Shown here: piece by piece, positions 1-45,380 of the stretch
Layout of the letters: each line of letters starts with the position of its first letter
How positions within the stretch are numbered: position 1 is the first letter of the stretch
Assembly (NCBI GenBank): GCA_905478065.1
Contig: CAJQGZ010000008.1
Span: 1 to 45,380, forward strand
DNA length: 45,380 bases
Source of the DNA: an uncultured bacterium
GTDB taxonomy: Bacteria > Fidelibacterota > Marinisomatia > Marinisomatales > UBA1611
Direction: 5' to 3'
Notes under the pieces: generated by a model
The model's database searches: none
What the model was told of the DNA's origin: nothing
What the model saw: only the letters and a program-made list of their open reading frames with translations
Position numbers and translations under genes: made by a program

Positions 1-168
1 TATGCTATAGATTCTACCAAGATAAAAGAAGGGCTAGGTTGGACACCAATGGAATCTTTTGAAACTGGTATTAGAAAGACTTTAAATTGGTATATTGATA
101 ATGAAACTTGGTGGCGAGAAATACAAGAAAAAAAATATGCTCAAAACCGATTAGGAGAAAGTGTTTAA
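1..168 (+). CDS. rmlB: dTDP-glucose 4,6-dehydratase, C-terminal fragment
   Basis: The open frame runs in from the left edge and ends with TAA at 166-168, giving the last 55 residues of a protein. The tail contains a 'GLGWTP' stretch, a 'TLNWYIDNETWW' stretch and a final 'RLGE' element, which is the usual C-terminus of RmlB, a short-chain dehydrogenase/reductase-family enzyme. RmlB converts dTDP-glucose to dTDP-4-keto-6-deoxyglucose in the cytoplasm, the second step of dTDP-L-rhamnose and related deoxysugar synthesis. The stop codon directly abuts the rmlA start, which supports the assignment. The catalytic domain lies outside the window, so completeness cannot be judged. Confidence 0.85.
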   Translation, partial: YAIDSTKIKEGLGWTPMESFETGIRKTLNWYIDNETWWREIQEKKYAQNRLGESV

Positions 169-1038
169 GTGAAAGGGATTGTCTTAGCTGGAGGTAGTGG
201 AACTAGACTTTATCCGTTAACTAAAGTTGTCTCAAAACAGCTCCTTCCGGTCTATGATAAGCCAATGATTTATTATTCCTTATCAACTTTAATGCTGTCG
301 GGAATTAAAGATATTTTAATTATATCTACTCCTCAAGATATTGATTTTTATAAGCGCTTATTCGGCAATGGAAATCAGTATGGATTACATTTAGCCTATG
401 AAATTCAGCCTAACCCGGATGGCCTTGCGCAAGCATTTATTATAGGAGAGGAGTTTATAGGGGATGATGATGTTTCTTTAGTGCTTGGCGATAATATATT
501 CTATGGAACAGGTTTTTCTGGTAAATTGAAAAATTGCGTTAACATAGTAGCGAATCAAAAAAAAGCAGTTGTTTTCGGATATGAAGTAAAAAATCCTGAG
601 TGTTATGGTGTCGTTAATTTTGATCAACAAGGTAATGCTTTAAGTATTGAGGAAAAGCCAAAAAAACCAAAGTCAAATTTTGCTGTCGTAGGGTTATATT
701 ATTACCCAAACAGTGTCGTTCGTATTGCTAAAAATGTGAAGCCTTCTGAAAGAGGTGAACTTGAGATAACATCAGTTAATTCATATTACCTTGAAAATAA
801 TAATTTAAAAGTAGAAATATTGGGCCGAGGTTTTGCTTGGCTAGACACCGGTACTATTGATGCAATTAATAATGCATCAAACTATATTCGGACTATTGAA
901 GAAAGGCAAGGCTTAAAAATTGCTTGTTTAGAAGAAATTGCATTTAAAAATAATTTTATAAATAAAAGTCAACTCCAAAAGCTAATTAAAAAATTACCTA
1001 ATGATTATGCAAATTATTTACGTAGATTAGTAGATTAA
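169..1038 (+). CDS. rmlA: Glucose-1-phosphate thymidylyltransferase
   Basis: The protein has 289 residues, the normal length for RmlA. It joins glucose-1-phosphate and dTTP to make dTDP-glucose, the committed step for dTDP-deoxysugars. The nucleotide-binding signature [11 protein letters not shown] is at residues 8-18, followed by a conserved '[12 protein letters not shown]' stretch. Further along are 'LGDNIFYG' (metal/nucleotide site), '[10 protein letters not shown]' and 'GLYYYP', all typical of the family. The start is GTG, immediately after the rmlB stop with no spacer, so translation is probably coupled. rmlC and rmlD are not in the window, so the final sugar (rhamnose or another deoxysugar) cannot be named. 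Confidence 0.95.
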
Positions 1039-1054
1039 CAATTACGTTCAATGG

Positions 1055-2287
1055 ATGACAAAAGTATACTTAAAATTTATTATAATTAGCGTCTTTGTGG
1101 GCTATGCCCGGGCTCAATTTCTTCAACCAGAGTTAGATACAAGAATTGGTTCTATGAATAGGCCTCGTAATAATAAGTTTGCAGAAAATGAACAAACTGA
1201 TTTAAAAATCATTGGCCAGCAAAATTCACCTGTTTCTATGGAAAGAGCAGTTTCGCCTGATAAATACATTATGGGGCCTGGTGATGAATTAGGTCTAAGC
1301 ATAATAATGGGTGAGAGTTTAACGCTACCTGTCAAAGTGACTCCAACTGGTGATGTTTTCATTCCATCTGTAGGCTTAGTGAATATTGCTGGACTTTCAT
1401 TAAGCGCTGCTAGATCAGAGATTAAGAATTTTATTCACGACAACGCTTTTCCAAATGCTAAAGTGAATATAGCTCTTTTAAATATTAGAAATTTTCAAAT
1501 TCAAATCATTGGTGCTATTAAAAATCCTGGTTTCGTTGAAATTTCTGCGCTAGATCGACTTGATAAAGTAATTTTGGCAGCTGATGGATTTCATCCTCTA
1601 GCTAAAGAATATGATATCACTATAACTAGGAAAAATGGAACTCAGGAAAAAGTTAATTTTTTAAATTTTGTTAAAACTGGAAATCTAGAATCAAACCCTA
1701 CTTTTTTAGAAACTGAATTGATCAATATTCCTTTTGGTGATGTATCTTCTAATTCTGTTTCGTTGAGAGGGCAAGTGGGTAACAGCGGATATGATATTAT
1801 TGAGCCAAATGAAACATTATTAAGTTTTCTAAACAGGAGTATAAGCTTAATTGATGAATCTAATTTGCAAAGTATTATTATCACGCGTTCTATTGATAAA
1901 ATAGAACAAATAATTCAAGTCTCCCCGGATGATTTTTTCAATTTTGTACTTTATAATGGAGATATAATAGATATTGCACGAGATGATGGTGTAATGGTAA
2001 ATGGATTTGTTCAAAAGCCAGGAGCATATAATTATTTCCCAGGGTATTTAGCCTATAACTATATAAGTATGGCTGGAGGTAATACGAAAGATGGCAGTAT
2101 TAATAAACTTAAAATAGTTCGTAAAGATGGTACAGTATCTAGGAATTCTGAACTAACGCTTAAGCGAGGTGATGTAATAATTGTCGAAAGATCATCTTTT
2201 TATACTTTGGCAGGTAGTATGAGTATTTTACAAATTGTTACATCCATTCTTACCATATACATGACATATTTAAGTGCCGTAAAATAA
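1055..2287 (+). CDS. Wza-like SLBB-domain polysaccharide export protein
   Basis: The 410-residue protein begins with a signal peptide (hydrophobic residues 5-18, likely cleavage after ARA at 18-20). A Poly_export domain follows from about residue 65 ('SPDKYIMGPGDELGLSI'), then SLBB-type beta-grasp segments ('IIGAIKNPGFVEI', 'LRGQVGNSGYDII', 'VNGFVQKPGAYNYF'). The last 25 or so residues form a hydrophobic helix, as expected for the alpha-helical outer-membrane exit of Wza-type channels. No lipobox cysteine is visible, unlike E. coli Wza. The family forms the outer-membrane export pore for capsule or exopolysaccharide. The stop overlaps the start of the downstream Wzz-like gene by one base (TAATG), so the pair is probably co-translated. 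Confidence 0.88.
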   Translation: MTKVYLKFIIISVFVGYARAQFLQPELDTRIGSMNRPRNNKFAENEQTDLKIIGQQNSPVSMERAVSPDKYIMGPGDELGLSIIMGESLTLPVKVTPTGDVFIPSVGLVNIAGLSLSAARSEIKNFIHDNAFPNAKVNIALLNIRNFQIQIIGAIKNPGFVEISALDRLDKVILAADGFHPLAKEYDITITRKNGTQEKVNFLNFVKTGNLESNPTFLETELINIPFGDVSSNSVSLRGQVGNSGYDIIEPNETLLSFLNRSISLIDESNLQSIIITRSIDKIEQIIQVSPDDFFNFVLYNGDIIDIARDDGVMVNGFVQKPGAYNYFPGYLAYNYISMAGGNTKDGSINKLKIVRKDGTVSRNSELTLKRGDVIIVERSSFYTLAGSMSILQIVTSILTIYMTYLSAVK

Positions 2288-3510
2288 TGAAGTTGACGCC
2301 ACATGAAAAAAAAATATTGGGTCTCATTGAAAAAAATCCGGAAATAATTGATGATACAAAAAAACGTGCCAAAATTGCTAAAGAAAATGATCTAAGTGAA
2401 AAAACTCTAAGAAATAGAATTGGTGATTTGAAAAAATATGGTGTCATCAGTTCAAAAAACATGGATACCTTAAGAGATCTAAATAGAAATTTGAAGACTG
2501 AAGCCAGTATTAAAGAAGATAAGCTTGACCCCTTAGTAATAATTAAAAATAATAAGTCATTAATTGTTAAGGTTTCTCTTATTGCTGGATTCATTGGTCT
2601 CGTTTATGCTCTCTACGCTACTCCATATTATCGATCCACTACTTCAATGTATCCTGCATTAGATACTGAAAAATCAGGAGGTATTCTTGGCGGAAGTATA
2701 AAGGGTCTAGCAGAGTCTTATGGATTGATGGGGCTGGGGTCTGCTCCTACTTATAACATCCCCGATATAGTCTTGAGTCGCAGGATTAAAAAAAATATCA
2801 TTTTATCGAAATGGAAATCACGAGCATATCCAGATAGTTCTAACCTTATAAAATTTTGGGAAATAGACAAGCCAGATAGGTTTTCTCTTTATATTATTTT
2901 GGATTTGTTTAGAGCTTTTTTACCAAAAGAAAAAGGCTATTCTACTTCAACTGATAAATTACATCTAGAAAATGCAATTGAAAAGTTGCAAAGGCAAATA
3001 TCTGTAAATGAAGAGCAATCAGGACTGATTGTCGTTTCCGTTTTAATGGAAGATCCTTTCTTGTCTGCAAACATTACAAATTATATAGCAGATTATGTTA
3101 AAGAATTCATCTCATTAGAACAGGAAAAAGAAGCCATAAAAAAGAAAGAATTTATTTTCAGTCAAATGCAGTCAGCAAAAATAGACTTATCTGATTCAGA
3201 ATTTAAATTGACAAATTTTTTAAAACGAAATCCCCTAGCTTTAGGTAATCCTGACTTGCAACTTCAGCAAGGTCGGTTAATAAGAGAAATAGAGGAGAAT
3301 CAAGCAGTATATATTACTTTAAGACAACAATATGAAATTGCAAAAATTGAAGCAGAGGAAGATAAATTATTTATAAATATCCTTGATGAAGGAGATGTAG
3401 CTGTAAGAAAATCTAAACCAAAAAGGAGCTTGATCGTTTTATCATCTATCTCTTTAGGAATTATGTTTTCATTGTTAATAGTTTTTTATCGAGAAAGGCT
3501 ATATATATAA
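2287..3510 (+). CDS. Wzz-like chain-length determinant with N-terminal helix-turn-helix
   Basis: The 407-residue protein has a Wzz-type layout: membrane helix at about 91-112, a periplasmic region with coiled-coil-like sequence around 270-350, and a second membrane helix at about 380-401 preceded by a proline ('SKPKRSL'). Wzz proteins set the length of Wzy-polymerised sugar chains in the inner membrane. The oddity is the cytoplasmic N-terminus. Residues 3-54 look like a winged helix-turn-helix: one helix (5-20), then 'KRAKIAKENDLSEKTLRNRI' as a helix-turn-recognition-helix, then 'LKKYGVI' leading toward a wing. No C-terminal tyrosine kinase is present. The ATG overlaps the upstream stop. The Wzz call rests on topology and context; the HTH call is by eye from sequence pattern. 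Confidence 0.75.
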   Translation: MKLTPHEKKILGLIEKNPEIIDDTKKRAKIAKENDLSEKTLRNRIGDLKKYGVISSKNMDTLRDLNRNLKTEASIKEDKLDPLVIIKNNKSLIVKVSLIAGFIGLVYALYATPYYRSTTSMYPALDTEKSGGILGGSIKGLAESYGLMGLGSAPTYNIPDIVLSRRIKKNIILSKWKSRAYPDSSNLIKFWEIDKPDRFSLYIILDLFRAFLPKEKGYSTSTDKLHLENAIEKLQRQISVNEEQSGLIVVSVLMEDPFLSANITNYIADYVKEFISLEQEKEAIKKKEFIFSQMQSAKIDLSDSEFKLTNFLKRNPLALGNPDLQLQQGRLIREIEENQAVYITLRQQYEIAKIEAEEDKLFINILDEGDVAVRKSKPKRSLIVLSSISLGIMFSLLIVFYRERLYI

Positions 3511-3517
3511 ATATTTT

Positions 3518-4690
3518 ATGTTTGTTGATCATATCAGTTATTTAGCTTTTCAACAATTTTTCATAGCTACTATAGTTTGGTGTTTTTCTTTTTTAGTACT
3601 TTCTCAATATCTGAATATTCAGCATAAAGAAATATCAAATAAAAAGAGCTTCTTTCTGAATTACTATATTGCTCTATCAATCGTTGCAGTTATAAGAATT
3701 TTTTCAAATATTTTACCTAATACTCCTGATAGTTTTATGTACTTAAAAGCTTCTGAACGAATTGCTAACGGTAATGATTTTTTTTTTATGGGCGCTTTTT
3801 TTTATAGTGATATTATTTATTTTATCAAGTCTATTACATTTGATAATCACTATGCTATCATTTTCTTGAACAATGTTTTATTTATTTTCGCCTTAGTTAA
3901 ATTATTAAAAATAGTTCCTAAAAGTAACCTAAACTCCTTTTGGTTATGGTTTCTTTTTCTTCTAGCGTACCCATCTATTTATTGGTTTGTCCCAAATGTT
4001 TTAAGAGAATCAATATTTTTTTATTGCATCGTGAATATATTTGCATATTCATTAGATTTTCAAAATTCAAAATTGAGGTTGCAAAATATTTTTTCGTTAG
4101 TGTTTTTTAGTATTTTTAGTGTTCTTTTAAGGCCACAGATTCTTCCAATTCTATTTGTATGGTATACATATGTATTTTTTAAAAAAAGTATCCTTTTTGG
4201 ATTACTAATTTCATTGATTGGTATAATCTTTTTAAAAAATGATTATATTATATCAGAATATTTATCAAAAATTTCCTTTGAATATTTAGAAGCTAAGAAA
4301 ATTGAAGGTGCTGCAAGCATTCCCACCATAGCTTTCAAACAGACAATTGTTCCAAATTCTTTTTATGAATTAATTATTCTTACGCCTTATTTAGTTTTTA
4401 GATTTTTATTTGCACCGTTTCCCTGGGAGATATCAAATCTCCGGTATTCCTTTGCTTTTTTAGATTCACTCATCTTGGTAGTTCTTTTTCTTAACATCGC
4501 TTGGAATGCTATTAAAAGAAAGCTCTGGAGTTTAGACATTGTGGTTTTTACATTTTTATTTATTACTATACTGGGTGTTTTTGAAATTGCTTTTACTGGT
4601 GCTGTAAGGCATAGAATGCCATATATCCTCATTTTATCTACATTGGTAATGTCTGGTTCTAAAAATAAAAAGATTTTTGCTCCTAGATGA
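3518..4690 (+). CDS. Multipass membrane protein, probable polysaccharide polymerase (Wzy-like)
   Basis: The 390-residue protein is strongly hydrophobic, with roughly ten predicted membrane helices. Charged or polar patches sit where Wzy-like polymerases often carry conserved residues: 'NVLRES' near residue 160, 'LRPQ' near 205 and 'GAVRHRMPY' near 365. Wzy enzymes polymerise lipid-linked repeat units on the periplasmic face of the inner membrane. Its place between the Wzz-like protein and the Wzx flippase is the main support, since this family diverges too fast for firm recognition. Alternatives are an EpsG-like polymerase or a membrane glycosyltransferase. Codon use is extremely AT-rich, like the flippase and glycosyltransferases downstream. 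Confidence 0.6.
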   Translation: MFVDHISYLAFQQFFIATIVWCFSFLVLSQYLNIQHKEISNKKSFFLNYYIALSIVAVIRIFSNILPNTPDSFMYLKASERIANGNDFFFMGAFFYSDIIYFIKSITFDNHYAIIFLNNVLFIFALVKLLKIVPKSNLNSFWLWFLFLLAYPSIYWFVPNVLRESIFFYCIVNIFAYSLDFQNSKLRLQNIFSLVFFSIFSVLLRPQILPILFVWYTYVFFKKSILFGLLISLIGIIFLKNDYIISEYLSKISFEYLEAKKIEGAASIPTIAFKQTIVPNSFYELIILTPYLVFRFLFAPFPWEISNLRYSFAFLDSLILVVLFLNIAWNAIKRKLWSLDIVVFTFLFITILGVFEIAFTGAVRHRMPYILILSTLVMSGSKNKKIFAPR

Positions 4691-4780
4691 TACTTATCTT
4701 TTTAAATCAAATTGTTAATTCAATTTTTTTGATAATATATTTTATTTGCAAAAACACATGCGGATTTTCTGGATATTAGT

Positions 4781-6211
4781 ATGTCAAATAATGTAATTAA
4801 AAGTAAGAGTTTTATCTATTTATTTTCAAAAATATTTGCTGCTTTATTTCAATTATTGAGTATATATCTTTTTACAAGAATTTTCAGTACGGAAGTATAT
4901 GGTGACTTCATTTTATTTAGTTCATATGTTATGTTTATATGTTCCTTTGTTTTTTGGTGGCATAGGCTTTCCGTTTACAGATATTATCATAAATTTAAAA
5001 AAAGGTATAGTACCTTTATAAAAACCAGTTATTTTTCTTTTTATGCTTTGTGCATTTTCTTAATAGTAATTTATTTATTTTTAAATATTTTTTCTTCAAC
5101 TGGCTTGTTAAAAGTAAGTGACATTTTTCTTCTAAGCATATTAGCCTCAACTTTTAGGTCAATTTTTGATTTAAATCAAAATTTATTAAATATAAATAGG
5201 GATGATACTTTTTTTGGGTTAAATATAATTATTCGGCCTTTATTTTTTTTGGGTGTGTGTCTTTTTGTCTACAACGTTTTTCCTAATAGCCAATATGCCC
5301 TCTTAATTGGATTTATGTCATCTTTTGCGATTAGCTCAATCTATTCTAGTTATTATATCCAGAGAAATACTGGAGATGGTTCTTTTGATAAAAATATTAT
5401 AAAAAAATTTATTTCTTATGGCTTCCCACTTACTGGATTATTTTTCTTTGATTATATTTTGACGTCTTCTGACAGAATTATAATTGGATATTTTTTTGAT
5501 TCAAAAATGGTCGGAATATATGGCGCTAATTATGATTTTATTAAGCAAATAATATTATTTTTGGTTATAGTTCAAGGACTAATTATCTATCCAGAGATTA
5601 ATAGAACCTACGAAAAGGGAAATCAAATTGAGTTGGGGAATTTGATGTCCTTAAATTTTAATCTTTTAATTGTGATAATATTACCTCTTTCAATATTCGT
5701 TGCATTTTTTAATGAGTTTATTACCTCAATTTTTATCGGTGATAGCTTTAATTATTCATCATCTTTATTAATCCCATCTTTTTCATTTATGTTTTTCTTT
5801 TGGGGTTTAAAAATATATCATTTTGATTATGTATTCTTTCTTAGAGAAAAAACTAAAGTATCAATGAAAATTTTATTCTTTGGCAGCCTCTTTAACATTT
5901 GTTTAAATCTAGTTCTAATTCCGAGATATGAATTGATGGGAGCCGCATTTTCAACACTTTTAGCTTATTTAATTTGCTTAGTTCTTTCAGTTTATAAAGG
6001 ACGCTCATTAATGAGATTTAACATAAATAAACCCATTATATTAAAAACTCTATCATTTGTAAGTATTTCAATTATAATAACTTTTATCATTGAGTCTATG
6101 AATTTGCACATAGGATACCAGATACTTACTTTTATACTTATTTACTCCTTACTAACTTTGTTTTTTAATTCGGTTACACTCAAGAACTTTTTAAAAAGGT
6201 TTGTATTTTGA
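4781..6211 (+). CDS. Lipid-linked oligosaccharide flippase (Wzx-like, MOP superfamily)
   Basis: The 476-residue protein has about 12-14 hydrophobic helices. It opens with 'KSKSFIYLFSKIFAALFQLLSIYLF', broken here as the usual N-terminal helix of Wzx/RfbX flippases. Other family features include 'YGFPLTGLFFFDYILTSSDR' (residues about 213-232), 'VGIYGANYDF' and the late 'ELMGAAFSTLLAYL', all common in this polysaccharide-exporter branch. Wzx moves undecaprenyl-diphosphate-linked repeat units across the inner membrane. A 90-base gap separates it from the polymerase-like gene. Its stop overlaps the TTG start of the next glycosyltransferase by four bases. The product transported cannot be deduced. 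Confidence 0.85.
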   Translation: MSNNVIKSKSFIYLFSKIFAALFQLLSIYLFTRIFSTEVYGDFILFSSYVMFICSFVFWWHRLSVYRYYHKFKKRYSTFIKTSYFSFYALCIFLIVIYLFLNIFSSTGLLKVSDIFLLSILASTFRSIFDLNQNLLNINRDDTFFGLNIIIRPLFFLGVCLFVYNVFPNSQYALLIGFMSSFAISSIYSSYYIQRNTGDGSFDKNIIKKFISYGFPLTGLFFFDYILTSSDRIIIGYFFDSKMVGIYGANYDFIKQIILFLVIVQGLIIYPEINRTYEKGNQIELGNLMSLNFNLLIVIILPLSIFVAFFNEFITSIFIGDSFNYSSSLLIPSFSFMFFFWGLKIYHFDYVFFLREKTKVSMKILFFGSLFNICLNLVLIPRYELMGAAFSTLLAYLICLVLSVYKGRSLMRFNINKPIILKTLSFVSISIIITFIIESMNLHIGYQILTFILIYSLLTLFFNSVTLKNFLKRFVF

Positions 6212-7317
6212 AGTTAGCTTTTATAATTCCAAACATGAAAGGAGGAGGAGCCGAAAAAGTTTTATTTAGATTGCTAAATTATATAGCAAAAAACCAGAAT
6301 GGATATGACATTCACTTGCTGCTTGCTAAAAAAGAGGGATTACTTCTAGATGGGCTTAATAAAAATATTAAAATATTTGACTTTAATAAAAATCATGCAA
6401 AAAATAGTCTTTTTGATATTATAAATTATCTAAGAATTCAAAAGCCTGATTATTTTATATCTTCGCTAGATTATATGAGTCTTATCTCAAGTTTGGCTTA
6501 TAAAATTTCTAATTCGAAGGCAACTTTTTTGATTTGGGAGCATAACAACTTATCAATTCATTCAAAAAAAACTATATCGAACTCTTTATTCTTGAATAAA
6601 ATATTAATTAAAGTATTTTATTCTTTCTCAAAAAAAATTATTGCGGTTTCAAATGGTGTTAGAGATGATTTGATAGCTAATTTTAATTTTCCATCTAGGA
6701 AAGTTGTTACTATTTACAATCCTGCTTTTGACCCAGATATTATTTTAAATTCAAGAGACGATTGTGATGATTTTCTAAAAATCAATTATAATTATATTAT
6801 TGCAGTGGGAAGGTTGGCAAAGCAAAAAAATTACCCCAGCTTAATCAAAGCATTTAAGATTTTAAAGACTCATGATGTTTCGAAAGATATTAAGCTAGTT
6901 ATAGTTGGAGAAGGTCCAGAAAAACAAAATATTATTGATTTAATAAAATCTTTAAAATTAAACAGTGAGATTTTTCTTTTTGGTCACAAAAAAAACCCAT
7001 TCCCGCTAATTAAAAATGCTTCTGCATACGTTTTATCATCTATTAATGAAGGGTTTGGATTAGTTATAATAGAAGCATTAGCTTTAAAAAAACAAATTGT
7101 TTCAACAGATTGTCCAAGTGGTCCAAGAGAAATCTTAAAGGACGGTAAGTTTGGTATATTAGTTCCTGTAAATAATGCTGCAAAACTATCCGAGGGTCTG
7201 CTAGCTATACTGAATGGTGATATTTTTTTTGAAGAGGACGCTCTTTTTAAAAGATCACAAAATTTCAGTGTGGAAAATTGTTTCGGAGAGTTTTCAAAGT
7301 TATTAAGTGAAGTATAA
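6208..7317 (+). CDS. Glycosyltransferase family 4
   Basis: The 369-residue protein has a GT-B layout. The N-terminal Rossmann half starts 'KLAFIIPNMKGGGAEKVL', a classic GT4 acceptor-side glycine loop. 'IAVSNGVRDDL' and 'VVTIYNP' form the inter-domain region. The C-terminal nucleotide-sugar domain holds 'AVGRLAKQKNYPSLIKAF', 'LVIVGEGPEKQNI' and the E-x7-E element in 'NEGFGLVIIEALA'. Such enzymes transfer a sugar from an NDP-sugar to the growing lipid-linked repeat unit on the cytoplasmic membrane face. The start is TTG, chosen because the conserved N-terminal strand begins at once; it overlaps the flippase stop. Donor and acceptor sugars are unknown. Confidence 0.88.
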   Translation: MKLAFIIPNMKGGGAEKVLFRLLNYIAKNQNGYDIHLLLAKKEGLLLDGLNKNIKIFDFNKNHAKNSLFDIINYLRIQKPDYFISSLDYMSLISSLAYKISNSKATFLIWEHNNLSIHSKKTISNSLFLNKILIKVFYSFSKKIIAVSNGVRDDLIANFNFPSRKVVTIYNPAFDPDIILNSRDDCDDFLKINYNYIIAVGRLAKQKNYPSLIKAFKILKTHDVSKDIKLVIVGEGPEKQNIIDLIKSLKLNSEIFLFGHKKNPFPLIKNASAYVLSSINEGFGLVIIEALALKKQIVSTDCPSGPREILKDGKFGILVPVNNAAKLSEGLLAILNGDIFFEEDALFKRSQNFSVENCFGEFSKLLSEV

Positions 7318-7322
7318 TTGAA

Positions 7323-8081
7323 ATGATTTCAATTAATATAAAGTCAAAAATACTAAGTCTTATACCTAATTGGTTATTATTGTATTATAAAAAGTTAAAC
7401 TACCGGGAAAAAAACATACCTTTGCGTGATGATAAATTTAAAAAACTAAACAATAGAGAAATCTTTTCTACTATTTATAGGGATAATTTATGGGGTTCAA
7501 ATGAATCTAATAATTTTTTCTCTGGTCCGGGATCTCATAACAATCAAATTGTTGATAACTACGTAAAAACGATTTTTAAATACTTTAAAGAAGATTTTCA
7601 ATTTTTAAAATTCCTTGATCTCGGTTGTGGTGACTTTAATATCGGGCGCCAGCTTTATCCAAACTCTAAAAGCTATTTAGGTGTTGATGTGGTACCTGAA
7701 TTAATAGAAAGAAATAAAAAAATATTTAACGCAAAGAATCTTGACTTTTTATGTAAAGATATCGTGACGGATGATTTGCCAGATGCTGATTGTATACTTT
7801 TAAGGGAAGTTTTACAGCATTTAACTAATAATGAAATTTTAATCATATTAAATAGAATTAATAGATATAAGTATGTTGTGATTACAGAAAGTATTCCATT
7901 AGGAAAATTTAAATCAAATTTGGATAAAATTAAGGGTCCTGAATCAAGAGCTTATATAAATTCTGGCGTTGTATTGCACGAGGCCCCCTTTGTTTTTAGG
8001 GAAAATAAAAGACAAGAACTTTTAAAAATAAATAGGCCTGGGATAGATTTTCTTGTTACTACGATTTATGTCAAAAATTAG
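7323..8081 (+). CDS. Class I SAM-dependent methyltransferase
   Basis: The protein has 252 residues. The SAM-binding motif I is 'FLDLGCGDFNIG' (residues 97-108), followed by the acidic motif II in 'YLGVDVV' (D122) and a post-motif 'LLREVLQHLTNNEI'. An N-terminal segment of about 90 residues precedes the Rossmann core. Its location five bases after the GT4 gene suggests it methylates a sugar of the repeat unit or caps the chain end, but this is context only. Alternative methyl acceptors cannot be excluded. Confidence 0.8.
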   Translation: MISINIKSKILSLIPNWLLLYYKKLNYREKNIPLRDDKFKKLNNREIFSTIYRDNLWGSNESNNFFSGPGSHNNQIVDNYVKTIFKYFKEDFQFLKFLDLGCGDFNIGRQLYPNSKSYLGVDVVPELIERNKKIFNAKNLDFLCKDIVTDDLPDADCILLREVLQHLTNNEILIILNRINRYKYVVITESIPLGKFKSNLDKIKGPESRAYINSGVVLHEAPFVFRENKRQELLKINRPGIDFLVTTIYVKN

Positions 8082-8110
8082 TTATGCTAACCTTTATCAA
8101 ATAACGATTC

Positions 8111-8911
8111 ATGAACAATTTTAGTAACCCTTCAATTACGGTATCTATTTCAACTGTTGCTAAAAATTTAGATCATTTTTGTTCTTCATTTTCTTTTCAA
8201 CCCCTAGAAGATGCAGATGAAGTAATAATTATCGTACAGGGCATGAAAGACAAATCTTCACAGCCAATATTGAAAGATTATACAATAATTTATGATGACC
8301 AATTAGGACTAAGTCGCAGTCGAAATATTGCGATTGAAAAATCTAAATGTGATTTTATATGGTTTCTCGATGACGATGTCGTATTAAACAGTAATTGCAT
8401 ACAAAAATTAAAAAAGTCTATAAATATCAATAAGTATGCTAGTTTATTGACTGTGCGTATGAGTTACTTAGATGATACACCCTATAAGAATTATACTAAT
8501 AAAAAAATATTAGGACGACTTGGTTCGTTAAAAGTCTCTTCAGTTGAATTGGTTGTTGCAAAAGAGTTTGTATTAAAAAACAATATTAGATTTAATGAAG
8601 GCCTTGGCTTGGGTTCGAAATTTCCTTCAACAGAGGAGAATGTTTTCTATTTAGATATATTTGATGAGGGTGGTTTGATAATCCATCTTCCAGAATTTTT
8701 TCTTAAACATGAATTTATTAATCGTAAGAAGGCTCACTTTTCCAATAGTTCGATTTTGAAAGCTAAGGGCATGTTTTGTTTTAGGTATGGAGGCCTTATG
8801 GGGTTTTTAATTTTTATTTATTTTTTGGTTAAATGCATTCTAATTAGTAAAAGTTACAAACTTTCTTTAGCACTGTTTAAAGGTTATAAAAATGCAGATG
8901 GAATCATTTAA
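8111..8911 (+). CDS. Glycosyltransferase family 2
   Basis: This 266-residue GT-A protein has the acceptor/donor loop 'QLGLSRSRNIAIEKSKCDFI' (residues about 64-83) and the metal-binding DDD at 87-89 in 'WFLDDDVVL'. The first strand ('ITVSISTVAKNL') is less canonical than in the next gene. Towards the C-terminus is a hydrophobic stretch near 227-250 that may attach it to the membrane. It probably adds one sugar of the repeat unit. Its stop is two bases from the preferred start of the following GT2 gene. Confidence 0.8.
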   Translation: MNNFSNPSITVSISTVAKNLDHFCSSFSFQPLEDADEVIIIVQGMKDKSSQPILKDYTIIYDDQLGLSRSRNIAIEKSKCDFIWFLDDDVVLNSNCIQKLKKSININKYASLLTVRMSYLDDTPYKNYTNKKILGRLGSLKVSSVELVVAKEFVLKNNIRFNEGLGLGSKFPSTEENVFYLDIFDEGGLIIHLPEFFLKHEFINRKKAHFSNSSILKAKGMFCFRYGGLMGFLIFIYFLVKCILISKSYKLSLALFKGYKNADGII

Positions 8912-8912
8912 A

Positions 8913-9668
8913 ATGTCTGAATTAGTATCAATTATAACTCCAATGTATAATTCGGAAAATTTTGTAGAGGAAGCCATCTTATCTGTTATCAAACAAAGCT
9001 ACACTAATTGGGAGTTGTTGATTATTGATGATGGATCTAAGGATAAAAGTATTGAAGTAGTTGAAAAATATTTGGGTAGGGATAATAGAATAAAATTAAT
9101 TAAAAATACTATTAATAAAGGTGCATCATTAACCAGAAATATTGGTATTGAAAAATCATGCGGAAGATACATTGCATTTTTGGATAGTGATGATGTTTGG
9201 TTTCCTATAAAGCTTGAAGAACAGATTAAGTTTATGAATGATAAAAAGGTCGCACTTTCTTTTAGTTCATATGAAAAAATTGATGAGTCTGGTAAACATT
9301 TAAAAAATATAATGATTTCAAATACAAATCCAACCTACAATGATCTATTAAAAAGTAATCATATTGGTTGTTTGACTGCTATGATAGATTTAAAGATTAT
9401 GAATTTTAAGAAAGTTTATATGCCTGATATTAAAACAAGGCATGATCATGGCTTATGGTTAGCTATTTTAAAAAAAGGTTTCAACGCTTCTGGTAATGTA
9501 AAAATCTTAGCTAAATACAGGCACCGTTCAGGTTCGATTTCATTTGATAAGGTTAAAAGTGCTCAGTTCCAATGGAAACTTTATAGACAAGTTGAAAAAA
9601 TTAATATTATCGCGAGTGTTTTTTATATGCTTTGTTGGGCTTGGTATGGGTTTTTAAAACAAGCTTAA
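8913..9668 (+). CDS. Glycosyltransferase family 2
   Basis: From ATG 8913 the protein has 251 residues and begins 'MSELVSIITPMYNSENFV', the textbook GT2 N-terminus. An in-frame ATG at 8892 would add seven residues and overlap the previous gene; 8913 is preferred because the first conserved strand normally begins within a few residues of the start. 'LLIIDDGSKDKS' binds the nucleotide sugar, 'NKGASLTRNIGIE' is the central loop, and DSDD (91-94) is the metal site. A late 'HRSGSIS' stretch matches the usual C-terminal catalytic region. It ends 10 bases before the convergent Wzi-like gene, closing the forward run. Confidence 0.87.
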   Translation: MSELVSIITPMYNSENFVEEAILSVIKQSYTNWELLIIDDGSKDKSIEVVEKYLGRDNRIKLIKNTINKGASLTRNIGIEKSCGRYIAFLDSDDVWFPIKLEEQIKFMNDKKVALSFSSYEKIDESGKHLKNIMISNTNPTYNDLLKSNHIGCLTAMIDLKIMNFKKVYMPDIKTRHDHGLWLAILKKGFNASGNVKILAKYRHRSGSISFDKVKSAQFQWKLYRQVEKINIIASVFYMLCWAWYGFLKQA

Positions 9669-9678
9669 GGTTCTATTT

Positions 9679-11289
9679 TTACCAGTTAAAATCTAAGCCC
9701 ACGATAAATGTTGTTCCTGATTTCTTTAATTTTTCAGAGTTATTGCTTATGTATTCATCACTGTTAATTATAATTGTAGTACTAAAATTTATATTTATTG
9801 ATAATAAATATTGAAGATCAAACTTGTATTTATATGAATGAGTTTTGTCCTTAAGTAAAAATTCAGTATTCCAATCATTGTCTCTATTTCTTTCGTCATA
9901 ATTATCAAAGAGTCCAGATCCCTTACCGATGCCTTTTTGAACATGCTCAAAAGCACTATAAAAAATTATTTTTGACGAAGGTAAATAAAAAGATTCTATC
10001 AGAAGCGCTTTACTTGCCGGGCCATCGGAAGACCCCAGTGATTGATGTCTGTGTGAATAAGAGAAATCGGGGTGCGTATATGTCCAGGGCCTAGTCGCAG
10101 TATATTCAATTCTCAGGTCTGGAAGGCTTATATTTTTTGATGATAAAAATATTCCAAATTGGTATGAAAATTTATTACCCCACCAATCTTTAAAAATATC
10201 TTTCCAAGAAAGCTCATCAAAAAGTAATGTCTTATATATCACGCACCCAGGTACAATTCGATACCCTAGATCAGCCGCGATTAACTTATTATCTAGATCG
10301 CCAAGATTATGCTCCTGGGCCCAAAAAAAAGATATAGGGTTCATATAACCTAGCTCAGGCGACCTGTTTCCATAAATGACTAGTTCAGAAATTGAAGCGT
10401 GAAGATTACTGTTTATCTCATACTTAACTCGATGACCAGAAAGAAATTTCTCTTTTTTTATGTTTTCATTATGAATTTCATCTATTGTTTTATTTAAAAG
10501 ACTACCATGAAAATATTCAAAATTAAATTTCCCTAAGCTTTTATAAAGTCTCAGGTGATTAAACGGTGTGGCTTTTGCAGATAAAATTGGTGAATTTCCT
10601 GATGACCATCCCCATGAGAAAGGATTATTTGCAATTTCTACGTTCACTAAAGGGTTCTTTAAATAAAGAGAAGTATTATTTAAATACCAAAAAGTCATAT
10701 CAATTTCCGGGAAATATTTTTTCCATTCGTTTCTATAATTATTTAAAATTGAGATTTGATCTCCATTATGTCGAAACATTGAAAATGTCGATCTAATATA
10801 TAATTGATTATTAAATATACCATTGAAAGAAATTTCGTCAAGGTATTGAAAGTTTCGCTGATTTTTTTGACTCTGGCTCAATAAAACTTCACGTAGCCTA
10901 ATCCATATTAATGTTGTGTCAGATATTGATTGATAGAAATATTTATTTTCAATATCAACGTTAGATTTAAATATTTTACTATAAAAATTTGGGATGCTAC
11001 TTTTCTGTTTTAAGGAATCAAGTGATGTCTTTTTATATGGGATTCTAAAATTTAGTAGGCTTTTAATATAAATTTTATTTTCGTTTTTTTTAAGTATCTT
11101 GTCTGCATCAATTGAGCTTATCGAGTTATTTCCAAAATAATTTAAGGAAATTTTTCCTTGTGCTGACAATCTCTTTAGTATGATACTAGAGGGATGATTT
11201 AGCTCTATTGGCATTTGTGAAAACACAAAAATGTTTGAAATAAAAATAGAAAGAAAAATTAGTTTTGAATATTGTTGTTTCATAATCAT
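9679..11289 (-). CDS. Capsule assembly Wzi family outer-membrane protein
   Basis: The 536-residue protein has an N-terminal signal peptide ('KLIFLSIFISNIFVFSQ', cleavage probably near residue 25). A long stretch of alternating polar/aromatic beta-strand sequence follows, as in a beta-barrel. Family-like stretches include 'GWSSGNSPILSAKATPFNHL', 'ISELVIYGNRSPELGYMNP', 'WTYTHPDFSYSHRHQSLG' and a final aromatic 'FIVGLDFNW', consistent with C-terminal barrel insertion. Wzi-family proteins help retain or organise capsule at the outer membrane. It is on the opposite strand, convergent with the glycosyltransferases and divergent from the sugar-phosphate transferase. An in-frame ATG two codons downstream (11283) is an alternative start. 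Confidence 0.8.
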   Translation of the reverse strand: MIMKQQYSKLIFLSIFISNIFVFSQMPIELNHPSSIILKRLSAQGKISLNYFGNNSISSIDADKILKKNENKIYIKSLLNFRIPYKKTSLDSLKQKSSIPNFYSKIFKSNVDIENKYFYQSISDTTLIWIRLREVLLSQSQKNQRNFQYLDEISFNGIFNNQLYIRSTFSMFRHNGDQISILNNYRNEWKKYFPEIDMTFWYLNNTSLYLKNPLVNVEIANNPFSWGWSSGNSPILSAKATPFNHLRLYKSLGKFNFEYFHGSLLNKTIDEIHNENIKKEKFLSGHRVKYEINSNLHASISELVIYGNRSPELGYMNPISFFWAQEHNLGDLDNKLIAADLGYRIVPGCVIYKTLLFDELSWKDIFKDWWGNKFSYQFGIFLSSKNISLPDLRIEYTATRPWTYTHPDFSYSHRHQSLGSSDGPASKALLIESFYLPSSKIIFYSAFEHVQKGIGKGSGLFDNYDERNRDNDWNTEFLLKDKTHSYKYKFDLQYLLSININFSTTIIINSDEYISNNSEKLKKSGTTFIVGLDFNW

Positions 11290-11384
11290 TGCATTTACTG
11301 TTGTTGAATGCTAATTTTGATTTTCCAATTTAAGGATTCCTATCGAAAAAAAACGCTATCAGTTTGTCAAAAAATAAATAAAAG

Positions 11385-11438
11385 AACTTTGTTCATCATG
11401 ACGAGCTTGGAGGCGTCACTCCAAAGTTGTTATTGACG
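11385..11438 (+). promoter_or_regulatory. Structured leader with competing hairpins before sugar-phosphate transferase
   Basis: The 185-base divergent intergenic region holds a compact set of inverted repeats. AACTTTG (11385-11391) pairs with CAAAGTT (11422-11428), enclosing TGACG (11399-11403) pairing with CGTCA (11414-11418). A competing hairpin TTGGAG (11407-11412) / CTCCAA (11419-11424) shares bases with the outer stem and uses CGTCA as its loop. A second TGACG (11434-11438) could also capture CGTCA. Mutually exclusive pairings are typical of attenuators or antitermination/pausing leaders, which are known before polysaccharide operons (RfaH ops, UpxY and LoaP systems). No ops sequence is seen; function is inferred. 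Confidence 0.4.
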
Positions 11439-11474
11439 GTTAATTTCTAGTTAATTAATTATTCAATCAATAAT

Positions 11475-12869
11475 ATGGAAATATTTAATCAATTATTAGT
11501 GCGTGTGCCCAAATGGATTGTTTCCTGGATACTAGTTATCTTAGACGCATTCGCTGGCTATTTTGTAATTGACCTGATATTATATCAATTTGAAATAAGT
11601 TATCCAGTATTTAAAATTTATTTGGTTTTACAGATTACTATGTGCTTATTTTTTTGGTCTGCGAGCCTTTATAAGGGTGATGCTCAAACCTCTCGATTCG
11701 TAGAAACTGAAAACCTGATAAAAATAACTTTTTTCATGATGGCTGCTGCAGTGTTTTTATTGGGAGTCGATGTAGATCTAGGTCCGATAAAATCACAATT
11801 TATAATTAGGTATTGGATATTATATTCATTTTTAACTGTGGTTATACGTTGGGTTGTTCGTTCAATTCAAAAATTATTACTTAAGAAAGGGTTCGGTCAA
11901 CGTAATGTGATCGTTATCGGTACCGGAGACAATTCAAAGTTTGTAACAGGAAAATTAATTAAGCATGGGCAAAAACTTTATAACGTAATAGGTTTAATTA
12001 GAACTTTAGATGAAAAAAATAAAAATGTTAGCTCCTTGAATAATTATTTAGGAGATGAAACTGAATTAAAATCAATTATTTCAAAAAACCCAGTTTCTGA
12101 TATAGTTATAGCACTTGATAATATGGATCATGATCATATCATGAAATTAATTTCGGCAATAAATGGTGCACCTGTTTCAATTAAGATAGTGCCTGATTTA
12201 TATGAAGTTATCAGCGGGTTAGCCAGGACAGAGCAAATCTCAGGCTTGCCGTTAATTGAGGTCAATTTTCAAGAAAGTCAATGGTCGAGTTCTGGCATGA
12301 AGAGACTATTTGATGTTATTTTGAGTGTTTTTTCATTAATTATCTTATTTCCACTTTTTACCATTTTAGCACTAATTATTAGTTTCACTTCTAAAGGTCC
12401 AATAATTTACAGTCAAGAAAGACTTGGGTTTAAAGGTAAGCCTTATATGATCTATAAATTTAGATCTATGATTATTGACGCTGAGGAAAGCAGTGGCCCT
12501 GTTTGGACTACCGATAATGACCCTCGTATTACTTCATTTGGTAAGGTCTTAAGAAAATATAGATTGGATGAATTGCCTCAATTAGTTAATGTTTTTTTAG
12601 GGCAAATGAGTTTAGTCGGGCCAAGGCCAGAAAGGCCATATTTTACAGAAAAACTTAAAGAGAAATTTCCACTCTATGATAGGAGGTTTAGGGTTAGGCC
12701 TGGTATTACTGGATGGTCACAAATAAAGCATCCGTCTGATCTGAAAGAAGAAGATGTAAGACAAAAATTAAGATATGATTTTTATTATATTGAAAATATA
12801 AGTTTAAACCTTGATTTAAAAATTTTAATAAGAACTGTCATTGTAGTTTTGTCTGGCAAAGGTCGCTAA
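11475..12869 (+). CDS. Polyprenyl-phosphate sugar-1-phosphate transferase (WbaP/WcaJ type)
   Basis: The 464-residue protein has four or five N-terminal membrane helices (about 15-130) and a central Rossmann-like CoA_binding_3 domain ('RNVIVIGTGDNSKFVTGKLI'). The C-terminal Bac_transf catalytic domain starts at 'MKRLFDVILSVFSLIILF', and contains 'YSQERLGFKGKPYMIYKFRS', 'RKYRLDELPQLVNVFLGQMS' and 'VGPRPERPYF'. The enzyme moves a sugar-1-phosphate from UDP-sugar to undecaprenyl phosphate, the first step of repeat-unit assembly in the inner membrane. It is transcribed divergently from the Wzi-like gene, apart from the main polysaccharide run, behind a structured leader. The specific sugar (glucose or galactose) cannot be read from sequence. 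Confidence 0.92.
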   Translation: MEIFNQLLVRVPKWIVSWILVILDAFAGYFVIDLILYQFEISYPVFKIYLVLQITMCLFFWSASLYKGDAQTSRFVETENLIKITFFMMAAAVFLLGVDVDLGPIKSQFIIRYWILYSFLTVVIRWVVRSIQKLLLKKGFGQRNVIVIGTGDNSKFVTGKLIKHGQKLYNVIGLIRTLDEKNKNVSSLNNYLGDETELKSIISKNPVSDIVIALDNMDHDHIMKLISAINGAPVSIKIVPDLYEVISGLARTEQISGLPLIEVNFQESQWSSSGMKRLFDVILSVFSLIILFPLFTILALIISFTSKGPIIYSQERLGFKGKPYMIYKFRSMIIDAEESSGPVWTTDNDPRITSFGKVLRKYRLDELPQLVNVFLGQMSLVGPRPERPYFTEKLKEKFPLYDRRFRVRPGITGWSQIKHPSDLKEEDVRQKLRYDFYYIENISLNLDLKILIRTVIVVLSGKGR

Positions 12870-12990
12870 TATTTTAGGTAAAATCACTTAGTCTTTACGA
12901 TAAACTGTGTTGTTATATATATTTTTTCTCAATGTTAAATTATTTAATTTTTACATATAAGATAATTCTAACTCTTAGCAATAAAATATT

Positions 12991-14259
12991 TTGATTTCAA
13001 TAAAAGATATAAGAGAACGGCCTGAGTTCGTTCAAGATGCATTAGTCCAAAAAGGTTATGAAGGTTCAATTTCGGACGTTAGTAATATTGATTCTCAATA
13101 TAGAAATCTTACTAAGACTCTCGAAGATAATAGAGCAGAGAAAAACTTAGTTTCTAAAAAAGTCGCAATTCAAAAAAGAGTAGGTCAAAATGCTGATGAC
13201 AAAATTGCTGAGATGAAGAAGCTTGGCGATATAATAAAATCTCTTGAATTGGAACTAGTTGACTTAAAGTCTCAATTAAGTTTAAAGCTTGAAGAAATCC
13301 CAAACATTCCACATTCATCCGTTCCTCAAGGGAAAAATGAAAAAGAGAACGTTGTTATTAGGGAGTGGGGTAACAAAGCTGTTTTTAATTTTAAAGAAAA
13401 AACGCATCAAGAATTAGGTAAAAATCTCAAATTATTTGATTTTGAAAGAGGATCAAAAATTTCTGGAAGCGGATTTCCTCTTTACACGGGAAAGGGTGCT
13501 CAACTTGAACGTAGATTAATAAATAGTATGATTGATCATCATGTAAATAATTATGATTTTAAAGAAATGTTTCCACCTGTATTGATTCTTGAAGAATCTA
13601 TGAGAACAACTGGGCAATTACCAAAGTTTAAAGAAGATATGTATCTTTCTGATTTAGATCAGCTTTATCTGGCCCCAACCGCAGAAGTACCAATTACGAA
13701 TATTCATAGAGATGAAATAATTCTTGAAAATAATTTGCCGATAAACTATGTTGCATACTCTCCTTGTTTTAGACGGGAATCTGGTTCCTATGGAAAAGAT
13801 TCAAGAGGTCTCTTGAGGCTTCATCAGTTTAACAAAGTTGAAATGGTTAAATTTGTGAAACCAGAAGAATCTTATGAAGATCTTGAACAATTAGTATTAC
13901 AAGCAGAGTCAATACTTCAAAAACTGGGTATTACATACAGGGTTGTTGAATTGTGTACAGGTGACTTGGGCTTTTCGGCTGCGAAATGTTATGATATCGA
14001 AATTTGGTCACCAGGTGAGGAGCAGTGGCTAGAAGTATCCTCATGCAGTAACTTTGAAGATTTTCAATCTAGGAGAGGAAAAATACGATACAGGAGTAAT
14101 TCAGATAAAAAAGTTAGACTTCTACATACTTTAAATGGATCAGGTTTAGCCACGCCTAGGCTTATGGTCGCACTATTAGAAACATATCAAACTGAAGATG
14201 GTGGGATTATTTTTTCTGACTCTGCTGCTGATTTCATAGGAATGAAAGAAATAAGATAG
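12991..14259 (+). CDS. serS: Seryl-tRNA synthetase
   Basis: At 422 residues this is full length for bacterial SerRS, which charges tRNA-Ser (and tRNA-Sec) with serine. The N-terminal coiled-coil arm spans roughly residues 30-105. The class II catalytic core has the TxE loop 'APTAEVP', motif 2 'FRRESGSYGKDSRGLLRLHQ' and motif 3 'NGSGLATPRLMVALLE'. The start is TTG, chosen because 'MISIKDIRERPEFV' matches the family's usual first residues and no ATG is available there. A 121-base AT-rich gap with no recognisable element separates it from the sugar transferase. The next gene starts directly after its stop. Confidence 0.97.
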   Translation: MISIKDIRERPEFVQDALVQKGYEGSISDVSNIDSQYRNLTKTLEDNRAEKNLVSKKVAIQKRVGQNADDKIAEMKKLGDIIKSLELELVDLKSQLSLKLEEIPNIPHSSVPQGKNEKENVVIREWGNKAVFNFKEKTHQELGKNLKLFDFERGSKISGSGFPLYTGKGAQLERRLINSMIDHHVNNYDFKEMFPPVLILEESMRTTGQLPKFKEDMYLSDLDQLYLAPTAEVPITNIHRDEIILENNLPINYVAYSPCFRRESGSYGKDSRGLLRLHQFNKVEMVKFVKPEESYEDLEQLVLQAESILQKLGITYRVVELCTGDLGFSAAKCYDIEIWSPGEEQWLEVSSCSNFEDFQSRRGKIRYRSNSDKKVRLLHTLNGSGLATPRLMVALLETYQTEDGGIIFSDSAADFIGMKEIR

Positions 14260-14961
14260 TTGTATTTCCTCTGGCTTCTTACAGTTACGATAATTTGTAC
14301 TGTATTCTTTGGTATAGTTGTTATTGTGTTCTCTTTTTTTGATTTCAAAAATGGGAAATTGGTTGGCCATATTGTTAGGTATTGGGCAAAATCAATATTT
14401 GTTGCATCTAGAATCAAAACAAAAATAACAGGTTTAGAGAATTTAGATATATCAAAAAATTATATTTTTGCTGCAAATCATGCTTCGAGCCTAGATATTC
14501 CACTAATGCTAGGATATCTACCTTTTTGGACTGTTCCAATTGCGAAAATTGAACTTAAATGGATTCCTTTTTTAGGTTGGGCGATGCAAATGGCAGGACA
14601 TGTATTTGTTGATAGAACAAATCACAAAAATGCGATGGTATCAATTGAAAATATTAAAAGATCTTTAACAAAAAAACCACGTTCTATTTTGGTTTTTCCT
14701 GAGGGTTCTAGGACTGATAACGGAAACATGAATCAATTTAAACCTGGAGGGTTAAGCATCGGAATAGCTACAAGAATTCCAGTTGTCCCTGTTGCAATTA
14801 ATGGAACCTATGAATCTTTAAAAAAGGGCTCAAAAAAATTCACAAGAAAAGTTTTAGAGATAAAGATTGGCAAACCAGTTTTAACTAATACCTTTAATGA
14901 TGAAGATCGAAAAAGGTTGTCTCACATTGTTTACGAAAGGGTTAAAGCGTTAAAAGAATGA
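14260..14961 (+). CDS. plsC: 1-acyl-sn-glycerol-3-phosphate acyltransferase
   Basis: The 233-residue protein begins with a membrane helix (residues 3-27). The acyltransferase motifs are HX4D as 'NHASSLD' (H74, D79), the glycerol-phosphate-binding 'VFVDR' and 'FPEGSRTDNG' (near 146-155), and 'PVVPVAI' as block IV. It would acylate lysophosphatidic acid to phosphatidic acid at the inner membrane. The TTG start abuts the serS stop. Its stop overlaps the following gene's ATG by four bases. PlsC-domain proteins also act on other lysophospholipids, so substrate specificity is inferred. Confidence 0.88.
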   Translation: MYFLWLLTVTIICTVFFGIVVIVFSFFDFKNGKLVGHIVRYWAKSIFVASRIKTKITGLENLDISKNYIFAANHASSLDIPLMLGYLPFWTVPIAKIELKWIPFLGWAMQMAGHVFVDRTNHKNAMVSIENIKRSLTKKPRSILVFPEGSRTDNGNMNQFKPGGLSIGIATRIPVVPVAINGTYESLKKGSKKFTRKVLEIKIGKPVLTNTFNDEDRKRLSHIVYERVKALKE

Positions 14962-15422
14962 TTATTATAAAAAAAGAAGATATCTCTAAATTGACTTCAA
15001 AGTATAAAAATAACGGATTAAGTATAGTTTTCACAAATGGTTGCTTTGATCTTTTGCATTCTGGACATCTAGACCTTTTGAGGAGAGCCTCTGAATTTGG
15101 GGATAAATTAATTGTTGGTTTAAACTCTGATGTTTCAGTTAAGAAGCTAAAAGGACGTAGTAGACCTATTGAAAATGAATCTGTTCGATCAAATAATTTA
15201 TTAGATAAAAGTTTTGTAGATGATGTAATTATTTTTAATGAAATCACACCAAAGAAATTGATTGAGCAAATCATTCCAAATGTTTTGGTAAAAGGAGGCG
15301 ATTATAAAAAAGAAGAGATAGTCGGATATAACAATGTAACAAAAAATGGCGGAGTTGTTAGAATTGTACCTTTAACACCTGGATTTAGCACCACTTTAAT
15401 CATCAATAAAAGTAATAGATAA
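14958..15422 (+). CDS. rfaE2: RfaE2-like heptose 1-phosphate adenylyltransferase domain protein
   Basis: The 154-residue protein is a single nucleotidyltransferase domain with 'VFTNGCFDLLHSGHLDLL' (HxGH at 34-37), 'LIVGLNSDVSVKKLKG', 'VLVKGGDYKKEEIVG' and the C-terminal 'GFSTTLII'. These match the C-terminal domain of HldE/RfaE, which activates D-glycero-beta-D-manno-heptose 1-phosphate with ATP for lipopolysaccharide core synthesis. The heptokinase half is absent, as in two-gene versions. The usual 'RPI..E..R' substrate region reads 'RPIENESVRS', close to the norm. A related cytidylyltransferase role is possible, but the STT ending favours the heptose enzyme. Confidence 0.82.
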   Translation: MIIIKKEDISKLTSKYKNNGLSIVFTNGCFDLLHSGHLDLLRRASEFGDKLIVGLNSDVSVKKLKGRSRPIENESVRSNNLLDKSFVDDVIIFNEITPKKLIEQIIPNVLVKGGDYKKEEIVGYNNVTKNGGVVRIVPLTPGFSTTLIINKSNR

Positions 15423-15482
15423 TATCTTGGCCCTCTTGAAATTAGATAATAGATTTTAAATCTAATTCACAAACAAATTAAT

Positions 15483-17123
15483 ATGATACAAAGACTTACA
15501 AGAAGCGCCATACTTTTCACTGCAATTTTTACATTTTTTATTTCGGTTTTAAATTCTCAAAACAAAAATAATCTAAATCAAATAAAGCCATACAATAAAA
15601 GTGCTTTAAAAAGTAGCCTAGATGAAAGTAGAAATAGGTTTCCTGAAATTTTACAAGACGTTAAGATTTTATTATCTGAGGTTCTGATTGCTGATTATCA
15701 CTTAGATACTCTCGAAGTTATATACAACCTTAGCAGAGTATATGATCTTCTTATGGAGGCAGATCAGATAGGCGATATGAATCAAGAAGACCAAGAAGAG
15801 TTTGAACGCTTCGAAAAATCATTTTTAGATATTTATACGCATAAATTAGGTACTATTCGTTCATCTGACGCACCCGTAACAGCTGAAAGGTTTCGCCGTG
15901 ATATTACGGAAGCAATAGAGCCCCTTGAGATAGAAATGGGGAAAACTAAATATATAGTAGTTGATGACCGTGATGGTCATATTCCCTTAGTTAGAAACAA
16001 GCAGGTTGATCAGTTTATTACCTATTTCACTACAAAAAAAGGTAGAAAGCAATTTTCAATTTGGTTAAAAAGGTATGAAGAATATAAAAACTTGATTCTC
16101 CCAATATTAAAAGAGCATGAAATGCCAGAAGAATTAATGATTTTAGCGATGATTGAATCGGGATTAAACCCAAAAGCTTACAGCCGTGCTAATGCTTCAG
16201 GAATGTGGCAATTTATATATTCAACGGGAAAAAGTTATGGACTTAAAAGAGACTGGTATATTGATGAAAGAAGAGATATAATTAAAGCAACGCATGCGGC
16301 ATGCGAGTATTTGAAAGATTTGAACGAGCAGTTTGACAATTGGTATTTAGCTTTAGCTGCGTATAATTGTGGCGCAGGTAGAGTTTCTAGAGCATCAAGG
16401 CTTCATCAAACATATGATTTTTGGCAAATGCATTCTTTGCCTAGAGAGTCAAGAAACTATATTCCTTACTACTTGGCAGCTGCTATAATTGCAAAAACTC
16501 CAGCGAAATATGGATTCACTATTCCTAAAGTTAAGTCGTTCGAATTTGAGGAGGTTATACTTGAAAACAGTGCAGACCTTGCTGTATTAGCAAGAGTGGC
16601 CGACATAAAGGTTAAACAATTAAGAAACTATAACCCAGAATTGAGACAGTCTGCTACACCAACTGACAGTCCTTATCTCCTGAAGCTTCCCAAGGGTAAA
16701 AAAGATCAATTCTTGGCAAGGTGGAACTCCATTCCCCAGTCAGAGAGATTCGCTCCTCAATTTATAGTACATAGAGTGCGAAATGGAGAAAGTTTGTGGA
16801 CAATTTCAAAAAAATATGGAGCATCGATTCATGACATTGCAGCTGTAAACAAGCTTCGCAACAGGCACAAAATACGAGTTGGCAATAAATTAAAAATCCC
16901 AATGAAAGGCGCATCATTGAGGACATGGGGAACGAAAGACAATGGTGGTCCAGCGGGTCATTATAAAGTCACCTATAAAGTTAAAAGAGGTGATACGTTG
17001 GGTCAAATTGCTGAGGATTATAAAACAAATGCTAGTAAAATAAGAAGATGGAATAGGTTAAAATATGGAGCAAGTATAATTTACCCTGGTCAAAAACTTA
17101 AAATTTGGGTTAAAGAAGGATAG
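15483..17123 (+). CDS. mltD: MltD-like lytic murein transglycosylase with two LysM domains
   Basis: The 546-residue protein has an N-terminal signal peptide (residues 1-25, 'FTAIFTFFISVLNSQN'; no lipobox). An uncharacterised helical region follows to about 150. The SLT/GH23 catalytic domain has the catalytic glutamate at 225 in 'MIESGLNPKAYSRANASGMW' and 'LALAAYNCGAGRVSRA'. Two LysM peptidoglycan-binding domains lie at about 428-475 and 496-544 ('VRNGESLWTISKKYG', 'VKRGDTLGQIAEDY'). It cleaves the MurNAc-GlcNAc bond with 1,6-anhydro product formation in the periplasm. The HU gene starts six bases after its stop. Confidence 0.93.
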   Translation: MIQRLTRSAILFTAIFTFFISVLNSQNKNNLNQIKPYNKSALKSSLDESRNRFPEILQDVKILLSEVLIADYHLDTLEVIYNLSRVYDLLMEADQIGDMNQEDQEEFERFEKSFLDIYTHKLGTIRSSDAPVTAERFRRDITEAIEPLEIEMGKTKYIVVDDRDGHIPLVRNKQVDQFITYFTTKKGRKQFSIWLKRYEEYKNLILPILKEHEMPEELMILAMIESGLNPKAYSRANASGMWQFIYSTGKSYGLKRDWYIDERRDIIKATHAACEYLKDLNEQFDNWYLALAAYNCGAGRVSRASRLHQTYDFWQMHSLPRESRNYIPYYLAAAIIAKTPAKYGFTIPKVKSFEFEEVILENSADLAVLARVADIKVKQLRNYNPELRQSATPTDSPYLLKLPKGKKDQFLARWNSIPQSERFAPQFIVHRVRNGESLWTISKKYGASIHDIAAVNKLRNRHKIRVGNKLKIPMKGASLRTWGTKDNGGPAGHYKVTYKVKRGDTLGQIAEDYKTNASKIRRWNRLKYGASIIYPGQKLKIWVKEG

Positions 17124-17129
17124 GGAAAT

Positions 17130-17417
17130 ATGACAAAACAAAATATCATAGATATAGTCTCAGAAGCGACTGGTCTTACAAAAGTTGAAACTGAGGCGGT
17201 AACGAACGGTGTAATGAAGACAATTATCGATTCATTAGCTAAAAATGATAGAGTCGAGTTGAGAGGATTTGGGACATTTGGGGTTAAGCATCGTATGCCC
17301 AAAAAAGCTAGGAATCCTGGTACAGGTGATGCAATATATCTACCTGAAAGGTACGTTCCTACGTTTAAACCAAGTAAGATTATGCGTTCTCGAGTAAATG
17401 AATTAACTAAAAAATAA
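17130..17417 (+). CDS. hup: HU-family DNA-binding protein
   Basis: The 95-residue protein matches HU/IHF in length and pattern. It has an N-terminal helical dimerisation region ('TKQNIIDIVSEATGLTKVET'), the core 'RVELRGFGTFGVKHR', a beta-arm 'KARNPGTGDAIYLPERYVPTF' that is split here only by description, and the C-terminal 'KPSKIMRSRVN'. It bends and compacts DNA as a dimer. A purine-rich 'GGATAGGGAAAT' precedes the ATG. HU and IHF subunits cannot be told apart confidently, but a single gene with this arm sequence fits HU. Confidence 0.93.
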   Translation: MTKQNIIDIVSEATGLTKVETEAVTNGVMKTIIDSLAKNDRVELRGFGTFGVKHRMPKKARNPGTGDAIYLPERYVPTFKPSKIMRSRVNELTKK

Positions 17418-17428
17418 TAGAGGAATTT

Positions 17429-17524
17429 ATGCCCTGTGGTAAAAAGCGAAAAAAGCGTAAAATGAATACGCACAAACGCAAAAAGCGTTTGAGAGCTAAT
17501 AGACATAAGAAGAAAAATACTTAA
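17429..17524 (+). CDS. AURKAIP1/COX24-like 31-residue basic protein
   Basis: A 31-codon frame lies 11 bases after the HU stop, with a good Shine-Dalgarno (AGAGGA at 17419-17424) ahead of its ATG. The product 'MPCGKKRKKRKMNTHKRKKR' continues with 'LRANRHKKKNT' and is over half lysine/arginine. This matches the short bacterial AURKAIP1/COX24-domain proteins found in Bacteroidota and relatives, related to the mitochondrial small-subunit protein mS38. A ribosome-associated role is inferred from that relation. It is easily missed because of its length, but codon pattern, start signal and sequence make it convincing. Confidence 0.82.
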   Translation: MPCGKKRKKRKMNTHKRKKRLRANRHKKKNT

Positions 17525-17583
17525 GAAACCTTAATTACTGGTTTACTTTTTCGTTTATCTTTTGAGTTAAATTTTCAATATCT

Positions 17584-18774
17584 ATGGAAAGAACACTCTA
17601 TTCAGTTTCTGACCTTGTCTCCAAAACTAGAGCTTTATTAGAGCTCTCCTTTAAAAATATTTATGTTGAAGGTGAAGTATCTAATGTTCACTACCATTCT
17701 TCTGGTCATTTATACTTCGTTATAAAAGACAGTTTATCAGAGTTAAAATGTGTAATGTTTAAAAATGCGAATAGTATTTTAAGGTTTCGTGTTGAGAATG
17801 GAATGCGTTTAGTTAGCTTCGGCTCATTGTCTATGTTTGAACAAAGAGGCCAACTTCAGTTTGTAACAAAAAGAATAGAATTATCAGGCGTTGGTGCGTT
17901 GCATCAAGCCTTTGAAACATTAAAAATTAAACTTTATAATGATGGTTTATTTTCAAATGAACATAAACTAAAAATAAAAAAAATTCCAAAAAAAATTGGA
18001 ATTATTACCTCAACCGAGGGAGCTGCCTTAAAAGACATTTTGCATGTTTTGAAGAGGAGATCACCATTCTTAGAAATACTCATTAGGCCTGCTAAAGTAC
18101 AAGGTGAAAATGCAGCTGAAGATATCTCTAATGGAATAATTGAATTGTCTAATCTTGATAATATCGACGCGATTATAATTGGAAGAGGAGGGGGCTCGAT
18201 TGAAGATTTATGGGCTTTTAACGAAGAAGCTCTAGCAAAAGTTATTTTTAATTGTTCTGTTCCAATAATTTCTGCTGTTGGCCATGAAACAGACTTTACT
18301 ATATCTGATTTTGTGTCAGATGTCAGAGCTGCAACGCCCACTGAAGCAGCTGAAATTATTAGTTTAAGCAAAGAAGAACTCATGACATTTATTTTAAGTT
18401 TTCAAGAAAAGCTTATTAATTATGTTAATTCTTATAGCAATGCGAAAAAAAATGAAGTGATTAATATTTTGAATCGTTTGATGTTGTTGCAGCCACTAAA
18501 TGTAATAAAGTCAAAGCAAGCGTCATTAGATGGCTTTTATAGTTTTTTTGTTAATCATATTAATGAGTTAATTGAACTAAAAAAGATTAGATTCTTAGGT
18601 ACAATAAATCAATTGCAAAGCATTGGGCCTGAAAATGTATTACGAAGAGGGTATTCAATTGCGGTGAACAAAAAAACAAAAAAAATAATTCGAATAGCTT
18701 CCGAGCTGTCAGTTAATGAGAGATTTATATTAAAAACTTCAAATGGAAGTTTAGAAGCAAAGAAGATAAAATGA
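17584..18774 (+). CDS. xseA: Exodeoxyribonuclease VII large subunit
   Basis: The 396-residue protein has the N-terminal OB-fold ('YSVSDLVSKTRALLE' and 'IYVEGEVSNVHYHSSGHLYF', residues about 5-45). The catalytic core holds 'GIITSTEGAALKDILHVLKR', 'IIGRGGGSIEDLWAFNEE', and 'ISAVGHETDFTISDFVSD'. A helical region (about 255-345) and the C-terminal 'VLRRGYSIAVN' complete it. With XseB it degrades single-stranded DNA to oligonucleotides in both directions. It is somewhat shorter than E. coli XseA, mainly in the coiled-coil region. The xseB gene follows at 22 bases. Confidence 0.96.
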   Translation: MERTLYSVSDLVSKTRALLELSFKNIYVEGEVSNVHYHSSGHLYFVIKDSLSELKCVMFKNANSILRFRVENGMRLVSFGSLSMFEQRGQLQFVTKRIELSGVGALHQAFETLKIKLYNDGLFSNEHKLKIKKIPKKIGIITSTEGAALKDILHVLKRRSPFLEILIRPAKVQGENAAEDISNGIIELSNLDNIDAIIIGRGGGSIEDLWAFNEEALAKVIFNCSVPIISAVGHETDFTISDFVSDVRAATPTEAAEIISLSKEELMTFILSFQEKLINYVNSYSNAKKNEVINILNRLMLLQPLNVIKSKQASLDGFYSFFVNHINELIELKKIRFLGTINQLQSIGPENVLRRGYSIAVNKKTKKIIRIASELSVNERFILKTSNGSLEAKKIK

Positions 18775-18795
18775 TTTAATTGGGGGGTGTTAATT

Positions 18796-19005
18796 ATGGC
18801 GAAACTAAAAAAAACAAAATCTTTCGAAAATATTTTTGAAGATTTAGAAAAGATTGTAGGCGAAATGGATGAAGGTGATATTCATTTAGAAAAAAGTCTT
18901 GAACTTTTTGAAAAAGGCATGAGCTTAGTTGAAGAAGGTAAAAGCAAGCTTGATGAAGCTGAACTTAAAATTAAAACCTTAACCAAAAATTCAAATTCAG
19001 TATAA
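18796..19005 (+). CDS. xseB: Exodeoxyribonuclease VII small subunit
   Basis: From ATG 18796 the product has 69 residues and shows the XseB pattern: 'SFENIFEDLEKIVGEMDEGD', 'LEKSLELFEKGMSLVE' and 'LDEAELKIKTL'. It binds XseA to form active exonuclease VII. An in-frame GTG at 18787 would add three residues, but it lies inside a strong G-rich Shine-Dalgarno (GGGGGGTG, 18782-18789) placed well for ATG 18796, so the downstream start is chosen. nadK begins two bases after its stop. Confidence 0.93.
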   Translation: MAKLKKTKSFENIFEDLEKIVGEMDEGDIHLEKSLELFEKGMSLVEEGKSKLDEAELKIKTLTKNSNSV

Positions 19006-19007
19006 AT

Positions 19008-19889
19008 ATGATTAAACCAAAGAATTTTGGCTTGTGGGGTAATACTGATAAAAGCGTATTTTGGCAGATATTGCCAAAAATAATTGATTGGGCCAATATT
19101 AATAAAATTCAAATCTATATTACCGAAAAAATTCAAACAGACGTTGAATTTAATGCAAATAGTTTACCTGTAATTAATTCAAATGAAAAAATAAATGAAA
19201 TGGATTTCATGCTTGTCTTAGGTGGGGATGGTACTTTTTTAAGTTGCGCAAGAGCTGTAGAACATCATGACACACCGATCCTTGGAATTCATCTTGGTGA
19301 TTTAGGGTTTTTAGCTAAGGTAACATTAGATGATATATTCCAAAGACTAGACCAAGTTGCAAAGGGAGATTATTTAATTGAGAAAAGAAGCATGGTCAAG
19401 GCTGTTTTAAAAAAGAGTGGTGGTGAGAAAGTGTCATACGGGTTAAATGATTTTGTTGTTACTAGTGGAGAATCACATAGGCTGCTTGTATCGGAAGTAT
19501 TTGTTAATGGTAATAGGGTATCTGAATACAGGTCTGATGGCTTAATTGTAGCTACGCCAACAGGATCAACCGCATACTCCTTATCATCCGGTGGACCTAT
19601 TATCGCTCCAGATGTTGACAGCTTTGTCATTACTCCTATTTCTGCGCATTCACTTAACTCGAGGCCATTAGTTGTGTCAAATAAATCTAGTATTGAAATT
19701 AAGTTCTCAAATTACAATCAAGACATTATATTTATCACAGATGGTCAACTTCATGAAGTATTAAGGCCCAATGATGTTGCCTTAATTAGTAATTCTAATT
19801 TTCAAATAGGGTTAATTGATTTCGATGATACTGATTACTTCCATACGCTTAGAACAAAAATGGGTTGGGGTACTCGGGGAGAGTCTTAA
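19008..19889 (+). CDS. nadK: NAD kinase
   Basis: The 293-residue protein has the NAD kinase signature GGDGT at 72-76 in 'LVLGGDGTFLSCARAVE', then 'ILGIHLGDLGFLAKV', and the second domain's 'YRSDGLIVATPTGSTAYSLS' with 'SGGPII' and 'SAHSLNSRPLVV'. It phosphorylates NAD to NADP using ATP or polyphosphate in the cytoplasm. It ends ten bases from the stop of the convergent proline dehydrogenase gene, with no clear terminator between them. Confidence 0.96.
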   Translation: MIKPKNFGLWGNTDKSVFWQILPKIIDWANINKIQIYITEKIQTDVEFNANSLPVINSNEKINEMDFMLVLGGDGTFLSCARAVEHHDTPILGIHLGDLGFLAKVTLDDIFQRLDQVAKGDYLIEKRSMVKAVLKKSGGEKVSYGLNDFVVTSGESHRLLVSEVFVNGNRVSEYRSDGLIVATPTGSTAYSLSSGGPIIAPDVDSFVITPISAHSLNSRPLVVSNKSSIEIKFSNYNQDIIFITDGQLHEVLRPNDVALISNSNFQIGLIDFDDTDYFHTLRTKMGWGTRGES

Positions 19890-19899
19890 GGTATAGGTT

Positions 19900-20799
19900 T
19901 TAACTATTTTTAGAAAAAAGATTTTTTAAGACATAACCTGCGATATCCGGATTTTCTTTAAGTCTTCTTAAAGAGTAGTCGTACCAATCTGGGCCGTAGG
20001 GCACGTAAACTCTCACTTTATAGCCTAAAGATAAAAGTTCTTCGAGCCTTCCATTCATTGGTACTCCGTATAGAACTTGAAATTCAAAAGTTGAGGAGTC
20101 TATAGTATGCTTTTTAATCATATTTATTAAGGCACCTATTAAATGTTGATCGTGCGTAGCATAGCATGCATATGATTTTTTTTCTGACATAAGTTTAGCC
20201 ATTTTTAAAAAGTTAACTCGTATTTTTTCTGGATCCTTGATAGCAACTTTTGAATTTTCCTGGTAGATGCCCTTACAAATCCTTGCGTTAAAATTATGGG
20301 AGCCCAAGCTTTCAATATCTTTTAAGCTTCTTCTTAAATAAGCTTGCAATACAACGCCTGTTTCTGAATAAGTTAATTTCAATTGATTGTATATTTTAAA
20401 AGTTATATCAGTGCTTTTTGAGCTTTCCATATCGATTCTCAAAAAGTTTGAGTATTCTTTTGCTTTTTTTAAAATCTTTTGAAAATTATTCAAAACGACT
20501 TCCTCTGAAATATCTAGTCCAATATGTGAAGGTTTAATAGAAATATTGCTATCAATTGAATCTTGGTAAATTTTTTCATACAAATCGCAATATTCCTTAG
20601 TTATTTTTTCTGCGATGTCTAAATCGCTTACATGCTCTCCTAGGATATCAATAGTCGTTGAAAAACCTTTATTATTAAGTTCTTTAACAATACTTAAAAC
20701 TTCTTTTGAACTATAACCAGCAACGTATGATTTTGAAAATAATTCAACGAACCATTTTGGTAATATTGGAACAGATAAAGCTAAAAATTTATTTAACAT
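19900..20799 (-). CDS. Proline dehydrogenase (monofunctional)
   Basis: The 299-residue protein is a one-domain PRODH TIM barrel. Marker stretches are 'GFSTTIDILGEHVSD', 'ISIKPSHIGLDIS', 'FLRIDMESSKSTDITF', 'LQAYLRRSLKDIE', 'ARICKGIYQE' and the C-terminal 'VRVYVPYGPDWYDYSLRRLK', whose paired arginines contact the substrate carboxylate in this family. It oxidises proline to pyrroline-5-carboxylate with FAD, passing electrons to quinone at the membrane. The P5C dehydrogenase partner is not in the window. It is transcribed away from the nuo operon. Confidence 0.93.
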   Translation of the reverse strand: MLNKFLALSVPILPKWFVELFSKSYVAGYSSKEVLSIVKELNNKGFSTTIDILGEHVSDLDIAEKITKEYCDLYEKIYQDSIDSNISIKPSHIGLDISEEVVLNNFQKILKKAKEYSNFLRIDMESSKSTDITFKIYNQLKLTYSETGVVLQAYLRRSLKDIESLGSHNFNARICKGIYQENSKVAIKDPEKIRVNFLKMAKLMSEKKSYACYATHDQHLIGALINMIKKHTIDSSTFEFQVLYGVPMNGRLEELLSLGYKVRVYVPYGPDWYDYSLRRLKENPDIAGYVLKNLFSKNS

Positions 20800-20890
20800 T
20801 TTATTTTATATTTTTTTTCATTATAAAATTTAAGCTGAACATCATTTAACACGAGCAAATTTTTTTATCTATTTTATTATCAAGTTTAGA

Positions 20891-20918
20891 TTGACTAACG
20901 AAAACACAAGCGTCTAAA
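20891..20918 (+). promoter_or_regulatory. Candidate promoter for the nuo operon
   Basis: In the 150-base gap between the proline dehydrogenase start and nuoA, TTGACT (20891-20896) and TCTAAA (20913-20918) are separated by 16 bases, resembling -35 and -10 boxes (5/6 and 4/6 matches to the sigma-70 consensus). TTTAGA just before and TCTAAA also form an inverted repeat, which could be an operator. The match is modest and unproven. Confidence 0.35.
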
Positions 20919-20949
20919 TTCGCATCCTAATTACTAAAGTTATATTATT

Positions 20950-21366
20950 ATGTACAGAGATTTTGGAACCGTTTTTTTTGCAGTAATCATGGGCGCCGTC
21001 ATGGTATCTATTCCGCTTCTTATTAGTTGGCTCATTGCGCCTTCAAACAAGACTAAAGATAAGCTTGATACTTACGAATGCGGTGAAGAAGCTGAGGGTT
21101 CTGCTTGGTTGCAGTTTAACATTCGGTTTTATATCATTGCCCTAATTTTCTTGATTTTTGATGTTGAGGTTGTGTTTCTTTTCCCTTGGGCAGTTGTTTT
21201 TAAGGAGATGGGTCTGCTTGCTCTAATAGAAATGGGCATTTTCTTGTTGATCCTCTGCGCTGGATTGGCTTATGTCTGGGTTAAGTCTGACTTAGAATGG
21301 GTTAGAAGAAAAATTAAGTATGGTGGTGGTAGGTATAAACCTTTATCGGCATCTTCGGAGGATTAA
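20950..21366 (+). CDS. nuoA: NADH-quinone oxidoreductase subunit A
   Basis: The 138-residue protein has three membrane helices (about 8-30, 62-86, 92-112) and the NuoA/ND3 loop 'DTYECGEEAEGSAWLQFNIR', including the conserved cysteine that lies near the quinone site. 'FLIFDVEVVFLFPWAVVF' is the family's second helix. It is a membrane-arm subunit at the junction with the peripheral arm. It opens an 11-gene run without nuoE/F/G, and its stop directly precedes the nuoB ATG. Confidence 0.96.
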   Translation: MYRDFGTVFFAVIMGAVMVSIPLLISWLIAPSNKTKDKLDTYECGEEAEGSAWLQFNIRFYIIALIFLIFDVEVVFLFPWAVVFKEMGLLALIEMGIFLLILCAGLAYVWVKSDLEWVRRKIKYGGGRYKPLSASSED

Positions 21367-21858
21367 ATGGGATTATTAGAAAATAGATTTGATGATAATA
21401 TTGTTGTTGAAAAATTAGATAAACTATTAAGCTGGGCTAGATCTACATCACCATGGTTTTTTCAGTTTGGAACTGCCTGTTGTGCTATTGAGATGATGGC
21501 TGCTGCTGCCAGCAGACACGATTTGATGAGAATTGGAATAATCCCGAGGTCATCTCCTAGACAAGCGGATGTAATGATTGTCGCTGGTACTGTTACTATG
21601 AAAATGGCTCTAAGGGTAAAGAAGTTGTATGAGCAGATGGCAGATCCTAAATATGTTGTTGCCATGGGTTCCTGTGCTACTAGCGGCGGGCCATATTGGC
21701 AACATGGCTATCACGTATTAAAAGGAGTGGACTTAGTTATTCCTGTGGACGTTTATGTACCTGGATGCCCTCCTAGACCAGAGGCTTTAATTGAAGGCTT
21801 GCTGAAGCTACAAGAACAAATTTTAGAAGGTCGTCCTCTAACAAGGAAAATGGGTTGA
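21367..21858 (+). CDS. nuoB: NADH-quinone oxidoreductase subunit B
   Basis: The 163-residue protein carries the N2 [4Fe-4S] cluster that passes electrons to quinone. The cysteine ligands are visible: C38 and C39 in '[11 protein letters not shown]', C103 in '[11 protein letters not shown]' and C134 in '[11 protein letters not shown]'. Length and motifs are normal. It sits directly behind nuoA and overlaps the TTG start of nuoC by four bases. Confidence 0.97.
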
Positions 21859-22547
21859 GCGAAGATATACAGGTTCTAATTGATGATGTAGTAGCTAAAG
21901 CATTAGCTGGTGACATGGATCCCATCAATAATATCGAAGACCGTGTCACTAGATCGAAAGCAAAGGCCGCGTTAGTAAAAGCAAAGAGATCTCAGCCAGA
22001 AACTGAAATCAAGAGCAAGGACTCTGAAGTTTCTGAGCATTCTGACGTAAAAGCTAAAGACACAATTGAACACATAGTTATTGCTTCTTTAACTAAAAAC
22101 TTTTCAAATTTTTTAGACGGCGAACAAAACGGCGAATGGATTCAAATGAAGCCAGAAAATTGGTTTGATATAGCTAAACATTTGAAAGAAAATGAAGATT
22201 TATACTTTGATTCCTTGCAGTGTAATACGGGATTCGACTTGGAGGGGGGAATGTTAGAATCGAGATATAACTTGCATTCTATGAAGCATTTACACGCAAT
22301 TGAAATAAGGATAAAAGTAAGTATTGAAAATCCAAATATACCATCTGTTGAAAGTTTGTGGAGAGTTGCCGATTGGTTTGAAAGAGAAACGTATGACATG
22401 TTTGGTATTAATTTTACAGGGCATAGAGACCTTCGACGTATTTTACTCCCTGAAGATTGGGAGGGGTGGCCTCTTAGAAAAAATTATGAAGAACAAGAAA
22501 CATATCATGGCATTGTTGTGCCGAAAGTGAAAGAAGGATGGGAGTAG
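21855..22547 (+). CDS. nuoC: NADH-quinone oxidoreductase subunit C, with N-terminal extension
   Basis: The 230-residue product contains a complete 30-kDa-subunit domain: '[20 protein letters not shown]', '[20 protein letters not shown]', '[19 protein letters not shown]' and '[14 protein letters not shown]'. It is a peripheral-arm subunit next to NuoB and NuoD. The first 70 or so residues are a charged, lysine/glutamate-rich extension ('[19 protein letters not shown]') not seen in typical NuoC. The TTG start overlaps nuoB's end; a later start would remove the extension, but no clear ATG with a ribosome site is present before the domain begins. Confidence 0.92.
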
Positions 22548-23659
22548 TACACGGACAGGAGATGGTCCTTAATATTGGGCCTCAGCATCCTGCAACACAT
22601 GGTGTTTTGCGGTTACAAGTAAAGACAGATGGGGAAGTGATTTCTGAAATCACTCCTTATTTGGGTTATTTGCATCGCTGTTTTGAGAAACATTGCGAAA
22701 ACGTAACTTATGAGCAAGTTATACCATTTACAGACCGGTGCGATTATTTGGCTTCGATGACAATGAATTTTGGTTATGTTGTTGCTGTGGAGAAGTTGAT
22801 GGATATCAAAGTTAATGATAGGGTGCAGCACATTAGAGTTATAATGGCTGAATTGCAAAGAATAGCTAGTCACTTGTTAGCAACAGGCGTTTTTGGTTTG
22901 GATTTAGGTGCCTTTACCCCATTTCTGCATATGTTAAGAGACCGAGAGAGAATTATTGATTTATTTGAAATGACTTGTGGTGCAAGGTTGCTTTATAATT
23001 ACATGTGGGTTGGGGGTCTTAGTCATGATTTGCCCAAGGGGTTTGTTGAGGCAACTTTAAATTTTCTTGACTATTTTGAACCTAAGATAGATGAATTTGA
23101 AAACTTGCTTGGGCACAATAAAATTTTTGTCGAAAGAACTGCTGATATAGGTATTATGCCAGCTGAGGTCGCTATTAATTTTGGCGTTACGGGCCCTAAT
23201 CTACGAGCTTCGGGAGTTAACTGGGATTTAAGAAAAGATGATCCATATTCGATTTATGATAAATTTGATTTTAACGTTCCAGTTGGTCAGGGTATAAAGG
23301 GTACTGTTGGGGATTCTTGGGATAGGTTTTATGTTAGATTACAAGAAATTAGAGAAAGTGTGAAGATTGTTAGGCAGGCTATAGACCAGCTTCCAAAAGA
23401 TGGTGACGTTCATCAGAGCATGCCAAAAAAAATAAGACCCCCAAAAGGCTCTATCTATAGTAGGACAGAATCTCCTCGTGGTGATCTAGGCTATTACATT
23501 GAAAGTGATGGTTCAGATACTCCTTCTCGATTAAAAATGCGCTCACCAGCATTTACAGCATTAGGTGTCCTTGACGAAATCGCTGGTGGCTGGTTGATGT
23601 CAGATGTTTTAGCTATTCTTGGTAGTCTTGATATTGTTCTTGGTGAGATTGATCGATGA
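22538..23659 (+). CDS. nuoD: NADH-quinone oxidoreductase subunit D
   Basis: The 373-residue protein is the 49-kDa subunit, which forms the quinone-binding cavity with NuoB. It opens with 'MVLNIGPQHPATHGVLRLQV' after eight residues, then shows 'YLGYLHRCFEKHCENVTYEQ', 'ELQRIASHLLATGVFGLDLG', 'GPNLRASGVNWDLRKDDPYS' and the C-terminal 'MSDVLAILGSLDIVLGEIDR'. It overlaps nuoC by ten bases. It is a separate gene, not a NuoCD fusion as in enterobacteria. Confidence 0.97.
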   Translation: MGVVHGQEMVLNIGPQHPATHGVLRLQVKTDGEVISEITPYLGYLHRCFEKHCENVTYEQVIPFTDRCDYLASMTMNFGYVVAVEKLMDIKVNDRVQHIRVIMAELQRIASHLLATGVFGLDLGAFTPFLHMLRDRERIIDLFEMTCGARLLYNYMWVGGLSHDLPKGFVEATLNFLDYFEPKIDEFENLLGHNKIFVERTADIGIMPAEVAINFGVTGPNLRASGVNWDLRKDDPYSIYDKFDFNVPVGQGIKGTVGDSWDRFYVRLQEIRESVKIVRQAIDQLPKDGDVHQSMPKKIRPPKGSIYSRTESPRGDLGYYIESDGSDTPSRLKMRSPAFTALGVLDEIAGGWLMSDVLAILGSLDIVLGEIDR

Positions 23660-24732
23660 CAGTAGACTATATTTTTGATTTTTTGACTGGTTTATTAGGT
23701 GGGTTTCTCGGTTCGGATTATCTCCTTTTGGCTTCTATGTTGATTCCATGTTTGGCTATTTTTGGATTTATTACTATTTATGCTCTAATCGTTATTTACG
23801 CTGAGCTAAAAGTTTCCTCTTTCATTCAAGATAAAGTAGGTCCTATGGGGCAAGGTGTGGGGCTTCATGCAGGTAAATGGGGTTTGCTTCAACCTGTTGC
23901 GGATGCTCTAAAATTATTGCTTAAAGAAGACATAATTCCTTCAAGTGCCGATAGGCCATTGTTTATACTTGCTCCTTTTATGATTTTTATTGGAGCTTTT
24001 ATTAGTTTTGTGGCTATTCCATTTGGTGAATCTATTATTGTTGCAGACCTTAATATTGGTCTTTTTTATATTTTGGGTGTTGGTTCGATAGCTGTTTTAT
24101 CTCTTATTTTAGCGGGTTGGGCATCAAATAATAAGTGGTCTCTGTACGGAGGAATGCGTTCTGCCGCTCAGATAGTTAGTTACGAAATTCCAGCGGGACT
24201 TTCATTGATTGTTGTGATAATGTTAGCGGGTACTCTAAACTTACAAGATATTATCAAATACCAAGAAGGCGGTATATTTAACTGGATTATATTTGATAAC
24301 CCATTTGTTCCGATAGCTTTTGTCGTATATTTTATTAGTGCGCTAGCTGAAGTAAATCGGACGCCTTTTGATTTACCAGAATCAGAGTCTGAGCTCGTAG
24401 CTGGGTTTGCCACGGAGTACTCAGGTATGAGGTATGCTTTCTTCTTCCTTAGCGAATATGCGAATATGTTTGTTGTCAGCGCTGTAGCTGCAGCTGGTTT
24501 TTTAGGGGGATGGCAAAGTCCGTTTGATGGTTTTATGAGCACACCTGCTTGGAGTGTTTTCTGGATGATAAGCAAAACAGGGTTTTTGATATTTGTAATG
24601 ATTTGGCTTCGTTGGACTCTTCCAAGGTTGAGAGTAGATCAATTGATGAATGTATGTTGGAAAGTTTTTCTTCCAATAGCCTTATTAAATATATTTGGTG
24701 TGGCTATATGGACAGTGGTTTTTAACTCTTAA
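23656..24732 (+). CDS. nuoH: NADH-quinone oxidoreductase subunit H
   Basis: The 358-residue membrane subunit has about eight helices and the ND1 signatures 'VSSFIQDKVGPMGQGVGLHA', 'QPVADALKLLLKEDIIP', 'EVNRTPFDLPESESELVAGF' and 'EYSGMRYAFFFLSEYANMFV'. The acidic loop residues (E/D in the PFDLPE-SE-ELVAG stretch) are conserved and link quinone chemistry to the proton path. The ATGA overlap with nuoD indicates coupled translation. Confidence 0.97.
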   Translation: MTVDYIFDFLTGLLGGFLGSDYLLLASMLIPCLAIFGFITIYALIVIYAELKVSSFIQDKVGPMGQGVGLHAGKWGLLQPVADALKLLLKEDIIPSSADRPLFILAPFMIFIGAFISFVAIPFGESIIVADLNIGLFYILGVGSIAVLSLILAGWASNNKWSLYGGMRSAAQIVSYEIPAGLSLIVVIMLAGTLNLQDIIKYQEGGIFNWIIFDNPFVPIAFVVYFISALAEVNRTPFDLPESESELVAGFATEYSGMRYAFFFLSEYANMFVVSAVAAAGFLGGWQSPFDGFMSTPAWSVFWMISKTGFLIFVMIWLRWTLPRLRVDQLMNVCWKVFLPIALLNIFGVAIWTVVFNS

Positions 24733-24740
24733 GGTAATAA

Positions 24741-25322
24741 ATGAAAAGATATTTTACAGATATTTATGAAAGTGTGAGCTCAATTTTAGGTGGTATGGGT
24801 ATCACTTTAATGCATCTAATTAAAGCAAGAAATGATAATGTGACATTGCAATATCCGGAAGAAAAGTGGCCAAGGCCTGAGAGGAACATTGGTTTTGATC
24901 ACAATAGTTATAATGTTATTCGTTCAAGACTTCATGTAGATATGGATGATTGTATTGGTTGCCTAAAATGTGAAAGAGCGTGTCCGGTTGACTGTATTAA
25001 AATTGTTACAGAGAAAGCGCCAGTTAGGGGTGAAGACTTAAAGGAAATTAAGCATAAAGGTATTACTTCCAATGGTACTAGAAAAGCTCTAGTCGTTACT
25101 AGGTTTGATATTGATATGTCAGAGTGTTGTTATTGTAATTTATGCACTTATCCATGTCCTGAAGAGTGTATTTTTATGACAGGTGGTCCGAACGCTAAAA
25201 AGCACCCTATCGATTATGAGTTCTCTGAACCAGATAGAAGTGATCTAATATACAGGTTTGCTAAAAAAGGAGCTAAAGAAGGCTTGGCGGAAATGAATGC
25301 TAAACAAGAGGCGGAAGCTTAA
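24741..25322 (+). CDS. nuoI: NADH-quinone oxidoreductase subunit I
   Basis: The 193-residue ferredoxin-like subunit carries two [4Fe-4S] clusters: cysteines 71, 74, 77, 81 in 'CIGCLKCERACP' and 129, 132, 135, 139 in 'CCYCNLCTYPCP'. The closing member of each cluster's partner motif is also present (C85, C143). A GGTAA ribosome site precedes the ATG. With NuoE/F/G absent from this cluster, NuoI is the most exposed iron-sulphur subunit and the probable entry point for electrons. Confidence 0.96.
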   Translation: MKRYFTDIYESVSSILGGMGITLMHLIKARNDNVTLQYPEEKWPRPERNIGFDHNSYNVIRSRLHVDMDDCIGCLKCERACPVDCIKIVTEKAPVRGEDLKEIKHKGITSNGTRKALVVTRFDIDMSECCYCNLCTYPCPEECIFMTGGPNAKKHPIDYEFSEPDRSDLIYRFAKKGAKEGLAEMNAKQEAEA

Positions 25323-25326
25323 TTAC

Positions 25327-25815
25327 ATGGCTGATATTGTTTTCTGGATAATTTCAGCATTGACAGTTATGTCAGCGGCATTTGTTGTACTCAATAATCA
25401 GTTGGTCTATTCAGCTGTGGCCTTATTGTTTACATTATTTGGCACAGCAGGTCTCTATGTTTTTTTATGGGCAGATTTCATTGCCGGTATTCAAATACTA
25501 GTTTATGTTGGTGGAATTCTTGTACTAGTTATTTTTGGTATAATGTTGACAAATAAAATAAAATCAGTTAGAATATCGCACAAGAGTATGCAGCAAGGCG
25601 TTGGGGGTGTAGTAATATTTTGGTTCTTTATTTTTTTATTCCTTGCTCTTACAAAAGCACCCTGGGTTGTAACTGAGGCAATAGAGCCAGTCGGAACTGT
25701 AAGGGGTATTGGTATCTTGTTGCTAACAGATTACTTGCTTCCTTTTGAGATCATTTCTGTTCTTTTGCTTGGTGCCCTTATCGGCGCCGCTGTTTTGTCT
25801 AGAGGGGATTCTTGA
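25327..25815 (+). CDS. nuoJ: NADH-quinone oxidoreductase subunit J
   Basis: From ATG 25327 the product has 162 residues and five membrane helices. Typical ND6 stretches are 'LNNQLVYSAVALLFTLFGTA', 'FIAGIQILVYVGGILVLVIF' (the pi-bulge helix) and 'PFEIISVLLLGALIGAAVL'. An upstream in-frame start at 25297 would overlap nuoI by 26 bases and prepend charged residues foreign to the family, so the ATG four bases after the nuoI stop is used. Confidence 0.95.
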   Translation: MADIVFWIISALTVMSAAFVVLNNQLVYSAVALLFTLFGTAGLYVFLWADFIAGIQILVYVGGILVLVIFGIMLTNKIKSVRISHKSMQQGVGGVVIFWFFIFLFLALTKAPWVVTEAIEPVGTVRGIGILLLTDYLLPFEIISVLLLGALIGAAVLSRGDS

Positions 25816-26120
25816 TGAATAGTCTTGACTCGTACCTTTTTATTTCTTCAATGCTATTTTGTCTAGGCCTTTTTGGTGTAATAACCAGAAGAAACGCGAT
25901 AGCTGTTCTAATGGGGGTTGAACTTATTTTAAATGCTGCAAATATTAACTTTGTAGCATTTTCAAAATTCAATGGTATGAATTTAGATGGTCATATTTTT
26001 GCGTTGCTAGTAATCGTTTTAGCTGCTGCGGAAGCGGCTGTTGCGCTAGCAATTATTATAAATATTTACAATAATATGAATACTGTAAATATTGATGATG
26101 TTTCGGAGCTTAAAAGATGA
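25815..26120 (+). CDS. nuoK: NADH-quinone oxidoreductase subunit K
   Basis: The 101-residue, three-helix membrane subunit shows 'LFCLGLFGVITRRNAIAVLM', 'GVELILNAANINFVAFS' with the conserved glutamate in the second helix, and 'VLAAAEAAVALAIIINIY' with the third-helix glutamate. The ATG at 25815 overlaps the nuoJ stop by one base (TGATG); a TTG three bases upstream is a less likely alternative. It is one of the antiporter-adjacent proton-path subunits. Confidence 0.95.
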   Translation: MNSLDSYLFISSMLFCLGLFGVITRRNAIAVLMGVELILNAANINFVAFSKFNGMNLDGHIFALLVIVLAAAEAAVALAIIINIYNNMNTVNIDDVSELKR

Positions 26121-28174
26121 TTGAAAATCCGATGATTCTGTTTCCGTTACTTATTCTCTTTTTGCCCTTACTTTCTTTTATAATTGTAATTTTCTTTGGT
26201 AATAAGCTTCCTCGCCAAGGTGACTGGGTGGCTGTTGGGTCTATAGTCACAACCTTTTTATTAGCCTGTTACTTATTCCTGCAGATGTTTTTGAACTATG
26301 ATCCTGATTTTAGTCATGGGGCATCATTTTCATGGATTAATCTGGGTGAGTTTAAAATTAATCTTGGTATCTTAGTTGATAACCTAACAATAGTTATGTT
26401 GCTAATTGTTACTCTTGTTTCTAGTTGTACTCATATTTTTTCACTCGCCTATATGAAAGGTGACATTCGTTACAACCGTTATTTTGCATATTTAGGACTG
26501 TTTACATTTTCAATGAATGGAATCGTTTTGGCGGATAACTTGATTTCAATGTATATGTCCTGGGAACTCGTTGGGGTTAGTTCGTATTTGCTTATTGGTC
26601 ACTGGTTTGAAAAAGACAGTGCAGCAAATGCTAGTAAGAAAGCTTTCCTCACAAATCGTGTTGGTGATATTGGGTTTTTCATTGGTATTATGTTATTATA
26701 CTCTGCTGTTGGCGCATTTGCATTTAATCCTATTTTTGAATCAATAGCTGGTGGCCAAGCTATTGCTGGTACAACTTTGACTATAGCGGGGTTAGGAATT
26801 TTTATGGGTGCTGTTGGTAAGTCTTCACAATTTCCGCTTCATATATGGCTACCGGATGCGATGGAAGGACCCACCCCTGTCTCTGCTCTAATGCATGCAG
26901 CTACAATGGTTGCTGCCGGAGTTTACATGTGTGTTAGATTGTTCCCAATTTTCACACCAAGTGCCCTGATAGTAATCGCTTATATTGGTGCTATAACTGC
27001 GATATTAGCAGCTTTGATAGCCGTTTCACAAAACGATATTAAAAAAGTTTTAGCCTACTCTACCGTTAGTCAATTAGGCTTTATGATTCTAGCTGTTGGA
27101 ACGGGAGTATATACAGCAGCATTTTTTCATTTATTAACACATGCGATGTTCAAAGCGAACCTATTTTATTGTAGTGGTTCAGTCATACACTCTATGCATC
27201 ATGCTCTACATAAAGCCCATGATCATGATACGGATCCTCAAGATATGAGAAATATGGGCGGGTTTAAAGATAAAATGCCGATCACTTATTTTTCAATGTT
27301 AGTAAGTACATTGGCTATAGCTGGAGTGCCATTGTTTTCGGGTTTTTTGTCAAAGGATGCAATTTTGGCGGGTACATTATCTTTTGCTCAGCATCATCCT
27401 GAGCATTTCCTATTACCTTTTTTTGGCTTTTTAGCTGCTGCTTTGACTGCTTTTTATATGTTTCGTCTTATTTTTATGACGTTTCATGGTAATCCAAACA
27501 TCAAATCGATAGTTAAAAATATTCATGAATCACCAAAAGAAATGACTAGTCCTATTGTTCTGCTGGGTTCATTAAGCTTTTTTATTTTTTATACATTACC
27601 TCATAATTTTAATCCGATGAAGGATAAGGGGTGGTTTACTGATCTAATTGTTCCAAGAAATTCTGCAGTACCAGGAAGCCTAACATCGAATGAGATTGCA
27701 GAGTATGCGCATCATGCACATTATTTGGCAATGGGTTTATCGCTTATTGTAGCATCGATTGGAATTTTGTTAGCGTATCTTATGTATCAGAAAAAGGTAA
27801 TATCAGCAAAAAATATTTCTGAAAAATTTGGCTTTTTCTATGATTGGAGCCTAAATAAATTTTATTTTGATGAAAACTATAATCGTTACCTTTATCAGCC
27901 ATTTCTTCGATTAGCTCATACAATTTCATGGCTAGATTGGGAGTTTTATGATAAATATTTTATTAATGGTTTTGGAAAACTAACCAAATTACTCAGCACT
28001 GTCTCAGGCAAGTTTGATTACAGTGGAATTGATCAAGGTTTTGTTGATGGTTTTGGGCGCGCATCCAATACAGTCGGTAAACTTTTAAGAAACGTACAGA
28101 CCGGACGATTACAAAATTATTTACTTTTTGTTGTCGCTGGTATTTTAGTTATAATTATTGCTCAGGCTTTTTAA
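26117..28174 (+). CDS. nuoL: NADH-quinone oxidoreductase subunit L
   Basis: The 685-residue antiporter-like subunit has about 15-16 membrane helices. Conserved features are 'SMYMSWELVGVSSYLLIGHW' (helix 5 glutamate), 'RVGDIGFFIGIMLL', 'GKSSQFPLHIWLPDAMEGPT', 'VSALMHAATMVAAGVYM' and 'NDIKKVLAYSTVSQLGFM'. The C-terminal region includes the long lateral helix and a final membrane anchor ('LFVVAGILVIIIAQAF'). It is the distal proton-pumping subunit. A histidine-rich loop ('HSMHHALHKAHDHD') occurs near residue 356, as in many NuoL proteins. Confidence 0.97.
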   Translation: MIENPMILFPLLILFLPLLSFIIVIFFGNKLPRQGDWVAVGSIVTTFLLACYLFLQMFLNYDPDFSHGASFSWINLGEFKINLGILVDNLTIVMLLIVTLVSSCTHIFSLAYMKGDIRYNRYFAYLGLFTFSMNGIVLADNLISMYMSWELVGVSSYLLIGHWFEKDSAANASKKAFLTNRVGDIGFFIGIMLLYSAVGAFAFNPIFESIAGGQAIAGTTLTIAGLGIFMGAVGKSSQFPLHIWLPDAMEGPTPVSALMHAATMVAAGVYMCVRLFPIFTPSALIVIAYIGAITAILAALIAVSQNDIKKVLAYSTVSQLGFMILAVGTGVYTAAFFHLLTHAMFKANLFYCSGSVIHSMHHALHKAHDHDTDPQDMRNMGGFKDKMPITYFSMLVSTLAIAGVPLFSGFLSKDAILAGTLSFAQHHPEHFLLPFFGFLAAALTAFYMFRLIFMTFHGNPNIKSIVKNIHESPKEMTSPIVLLGSLSFFIFYTLPHNFNPMKDKGWFTDLIVPRNSAVPGSLTSNEIAEYAHHAHYLAMGLSLIVASIGILLAYLMYQKKVISAKNISEKFGFFYDWSLNKFYFDENYNRYLYQPFLRLAHTISWLDWEFYDKYFINGFGKLTKLLSTVSGKFDYSGIDQGFVDGFGRASNTVGKLLRNVQTGRLQNYLLFVVAGILVIIIAQAF

Positions 28175-28199
28175 CCAATAGAATACAAGAGATATACAC

Positions 28200-29744
28200 A
28201 TGGAGAATATTCTTAGTTTATTAATATGGATCCCTATTTTGGGTGCAATTATAGTTGCATGCCTTCCTAGAGATAATGAAAATTTAGTCAGATATATATC
28301 TGCGGCAATCACTGGTTTGGAATTCATAGTTGCTATTGTTTTGTGGCGGGCTTTTGACCCCGTCAACGGCTCAATGCAGTTCATGGAGCGATATGAATGG
28401 ATTCCTTCTCTTAATATATCTTACATACTTGGTGTTGATGGTCTAAGTCTACCGATGGTTCTTTTGACTGCAATGTTGTTTTTCATTGGTGTTTTTGTAA
28501 GTTGGAATATTAAAAAAGCTGTTAAAGGCTATTTTGCTCTTTATCTTCTTTTAAATGCCGGTGTATTAGGTGTTTTTTTATCACTTGACTTCTTTTTATT
28601 TTATATTTTTTGGGAAGTTATGCTTCTTCCGATGTACTTCTTAATTGGAATGTGGGGTGGTCCTCAAAGAGAATACGCTGCAATTAAATTCTTTTTGTAT
28701 ACGCTTTTTGGTTCTGTTTTGATGTTGATAGGTATATTAGGTTTATATTTTACATGCGGAAAAACTTTTGATATTTTGCTTATTATGGAAAGAGCACCTG
28801 AAGCCCTCAATGGTGTCCTTTGGTGGGGTATGAGTGCTGCGAAGGTTATCTGGGTTTTGTTATTTATTGGTTTCGCTATAAAGGTTCCTGTTTTCCCATT
28901 TCATACTTGGTTGCCACTTGCTCACGTAGAAGCTCCGACAGCAATTTCTGTGCTACTAGCTGGAATATTATTAAAGTTGGGTGTCTACGGTATAATAAGG
29001 GTCAATTATGGAATAATGCCAGATCAAGTCTATTGGTTTGCTGCTGGTTTAGCGTTTTTGGGTTTAGTAAATGTTATCTGGGGAGGTCTGTGTGCATTAG
29101 CCCAAACTGATTTGAAAAAGTTAGTTGCATACTCTAGTATTAATCACATGGGTTACTCATTAATTGGTATTGCTGCTGTTGTGGCAGCTGGTGAGATGAA
29201 TGGTAGTGATCTGAAAGCAGCGCAGGCTGGTTTGAGTGGTGCTGTATTCCAAATGTTTAATCATGGAACTATTTCTGCAATGTTATTCATTCTTGTTGGT
29301 GTTGTTTATGAAAGAGCTCATCATCGTGATATTGATGGTTTTGGTGGACTGGCTAGTCAGATGCCTATTTACACAGGTATTACAGCGTTGGCTTTTTTTG
29401 CTGGATTAGGGCTTCCTGGTTTTTCAGGTTTTGTAAGTGAAGCAATGTGTTTCATTGGTGCTTTCCCTGTGTTTAAAGCTATCGTTGTCTTAAGTACTAT
29501 TGGGATTCTGTTAAATGCAGCATATTTTTTGTGGGCTTTTCAGCGAGTCTTCTTTGGCGAATTAAACGAAAAGTATAAAGATATGAAAGAAATTAATGGA
29601 CTGGAATTATTTACTGTGATTCCATTAGCAATTATTACTTTATTCTTTGGTATTTACCCCGGGCCATACCTTGATTTAATTAAAGCCACTATGGATCAAA
29701 TAATTGAAAAAATTGCATTTGCTGCTTCCTACGGCGTAATGTAA
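28200..29744 (+). CDS. nuoM: NADH-quinone oxidoreductase subunit M
   Basis: The 514-residue antiporter-like subunit has about 14 helices with 'YIFWEVMLLPMYFLIGMWGG' (helix 5 glutamate), 'FAIKVPVFPFHTWLPLAHVE', 'APTAISVLLAGILLKLGVYG' and 'TDLKKLVAYSSINHMGYSLI'. These residues make the proton half-channels. A 25-base gap follows nuoL. It is normal in length, with no sign of damage. Confidence 0.97.
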   Translation: MENILSLLIWIPILGAIIVACLPRDNENLVRYISAAITGLEFIVAIVLWRAFDPVNGSMQFMERYEWIPSLNISYILGVDGLSLPMVLLTAMLFFIGVFVSWNIKKAVKGYFALYLLLNAGVLGVFLSLDFFLFYIFWEVMLLPMYFLIGMWGGPQREYAAIKFFLYTLFGSVLMLIGILGLYFTCGKTFDILLIMERAPEALNGVLWWGMSAAKVIWVLLFIGFAIKVPVFPFHTWLPLAHVEAPTAISVLLAGILLKLGVYGIIRVNYGIMPDQVYWFAAGLAFLGLVNVIWGGLCALAQTDLKKLVAYSSINHMGYSLIGIAAVVAAGEMNGSDLKAAQAGLSGAVFQMFNHGTISAMLFILVGVVYERAHHRDIDGFGGLASQMPIYTGITALAFFAGLGLPGFSGFVSEAMCFIGAFPVFKAIVVLSTIGILLNAAYFLWAFQRVFFGELNEKYKDMKEINGLELFTVIPLAIITLFFGIYPGPYLDLIKATMDQIIEKIAFAASYGVM

Positions 29745-29755
29745 GGATTATTTAA

Positions 29756-31246
29756 ATGACTAATTTGCAGAGTTTAGAGTTTTTTATACCTGAAATAATC
29801 TTGGTTATTACCATTTTAGCCTGTTTAATTACTGATTTATTTTTAAAAAAATCTAAAACAGACTTGATTGGTTGGATCTTGGGTATTGGTCTTGTTATCG
29901 TAGGCTTATCTGTTTATAATTTAAGCTCTGTTCCTCCTACTACATTGTTTTTAGATATGATTGTTATTGATCCTTTTAGTTCGTATATGAAGATTATAAT
30001 TATCATTTCAACTTTGTTAATTATTGTTGCTAGTTGGGCAAACAACGAATTGTCTAAATATAGGAAGGGCGAATATTTTACGCTTATTGGTATTATGGTT
30101 GTTGGGTTATTTTTGATGACTTCGTCTATTGATATTATTATGCTATATGTTTCAATCGAAGTTGTCTCAATAATGTCTTTTGTTCTTGCTGGTTATTTAA
30201 AATTGAATACTCGATCAAATGAGGCTGGACTGAAATATGTCATATATGGTGCTTTCAGTTCAGGGGTAATGCTTTTTGGGCTTAGTCTAGTATTTGGCTT
30301 GACTGGTAGTACAAATTATTTCGTCATTCAAGAAGCTATTTCATCTATAGATAGCTCAGCTAACCCAGCATTGATAATGGCCTTGCTCATGATTTTTGCT
30401 GGATTCGGGTATAAGATTTCTTCTGTTCCTTTTCATTTTTGGACTCCAGATGTTTACGAAGGTGCCCCGACAACGATAACTGCTTATCTTTCCGTTGCTC
30501 CAAAGGCTGCGGGGTTCGCAATGATTATCCGCTTTTTTCATCAAGTCTTTTCTGATAGCATTGCCTTATCGGGTAATGCTATGGGTTACACTGATTTGCC
30601 ATGGCCTGAAATTATTGGAATTTTAGCTGTTGTTACAATGACACTTGGAAACCTTGTAGCAATTCAACAAGAAAGTATTAAGAGAATGCTTGCTTACTCG
30701 AGTATAGCGCATGCTGGATACATGATGCTTGCACTTCCAGTTCTTTCAATTGACGCTGTAGAATCAATAATGATTTATCTTTTTGTTTATATTTTTATGA
30801 ACCTAGGTGCTTTTTTCATAGTTATTATTGTAAAAAATAAAACAGGAGGAGAAACCTTTGACGAATATGATGGTCTAGGTTGGAAAATGCCAATTGTTGG
30901 CGCACTTATGACTTTATTTATGCTCTCGTTGACTGGGTTGCCTCCAACAGCCGGGTTCGTTGGTAAACTATATATATTTAAAACACTTGTTGGCGCTGGA
31001 AATGATTTTCTTTGGTTGGTCGTAGCAGGAGGTATCAACAGTGTCATCTCGCTTTATTATTATTTTCACGTGGTTAAAGTAATGTTCTTATCTGGTAAAA
31101 GAAGCGATAAGTTGTCTTATCCGCCTTCTTTAATGTTGGGGCTAATTATATTTACGGCTGTACCATCCTTGGTTCTTGGATTATATTGGAATCCTCTAGC
31201 AAATTGGGTCAAAGAATCATTGGTTTTCTACTCCCAAGGTATGTAA
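29756..31246 (+). CDS. nuoN: NADH-quinone oxidoreductase subunit N
   Basis: The 496-residue antiporter-like subunit contains 'LYVSIEVVSIMSFVLAGYLK', 'GLKYVIYGAFSSGVMLFGLS', 'KISSVPFHFWTPDVYEGAPT', 'ITAYLSVAPKAAGFAMIIRF' and 'ESIKRMLAYSSIAHAGYMML'. It is the last gene of the nuo run, with an AAGGATT ribosome site ahead of its ATG. Seventy-two bases then separate it from nqrA, with a likely new promoter. Confidence 0.97.
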   Translation: MTNLQSLEFFIPEIILVITILACLITDLFLKKSKTDLIGWILGIGLVIVGLSVYNLSSVPPTTLFLDMIVIDPFSSYMKIIIIISTLLIIVASWANNELSKYRKGEYFTLIGIMVVGLFLMTSSIDIIMLYVSIEVVSIMSFVLAGYLKLNTRSNEAGLKYVIYGAFSSGVMLFGLSLVFGLTGSTNYFVIQEAISSIDSSANPALIMALLMIFAGFGYKISSVPFHFWTPDVYEGAPTTITAYLSVAPKAAGFAMIIRFFHQVFSDSIALSGNAMGYTDLPWPEIIGILAVVTMTLGNLVAIQQESIKRMLAYSSIAHAGYMMLALPVLSIDAVESIMIYLFVYIFMNLGAFFIVIIVKNKTGGETFDEYDGLGWKMPIVGALMTLFMLSLTGLPPTAGFVGKLYIFKTLVGAGNDFLWLVVAGGINSVISLYYYFHVVKVMFLSGKRSDKLSYPPSLMLGLIIFTAVPSLVLGLYWNPLANWVKESLVFYSQGM

Positions 31247-31280
31247 ATGGTTTCATTTAATTAAGATTTATTTCTAAATT

Positions 31281-31304
31281 TATAATAAGATAACGCTAAT
31301 AATT
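31281..31304 (+). promoter_or_regulatory. Candidate nqr promoter -10 box with shared 18-base element
   Basis: A perfect TATAAT (31281-31286) lies 33 bases before the nqrA ATG, without a convincing -35 box. Immediately after it, at 31287-31304, is AAGATAACGCTAATAATT. This shares 14 of 18 positions, including the exact core TAACGCTA, with a palindromic element at 38229-38246 between nqrM and nhaD. A common regulator of sodium-linked genes is a reasonable but untested reading. Confidence 0.4.
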
Positions 31305-31318
31305 TTTAAGCTTAAATA

Positions 31319-32662
31319 ATGTCCCACATAAAGATTAAAAAAGGCCATGATATTAAAATTTCTGGGATTCCAGAATCAGATATATCCACAGGGTCTACAG
31401 CTTCAGATTTAGCATTATTGCCCTCAGATTTTAAAGGTGTTAAACCAAAACTAATGGTTAAAGTTGGAGATAGTGTTAAAATAGGTTCTCCTTTATTTCT
31501 TGATAAATTAAACCCCGAAGTGAGGTGGGCATCTCCGGGTAGTGGTATAATTAAAGATATTAAGTTTGGTCCAAGGCGAGTTATAGAAAAAATTGAAATA
31601 GAATTAGATAAGGATCAGCAAAGTCTTGATTTTAAAAGTCATTCAATTGATGACATTTCTAATTTATCAAAAGACGAGGTTCTGGATGTGATACTAGGAG
31701 CGAATTTATTTCCTCATTTTAGACAAAGGCCTTTTAATACTATTCCTGATCCTAAGATCAAGCCTCGAGATATTTTTATTTCGGGCATAAATACCGCCCC
31801 TCTAGCGGTCGATATTGAAATCGCGATGGCTGACGATATAGAAAATTTTCAAGCTGGGATAAATGCAATAGAAAAATTAACTGACGGCAAAGTATACCTT
31901 ACCAATAAAGTTGATTCTAGGCTTTCCGATGTTGAAAATGTGAATATTAATACCATTGAAGGTCCTCATCCGGCAGGTAATGTAAGTATTCAGATACACC
32001 ATATTTCACACCTCAGGCCGTCTGAATTGATTTGGACTATTGCTCCTCAGGATGTTGCCATGATTGGAAAACTTTTTTTGAAGGGTGTATATGACCCTTC
32101 TAAAATTATTACAGTCGCAGGTCCAGGCGTTAAAAACCCAACGCATCTTAGAGTTAAAACTGGATATCCTGTTGAATCTATTTTAAGGTCGAATCTATCA
32201 TCAGAGGATGTTAGATTGATTTCTGGAGATGTTTTGACAGGTAGAGAATGTACCTTAGAAGATTATATGAGCTTTTACGATAGTTCAATTAGTGTTATTT
32301 CTAATGAAATTAATAGAGAGTTTATAGGCATGCTTAATCCTGGCAGTAGTTCATCAAGATATAGTTTAACTCCTGTATTTGTATCTTTAAGTAATATATT
32401 GTTTCCTTTTACTTCCTCTCAAAATGGTAATCACAGAGCAGTAGTTCCAATAAATTCTTGGGAACGAGTTCTGCCTATGGACATTCTTCCGAATGAATTA
32501 TATCGTTCTATTCTTGCTGAAGACATTGAAGAGATGGAAAGTTTAGGGTTATTCGAGTGCGATGATGAAGACTTTGCATTGTGTTCATTTGCTTGCCCTT
32601 CTAAAACAGACGTTAGTGGTGTGATTAGAAAAGGTTTAGATATGCTTCAAGCAGAGGTTTAA
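31319..32662 (+). CDS. nqrA: Na+-translocating NADH:quinone reductase subunit A
   Basis: The 447-residue protein is the cytoplasmic NqrA subunit, normal in length. It opens 'MSHIKIKKGHDIKISGIPES' and has 'GVKPKLMVKVGDSVKIGSPL', 'VRWASPGSGIIKDIKFGPRR', 'FRQRPFNTIPDPKIKPRDIF', 'INTAPLAVDIEIAMADD' and the late 'ECDDEDFALCSFACPSKTDV'. NqrA associates with NqrB and helps shape the ubiquinone site. It leads the six-gene nqr operon, transcribed in the usual A-F order. Confidence 0.97.
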   Translation: MSHIKIKKGHDIKISGIPESDISTGSTASDLALLPSDFKGVKPKLMVKVGDSVKIGSPLFLDKLNPEVRWASPGSGIIKDIKFGPRRVIEKIEIELDKDQQSLDFKSHSIDDISNLSKDEVLDVILGANLFPHFRQRPFNTIPDPKIKPRDIFISGINTAPLAVDIEIAMADDIENFQAGINAIEKLTDGKVYLTNKVDSRLSDVENVNINTIEGPHPAGNVSIQIHHISHLRPSELIWTIAPQDVAMIGKLFLKGVYDPSKIITVAGPGVKNPTHLRVKTGYPVESILRSNLSSEDVRLISGDVLTGRECTLEDYMSFYDSSISVISNEINREFIGMLNPGSSSSRYSLTPVFVSLSNILFPFTSSQNGNHRAVVPINSWERVLPMDILPNELYRSILAEDIEEMESLGLFECDDEDFALCSFACPSKTDVSGVIRKGLDMLQAEV

Positions 32663-32663
32663 G

Positions 32664-33836
32664 ATGAAGTGGTTGTTAGACTATTTATTAAAAATAAAGC
32701 CTAATTTTGATGAAGGACAAAAACTCAATTGGTTATATCCATTGTATGAGGCAACCGAAACGATATTATTTAGTACGGATGCAAAAACAAAATCTGCGCC
32801 TCATATTAGGGATAGTATTGATATTAAAAGAGTAATGATTCTCGTCGTTGTTGCACTAATACCATGCTATGTCTTTGGGGCAATAAATATAGGATATCAA
32901 AATGCCCTCTCATTTGGGTTGGAGAGAACTTGGGTAGAAAATTTAATTTTTGGGGCTAAAACAATTATCCCAATAATTGTAGTAACATTTGTTGCCGGTG
33001 CTTTTTGGGAAATTTTATTTGCTATCGTTAGAAAACATGAAATATCAGAAGGTTTTCTTGTTACCTGCGCTCTCATTCCACTTACAATGCCGCCATCAAT
33101 TCCTCTTTGGCAATTATTCATTGCTACTTCCTTCGGGATTGTGATAGGTAAAGAAATTTTCGGTGGAGTTGGTATGAATATTTTTAACCCAGCTTTAACG
33201 GCTAGGTGCTTTATTTTCTTTTCATATCCTAGTAAAATTTCAGGCGACATGGTCTGGCTTGTTGGTCCTGATGGTTACTCAGGTGCTACTGCTTTGTCTG
33301 TACCTGCTTCTACCAATAGCGCAGATGCAGTTTCTCTTTTAGATGGAATAACTCAATTTGATTATTCTTGGATAAATTTAGCATCAGGTTGGATTCCAGG
33401 TTCCATTGGCGAAACAAATAAATTTATCATATTCTTAGCTGCTGTTGCTCTAATGATCATGAAATTGATTTCCTGGAGGGTGATATTAGGAGGTGTAAGT
33501 GGACTTTTTGCTATGTCATATATTGGTACCCTGATTGCTCCATTTTCTGATAATTCAATGTTGTCGATCCCTCCGCATTACCATTTAGTAATGGGGAGTT
33601 TTGCGTTCGGGCTGACTTTTATGGCTACGGAGCCTGTTACAGGCTCTCATACAGACACTGGAAGGCTAGTTTACGGGTTTTTTGTTGGTGTTTTGACAGT
33701 TATCATTAGGTCGATTAATCCAGCGTACCCCGAGGGTGTTATGTTGGCAATTTTATTAATGAATGCATTTGCATCATTAATTGATTATTTCGTTGTGAAA
33801 GTGAATATAAGAAAAAGGATGGCAAGATATGCGTAG
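32664..33836 (+). CDS. nqrB: Na+-translocating NADH:quinone reductase subunit B
   Basis: The 390-residue membrane subunit has about ten helices. Threonine 209 in 'GYSGATALS' is the expected attachment point of covalent FMN through a phosphoester bond, installed by ApbE. Other markers are 'SEGFLVTCALIPLTMPPSIP', 'GGVGMNIFNPALTARCFIFF' and 'FMATEPVTGSHTDTGRLVYG'. NqrB also carries riboflavin and forms part of the sodium path. It overlaps nqrC by eight bases. Confidence 0.97.
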   Translation: MKWLLDYLLKIKPNFDEGQKLNWLYPLYEATETILFSTDAKTKSAPHIRDSIDIKRVMILVVVALIPCYVFGAINIGYQNALSFGLERTWVENLIFGAKTIIPIIVVTFVAGAFWEILFAIVRKHEISEGFLVTCALIPLTMPPSIPLWQLFIATSFGIVIGKEIFGGVGMNIFNPALTARCFIFFSYPSKISGDMVWLVGPDGYSGATALSVPASTNSADAVSLLDGITQFDYSWINLASGWIPGSIGETNKFIIFLAAVALMIMKLISWRVILGGVSGLFAMSYIGTLIAPFSDNSMLSIPPHYHLVMGSFAFGLTFMATEPVTGSHTDTGRLVYGFFVGVLTVIIRSINPAYPEGVMLAILLMNAFASLIDYFVVKVNIRKRMARYA

Positions 33837-34530
33837 CGATACATACACTATTGTTTTTACAACAATTGTTACAGTTGTCCTAGGTTTGGGGTTATCCGTT
33901 ACTGCTGATAGTTTGCGAGAACGACAATCTATTAATGAAGAGCTTGATATAAAAAAAAATATACTATCTGTGCTTGGTTTTAGCCTAAGTAGCGAATGGG
34001 AGAATGACAAGATTCAATCTTTATATGAACAAAATATTAACGAGCTCATCGTTGATAAAACAGGCTCTATTCTTGGTCCGATTGAATCATCCAATTCGGA
34101 TAAATATACTATATACCAAAGCAGAGAAAATGATAAAGTGACTGGTTATGCCATCCCTATCGCTGGAAAAGGGTTATGGGGAACGATGTATGGATACTTC
34201 GCAATTGAACCTGATGCTGAAACGGTCAAGGGTATTACTTTTTATCGTCATAAAGAAACACCCGGTCTTGGTGCTGAAGTAGATAAAGAGTGGTTTCAAA
34301 GTAACTTTGTTGGGAAAAAACTTATTGATACCAATGGTAGCTTAGTTAGTGTAGAGGTTGTTAAAGGCTATGTATCTAGTACTGATCCTAAAGCTATGCA
34401 TAAAGTAGATGGAATTTCAGGTGCTACAATTACCGGGAAGGGATTAACCACTTTTCTAAAAAATGATTTGCAAAAATATGAACCATATTTATCAAAAGTC
34501 AGAAAGTTGAATCAAATTGAGTCTCTTTAG
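33829..34530 (+). CDS. nqrC: Na+-translocating NADH:quinone reductase subunit C
   Basis: The 233-residue protein has one N-terminal membrane helix (residues 6-26) and a periplasmic FMN-binding domain. Threonine 200 in 'DGISGATITGKG' is the covalent FMN site. 'GKGLWGTMYGYFAIEPD' and 'FYRHKETPGLGAEVD' are family stretches. Its presence with the same SGAT motif as NqrB fits the need for the apbE gene downstream. The end overlaps the TTG start of nqrD. Confidence 0.96.
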   Translation: MRSDTYTIVFTTIVTVVLGLGLSVTADSLRERQSINEELDIKKNILSVLGFSLSSEWENDKIQSLYEQNINELIVDKTGSILGPIESSNSDKYTIYQSRENDKVTGYAIPIAGKGLWGTMYGYFAIEPDAETVKGITFYRHKETPGLGAEVDKEWFQSNFVGKKLIDTNGSLVSVEVVKGYVSSTDPKAMHKVDGISGATITGKGLTTFLKNDLQKYEPYLSKVRKLNQIESL

Positions 34531-35146
34531 TAGTAAAAATAAAAAAATAATTAAAGACCCTTTAATGGGGGAAAATCCAATTTCTATCCATGTGCTTGGT
34601 ATATGCTCTGCTCTAGCTATTACAACAAAAATAGATACAGCAGTGGTAATGACGATTGCTGTTGTTGCAGTTCTTTCAATATCGAATGTTGTTATATCTT
34701 TTTTGCGTAATAATATTCCTAATAAAGTTAGAATTATAATACAAATGAGTGTAATAGCTTCGCTAGTTATTATAGCTGATCAAGTATTGAAGGCTTACAT
34801 GTATGATATGAGCAAACTTCTTGGCGTTTTTTTAGGGCTTATCATTACTAATTGTATAGTTCTAGGCCGTGCAGAAGCTTATGCTATGCAAAATTCTCCA
34901 AGCAAGGCTCTTCTCGATGGTATGGGTAATGGTCTTGGCTATGGCTCTATTTTGATAGCGGTTGCTTTTTTTAGAGAATTATTTGGTTTTGGATCTATTT
35001 ATGGTGCTCAAGTAATAGCTAATCAAATCTATCTTGGTGGCTATGAAAATAATGGTTTAATGATTTTGTCTCCAGGAGCATTTTTTATTTTAGGTTTAAT
35101 TGTTTGGGCGCATAGAGCTTATACTGGAACATCGGATAAACATTAA
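34517..35146 (+). CDS. nqrD: Na+-translocating NADH:quinone reductase subunit D
   Basis: The 209-residue, six-helix membrane subunit includes 'NPISIHVLGICSALAITTKI' with the conserved cysteine that helps bind the intramembrane iron centre, then 'ASLVIIADQVLKAYMYDMSK', 'VFLGLIITNCIVLGRAEAYA' with the second cysteine, and 'LLDGMGNGLGYGSILIAVAF'. The TTG start is inside the nqrC end (14-base overlap); the family's N-terminus supports it. Confidence 0.96.
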   Translation: MSLFSSKNKKIIKDPLMGENPISIHVLGICSALAITTKIDTAVVMTIAVVAVLSISNVVISFLRNNIPNKVRIIIQMSVIASLVIIADQVLKAYMYDMSKLLGVFLGLIITNCIVLGRAEAYAMQNSPSKALLDGMGNGLGYGSILIAVAFFRELFGFGSIYGAQVIANQIYLGGYENNGLMILSPGAFFILGLIVWAHRAYTGTSDKH

Positions 35147-35148
35147 AT

Positions 35149-35757
35149 ATGCAACATTACATAAATATTATTATAAACTCAGTATTCATAGAAAATATAT
35201 TATTGATTTATTTTTTAGGGATGTGCTCTTTTTTATCAATATCAAAGAAAGTGGAAACATCGATTGGTCTTGGGTTAGCTGTGATTTTCGTTTTGTCAAT
35301 TACTGCCCCAGCAAACTGGGCAATCAATGAGTATCTTTTAGCTGAGGGAGCATTAAGCTGGGCTGGTTTAGGGCATATTAATCTTGATTTTCTTCAATTT
35401 ATAGTTTTTATCTCAGTGATTGCAGCAATGGTTCAATTAGTCGAGATGTTAATGGATCGGTTTTCACCTGCACTTTACGTCAATTTAGGCATTTTTCTTC
35501 CTTTAATTACTGTTAACTGTTCGATTCTTGGGACGTCCCTTTTTCTAGTAGAAAGAGATTATAATCTGGCTGAATCAACTGTATTTGGTTTTGGTTCAGG
35601 GTTAGGGTTTTTTCTCGCGATTGTTTCATTAGCTACAGTAAGGAAAAGAATGAGATATTCAGATGTTCCTTCATCATTAAGAGGAGTTGGCATGGCCATG
35701 CTATTAACTGGTTTAATTTCTATGGCGTTTTTAGGTTTTTCTGGAATCAGTTTGTAG
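35149..35757 (+). CDS. nqrE: Na+-translocating NADH:quinone reductase subunit E
   Basis: The 202-residue membrane subunit is the inverted partner of NqrD. It has 'ENILLIYFLGMCSFLSISKK' with the first iron-ligand cysteine, and 'YVNLGIFLPLITVNCSILGT' with the second. 'STVFGFGSGLGFFLAIVSLA' and 'PSSLRGVGMAMLLTGLISMA' complete the pattern. It begins two bases after nqrD. NqrD and NqrE together hold the iron centre that relays electrons across the membrane. Confidence 0.96.
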   Translation: MQHYINIIINSVFIENILLIYFLGMCSFLSISKKVETSIGLGLAVIFVLSITAPANWAINEYLLAEGALSWAGLGHINLDFLQFIVFISVIAAMVQLVEMLMDRFSPALYVNLGIFLPLITVNCSILGTSLFLVERDYNLAESTVFGFGSGLGFFLAIVSLATVRKRMRYSDVPSSLRGVGMAMLLTGLISMAFLGFSGISL

Positions 35758-35774
35758 TTATTTAGGTCTAGTTT

Positions 35775-37004
35775 ATGGAATTTACTATTGTTAGTGTAAT
35801 TGTTTTTGGTAGCATCACGATGTGTTTAGTTTTGCTTTTAAATTTAGCAGAAAAAAAATTGCTTCCGCAAGGGGATGTCTCAATACTAATTAATGATGAA
35901 CCTAATAATGCGATTAGTGTTGGTACCGGTGGTACACTTCTAGGAGCATTAAGTGGTCAAAAAGTATTTTTACCTTCTGCATGTGGCGGAGGCGGAACTT
36001 GTGCAATGTGCAAATGCCAAGTTTTTGAGGGCGGAGGAGACATACTTCCAACAGAGACTAGTCATATAAGCAGACCTGAAGCAAAAGAAAATTGGCGTTT
36101 AGCTTGTCAAGTTAAAGTCAAAGAAGATATGAAAATTCATGTTCCTGAAGAAGTCTTCAGTGTTCGAAAATGGGATTGCACTGTGAAATCAAATACCGAT
36201 GTTGCTACTTTTATTAGAGAGTTCGTCATAGAACTTCCTGAAGGTGAAAACTTGGATTTTCAAGCAGGCGGTTATATTCAAATAGACATTCCAGAATATC
36301 ATGGTCTTACATTTAAAAATTTTGATATAGATAAAGAATATCATGAAGACTGGGATAAATTTAATATTTGGGGCTTAGTTGCAAATAATGATGAAGATGA
36401 ATTTAGGGCATACTCAATGGCAAGTCATCCGGCTGAGGGAAATAAAGTTATGCTTAATGTTAGGATTGCTACTCCTCCTCCAGCATTGTGGAATGATGTT
36501 CCACCAGGCATTGCTTCTTCATATATTTATAGTTTGAAGCCTGGAGACCCAGTAACAATATCTGGCCCATATGGTGAGTTTTTTATTAAAGATACAGACC
36601 GTGAAATGGTTTACATAGGAGGTGGAGCAGGCATGGCTCCCATGCGGTCTCATCTTTTTCACCTGTTTCATACTCTAAAAACAGGTCGAAAAGTATCATT
36701 TTGGTATGGTGCTAGATCTCTTAGAGAAATGTTTTATGATGATGAGTTTAAGAAAATTGCAAAAGAATTTCCCAACTTTAACTACAATGTTGCCCTATCA
36801 GAGCCATTACCGGAAGACAATTGGACAGGACCAACTGGTTTCATTCATCAAGTTGCGCATGATAATTATTTGGGTAATCATGAAGATCCAACTGAAATAG
36901 AATATTACATGTGTGGTCCTCCACCAATGATTAAAGCTGTTGAAGATATGTTAGATGGTCTTGGTGTTGAGAAAGAAATGATTGCTTTTGATAGCTTTGG
37001 GTAA
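35775..37004 (+). CDS. nqrF: Na+-translocating NADH:quinone reductase subunit F
   Basis: The 409-residue protein begins with one membrane helix (3-24), followed by a [2Fe-2S] ferredoxin domain with cysteines 70, 76, 79 and 111 ('[14 protein letters not shown]', 'RLACQVKV'). The FAD-binding domain has '[12 protein letters not shown]', and the NADH domain has '[20 protein letters not shown]', '[20 protein letters not shown]' and '[18 protein letters not shown]'. It oxidises NADH and feeds the complex. Its last 23 bases overlap the longest apbE frame. Confidence 0.97.
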
Positions 37005-38034
37005 AAAATATCTTAAATACTTGCCTTTAAAAGCCCAATTGTTATTGGGCTTTTTCTTTTACTTTTCTTGTTCTGATTTATTTATTGAGTATTCAATCTC
37101 TGGATTTACTATGGGCACTTCATTCAATATTAAAATAAATGAATCACACAAAATTGATAAAATCAAACAAATTGAATATTCTATTGATTCAATTCTAATA
37201 AGTCTCAATCAACAGATGTCAACCTGGATTGAGAACAGTGAAATTTCAATTTTTAATCATAGTCGTTCTACAAGCCCTTTCAAAATTTCTGATGAATTTT
37301 ATCATGTATTAAAGAAAGGAAAACTAATTAATAATCAGACCTCGGGTGCCTTTGATTATACTGTCTTCCCATTGGCTCAGATTTGGGGTTTTGGACCAAA
37401 AGGAAAGAATAATTCAAAAAGTCCTGATGCGAATGAAATAAAAAATGTTCTTGAATACATTGGTGCAGACAAAATAGATCTTGACTATCCATACATTAAA
37501 AAAAAACATCCTAAAGTTCAGATTGATCTTAATGCAATTGCTAAGGGTTACGCAGTAGATATAATTCATGATTGGTTAATACATAAGAATTATAAAAATA
37601 TTTATGTAGAAATTGGAGGTGAGTTAAGATGCAGCGGTGTAAATAAAACTGGTGATAATTGGACTATTGGTATTGATTCTCCAATAGATAATATTGTTTC
37701 TAATCAAAAAATATATGCTAAGACCAAAATTAAGAATATGGCCTTAGCAACTTCTGGGAATTATAGAAATTTTCAAGAGAAAAATGGTAAAAAAATCACT
37801 CACAGCATTGATCCACGAAATGGATTTTCTATTGAATCTAATATTCTTTCTGTAAGCGTAAAAGCTAGAAGCTGCTTAGTCGCAGATGCCTGGGCTACGG
37901 CGCTGATGATTTTGTCATTCGATGATGGCTTAAGAGTCGTAACCGAAGCAGGTGGATTAGAAGTATTATGGATTTTATCAGAAGGGAAAGAAGGTCTTTC
38001 TCAGTTTAGTACTAAAGGTTTCTATCGTAAATAG
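36982..38034 (+). CDS. apbE: FAD:protein FMN transferase
   Basis: The longest frame gives 350 residues. ApbE attaches FMN to threonine in NqrB and NqrC, both of which carry SGAT sites here. A signal peptide ends in a possible lipobox cysteine ('FFFYFSC'). The catalytic domain shows '[11 protein letters not shown]', '[18 protein letters not shown]', '[18 protein letters not shown]', '[10 protein letters not shown]' and 'HSIDPRNG', ending '[12 protein letters not shown]'. No ATG precedes the conserved TMGT motif, so the start is TTG: 36982 (overlapping nqrF) or 37021, which gives a tidy 17-residue signal. A terminator-like hairpin falls within these codons. Confidence 0.93.
37029..37060 (+). 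terminator. Intrinsic-terminator-like hairpin inside the apbE signal-peptide codons
   Basis: Twenty-five bases after the nqrF stop, AAAAGCCCAAT (37029-37039) pairs perfectly with ATTGGGCTTTT (37044-37054) across a TGTT loop, and the run continues TCTTTT. An 11-pair stem with a GC core and a T-rich tail is a good rho-independent terminator. It is also in-frame coding for '[10 protein letters not shown]' in the hydrophobic core of the ApbE signal peptide, so it probably works as partial termination between nqrF and apbE. Confidence 0.7.
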
Positions 38035-38036
38035 AT

Positions 38037-38213
38037 TTAAGCGCTTTCAATAGTTTCACATTTTTCTGTATCACCACCACAAATCGTACACGCTTCGTCT
38101 GCACCTATGCCTCCACAACTTCCTTGGATTGGTTTATCATTAAAAATGACACCAATAGATAAACCTAAAATGGCAATTCCTAATACAAATATTGATATAT
38201 ATATTGATTCCAT
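38037..38213 (-). CDS. nqrM: Na+-NQR maturation protein NqrM
   Basis: A 58-residue frame on the reverse strand starts with ATG at 38213-38211 and ends with TAA at 38037. It has one N-terminal membrane helix ('ISIFVLGIAILGLSIGVIF', residues 6-24), then 'PIQGSCGGIGADEACTICGG' and a final 'EKCE'. The 'GSCGG' plus later C-x2-C and C pattern is that of NqrM (DUF539), needed for NQR assembly, probably iron delivery to NqrD/NqrE. It is convergent with apbE (two bases apart) and divergent from nhaD, unlike the co-directional apbE-nqrM order known in Vibrio. Confidence 0.88.
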   Translation of the reverse strand: MESIYISIFVLGIAILGLSIGVIFNDKPIQGSCGGIGADEACTICGGDTEKCETIESA

Positions 38214-38228
38214 ATTAAATAATTTACG

Positions 38229-38246
38229 AAAGTAACGCTATTACTT
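38229..38246. promoter_or_regulatory. Palindromic element between nqrM and nhaD
   Basis: AAGTAA (38230-38235) and TTACTT (38241-38246) form a perfect inverted repeat around CGCTA in the 92-base divergent gap. The 18-base segment matches 14 of 18 positions with one at 31287-31304 before nqrA. It lies just upstream of the likely nhaD -35 box and close to the nqrM start, so one bound protein could affect both genes. This is inferred from symmetry and recurrence only. Confidence 0.4.
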
Positions 38247-38252
38247 ATCATA

Positions 38253-38282
38253 TTGAAAATTATGTAAATTGAATATTATTAT
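38253..38282 (+). promoter_or_regulatory. Candidate nhaD promoter
   Basis: TTGAAA (38253-38258) and TATTAT (38277-38282) are 18 bases apart and match the sigma-70 consensus at 4/6 or better and 5/6. The -10 lies 23 bases before the nhaD ATG, and an AAAGG ribosome site (38295-38299) follows. In such AT-rich DNA chance matches are common. Confidence 0.4.
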
Positions 38283-38305
38283 AAAACTCAAATAAAGGTT
38301 TTTTC

Positions 38306-39733
38306 ATGTTAAAAAAGATGATGCTTCTAATATACGTTTTTACTCCAATAATATGTTTGGCCGCTGGAGGTGGTCATGGTGGTGATTATCATCTAGATGG
38401 TAGTCTTTCAAATATGGGAATTATTTGGGTGATTCCATTTGCTGGTATCTTATTGTCGATTGCCATTTTCCCTTTAGTTCTTCCAGAGTTTTGGCATCAT
38501 AACTTTGGTAAAATATCTTTATTTTGGGCCTCCATACTTATTGTTCCTTTTGTTATTAAAGAGGGTGCTGCTGTAGCGGTGTATGAGATATTGCATGTAG
38601 GATTATTGGAGTATGTTCCTTTTATAATTTTGTTGTTAGCGCTATTTACAATATCAGGAGGAGTTAGATTAACAGGTGCTTTAGTTGGAACTCCCCTAGT
38701 AAATCTTGCAATAATTTTAATAGGTACATTTTTAGCTAGCTGGATGGGTACTACTGGTGCGGCTATGTTACTTATTAGGCCATTAATAAATGCAAATAAA
38801 CATCGTAAAAACAATGTCCATGTAGTAGTCTTTTTTATATTTCTTGTTGCTAATATAGGAGGTTCTTTGACCCCACTAGGTGATCCACCTCTGTTTCTAG
38901 GTTTTTTAAAAGGAGTTGACTTCTTTTGGACCACGTCTGCAATGTTTCTTCCTATGCTAACTATGATAATTGCACTTTCAATAATTTTTTATTTTCTTGA
39001 TTCATATTATCTTAAAAAAGAAGGTATTACTTCTGCTCCAACGAAAGAAAAAATTAAATTAGGCGTTGAAGGTGTTTTTAATTTAGGATTAATACTTGGT
39101 GTTATTGTGGCTGTCCTGATTAGCGGCTTTTGGAAACCTCATATTAGTTTTGAAGTTTATTCCGGTGTTCATCTTGAGTTACAAAATATAACTAGAGATA
39201 TTTTACTTTTAATATTAACCTATGTTAGTTGGACCTATACTTCGAAACAAATTCGTAAGGATAATGAATATACCTGGTTTCCTATTGTTGAGGTAGCGAA
39301 GCTATTTGCTGGTATATTTGTAACAATAATTCCGGCAATTGCTATCTTGAAAGCAGGTACAGATGGTGCCCTTTCTGGAATTATTAATTCGGTTACAAAT
39401 GATGATGGGCCAGTAAATATCATGTACTTTTGGTATACCGGAGTTTTATCAAGTTTCTTAGATAATGCTCCAACATATCTAGTATTTTTTAATACAGCTG
39501 GCGGAGATCCTATTTTGTTAATGGGTGAGCTTAGGAATACCCTTTTAGCTATTTCTGCTGGTGCAGTATTTATGGGTGCAAATACTTATATTGGTAATGC
39601 GCCAAATTTTATGGTTAAATCAATCTCTGAATCTTCAGGCATTGAAATGCCAAGTTTTTTTGGATACCTCTTTAAATGGGCAATTCCATTTTTAGTGCCT
39701 CTTTTTGTAATTATTAGTTGGATTTTCTTCTAA
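38306..39733 (+). CDS. nhaD: Na+/H+ antiporter NhaD
   Basis: The 475-residue protein starts with a hydrophobic signal-like segment, then an exposed 'GGGHGGDYHLDG'. About 12 membrane helices follow. NhaD/ion-transporter features include 'MGTTGAAMLLIRPLINANKH', 'FLVANIGGSLTPLGDPPLFL', 'GFLKGVDFFW', 'SSFLDNAPTYLVFFNTAGGD' and 'GANTYIGNAPNFMVKSISES'. NhaD exchanges internal sodium for external protons. Its place beside the sodium-pumping NQR genes suggests a shared sodium cycle. The downstream adenosyltransferase overlaps its stop by one base. Confidence 0.93.
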   Translation: MLKKMMLLIYVFTPIICLAAGGGHGGDYHLDGSLSNMGIIWVIPFAGILLSIAIFPLVLPEFWHHNFGKISLFWASILIVPFVIKEGAAVAVYEILHVGLLEYVPFIILLLALFTISGGVRLTGALVGTPLVNLAIILIGTFLASWMGTTGAAMLLIRPLINANKHRKNNVHVVVFFIFLVANIGGSLTPLGDPPLFLGFLKGVDFFWTTSAMFLPMLTMIIALSIIFYFLDSYYLKKEGITSAPTKEKIKLGVEGVFNLGLILGVIVAVLISGFWKPHISFEVYSGVHLELQNITRDILLLILTYVSWTYTSKQIRKDNEYTWFPIVEVAKLFAGIFVTIIPAIAILKAGTDGALSGIINSVTNDDGPVNIMYFWYTGVLSSFLDNAPTYLVFFNTAGGDPILLMGELRNTLLAISAGAVFMGANTYIGNAPNFMVKSISESSGIEMPSFFGYLFKWAIPFLVPLFVIISWIFF

Positions 39734-40278
39734 TGAGAATTACAAAAGTAACAACAAAAACTGGTGACGATGGAAAAACTAGTTTAGGCGATGGCAAACG
39801 TGTTAAAAAAAATCATGTCATAATTGATACTTTAGGTGAATTAGACAACCTGAACGCGGTTATAGGTTGGGCTGAGGTTTCTAGTTCAAGTAAAAAATAT
39901 TCGAAAGACTTAAAATCAATTCAGCAAGATATTTTTAATATTAGTGGAGATATTTCTTTGCCAGATGGTAAATCTAAATTATTAAAAGAAGAGCGTATTT
40001 TTTTTCTCGAAGATAAAATTAAAGTTATGAGTAAAAATTTACCACCCTTAAAAGAGTTTATTCTTCCTGGCGGTAGTGAATTTAATGCAAGATTACATAT
40101 TTTGAGAACAATCGCGAGAAATACAGAAAGGTGTCTTGTGGCGATGCAGCAGGACGAAGGTAAGAATTCATTACATCTAAAATATCTAAACCGTTTGTCA
40201 GATTATTTATTTTTATTGGCAAGGGCTGTAGGGTTATCTGAAAACCTTGAAGAAGAGCATTGGGAATTAAATAAATGA
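39733..40278 (+). CDS. PduO-type ATP:cob(I)alamin adenosyltransferase
   Basis: From ATG 39733 the product has 181 residues. It has the PduO-type signature 'TKTGDDGKTSLGDGKRVKK' at residues 7-25, 'LGELDNLNAVIGWAE', 'LPGGSEFNARLHILRTIARN' with the ATP-contacting 'TERCLVA', and 'YLNRLSDYLFLLARAV'. It makes adenosylcobalamin, the cofactor for mutases and some ribonucleotide reductases. A TTG at 39718 is an alternative start, but ATG overlapping the nhaD stop gives the family's usual N-terminus. No cobalamin riboswitch is visible nearby. Confidence 0.92.
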   Translation: MRITKVTTKTGDDGKTSLGDGKRVKKNHVIIDTLGELDNLNAVIGWAEVSSSSKKYSKDLKSIQQDIFNISGDISLPDGKSKLLKEERIFFLEDKIKVMSKNLPPLKEFILPGGSEFNARLHILRTIARNTERCLVAMQQDEGKNSLHLKYLNRLSDYLFLLARAVGLSENLEEEHWELNK

Positions 40279-41294
40279 ATTATAATAATTCAGAAATTAA
40301 TTGGGCAAAAATTGATGAAATCATTAGTTCAAAAAATAAAATATTATTAACGACTCATGAAAATCCAGATGGTGATGGTTTAGGATCCGAAGTAGCTATG
40401 TATCATCATCTAATTGAAAACGGTAAGGATGTAAGAATAATTAATTGTTCTCCTACACCAGATATGTTTGATTTTATAAATCTGGATAATTGCATTGAAA
40501 CCTTTAATGAGAACACCCATATTGAATGGATTAAAGATTGTGAAATTATTATAGTTTTTGATGTTGGCAATTTTAGTCGCACTAGAGATATAAAAATTGT
40601 TGCAGATAAATTTAATATCCCTGTGATGAATATAGATCATCATCCACATCCTGATGATCATGGTTTTGAATATAATATTGTTGATATCAAATCAGCAGCT
40701 ACGGGTTGCATGGTAAGAAGCTACCTTAGTAGTGCAAGAACAACTCCTCTAAACAAAAAGATATGCGATGGCATATATGTAGCTGTGATGACTGATACGG
40801 GTTGTTTTAAATATAGTAATACGGATACATATTGCCATTCAATTGCCATTGAATGCTTAGATAATGGAGTAAATACTAACTATATATATCAAAAGATTTA
40901 TGAAAATAGTTCTAGAAAGCGTGTTAGTGTTTTAGCTGAAATGATTTCTAATATATCTTATGAACTGGATGGGAAATTTGCTTGGTCCTTTATCACAAAT
41001 GATATAATGAACAAGCATCATGCTTCTAAAGAGGACTTAGAAGGTTTTCCAGATTTCATTCGCTCTATAAGTGGCGTTGAGGCAGCATTAATGATTTTTG
41101 AAATAGATGAAAATCTATGTAGAATGAATTTCCGTTCTAAGGGTAATATAATAGTAAATACTATAGCAAAATTCTTTAACGGTGGAGGACATGCCTTTGC
41201 ATCGGGGGCAGTTCTTCATGAACCTATTGAGATTGCAAAAAGTACGATAATAAATAAAACAAAAAAAATGATTCAAGATCAATTGGATGCTTAA
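40275..41294 (+). CDS. DHH-family phosphoesterase (NrnA-like)
   Basis: The 339-residue protein has the DHH domain motifs 'THENPDGDGLGSEVAM' (H28, D32, D34), 'IVFDVGNFSR' (D near 95) and 'NIDHHPHPDDHG' (the DHH at about 116-118), then 'AVMTDTGCFKYSNT'. The C-terminal DHHA1 domain ends with 'NGGGHAFASGAVL'. NrnA-type enzymes degrade short RNA (nanoRNA) or remove the phosphate from pAp, with manganese. Substrate preference cannot be assigned. It overlaps the upstream stop by four bases. Confidence 0.88.
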   Translation: MNYNNSEINWAKIDEIISSKNKILLTTHENPDGDGLGSEVAMYHHLIENGKDVRIINCSPTPDMFDFINLDNCIETFNENTHIEWIKDCEIIIVFDVGNFSRTRDIKIVADKFNIPVMNIDHHPHPDDHGFEYNIVDIKSAATGCMVRSYLSSARTTPLNKKICDGIYVAVMTDTGCFKYSNTDTYCHSIAIECLDNGVNTNYIYQKIYENSSRKRVSVLAEMISNISYELDGKFAWSFITNDIMNKHHASKEDLEGFPDFIRSISGVEAALMIFEIDENLCRMNFRSKGNIIVNTIAKFFNGGGHAFASGAVLHEPIEIAKSTIINKTKKMIQDQLDA

Positions 41295-41297
41295 TTA

Positions 41298-42161
41298 ATG
41301 AAAATATTAGTAGCTAAAGACGCGGGATATTGTTTTGGTGTAAGAGATGCTGTTAAACTTGCAAAAAAAAGTGGAACTGATTACAAAGAAGTGTATATGC
41401 TCGGAGATATTGTACATAATGAACAGGTCGTCAGCGATTTAAGTAAAAAAGGTTCAAAAGTTGTAAAAAATCTGGACGAAATTCCAAAAGATAAACCAGT
41501 TCTATTTCGTGCTCATGGTACGGATCCTGAAACGTGGAAAGCAGCTCAAAAAAAGAAACTTAATATTATTGATGCGACATGTCCATTGGTTACAGAAATT
41601 CATGAAGAAATAAAAAGTTTAGAAGAAGAAGGAAGAAGGACTATTATAATTGGAGATCATAATCATGATGAAGTTGTTGGTATTGCTTCTCAGGTAAAGA
41701 ATGCGATTATTATCTCAAGTCCAGAAGAGGCTCGTTCCTTAAAAAAAATGAAAAAAGCGGGCGTCGTTACTCAGTCGACTCAAATGATTGAGAATGTTCA
41801 AGAAATACTCACCGTATTATCTGAAAAAGTATATGATTTAAGATTTGTGAATACTATTTGTTACCCAACGCGTAGAAATCATGAGCAAATTAAAAAACTT
41901 GCTGATATTTGTGACTTGATGGTTGTGATTGGTTCATACACAAGTGCCAATTCAAAAAGGCTTACTCAATTATCTATGGCCAGGAATGAAAACTCCTTTC
42001 AAGTGACATGCGCGGATGAAGTTAAAAAGTCTTGGTTTACTAATATTGGAAGTGTGGGCATATCAGCAGGTGCTTCGACACCTGATGATCTTATAGCAGA
42101 TGTTATTAGTAAAGTTAAATTATTTTCAAAAATTAAAGTAAAGGAAGAAATTTATGAGTGA
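41298..42161 (+). CDS. ispH: 4-hydroxy-3-methylbut-2-enyl diphosphate reductase
   Basis: The 287-residue protein has the three cluster cysteines of IspH: C12 ('[11 protein letters not shown]'), C95 ('DATCPLV') and C188 ('NTICYPT'). Substrate residues are also present: 'IVHNEQVV' (H40), 'RAHG' (H73), 'NHDEVVG' (H123 and the catalytic E125), 'VTQSTQM' and '[11 protein letters not shown]'. It catalyses the last step of the MEP isoprenoid pathway, making IPP and DMAPP. The pathway's first enzyme, dxs, is three genes downstream. It overlaps pdxS by eight bases. Confidence 0.95.
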
Positions 42162-43035
42162 TAATCAATTTGATATAAAAGTAGGTTTAGCGGAAATGCT
42201 TAAAGGCGGTGTTATAATGGATGTAACTAATGTAGAAGAGGCGGTAATAGCTGAATCTGCTGGAGCATGCGCTGTAATGGCATTAGAAAGAATTCCTTCA
42301 GATATCCGTAAGGATGGAGGAATAGCTAGAATGAGTGATCCTCAAATGATAAAAGAGATTCAAAAAGCAGTTACAATACCTGTAATGGCAAAATGTCGAA
42401 TTGGTCATTTTGCGGAAGCCCAGGTTTTAGAAGCTTTAGAAGTAGACTTTATTGATGAAAGTGAGGTTCTTACGCCAGCGGATGAACACAACCATGTTTG
42501 GAAGCATGATTTTAAGGTTCCATTTGTTTGCGGTTGCCGGAACCTCGGTGAAGCATTGAGACGGATTGCAGAAGGCGCTGCTTTGATAAGAACCAAAGGA
42601 GAAGCTGGTAGCGGTAATATTGTTGAGGCTGTCAGACACATGAGAACAGTTATGAATGACATTAGCAGGTTGACGACACTAAGTCGAGAGCAACTTGTTG
42701 CAGAAGCCAAAAATATGGGCGCGCCACTTGACTTAGTTATAAAGGTTTCTGAGACAGGGAAATTACCAGTTCCTAATTTTGCTGCAGGTGGTATTGCAAC
42801 ACCAGCAGATGCAGCATTGATGATGCAGCTAGGTGCTGAAACTGTATTTGTTGGGTCAGGTATTTTTAAGAGCCAAGATCCTGAAGCTCGTGGAAAAGCA
42901 GTTGTAGAGGCTACAACTAATTTTAATAATGCTAAAAAAGTTATGAAGGCTAGTACTGGGCTTAAATCAGCAATGAAAGGTCTAGATATGGCAGAAATTC
43001 CTGAGGGTGAAAGACTGCAGGAACGAGGCTGGTGA
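42154..43035 (+). CDS. pdxS: Pyridoxal 5'-phosphate synthase lyase subunit
   Basis: The 293-residue TIM-barrel protein makes PLP from ribose 5-phosphate, glyceraldehyde 3-phosphate and ammonia. Key residues are D23 ('VIMDVTN'), the ribose-binding lysine K80 ('[14 protein letters not shown]') and the second lysine K148 ('[20 protein letters not shown]'). '[20 protein letters not shown]' and '[13 protein letters not shown]' are also typical. Twelve copies pair with PdxT glutaminase. It overlaps pdxT by four bases, as expected for partners. Confidence 0.97.
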
Positions 43036-43646
43036 TAAAAATTGGTGTCCTTGAACTGCAAGGTAATTTCGAATTGCACCATAAAGTCCTTTATGATTTA
43101 GGTATTGGTTCAAAAGGTGTAAAATGTCTTGATGACTTTGACTGCTTAGATGGTCTCATTATTCCAGGTGGAGAGTCAACGACAATGTCTTTATTAATTG
43201 ACTCTTTTAATCTTCGTAATTCAATATTAGATTTTTCTGAAAAAAAACCGGTATTGGGTACATGTGCAGGGCTAATTTTAATGTCTAAAAAGATAGAAAA
43301 TGATGAAAAAGTTAAACCTCTTGGTATACTTGATATTGTTGTTAACAGAAATGCGTATGGTCGCCAAATAATGTCTGAAAAAAAACATATAGAAATCTAC
43401 CCTAATCCTCATGGTTCAGTTGATATAAAAGCCACTTTAATAAGAGCCCCGAAAATTACTAGTATGGGTAAAAAAGTTATTTCTATGGGCAAAATTAACA
43501 ATACACCCGTTGCTGTATTTGATGGGAAGCATATAGGCCTATCTTTTCATCCTGAATTAGATGGGATTTCAATTTTCCATGAAATGTTATTTGACTCCTC
43601 CAGTAAATTATTTTCTAATAAGTTCGAGAACTTTAATGCAGCTTAA
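43032..43646 (+). CDS. pdxT: Pyridoxal 5'-phosphate synthase glutaminase subunit
   Basis: The 204-residue class I glutaminase has '[13 protein letters not shown]' at its start, the oxyanion region '[10 protein letters not shown]' (GGES at 47-50), the nucleophile C78 in 'GTCAGLILM', and the triad's H173 and E175 in 'LSFHPELD'. It hydrolyses glutamine and channels ammonia to PdxS. The start is GTG inside the pdxS stop. Its end overlaps dxs by 11 bases. Confidence 0.96.
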
Positions 43647-45380
43647 ATATTTACCAAAAATTCAATCGCCTAAAGATTTGAAAAAATTAGATGCCCAAGC
43701 TTTACAATCGTTATGTGAAGAGTTAAGGTATTATATTGTAAATACAATTACTGAAATCGGCGGACACTTAGCTCCTACGCTTGGTGTGATAGAGTTAACT
43801 ACTGCGCTTCACTATGTTTATGATACGCCAGAAGATAAATTAGTCTGGGATGTTGGACACCAGGCATACGCCCACAAGCTTTTGACAGGCCGGTTTGAAG
43901 AATTTCCAAGTATCAGACAGTATGGAGGATTGAGCGGTTTTTTAAAAAGAAGTGAAAGTGATTATGACGTTTTTGGAGCAGGCCATGCTTCTACGGCAAT
44001 ATCTGCTGCTTTAGGAATGGCTGAAGCGAGATTTCAGAAAAAACAAGATTATAAAGTTGTCTCAGTAATTGGAGATGGTGCTATGACTGGTGGCTTGGCA
44101 TTTGAAGCAATAAATAATGCTGGGCATTTGGGTAGGCAAATAACAGTTATTTTAAATGATAATGAAATGTCGATTAGCCCTAATGTTGGAGCTATAAGTA
44201 AATATTTCACTAGGCTTATATCAAATCCCACGTATAACAAACTTAAAAAAGAAGCTTGGGACATTACTAAAAAGCTTCCACTTGCAAGGGGAAAAATCCA
44301 ATCATTTTTAAGTAGGCTAGATAAAAGTATTAAAAATATAATCGTGCCTGGCATGTTATTTGAAGAAATGGGATTTAGATATTTTGGTCCTATTGATGGT
44401 CATGATTTAAACGAAGTAATTAAAACATTAGAAATGATTAAAGATTTAGACCAACCTGTTTTACTACACGTGTTAACAAAAAAAGGTAAAGGGATGTCTG
44501 TCGCTGAGGATGATCCAGTTAAATATCATGGTGTGAAAGCAAATGGTAGTGCAAATGGTAAAGTTGCGAAACCAAAAGAAGAATTAAGTGCTCCTTCATT
44601 TCAAGATGTTTTTGGGCATCTTGCATGTGAGGTTGCAGAGAATCGTAAAGATACTGTTTGTATTACAGCAGCGATGAGAGAAGGTACTGGATTGGTTCCC
44701 TATGAAAAAAAGTTTACAGATAGATACTATGATGTGGGTATTGCAGAGGGGCACGCAGTTACTTTTTCAGCTGGACTAGCAACACAAGGTATACGTCCAA
44801 TCGTAGCAATCTATTCTACTTTTCTTCAAAGGGCCTTTGATCACATCGTACATGATGTTTGCGTTCAGGGCTTGCCTGTAATTTTTTGCATGGATAGATC
44901 AGGTATTGCTGGAGAAGATGGCCCTACGCACCATGGAGCTCTCGATATTTCTTATTTTCGTTGTATTCAAGGGATGATGTTATTTGCTCCGAAAAATGGT
45001 GATGAATTTAGAGATTTGCTTTATACTGCTTTAAATCACAATGGCCCAGTTGGGATACGTTATCCAAAATGTAGTTCAGTCAAATTTGAAAAGGATGGAC
45101 AGGCAAAACTCTTGCCCATAGGATCCTGGGAAGTAGAAAAAAAGGGTTTGGATTTAATAGTCCTTGCAATAGGGCCCATGGTTTATACTGCCTTAAAAGT
45201 TGCTTCCGATCTTGAACAAAAAGGCATCTCGGTTGAAGTTGTTAATTGCAGATTTATAAAACCTATGGACCATAAGTATCTAAAGACAATCATTTCTAGA
45301 GCTTTTACCAAGGTCATTACTATTGAAGAGGGTGTAATCGAAGGTGGCTTTGGTGAAGGGGTTAGTTCATTTTTGCTTGA
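43636..45380 (+). CDS. dxs: 1-deoxy-D-xylulose-5-phosphate synthase (3' truncated by window end)
   Basis: The frame starts at ATG 43636, inside pdxT, and is open to the window end: 581 codons of a protein usually about 620-640 residues long. The thiamine-diphosphate enzyme joins pyruvate and glyceraldehyde 3-phosphate to form DXP, first step of the MEP pathway. Seen are 'EIGGHLAPTLGVIELTTALH', 'VWDVGHQAYAHKLLTGR', the cofactor motif 'IGDGAMTGGLAFEAINNA' with 'ILNDNEMSIS', 'YDVGIAEGHAVTFSAGLA' with the catalytic glutamate, 'DRSGIAGEDGPTHHGALDI' and, near the edge, 'TIEEGVIEGGFGEGV'. No defect is visible in the part present. Confidence 0.96.
   Translation, partial: MQLKYLPKIQSPKDLKKLDAQALQSLCEELRYYIVNTITEIGGHLAPTLGVIELTTALHYVYDTPEDKLVWDVGHQAYAHKLLTGRFEEFPSIRQYGGLSGFLKRSESDYDVFGAGHASTAISAALGMAEARFQKKQDYKVVSVIGDGAMTGGLAFEAINNAGHLGRQITVILNDNEMSISPNVGAISKYFTRLISNPTYNKLKKEAWDITKKLPLARGKIQSFLSRLDKSIKNIIVPGMLFEEMGFRYFGPIDGHDLNEVIKTLEMIKDLDQPVLLHVLTKKGKGMSVAEDDPVKYHGVKANGSANGKVAKPKEELSAPSFQDVFGHLACEVAENRKDTVCITAAMREGTGLVPYEKKFTDRYYDVGIAEGHAVTFSAGLATQGIRPIVAIYSTFLQRAFDHIVHDVCVQGLPVIFCMDRSGIAGEDGPTHHGALDISYFRCIQGMMLFAPKNGDEFRDLLYTALNHNGPVGIRYPKCSSVKFEKDGQAKLLPIGSWEVEKKGLDLIVLAIGPMVYTALKVASDLEQKGISVEVVNCRFIKPMDHKYLKTIISRAFTKVITIEEGVIEGGFGEGVSSFLL

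Follow-up and report, generated by a model that had tools for sequence, protein, structure and literature searches.

In the known polysaccharide co-polymerases (PCPs) of the Wzz/Wzc/KpsE family, the N-terminal tail is short or a tyrosine-kinase domain is present at the C-terminus. In the transcription regulators CadC, ToxR, and TcpP, a cytoplasmic N-terminal DNA-binding-type domain, a membrane helix, and a periplasmic domain are joined in one protein. The cytoplasmic N-terminus of streptococcal CpsA, a capsule-assembly membrane protein of the LytR-CpsA-Psr type, is said to bind its own capsule promoter. Both kinds of protein, PCPs and transmembrane transcription regulators, are established. 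A survey of the latter (PMC10269533) mentions neither Wzz nor chain length, and a literature search, mainly of open-access papers, returned no paper on a PCP with a helix-turn-helix (HTH) domain or on a Marinimicrobia Wzz; that such a protein has not been found described is not proof of novelty.

The protein described here, encoded by hth-wzz, is a PCP with an N-terminal HTH. Its predicted layout is that of CadC, ToxR, and TcpP, but it differs from them in having two membrane helices, a periplasmic part that is an assembly protein, and an HTH of the Lrp/AsnC/LexA/Csa3-like rather than the OmpR type. It also differs from CpsA, which has an unrelated fold and is a phosphotransferase-type assembly enzyme, not a PCP.

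The hth-wzz gene and its product

The hth-wzz gene (2287..3510, forward strand, exact open reading frame bounds; 407 amino acids) lies in a window of 45,380 nucleotides from an uncultured bacterium. Its ATG overlaps the stop codon of wza by one base (TAATG). The wza gene for the polysaccharide export protein (1055..2287, +), identified by Pfam Poly_export and SLBB matches and by synteny, is located directly upstream and is preceded by an rmlA-like nucleotidyltransferase gene (169..1038, +; Pfam). Downstream are the genes of a multi-spanning protein with seven hydropathy peaks and no Pfam match, a candidate Wzy polymerase (3518..4690, +), and of a Wzx-like flippase (4781..6211, +; Pfam). The polysaccharide cluster also includes, on the opposite strand (9679-11289, −), a gene for a 536-residue protein that matches no Pfam family and has one hydrophobic stretch at its N-terminus.

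The product begins with the HTH (residues 1-57; 2287..2457, +), in which the recognition-helix motif EKTLRNR occupies residues 38-44. A cytoplasmic linker (residues 58-88; 2458..2550, +) leads to the first membrane helix (residues 91-109; 2557..2613, +), seen as a hydropathy peak and as a helix spanning residues 90-110 in the AlphaFold2 (AF2) model. The periplasmic Wzz/GNVR domain follows (2614..3429, +; Pfam and Foldseek), and then the second membrane helix (residues 382-400; 3430..3486, +; hydropathy, AF2 helix 380-406) and a short cytoplasmic tail. The Pfam GNVR model scores 50.7 bits (cut-off 27.7, E 1.7e-13), and the Wzz model, with 24.0 bits, is slightly below its cut-off of 25.5. The full-length AF2 model (mean pLDDT 79.8) has the PCP fold, with Foldseek matches to Wzc (E 1e-12), WzzE, KpsE, and WzzB. 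Pfam detects no kinase domain in the protein, and the BY-kinase model TIGR01007 finds nothing above its cut-off in the genome, which is 82% complete. The protein resembles the PCP family in its two membrane helices, GNVR region, and fold, as well as in the adjoining wza, wzx, and candidate wzy genes, and differs from it in the HTH before the first membrane helix and in having no kinase domain. The preliminary description of this DNA had reported an HTH fused to a two-helix Wzz-type protein without a kinase, and the reading frame, Pfam, hydropathy, AF2, and Foldseek all uphold it.

In Pfam, the HTH of the window protein gives only a weak match (HTH_24, E 0.015). A phmmer search with residues 1-80 against the PDB finds the winged HTH of Csa3 (E 1.4e-4), the PADLOC CARF-HTH models match the N-terminus at 1e-6, and one homolog, L042, exceeds the gathering score of Pfam HTH_Mga (24.6 vs 23 bits). 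In the AF2 model of residues 1-98, pLDDT is 91-97 across residues 1-50, with helices at residues 5-16, 18-21, 24-33, and 38-51. Structurally, the model aligns best with Lrp/AsnC HTHs (2dbb: Z 7.2 and rmsd 1.8 across 56 residues) and almost as well with LexA and LuxR-type HTHs; Z values near 7 denote a common arrangement and not a function. A chance resemblance to an HTH is ruled out by the Csa3 and HTH_Mga matches, the model, and its structural neighbors.

Residues 3-54 had previously been read as a winged HTH. The prediction yields a confident three-helix HTH, and the domain is called HTH rather than winged HTH here because the model lacks wing strands. A CadC/ToxR-like layout had likewise been proposed; the order of the parts agrees with this as a prediction, while the OmpR-type winged helix does not, since Trans_reg_C is absent among the Pfam matches up to E 1. 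The HTH module resembles that of Csa3 (CARF) regulators by sequence and, by a narrow margin over LexA and LuxR-type HTHs, that of Lrp/AsnC regulators by structure. Unlike these, the hth-wzz protein is membrane-anchored and has no RAM or CARF ligand domain; Pfam gives no match to RAM (the AsnC ligand domain), and the C-terminus is the PCP.

The HTH and the linker evolve very differently. Between the window and its relative G002, the HTH has a dN of 0.037 and a dS of 0.68 (dN/dS ~0.05). The 31-residue linker retains 6-19% identity within the genus when the nearest pair is excluded, with a dN of ~0.8-1.0, and has low pLDDT in the AF2 models. These values suggest a folded head on a loose tether, in which the HTH is constrained and the linker nearly unconstrained. 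Across 47 fusions, which are pattern-selected loci, 11 of the 15 invariant columns fall in the HTH, the best-conserved region of the protein. Since the scan of named genomes used the pattern EKTLRNRI, invariance was rechecked in rows found without the pattern, and EKTLRNR is invariant among the profile-found rows as well.

Distribution in Marinimicrobia and marine Euryarchaeota

A homolog is present in 46 of 61 related genomes, and in 42 of the 61 the match includes the start of the HTH, so the domain order noted in the window recurs in its relatives. In the neighborhoods read, wza is directly upstream of hth-wzz. When 199 genomes of the phylum are searched with a profile, there is nearly always one strong match per genome, located in a PCP-sized frame (about 395-600 amino acids) unless a contig end or an assembly artefact cuts it; the only strong match outside the order is in G132. 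The weak matches in G072, G064, G085, and G051 turn out to be two NtrC-type regulators, an AlbA-type protein, and a long protein, none of them related. A scan of named genomes covering 84,980 species gives 57 loci, which belong to Marinimicrobia and to three Euryarchaeota. Some of the Marinimicrobia loci come from records that say just "bacterium" or "FCB group", and another comes from a "Chloroflexi" record (L066), which is probably mislabelled because it is identical to the Marinimicrobia copy L067. The named records place the lineage in Candidatus Marinimicrobia (SAR406), uncultivated bacteria of the ocean. An HTH on the PCP, whose expected role is to set the length of the surface polysaccharide, is thus usual in this Marinimicrobia order and no oddity.

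Homologs lacking the N-terminal domain, with a conserved start at about residue 80, had been named as what would speak against the fusion. HTH-less relatives that start near residues 67-75 do exist (L025 and L026), but only as extra paralogs in G047 and G034, each of which also keeps a separate HTH-bearing copy. A truncated fusion, L032, is a single-cell assembly artefact, the other half being inverted on the same contig. G014 does not qualify as an hth-less genome and offers no such test, since its wza contig stops before the hth position; of its two element sites (see below), site 2 is intact and site 1 is one base off. A miscalled start or an out-of-frame extension is ruled out by the conserved start and by the dN/dS of the HTH, and the strong purifying selection on this domain together with its conservation across the order indicates that the HTH is not there by chance.

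In the three marine Euryarchaeota (L076, L078, and L086, around 5001-5300), the same HTH is found on a protein of ~100 amino acids that has one membrane helix, at its C-terminus, and lacks a PCP; its gene lies among unrelated housekeeping-type genes. This protein is present in 2 of 79 genomes of that archaeal order. Its existence points to a small family of membrane-tethered regulators without a name in the HMM libraries searched.

These observations bear on whether the domain still acts on DNA. HTH folds can be reused, and in a membrane-bound protein encoded inside an assembly operon, for which DNA binding is a prediction, the fold could serve a protein contact (with the polymerase, with glycosyltransferases, or in nucleoid or ribosome tethering) and no longer transcription. 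We consider this unlikely, because the seven residues E-K-T-L-R-N-R at the start of the recognition helix, the polar ones among which are expected to face DNA, are invariant while the linker drifts, and because the same HTH occurs on the unrelated one-helix archaeal protein without a PCP.

A conserved palindrome near wza

The palindrome GCCCGGGC is found at 1106-1113, upstream of hth-wzz, and this is its sole exact copy in the window. It forms part of a candidate operator, GGGC-TAT-GCCCGGGC (1099..1113, no strand assigned), within the signal-peptide codons of wza (G-Y-A-R-A-Q). The preliminary description had proposed feedback on the protein's own locus through the rml region and the interval 11290-11474. 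Neither holds an exact GCCCGGGC; the idea of feedback as such gains indirect support from the conserved palindrome at the wza promoter or 5' end.

In the 2.13-Mb genome, GCCCGGGC occurs twice and the reversed control not at all, and one of the two copies is at this operon. The other (G000:C116:2761, L119) is intergenic, 5' of a homocitrate-synthase-like gene (TTGCCCGGGCA), and no matching site is present among the genus relatives listed. In every one of the 16 scanned relatives, copies are present at the wza operon, those of G015 lying on a separate small contig (L112). Except for the intergenic copy on G000:C116, the remaining copies sit in unrelated coding genes and were rejected as operators; no second conserved site is seen in the genus.

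Across the 57 loci, 64 copies of GCCCGGGC are found, compared with about 1 expected. In an unbiased 8-mer scan of the 2.5 kb upstream of hth-wzz, GCCCGGGC ranks top (17/17 class-A loci vs 0.027 expected; 26/42 overall vs 0.21). When the serS-wza intergenic regions of 18 class-A loci are aligned, TGCCCGGGC or GCCCGGGC stands out as invariant within AT-rich DNA. The element lies beside the wza promoter region in 17/17 class-A loci, and in most of them a TTGxxx hexamer follows about 10-12 nt after it. In the genus of the window, the element is inside wza, mid-way in a longer operon, and no obvious promoter adjoins it. The element is absent from the three archaeal HTH loci (6.6-10 kb around each).

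Class-A loci have a second copy of GCCCGGGC in the Gly-Pro-Gly codons of wza (GGC-CCG-GGC; 16/17 loci). Among 63 conserved degenerate columns in 17 wza genes, only these three fix one codon in 16/17 loci, all others reaching at most 12/17, and their GC3 is 0.94 compared with a mean of 0.28. Under each locus's own codon usage, the probability of this choice is about 0.001-0.01. The loci are related and not independent draws; the control is provided by the remaining wza columns, whose history is the same. With three f9-type loci added (L062, L071, and L087), the codon choice holds in 19/20 loci. No comparable synonymously frozen run is found in the other operon genes. Sites in class-B ugd (VARAIG and EPGL codons) were dropped as operators because they show no synonymous freeze. 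In the genus of the window and in L067/L068, the element instead occupies codons of the signal peptide (Ala-Arg-Ala, GCC-CGG-GCN), and GGGC lies three bases before it. The preservation of the same short sequence in a non-coding and two different coding settings is best explained by a DNA element, and GCCCGGGC is a good candidate operator on this comparative evidence.

GGGC and GCCC can pair around a loop of 3-4 nt, so that GGGC-N4-GCCCGGGC might act as RNA, forming a short hairpin in a leader transcript and working independently of the HTH; class A has a second conserved leader element farther downstream, which would fit this. Such a role is very improbable given that the class-A element precedes the promoter-like hexamers of wza and is not in the leader, that the second site inside wza keeps the GCCCGGGC core without the upstream GGGC, and that Rfam gives no match. 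The downstream element, GGAATACTATCGATATAAACTGCGCCCAGTTTA followed by AAAGGCA, is seen in class-A loci L031-L075 ~68 nt after the start of GCCCGGGC and before wza (in L033 near 3160-3210). It has no Rfam match either and may serve the polysaccharide operon as a leader or pausing element. A cobalamin riboswitch (L155, 632-762) is present upstream of a long gene array that contains a class-B polysaccharide operon.

In the HTH-PCP tree, the element is carried by a short-PCP clade, with the single exception of L039, which is cut by a contig end and whose sites are on L112. A long-PCP clade, about half of the loci, has the same recognition helix, but L067/L068 are its only loci with the element near wza; in this clade, near matches searched for around wza do not exceed background. 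Here, the ugd-wza-hth cluster is located behind the housekeeping genes cmk, rpsA, and tsaD. In several genomes of this clade (G038, G050, G057, G041, and G053), GCCCGGGC is less frequent than the reversed control (3 vs 18 and 9 vs 55, for example), as if avoided.

The missing element in the long-PCP clade, despite the same HTH, is the main weakness of the operator reading. The HTH could bind DNA at another target, either a site common to both clades or one elsewhere, and GCCCGGGC could belong to a different transcription factor. The identical recognition helix in the clade without the element favors this explanation, which is possible, if on balance doubtful: in the genus of the window the only conserved place of the element is this operon, as would fit a local autoregulator, and the Pfam scan of EPS-cluster genes in the window turned up no other HTH protein.

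A co-polymerase that may regulate its own operon

Since the HTH-PCP is conserved and the element lies near its own operon, the assembly machine may exert direct control over the genes that encode it. We propose a membrane-anchored regulator built into the PCP that most likely binds GCCCGGGC and controls its own operon, and we give this reading a probability of roughly one half. The cytoplasmic HTH, which the first PCP helix would tether to the inner membrane, would act as a one-component regulator. It would bind GCCCGGGC, often as GGGC-N3/4-GCCCGGGC, near the wza start, and binding would control transcription of the polysaccharide operon. We infer the DNA binding, the pairing of the HTH with this element, the activation or repression that would follow, and any sensing from sequence comparison and predicted structure.

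PCPs form rings, so one ring would present several HTHs at once, an arrangement that would favor a grip on two sites separated by a few hundred bp. Ring assembly or polymer occupancy could then alter DNA binding. A tentative and rather unlikely extension is that the PCP ring is itself the sensor, its HTH array gripping two GCCCGGGC operators about 370-450 bp apart, one at the promoter and one in the wza coding sequence, with polymer-dependent changes of the ring switching the operon.

It is largely an open question how cells adjust the transcription of capsule and exopolysaccharide operons to the state of their export machinery. An HTH within a co-polymerase, together with a short candidate operator of high information content, makes it testable with one domain and one DNA fragment. 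If the ring does act as the sensor, it would provide a direct link from the state of polysaccharide assembly to transcription, without a kinase or a second messenger.
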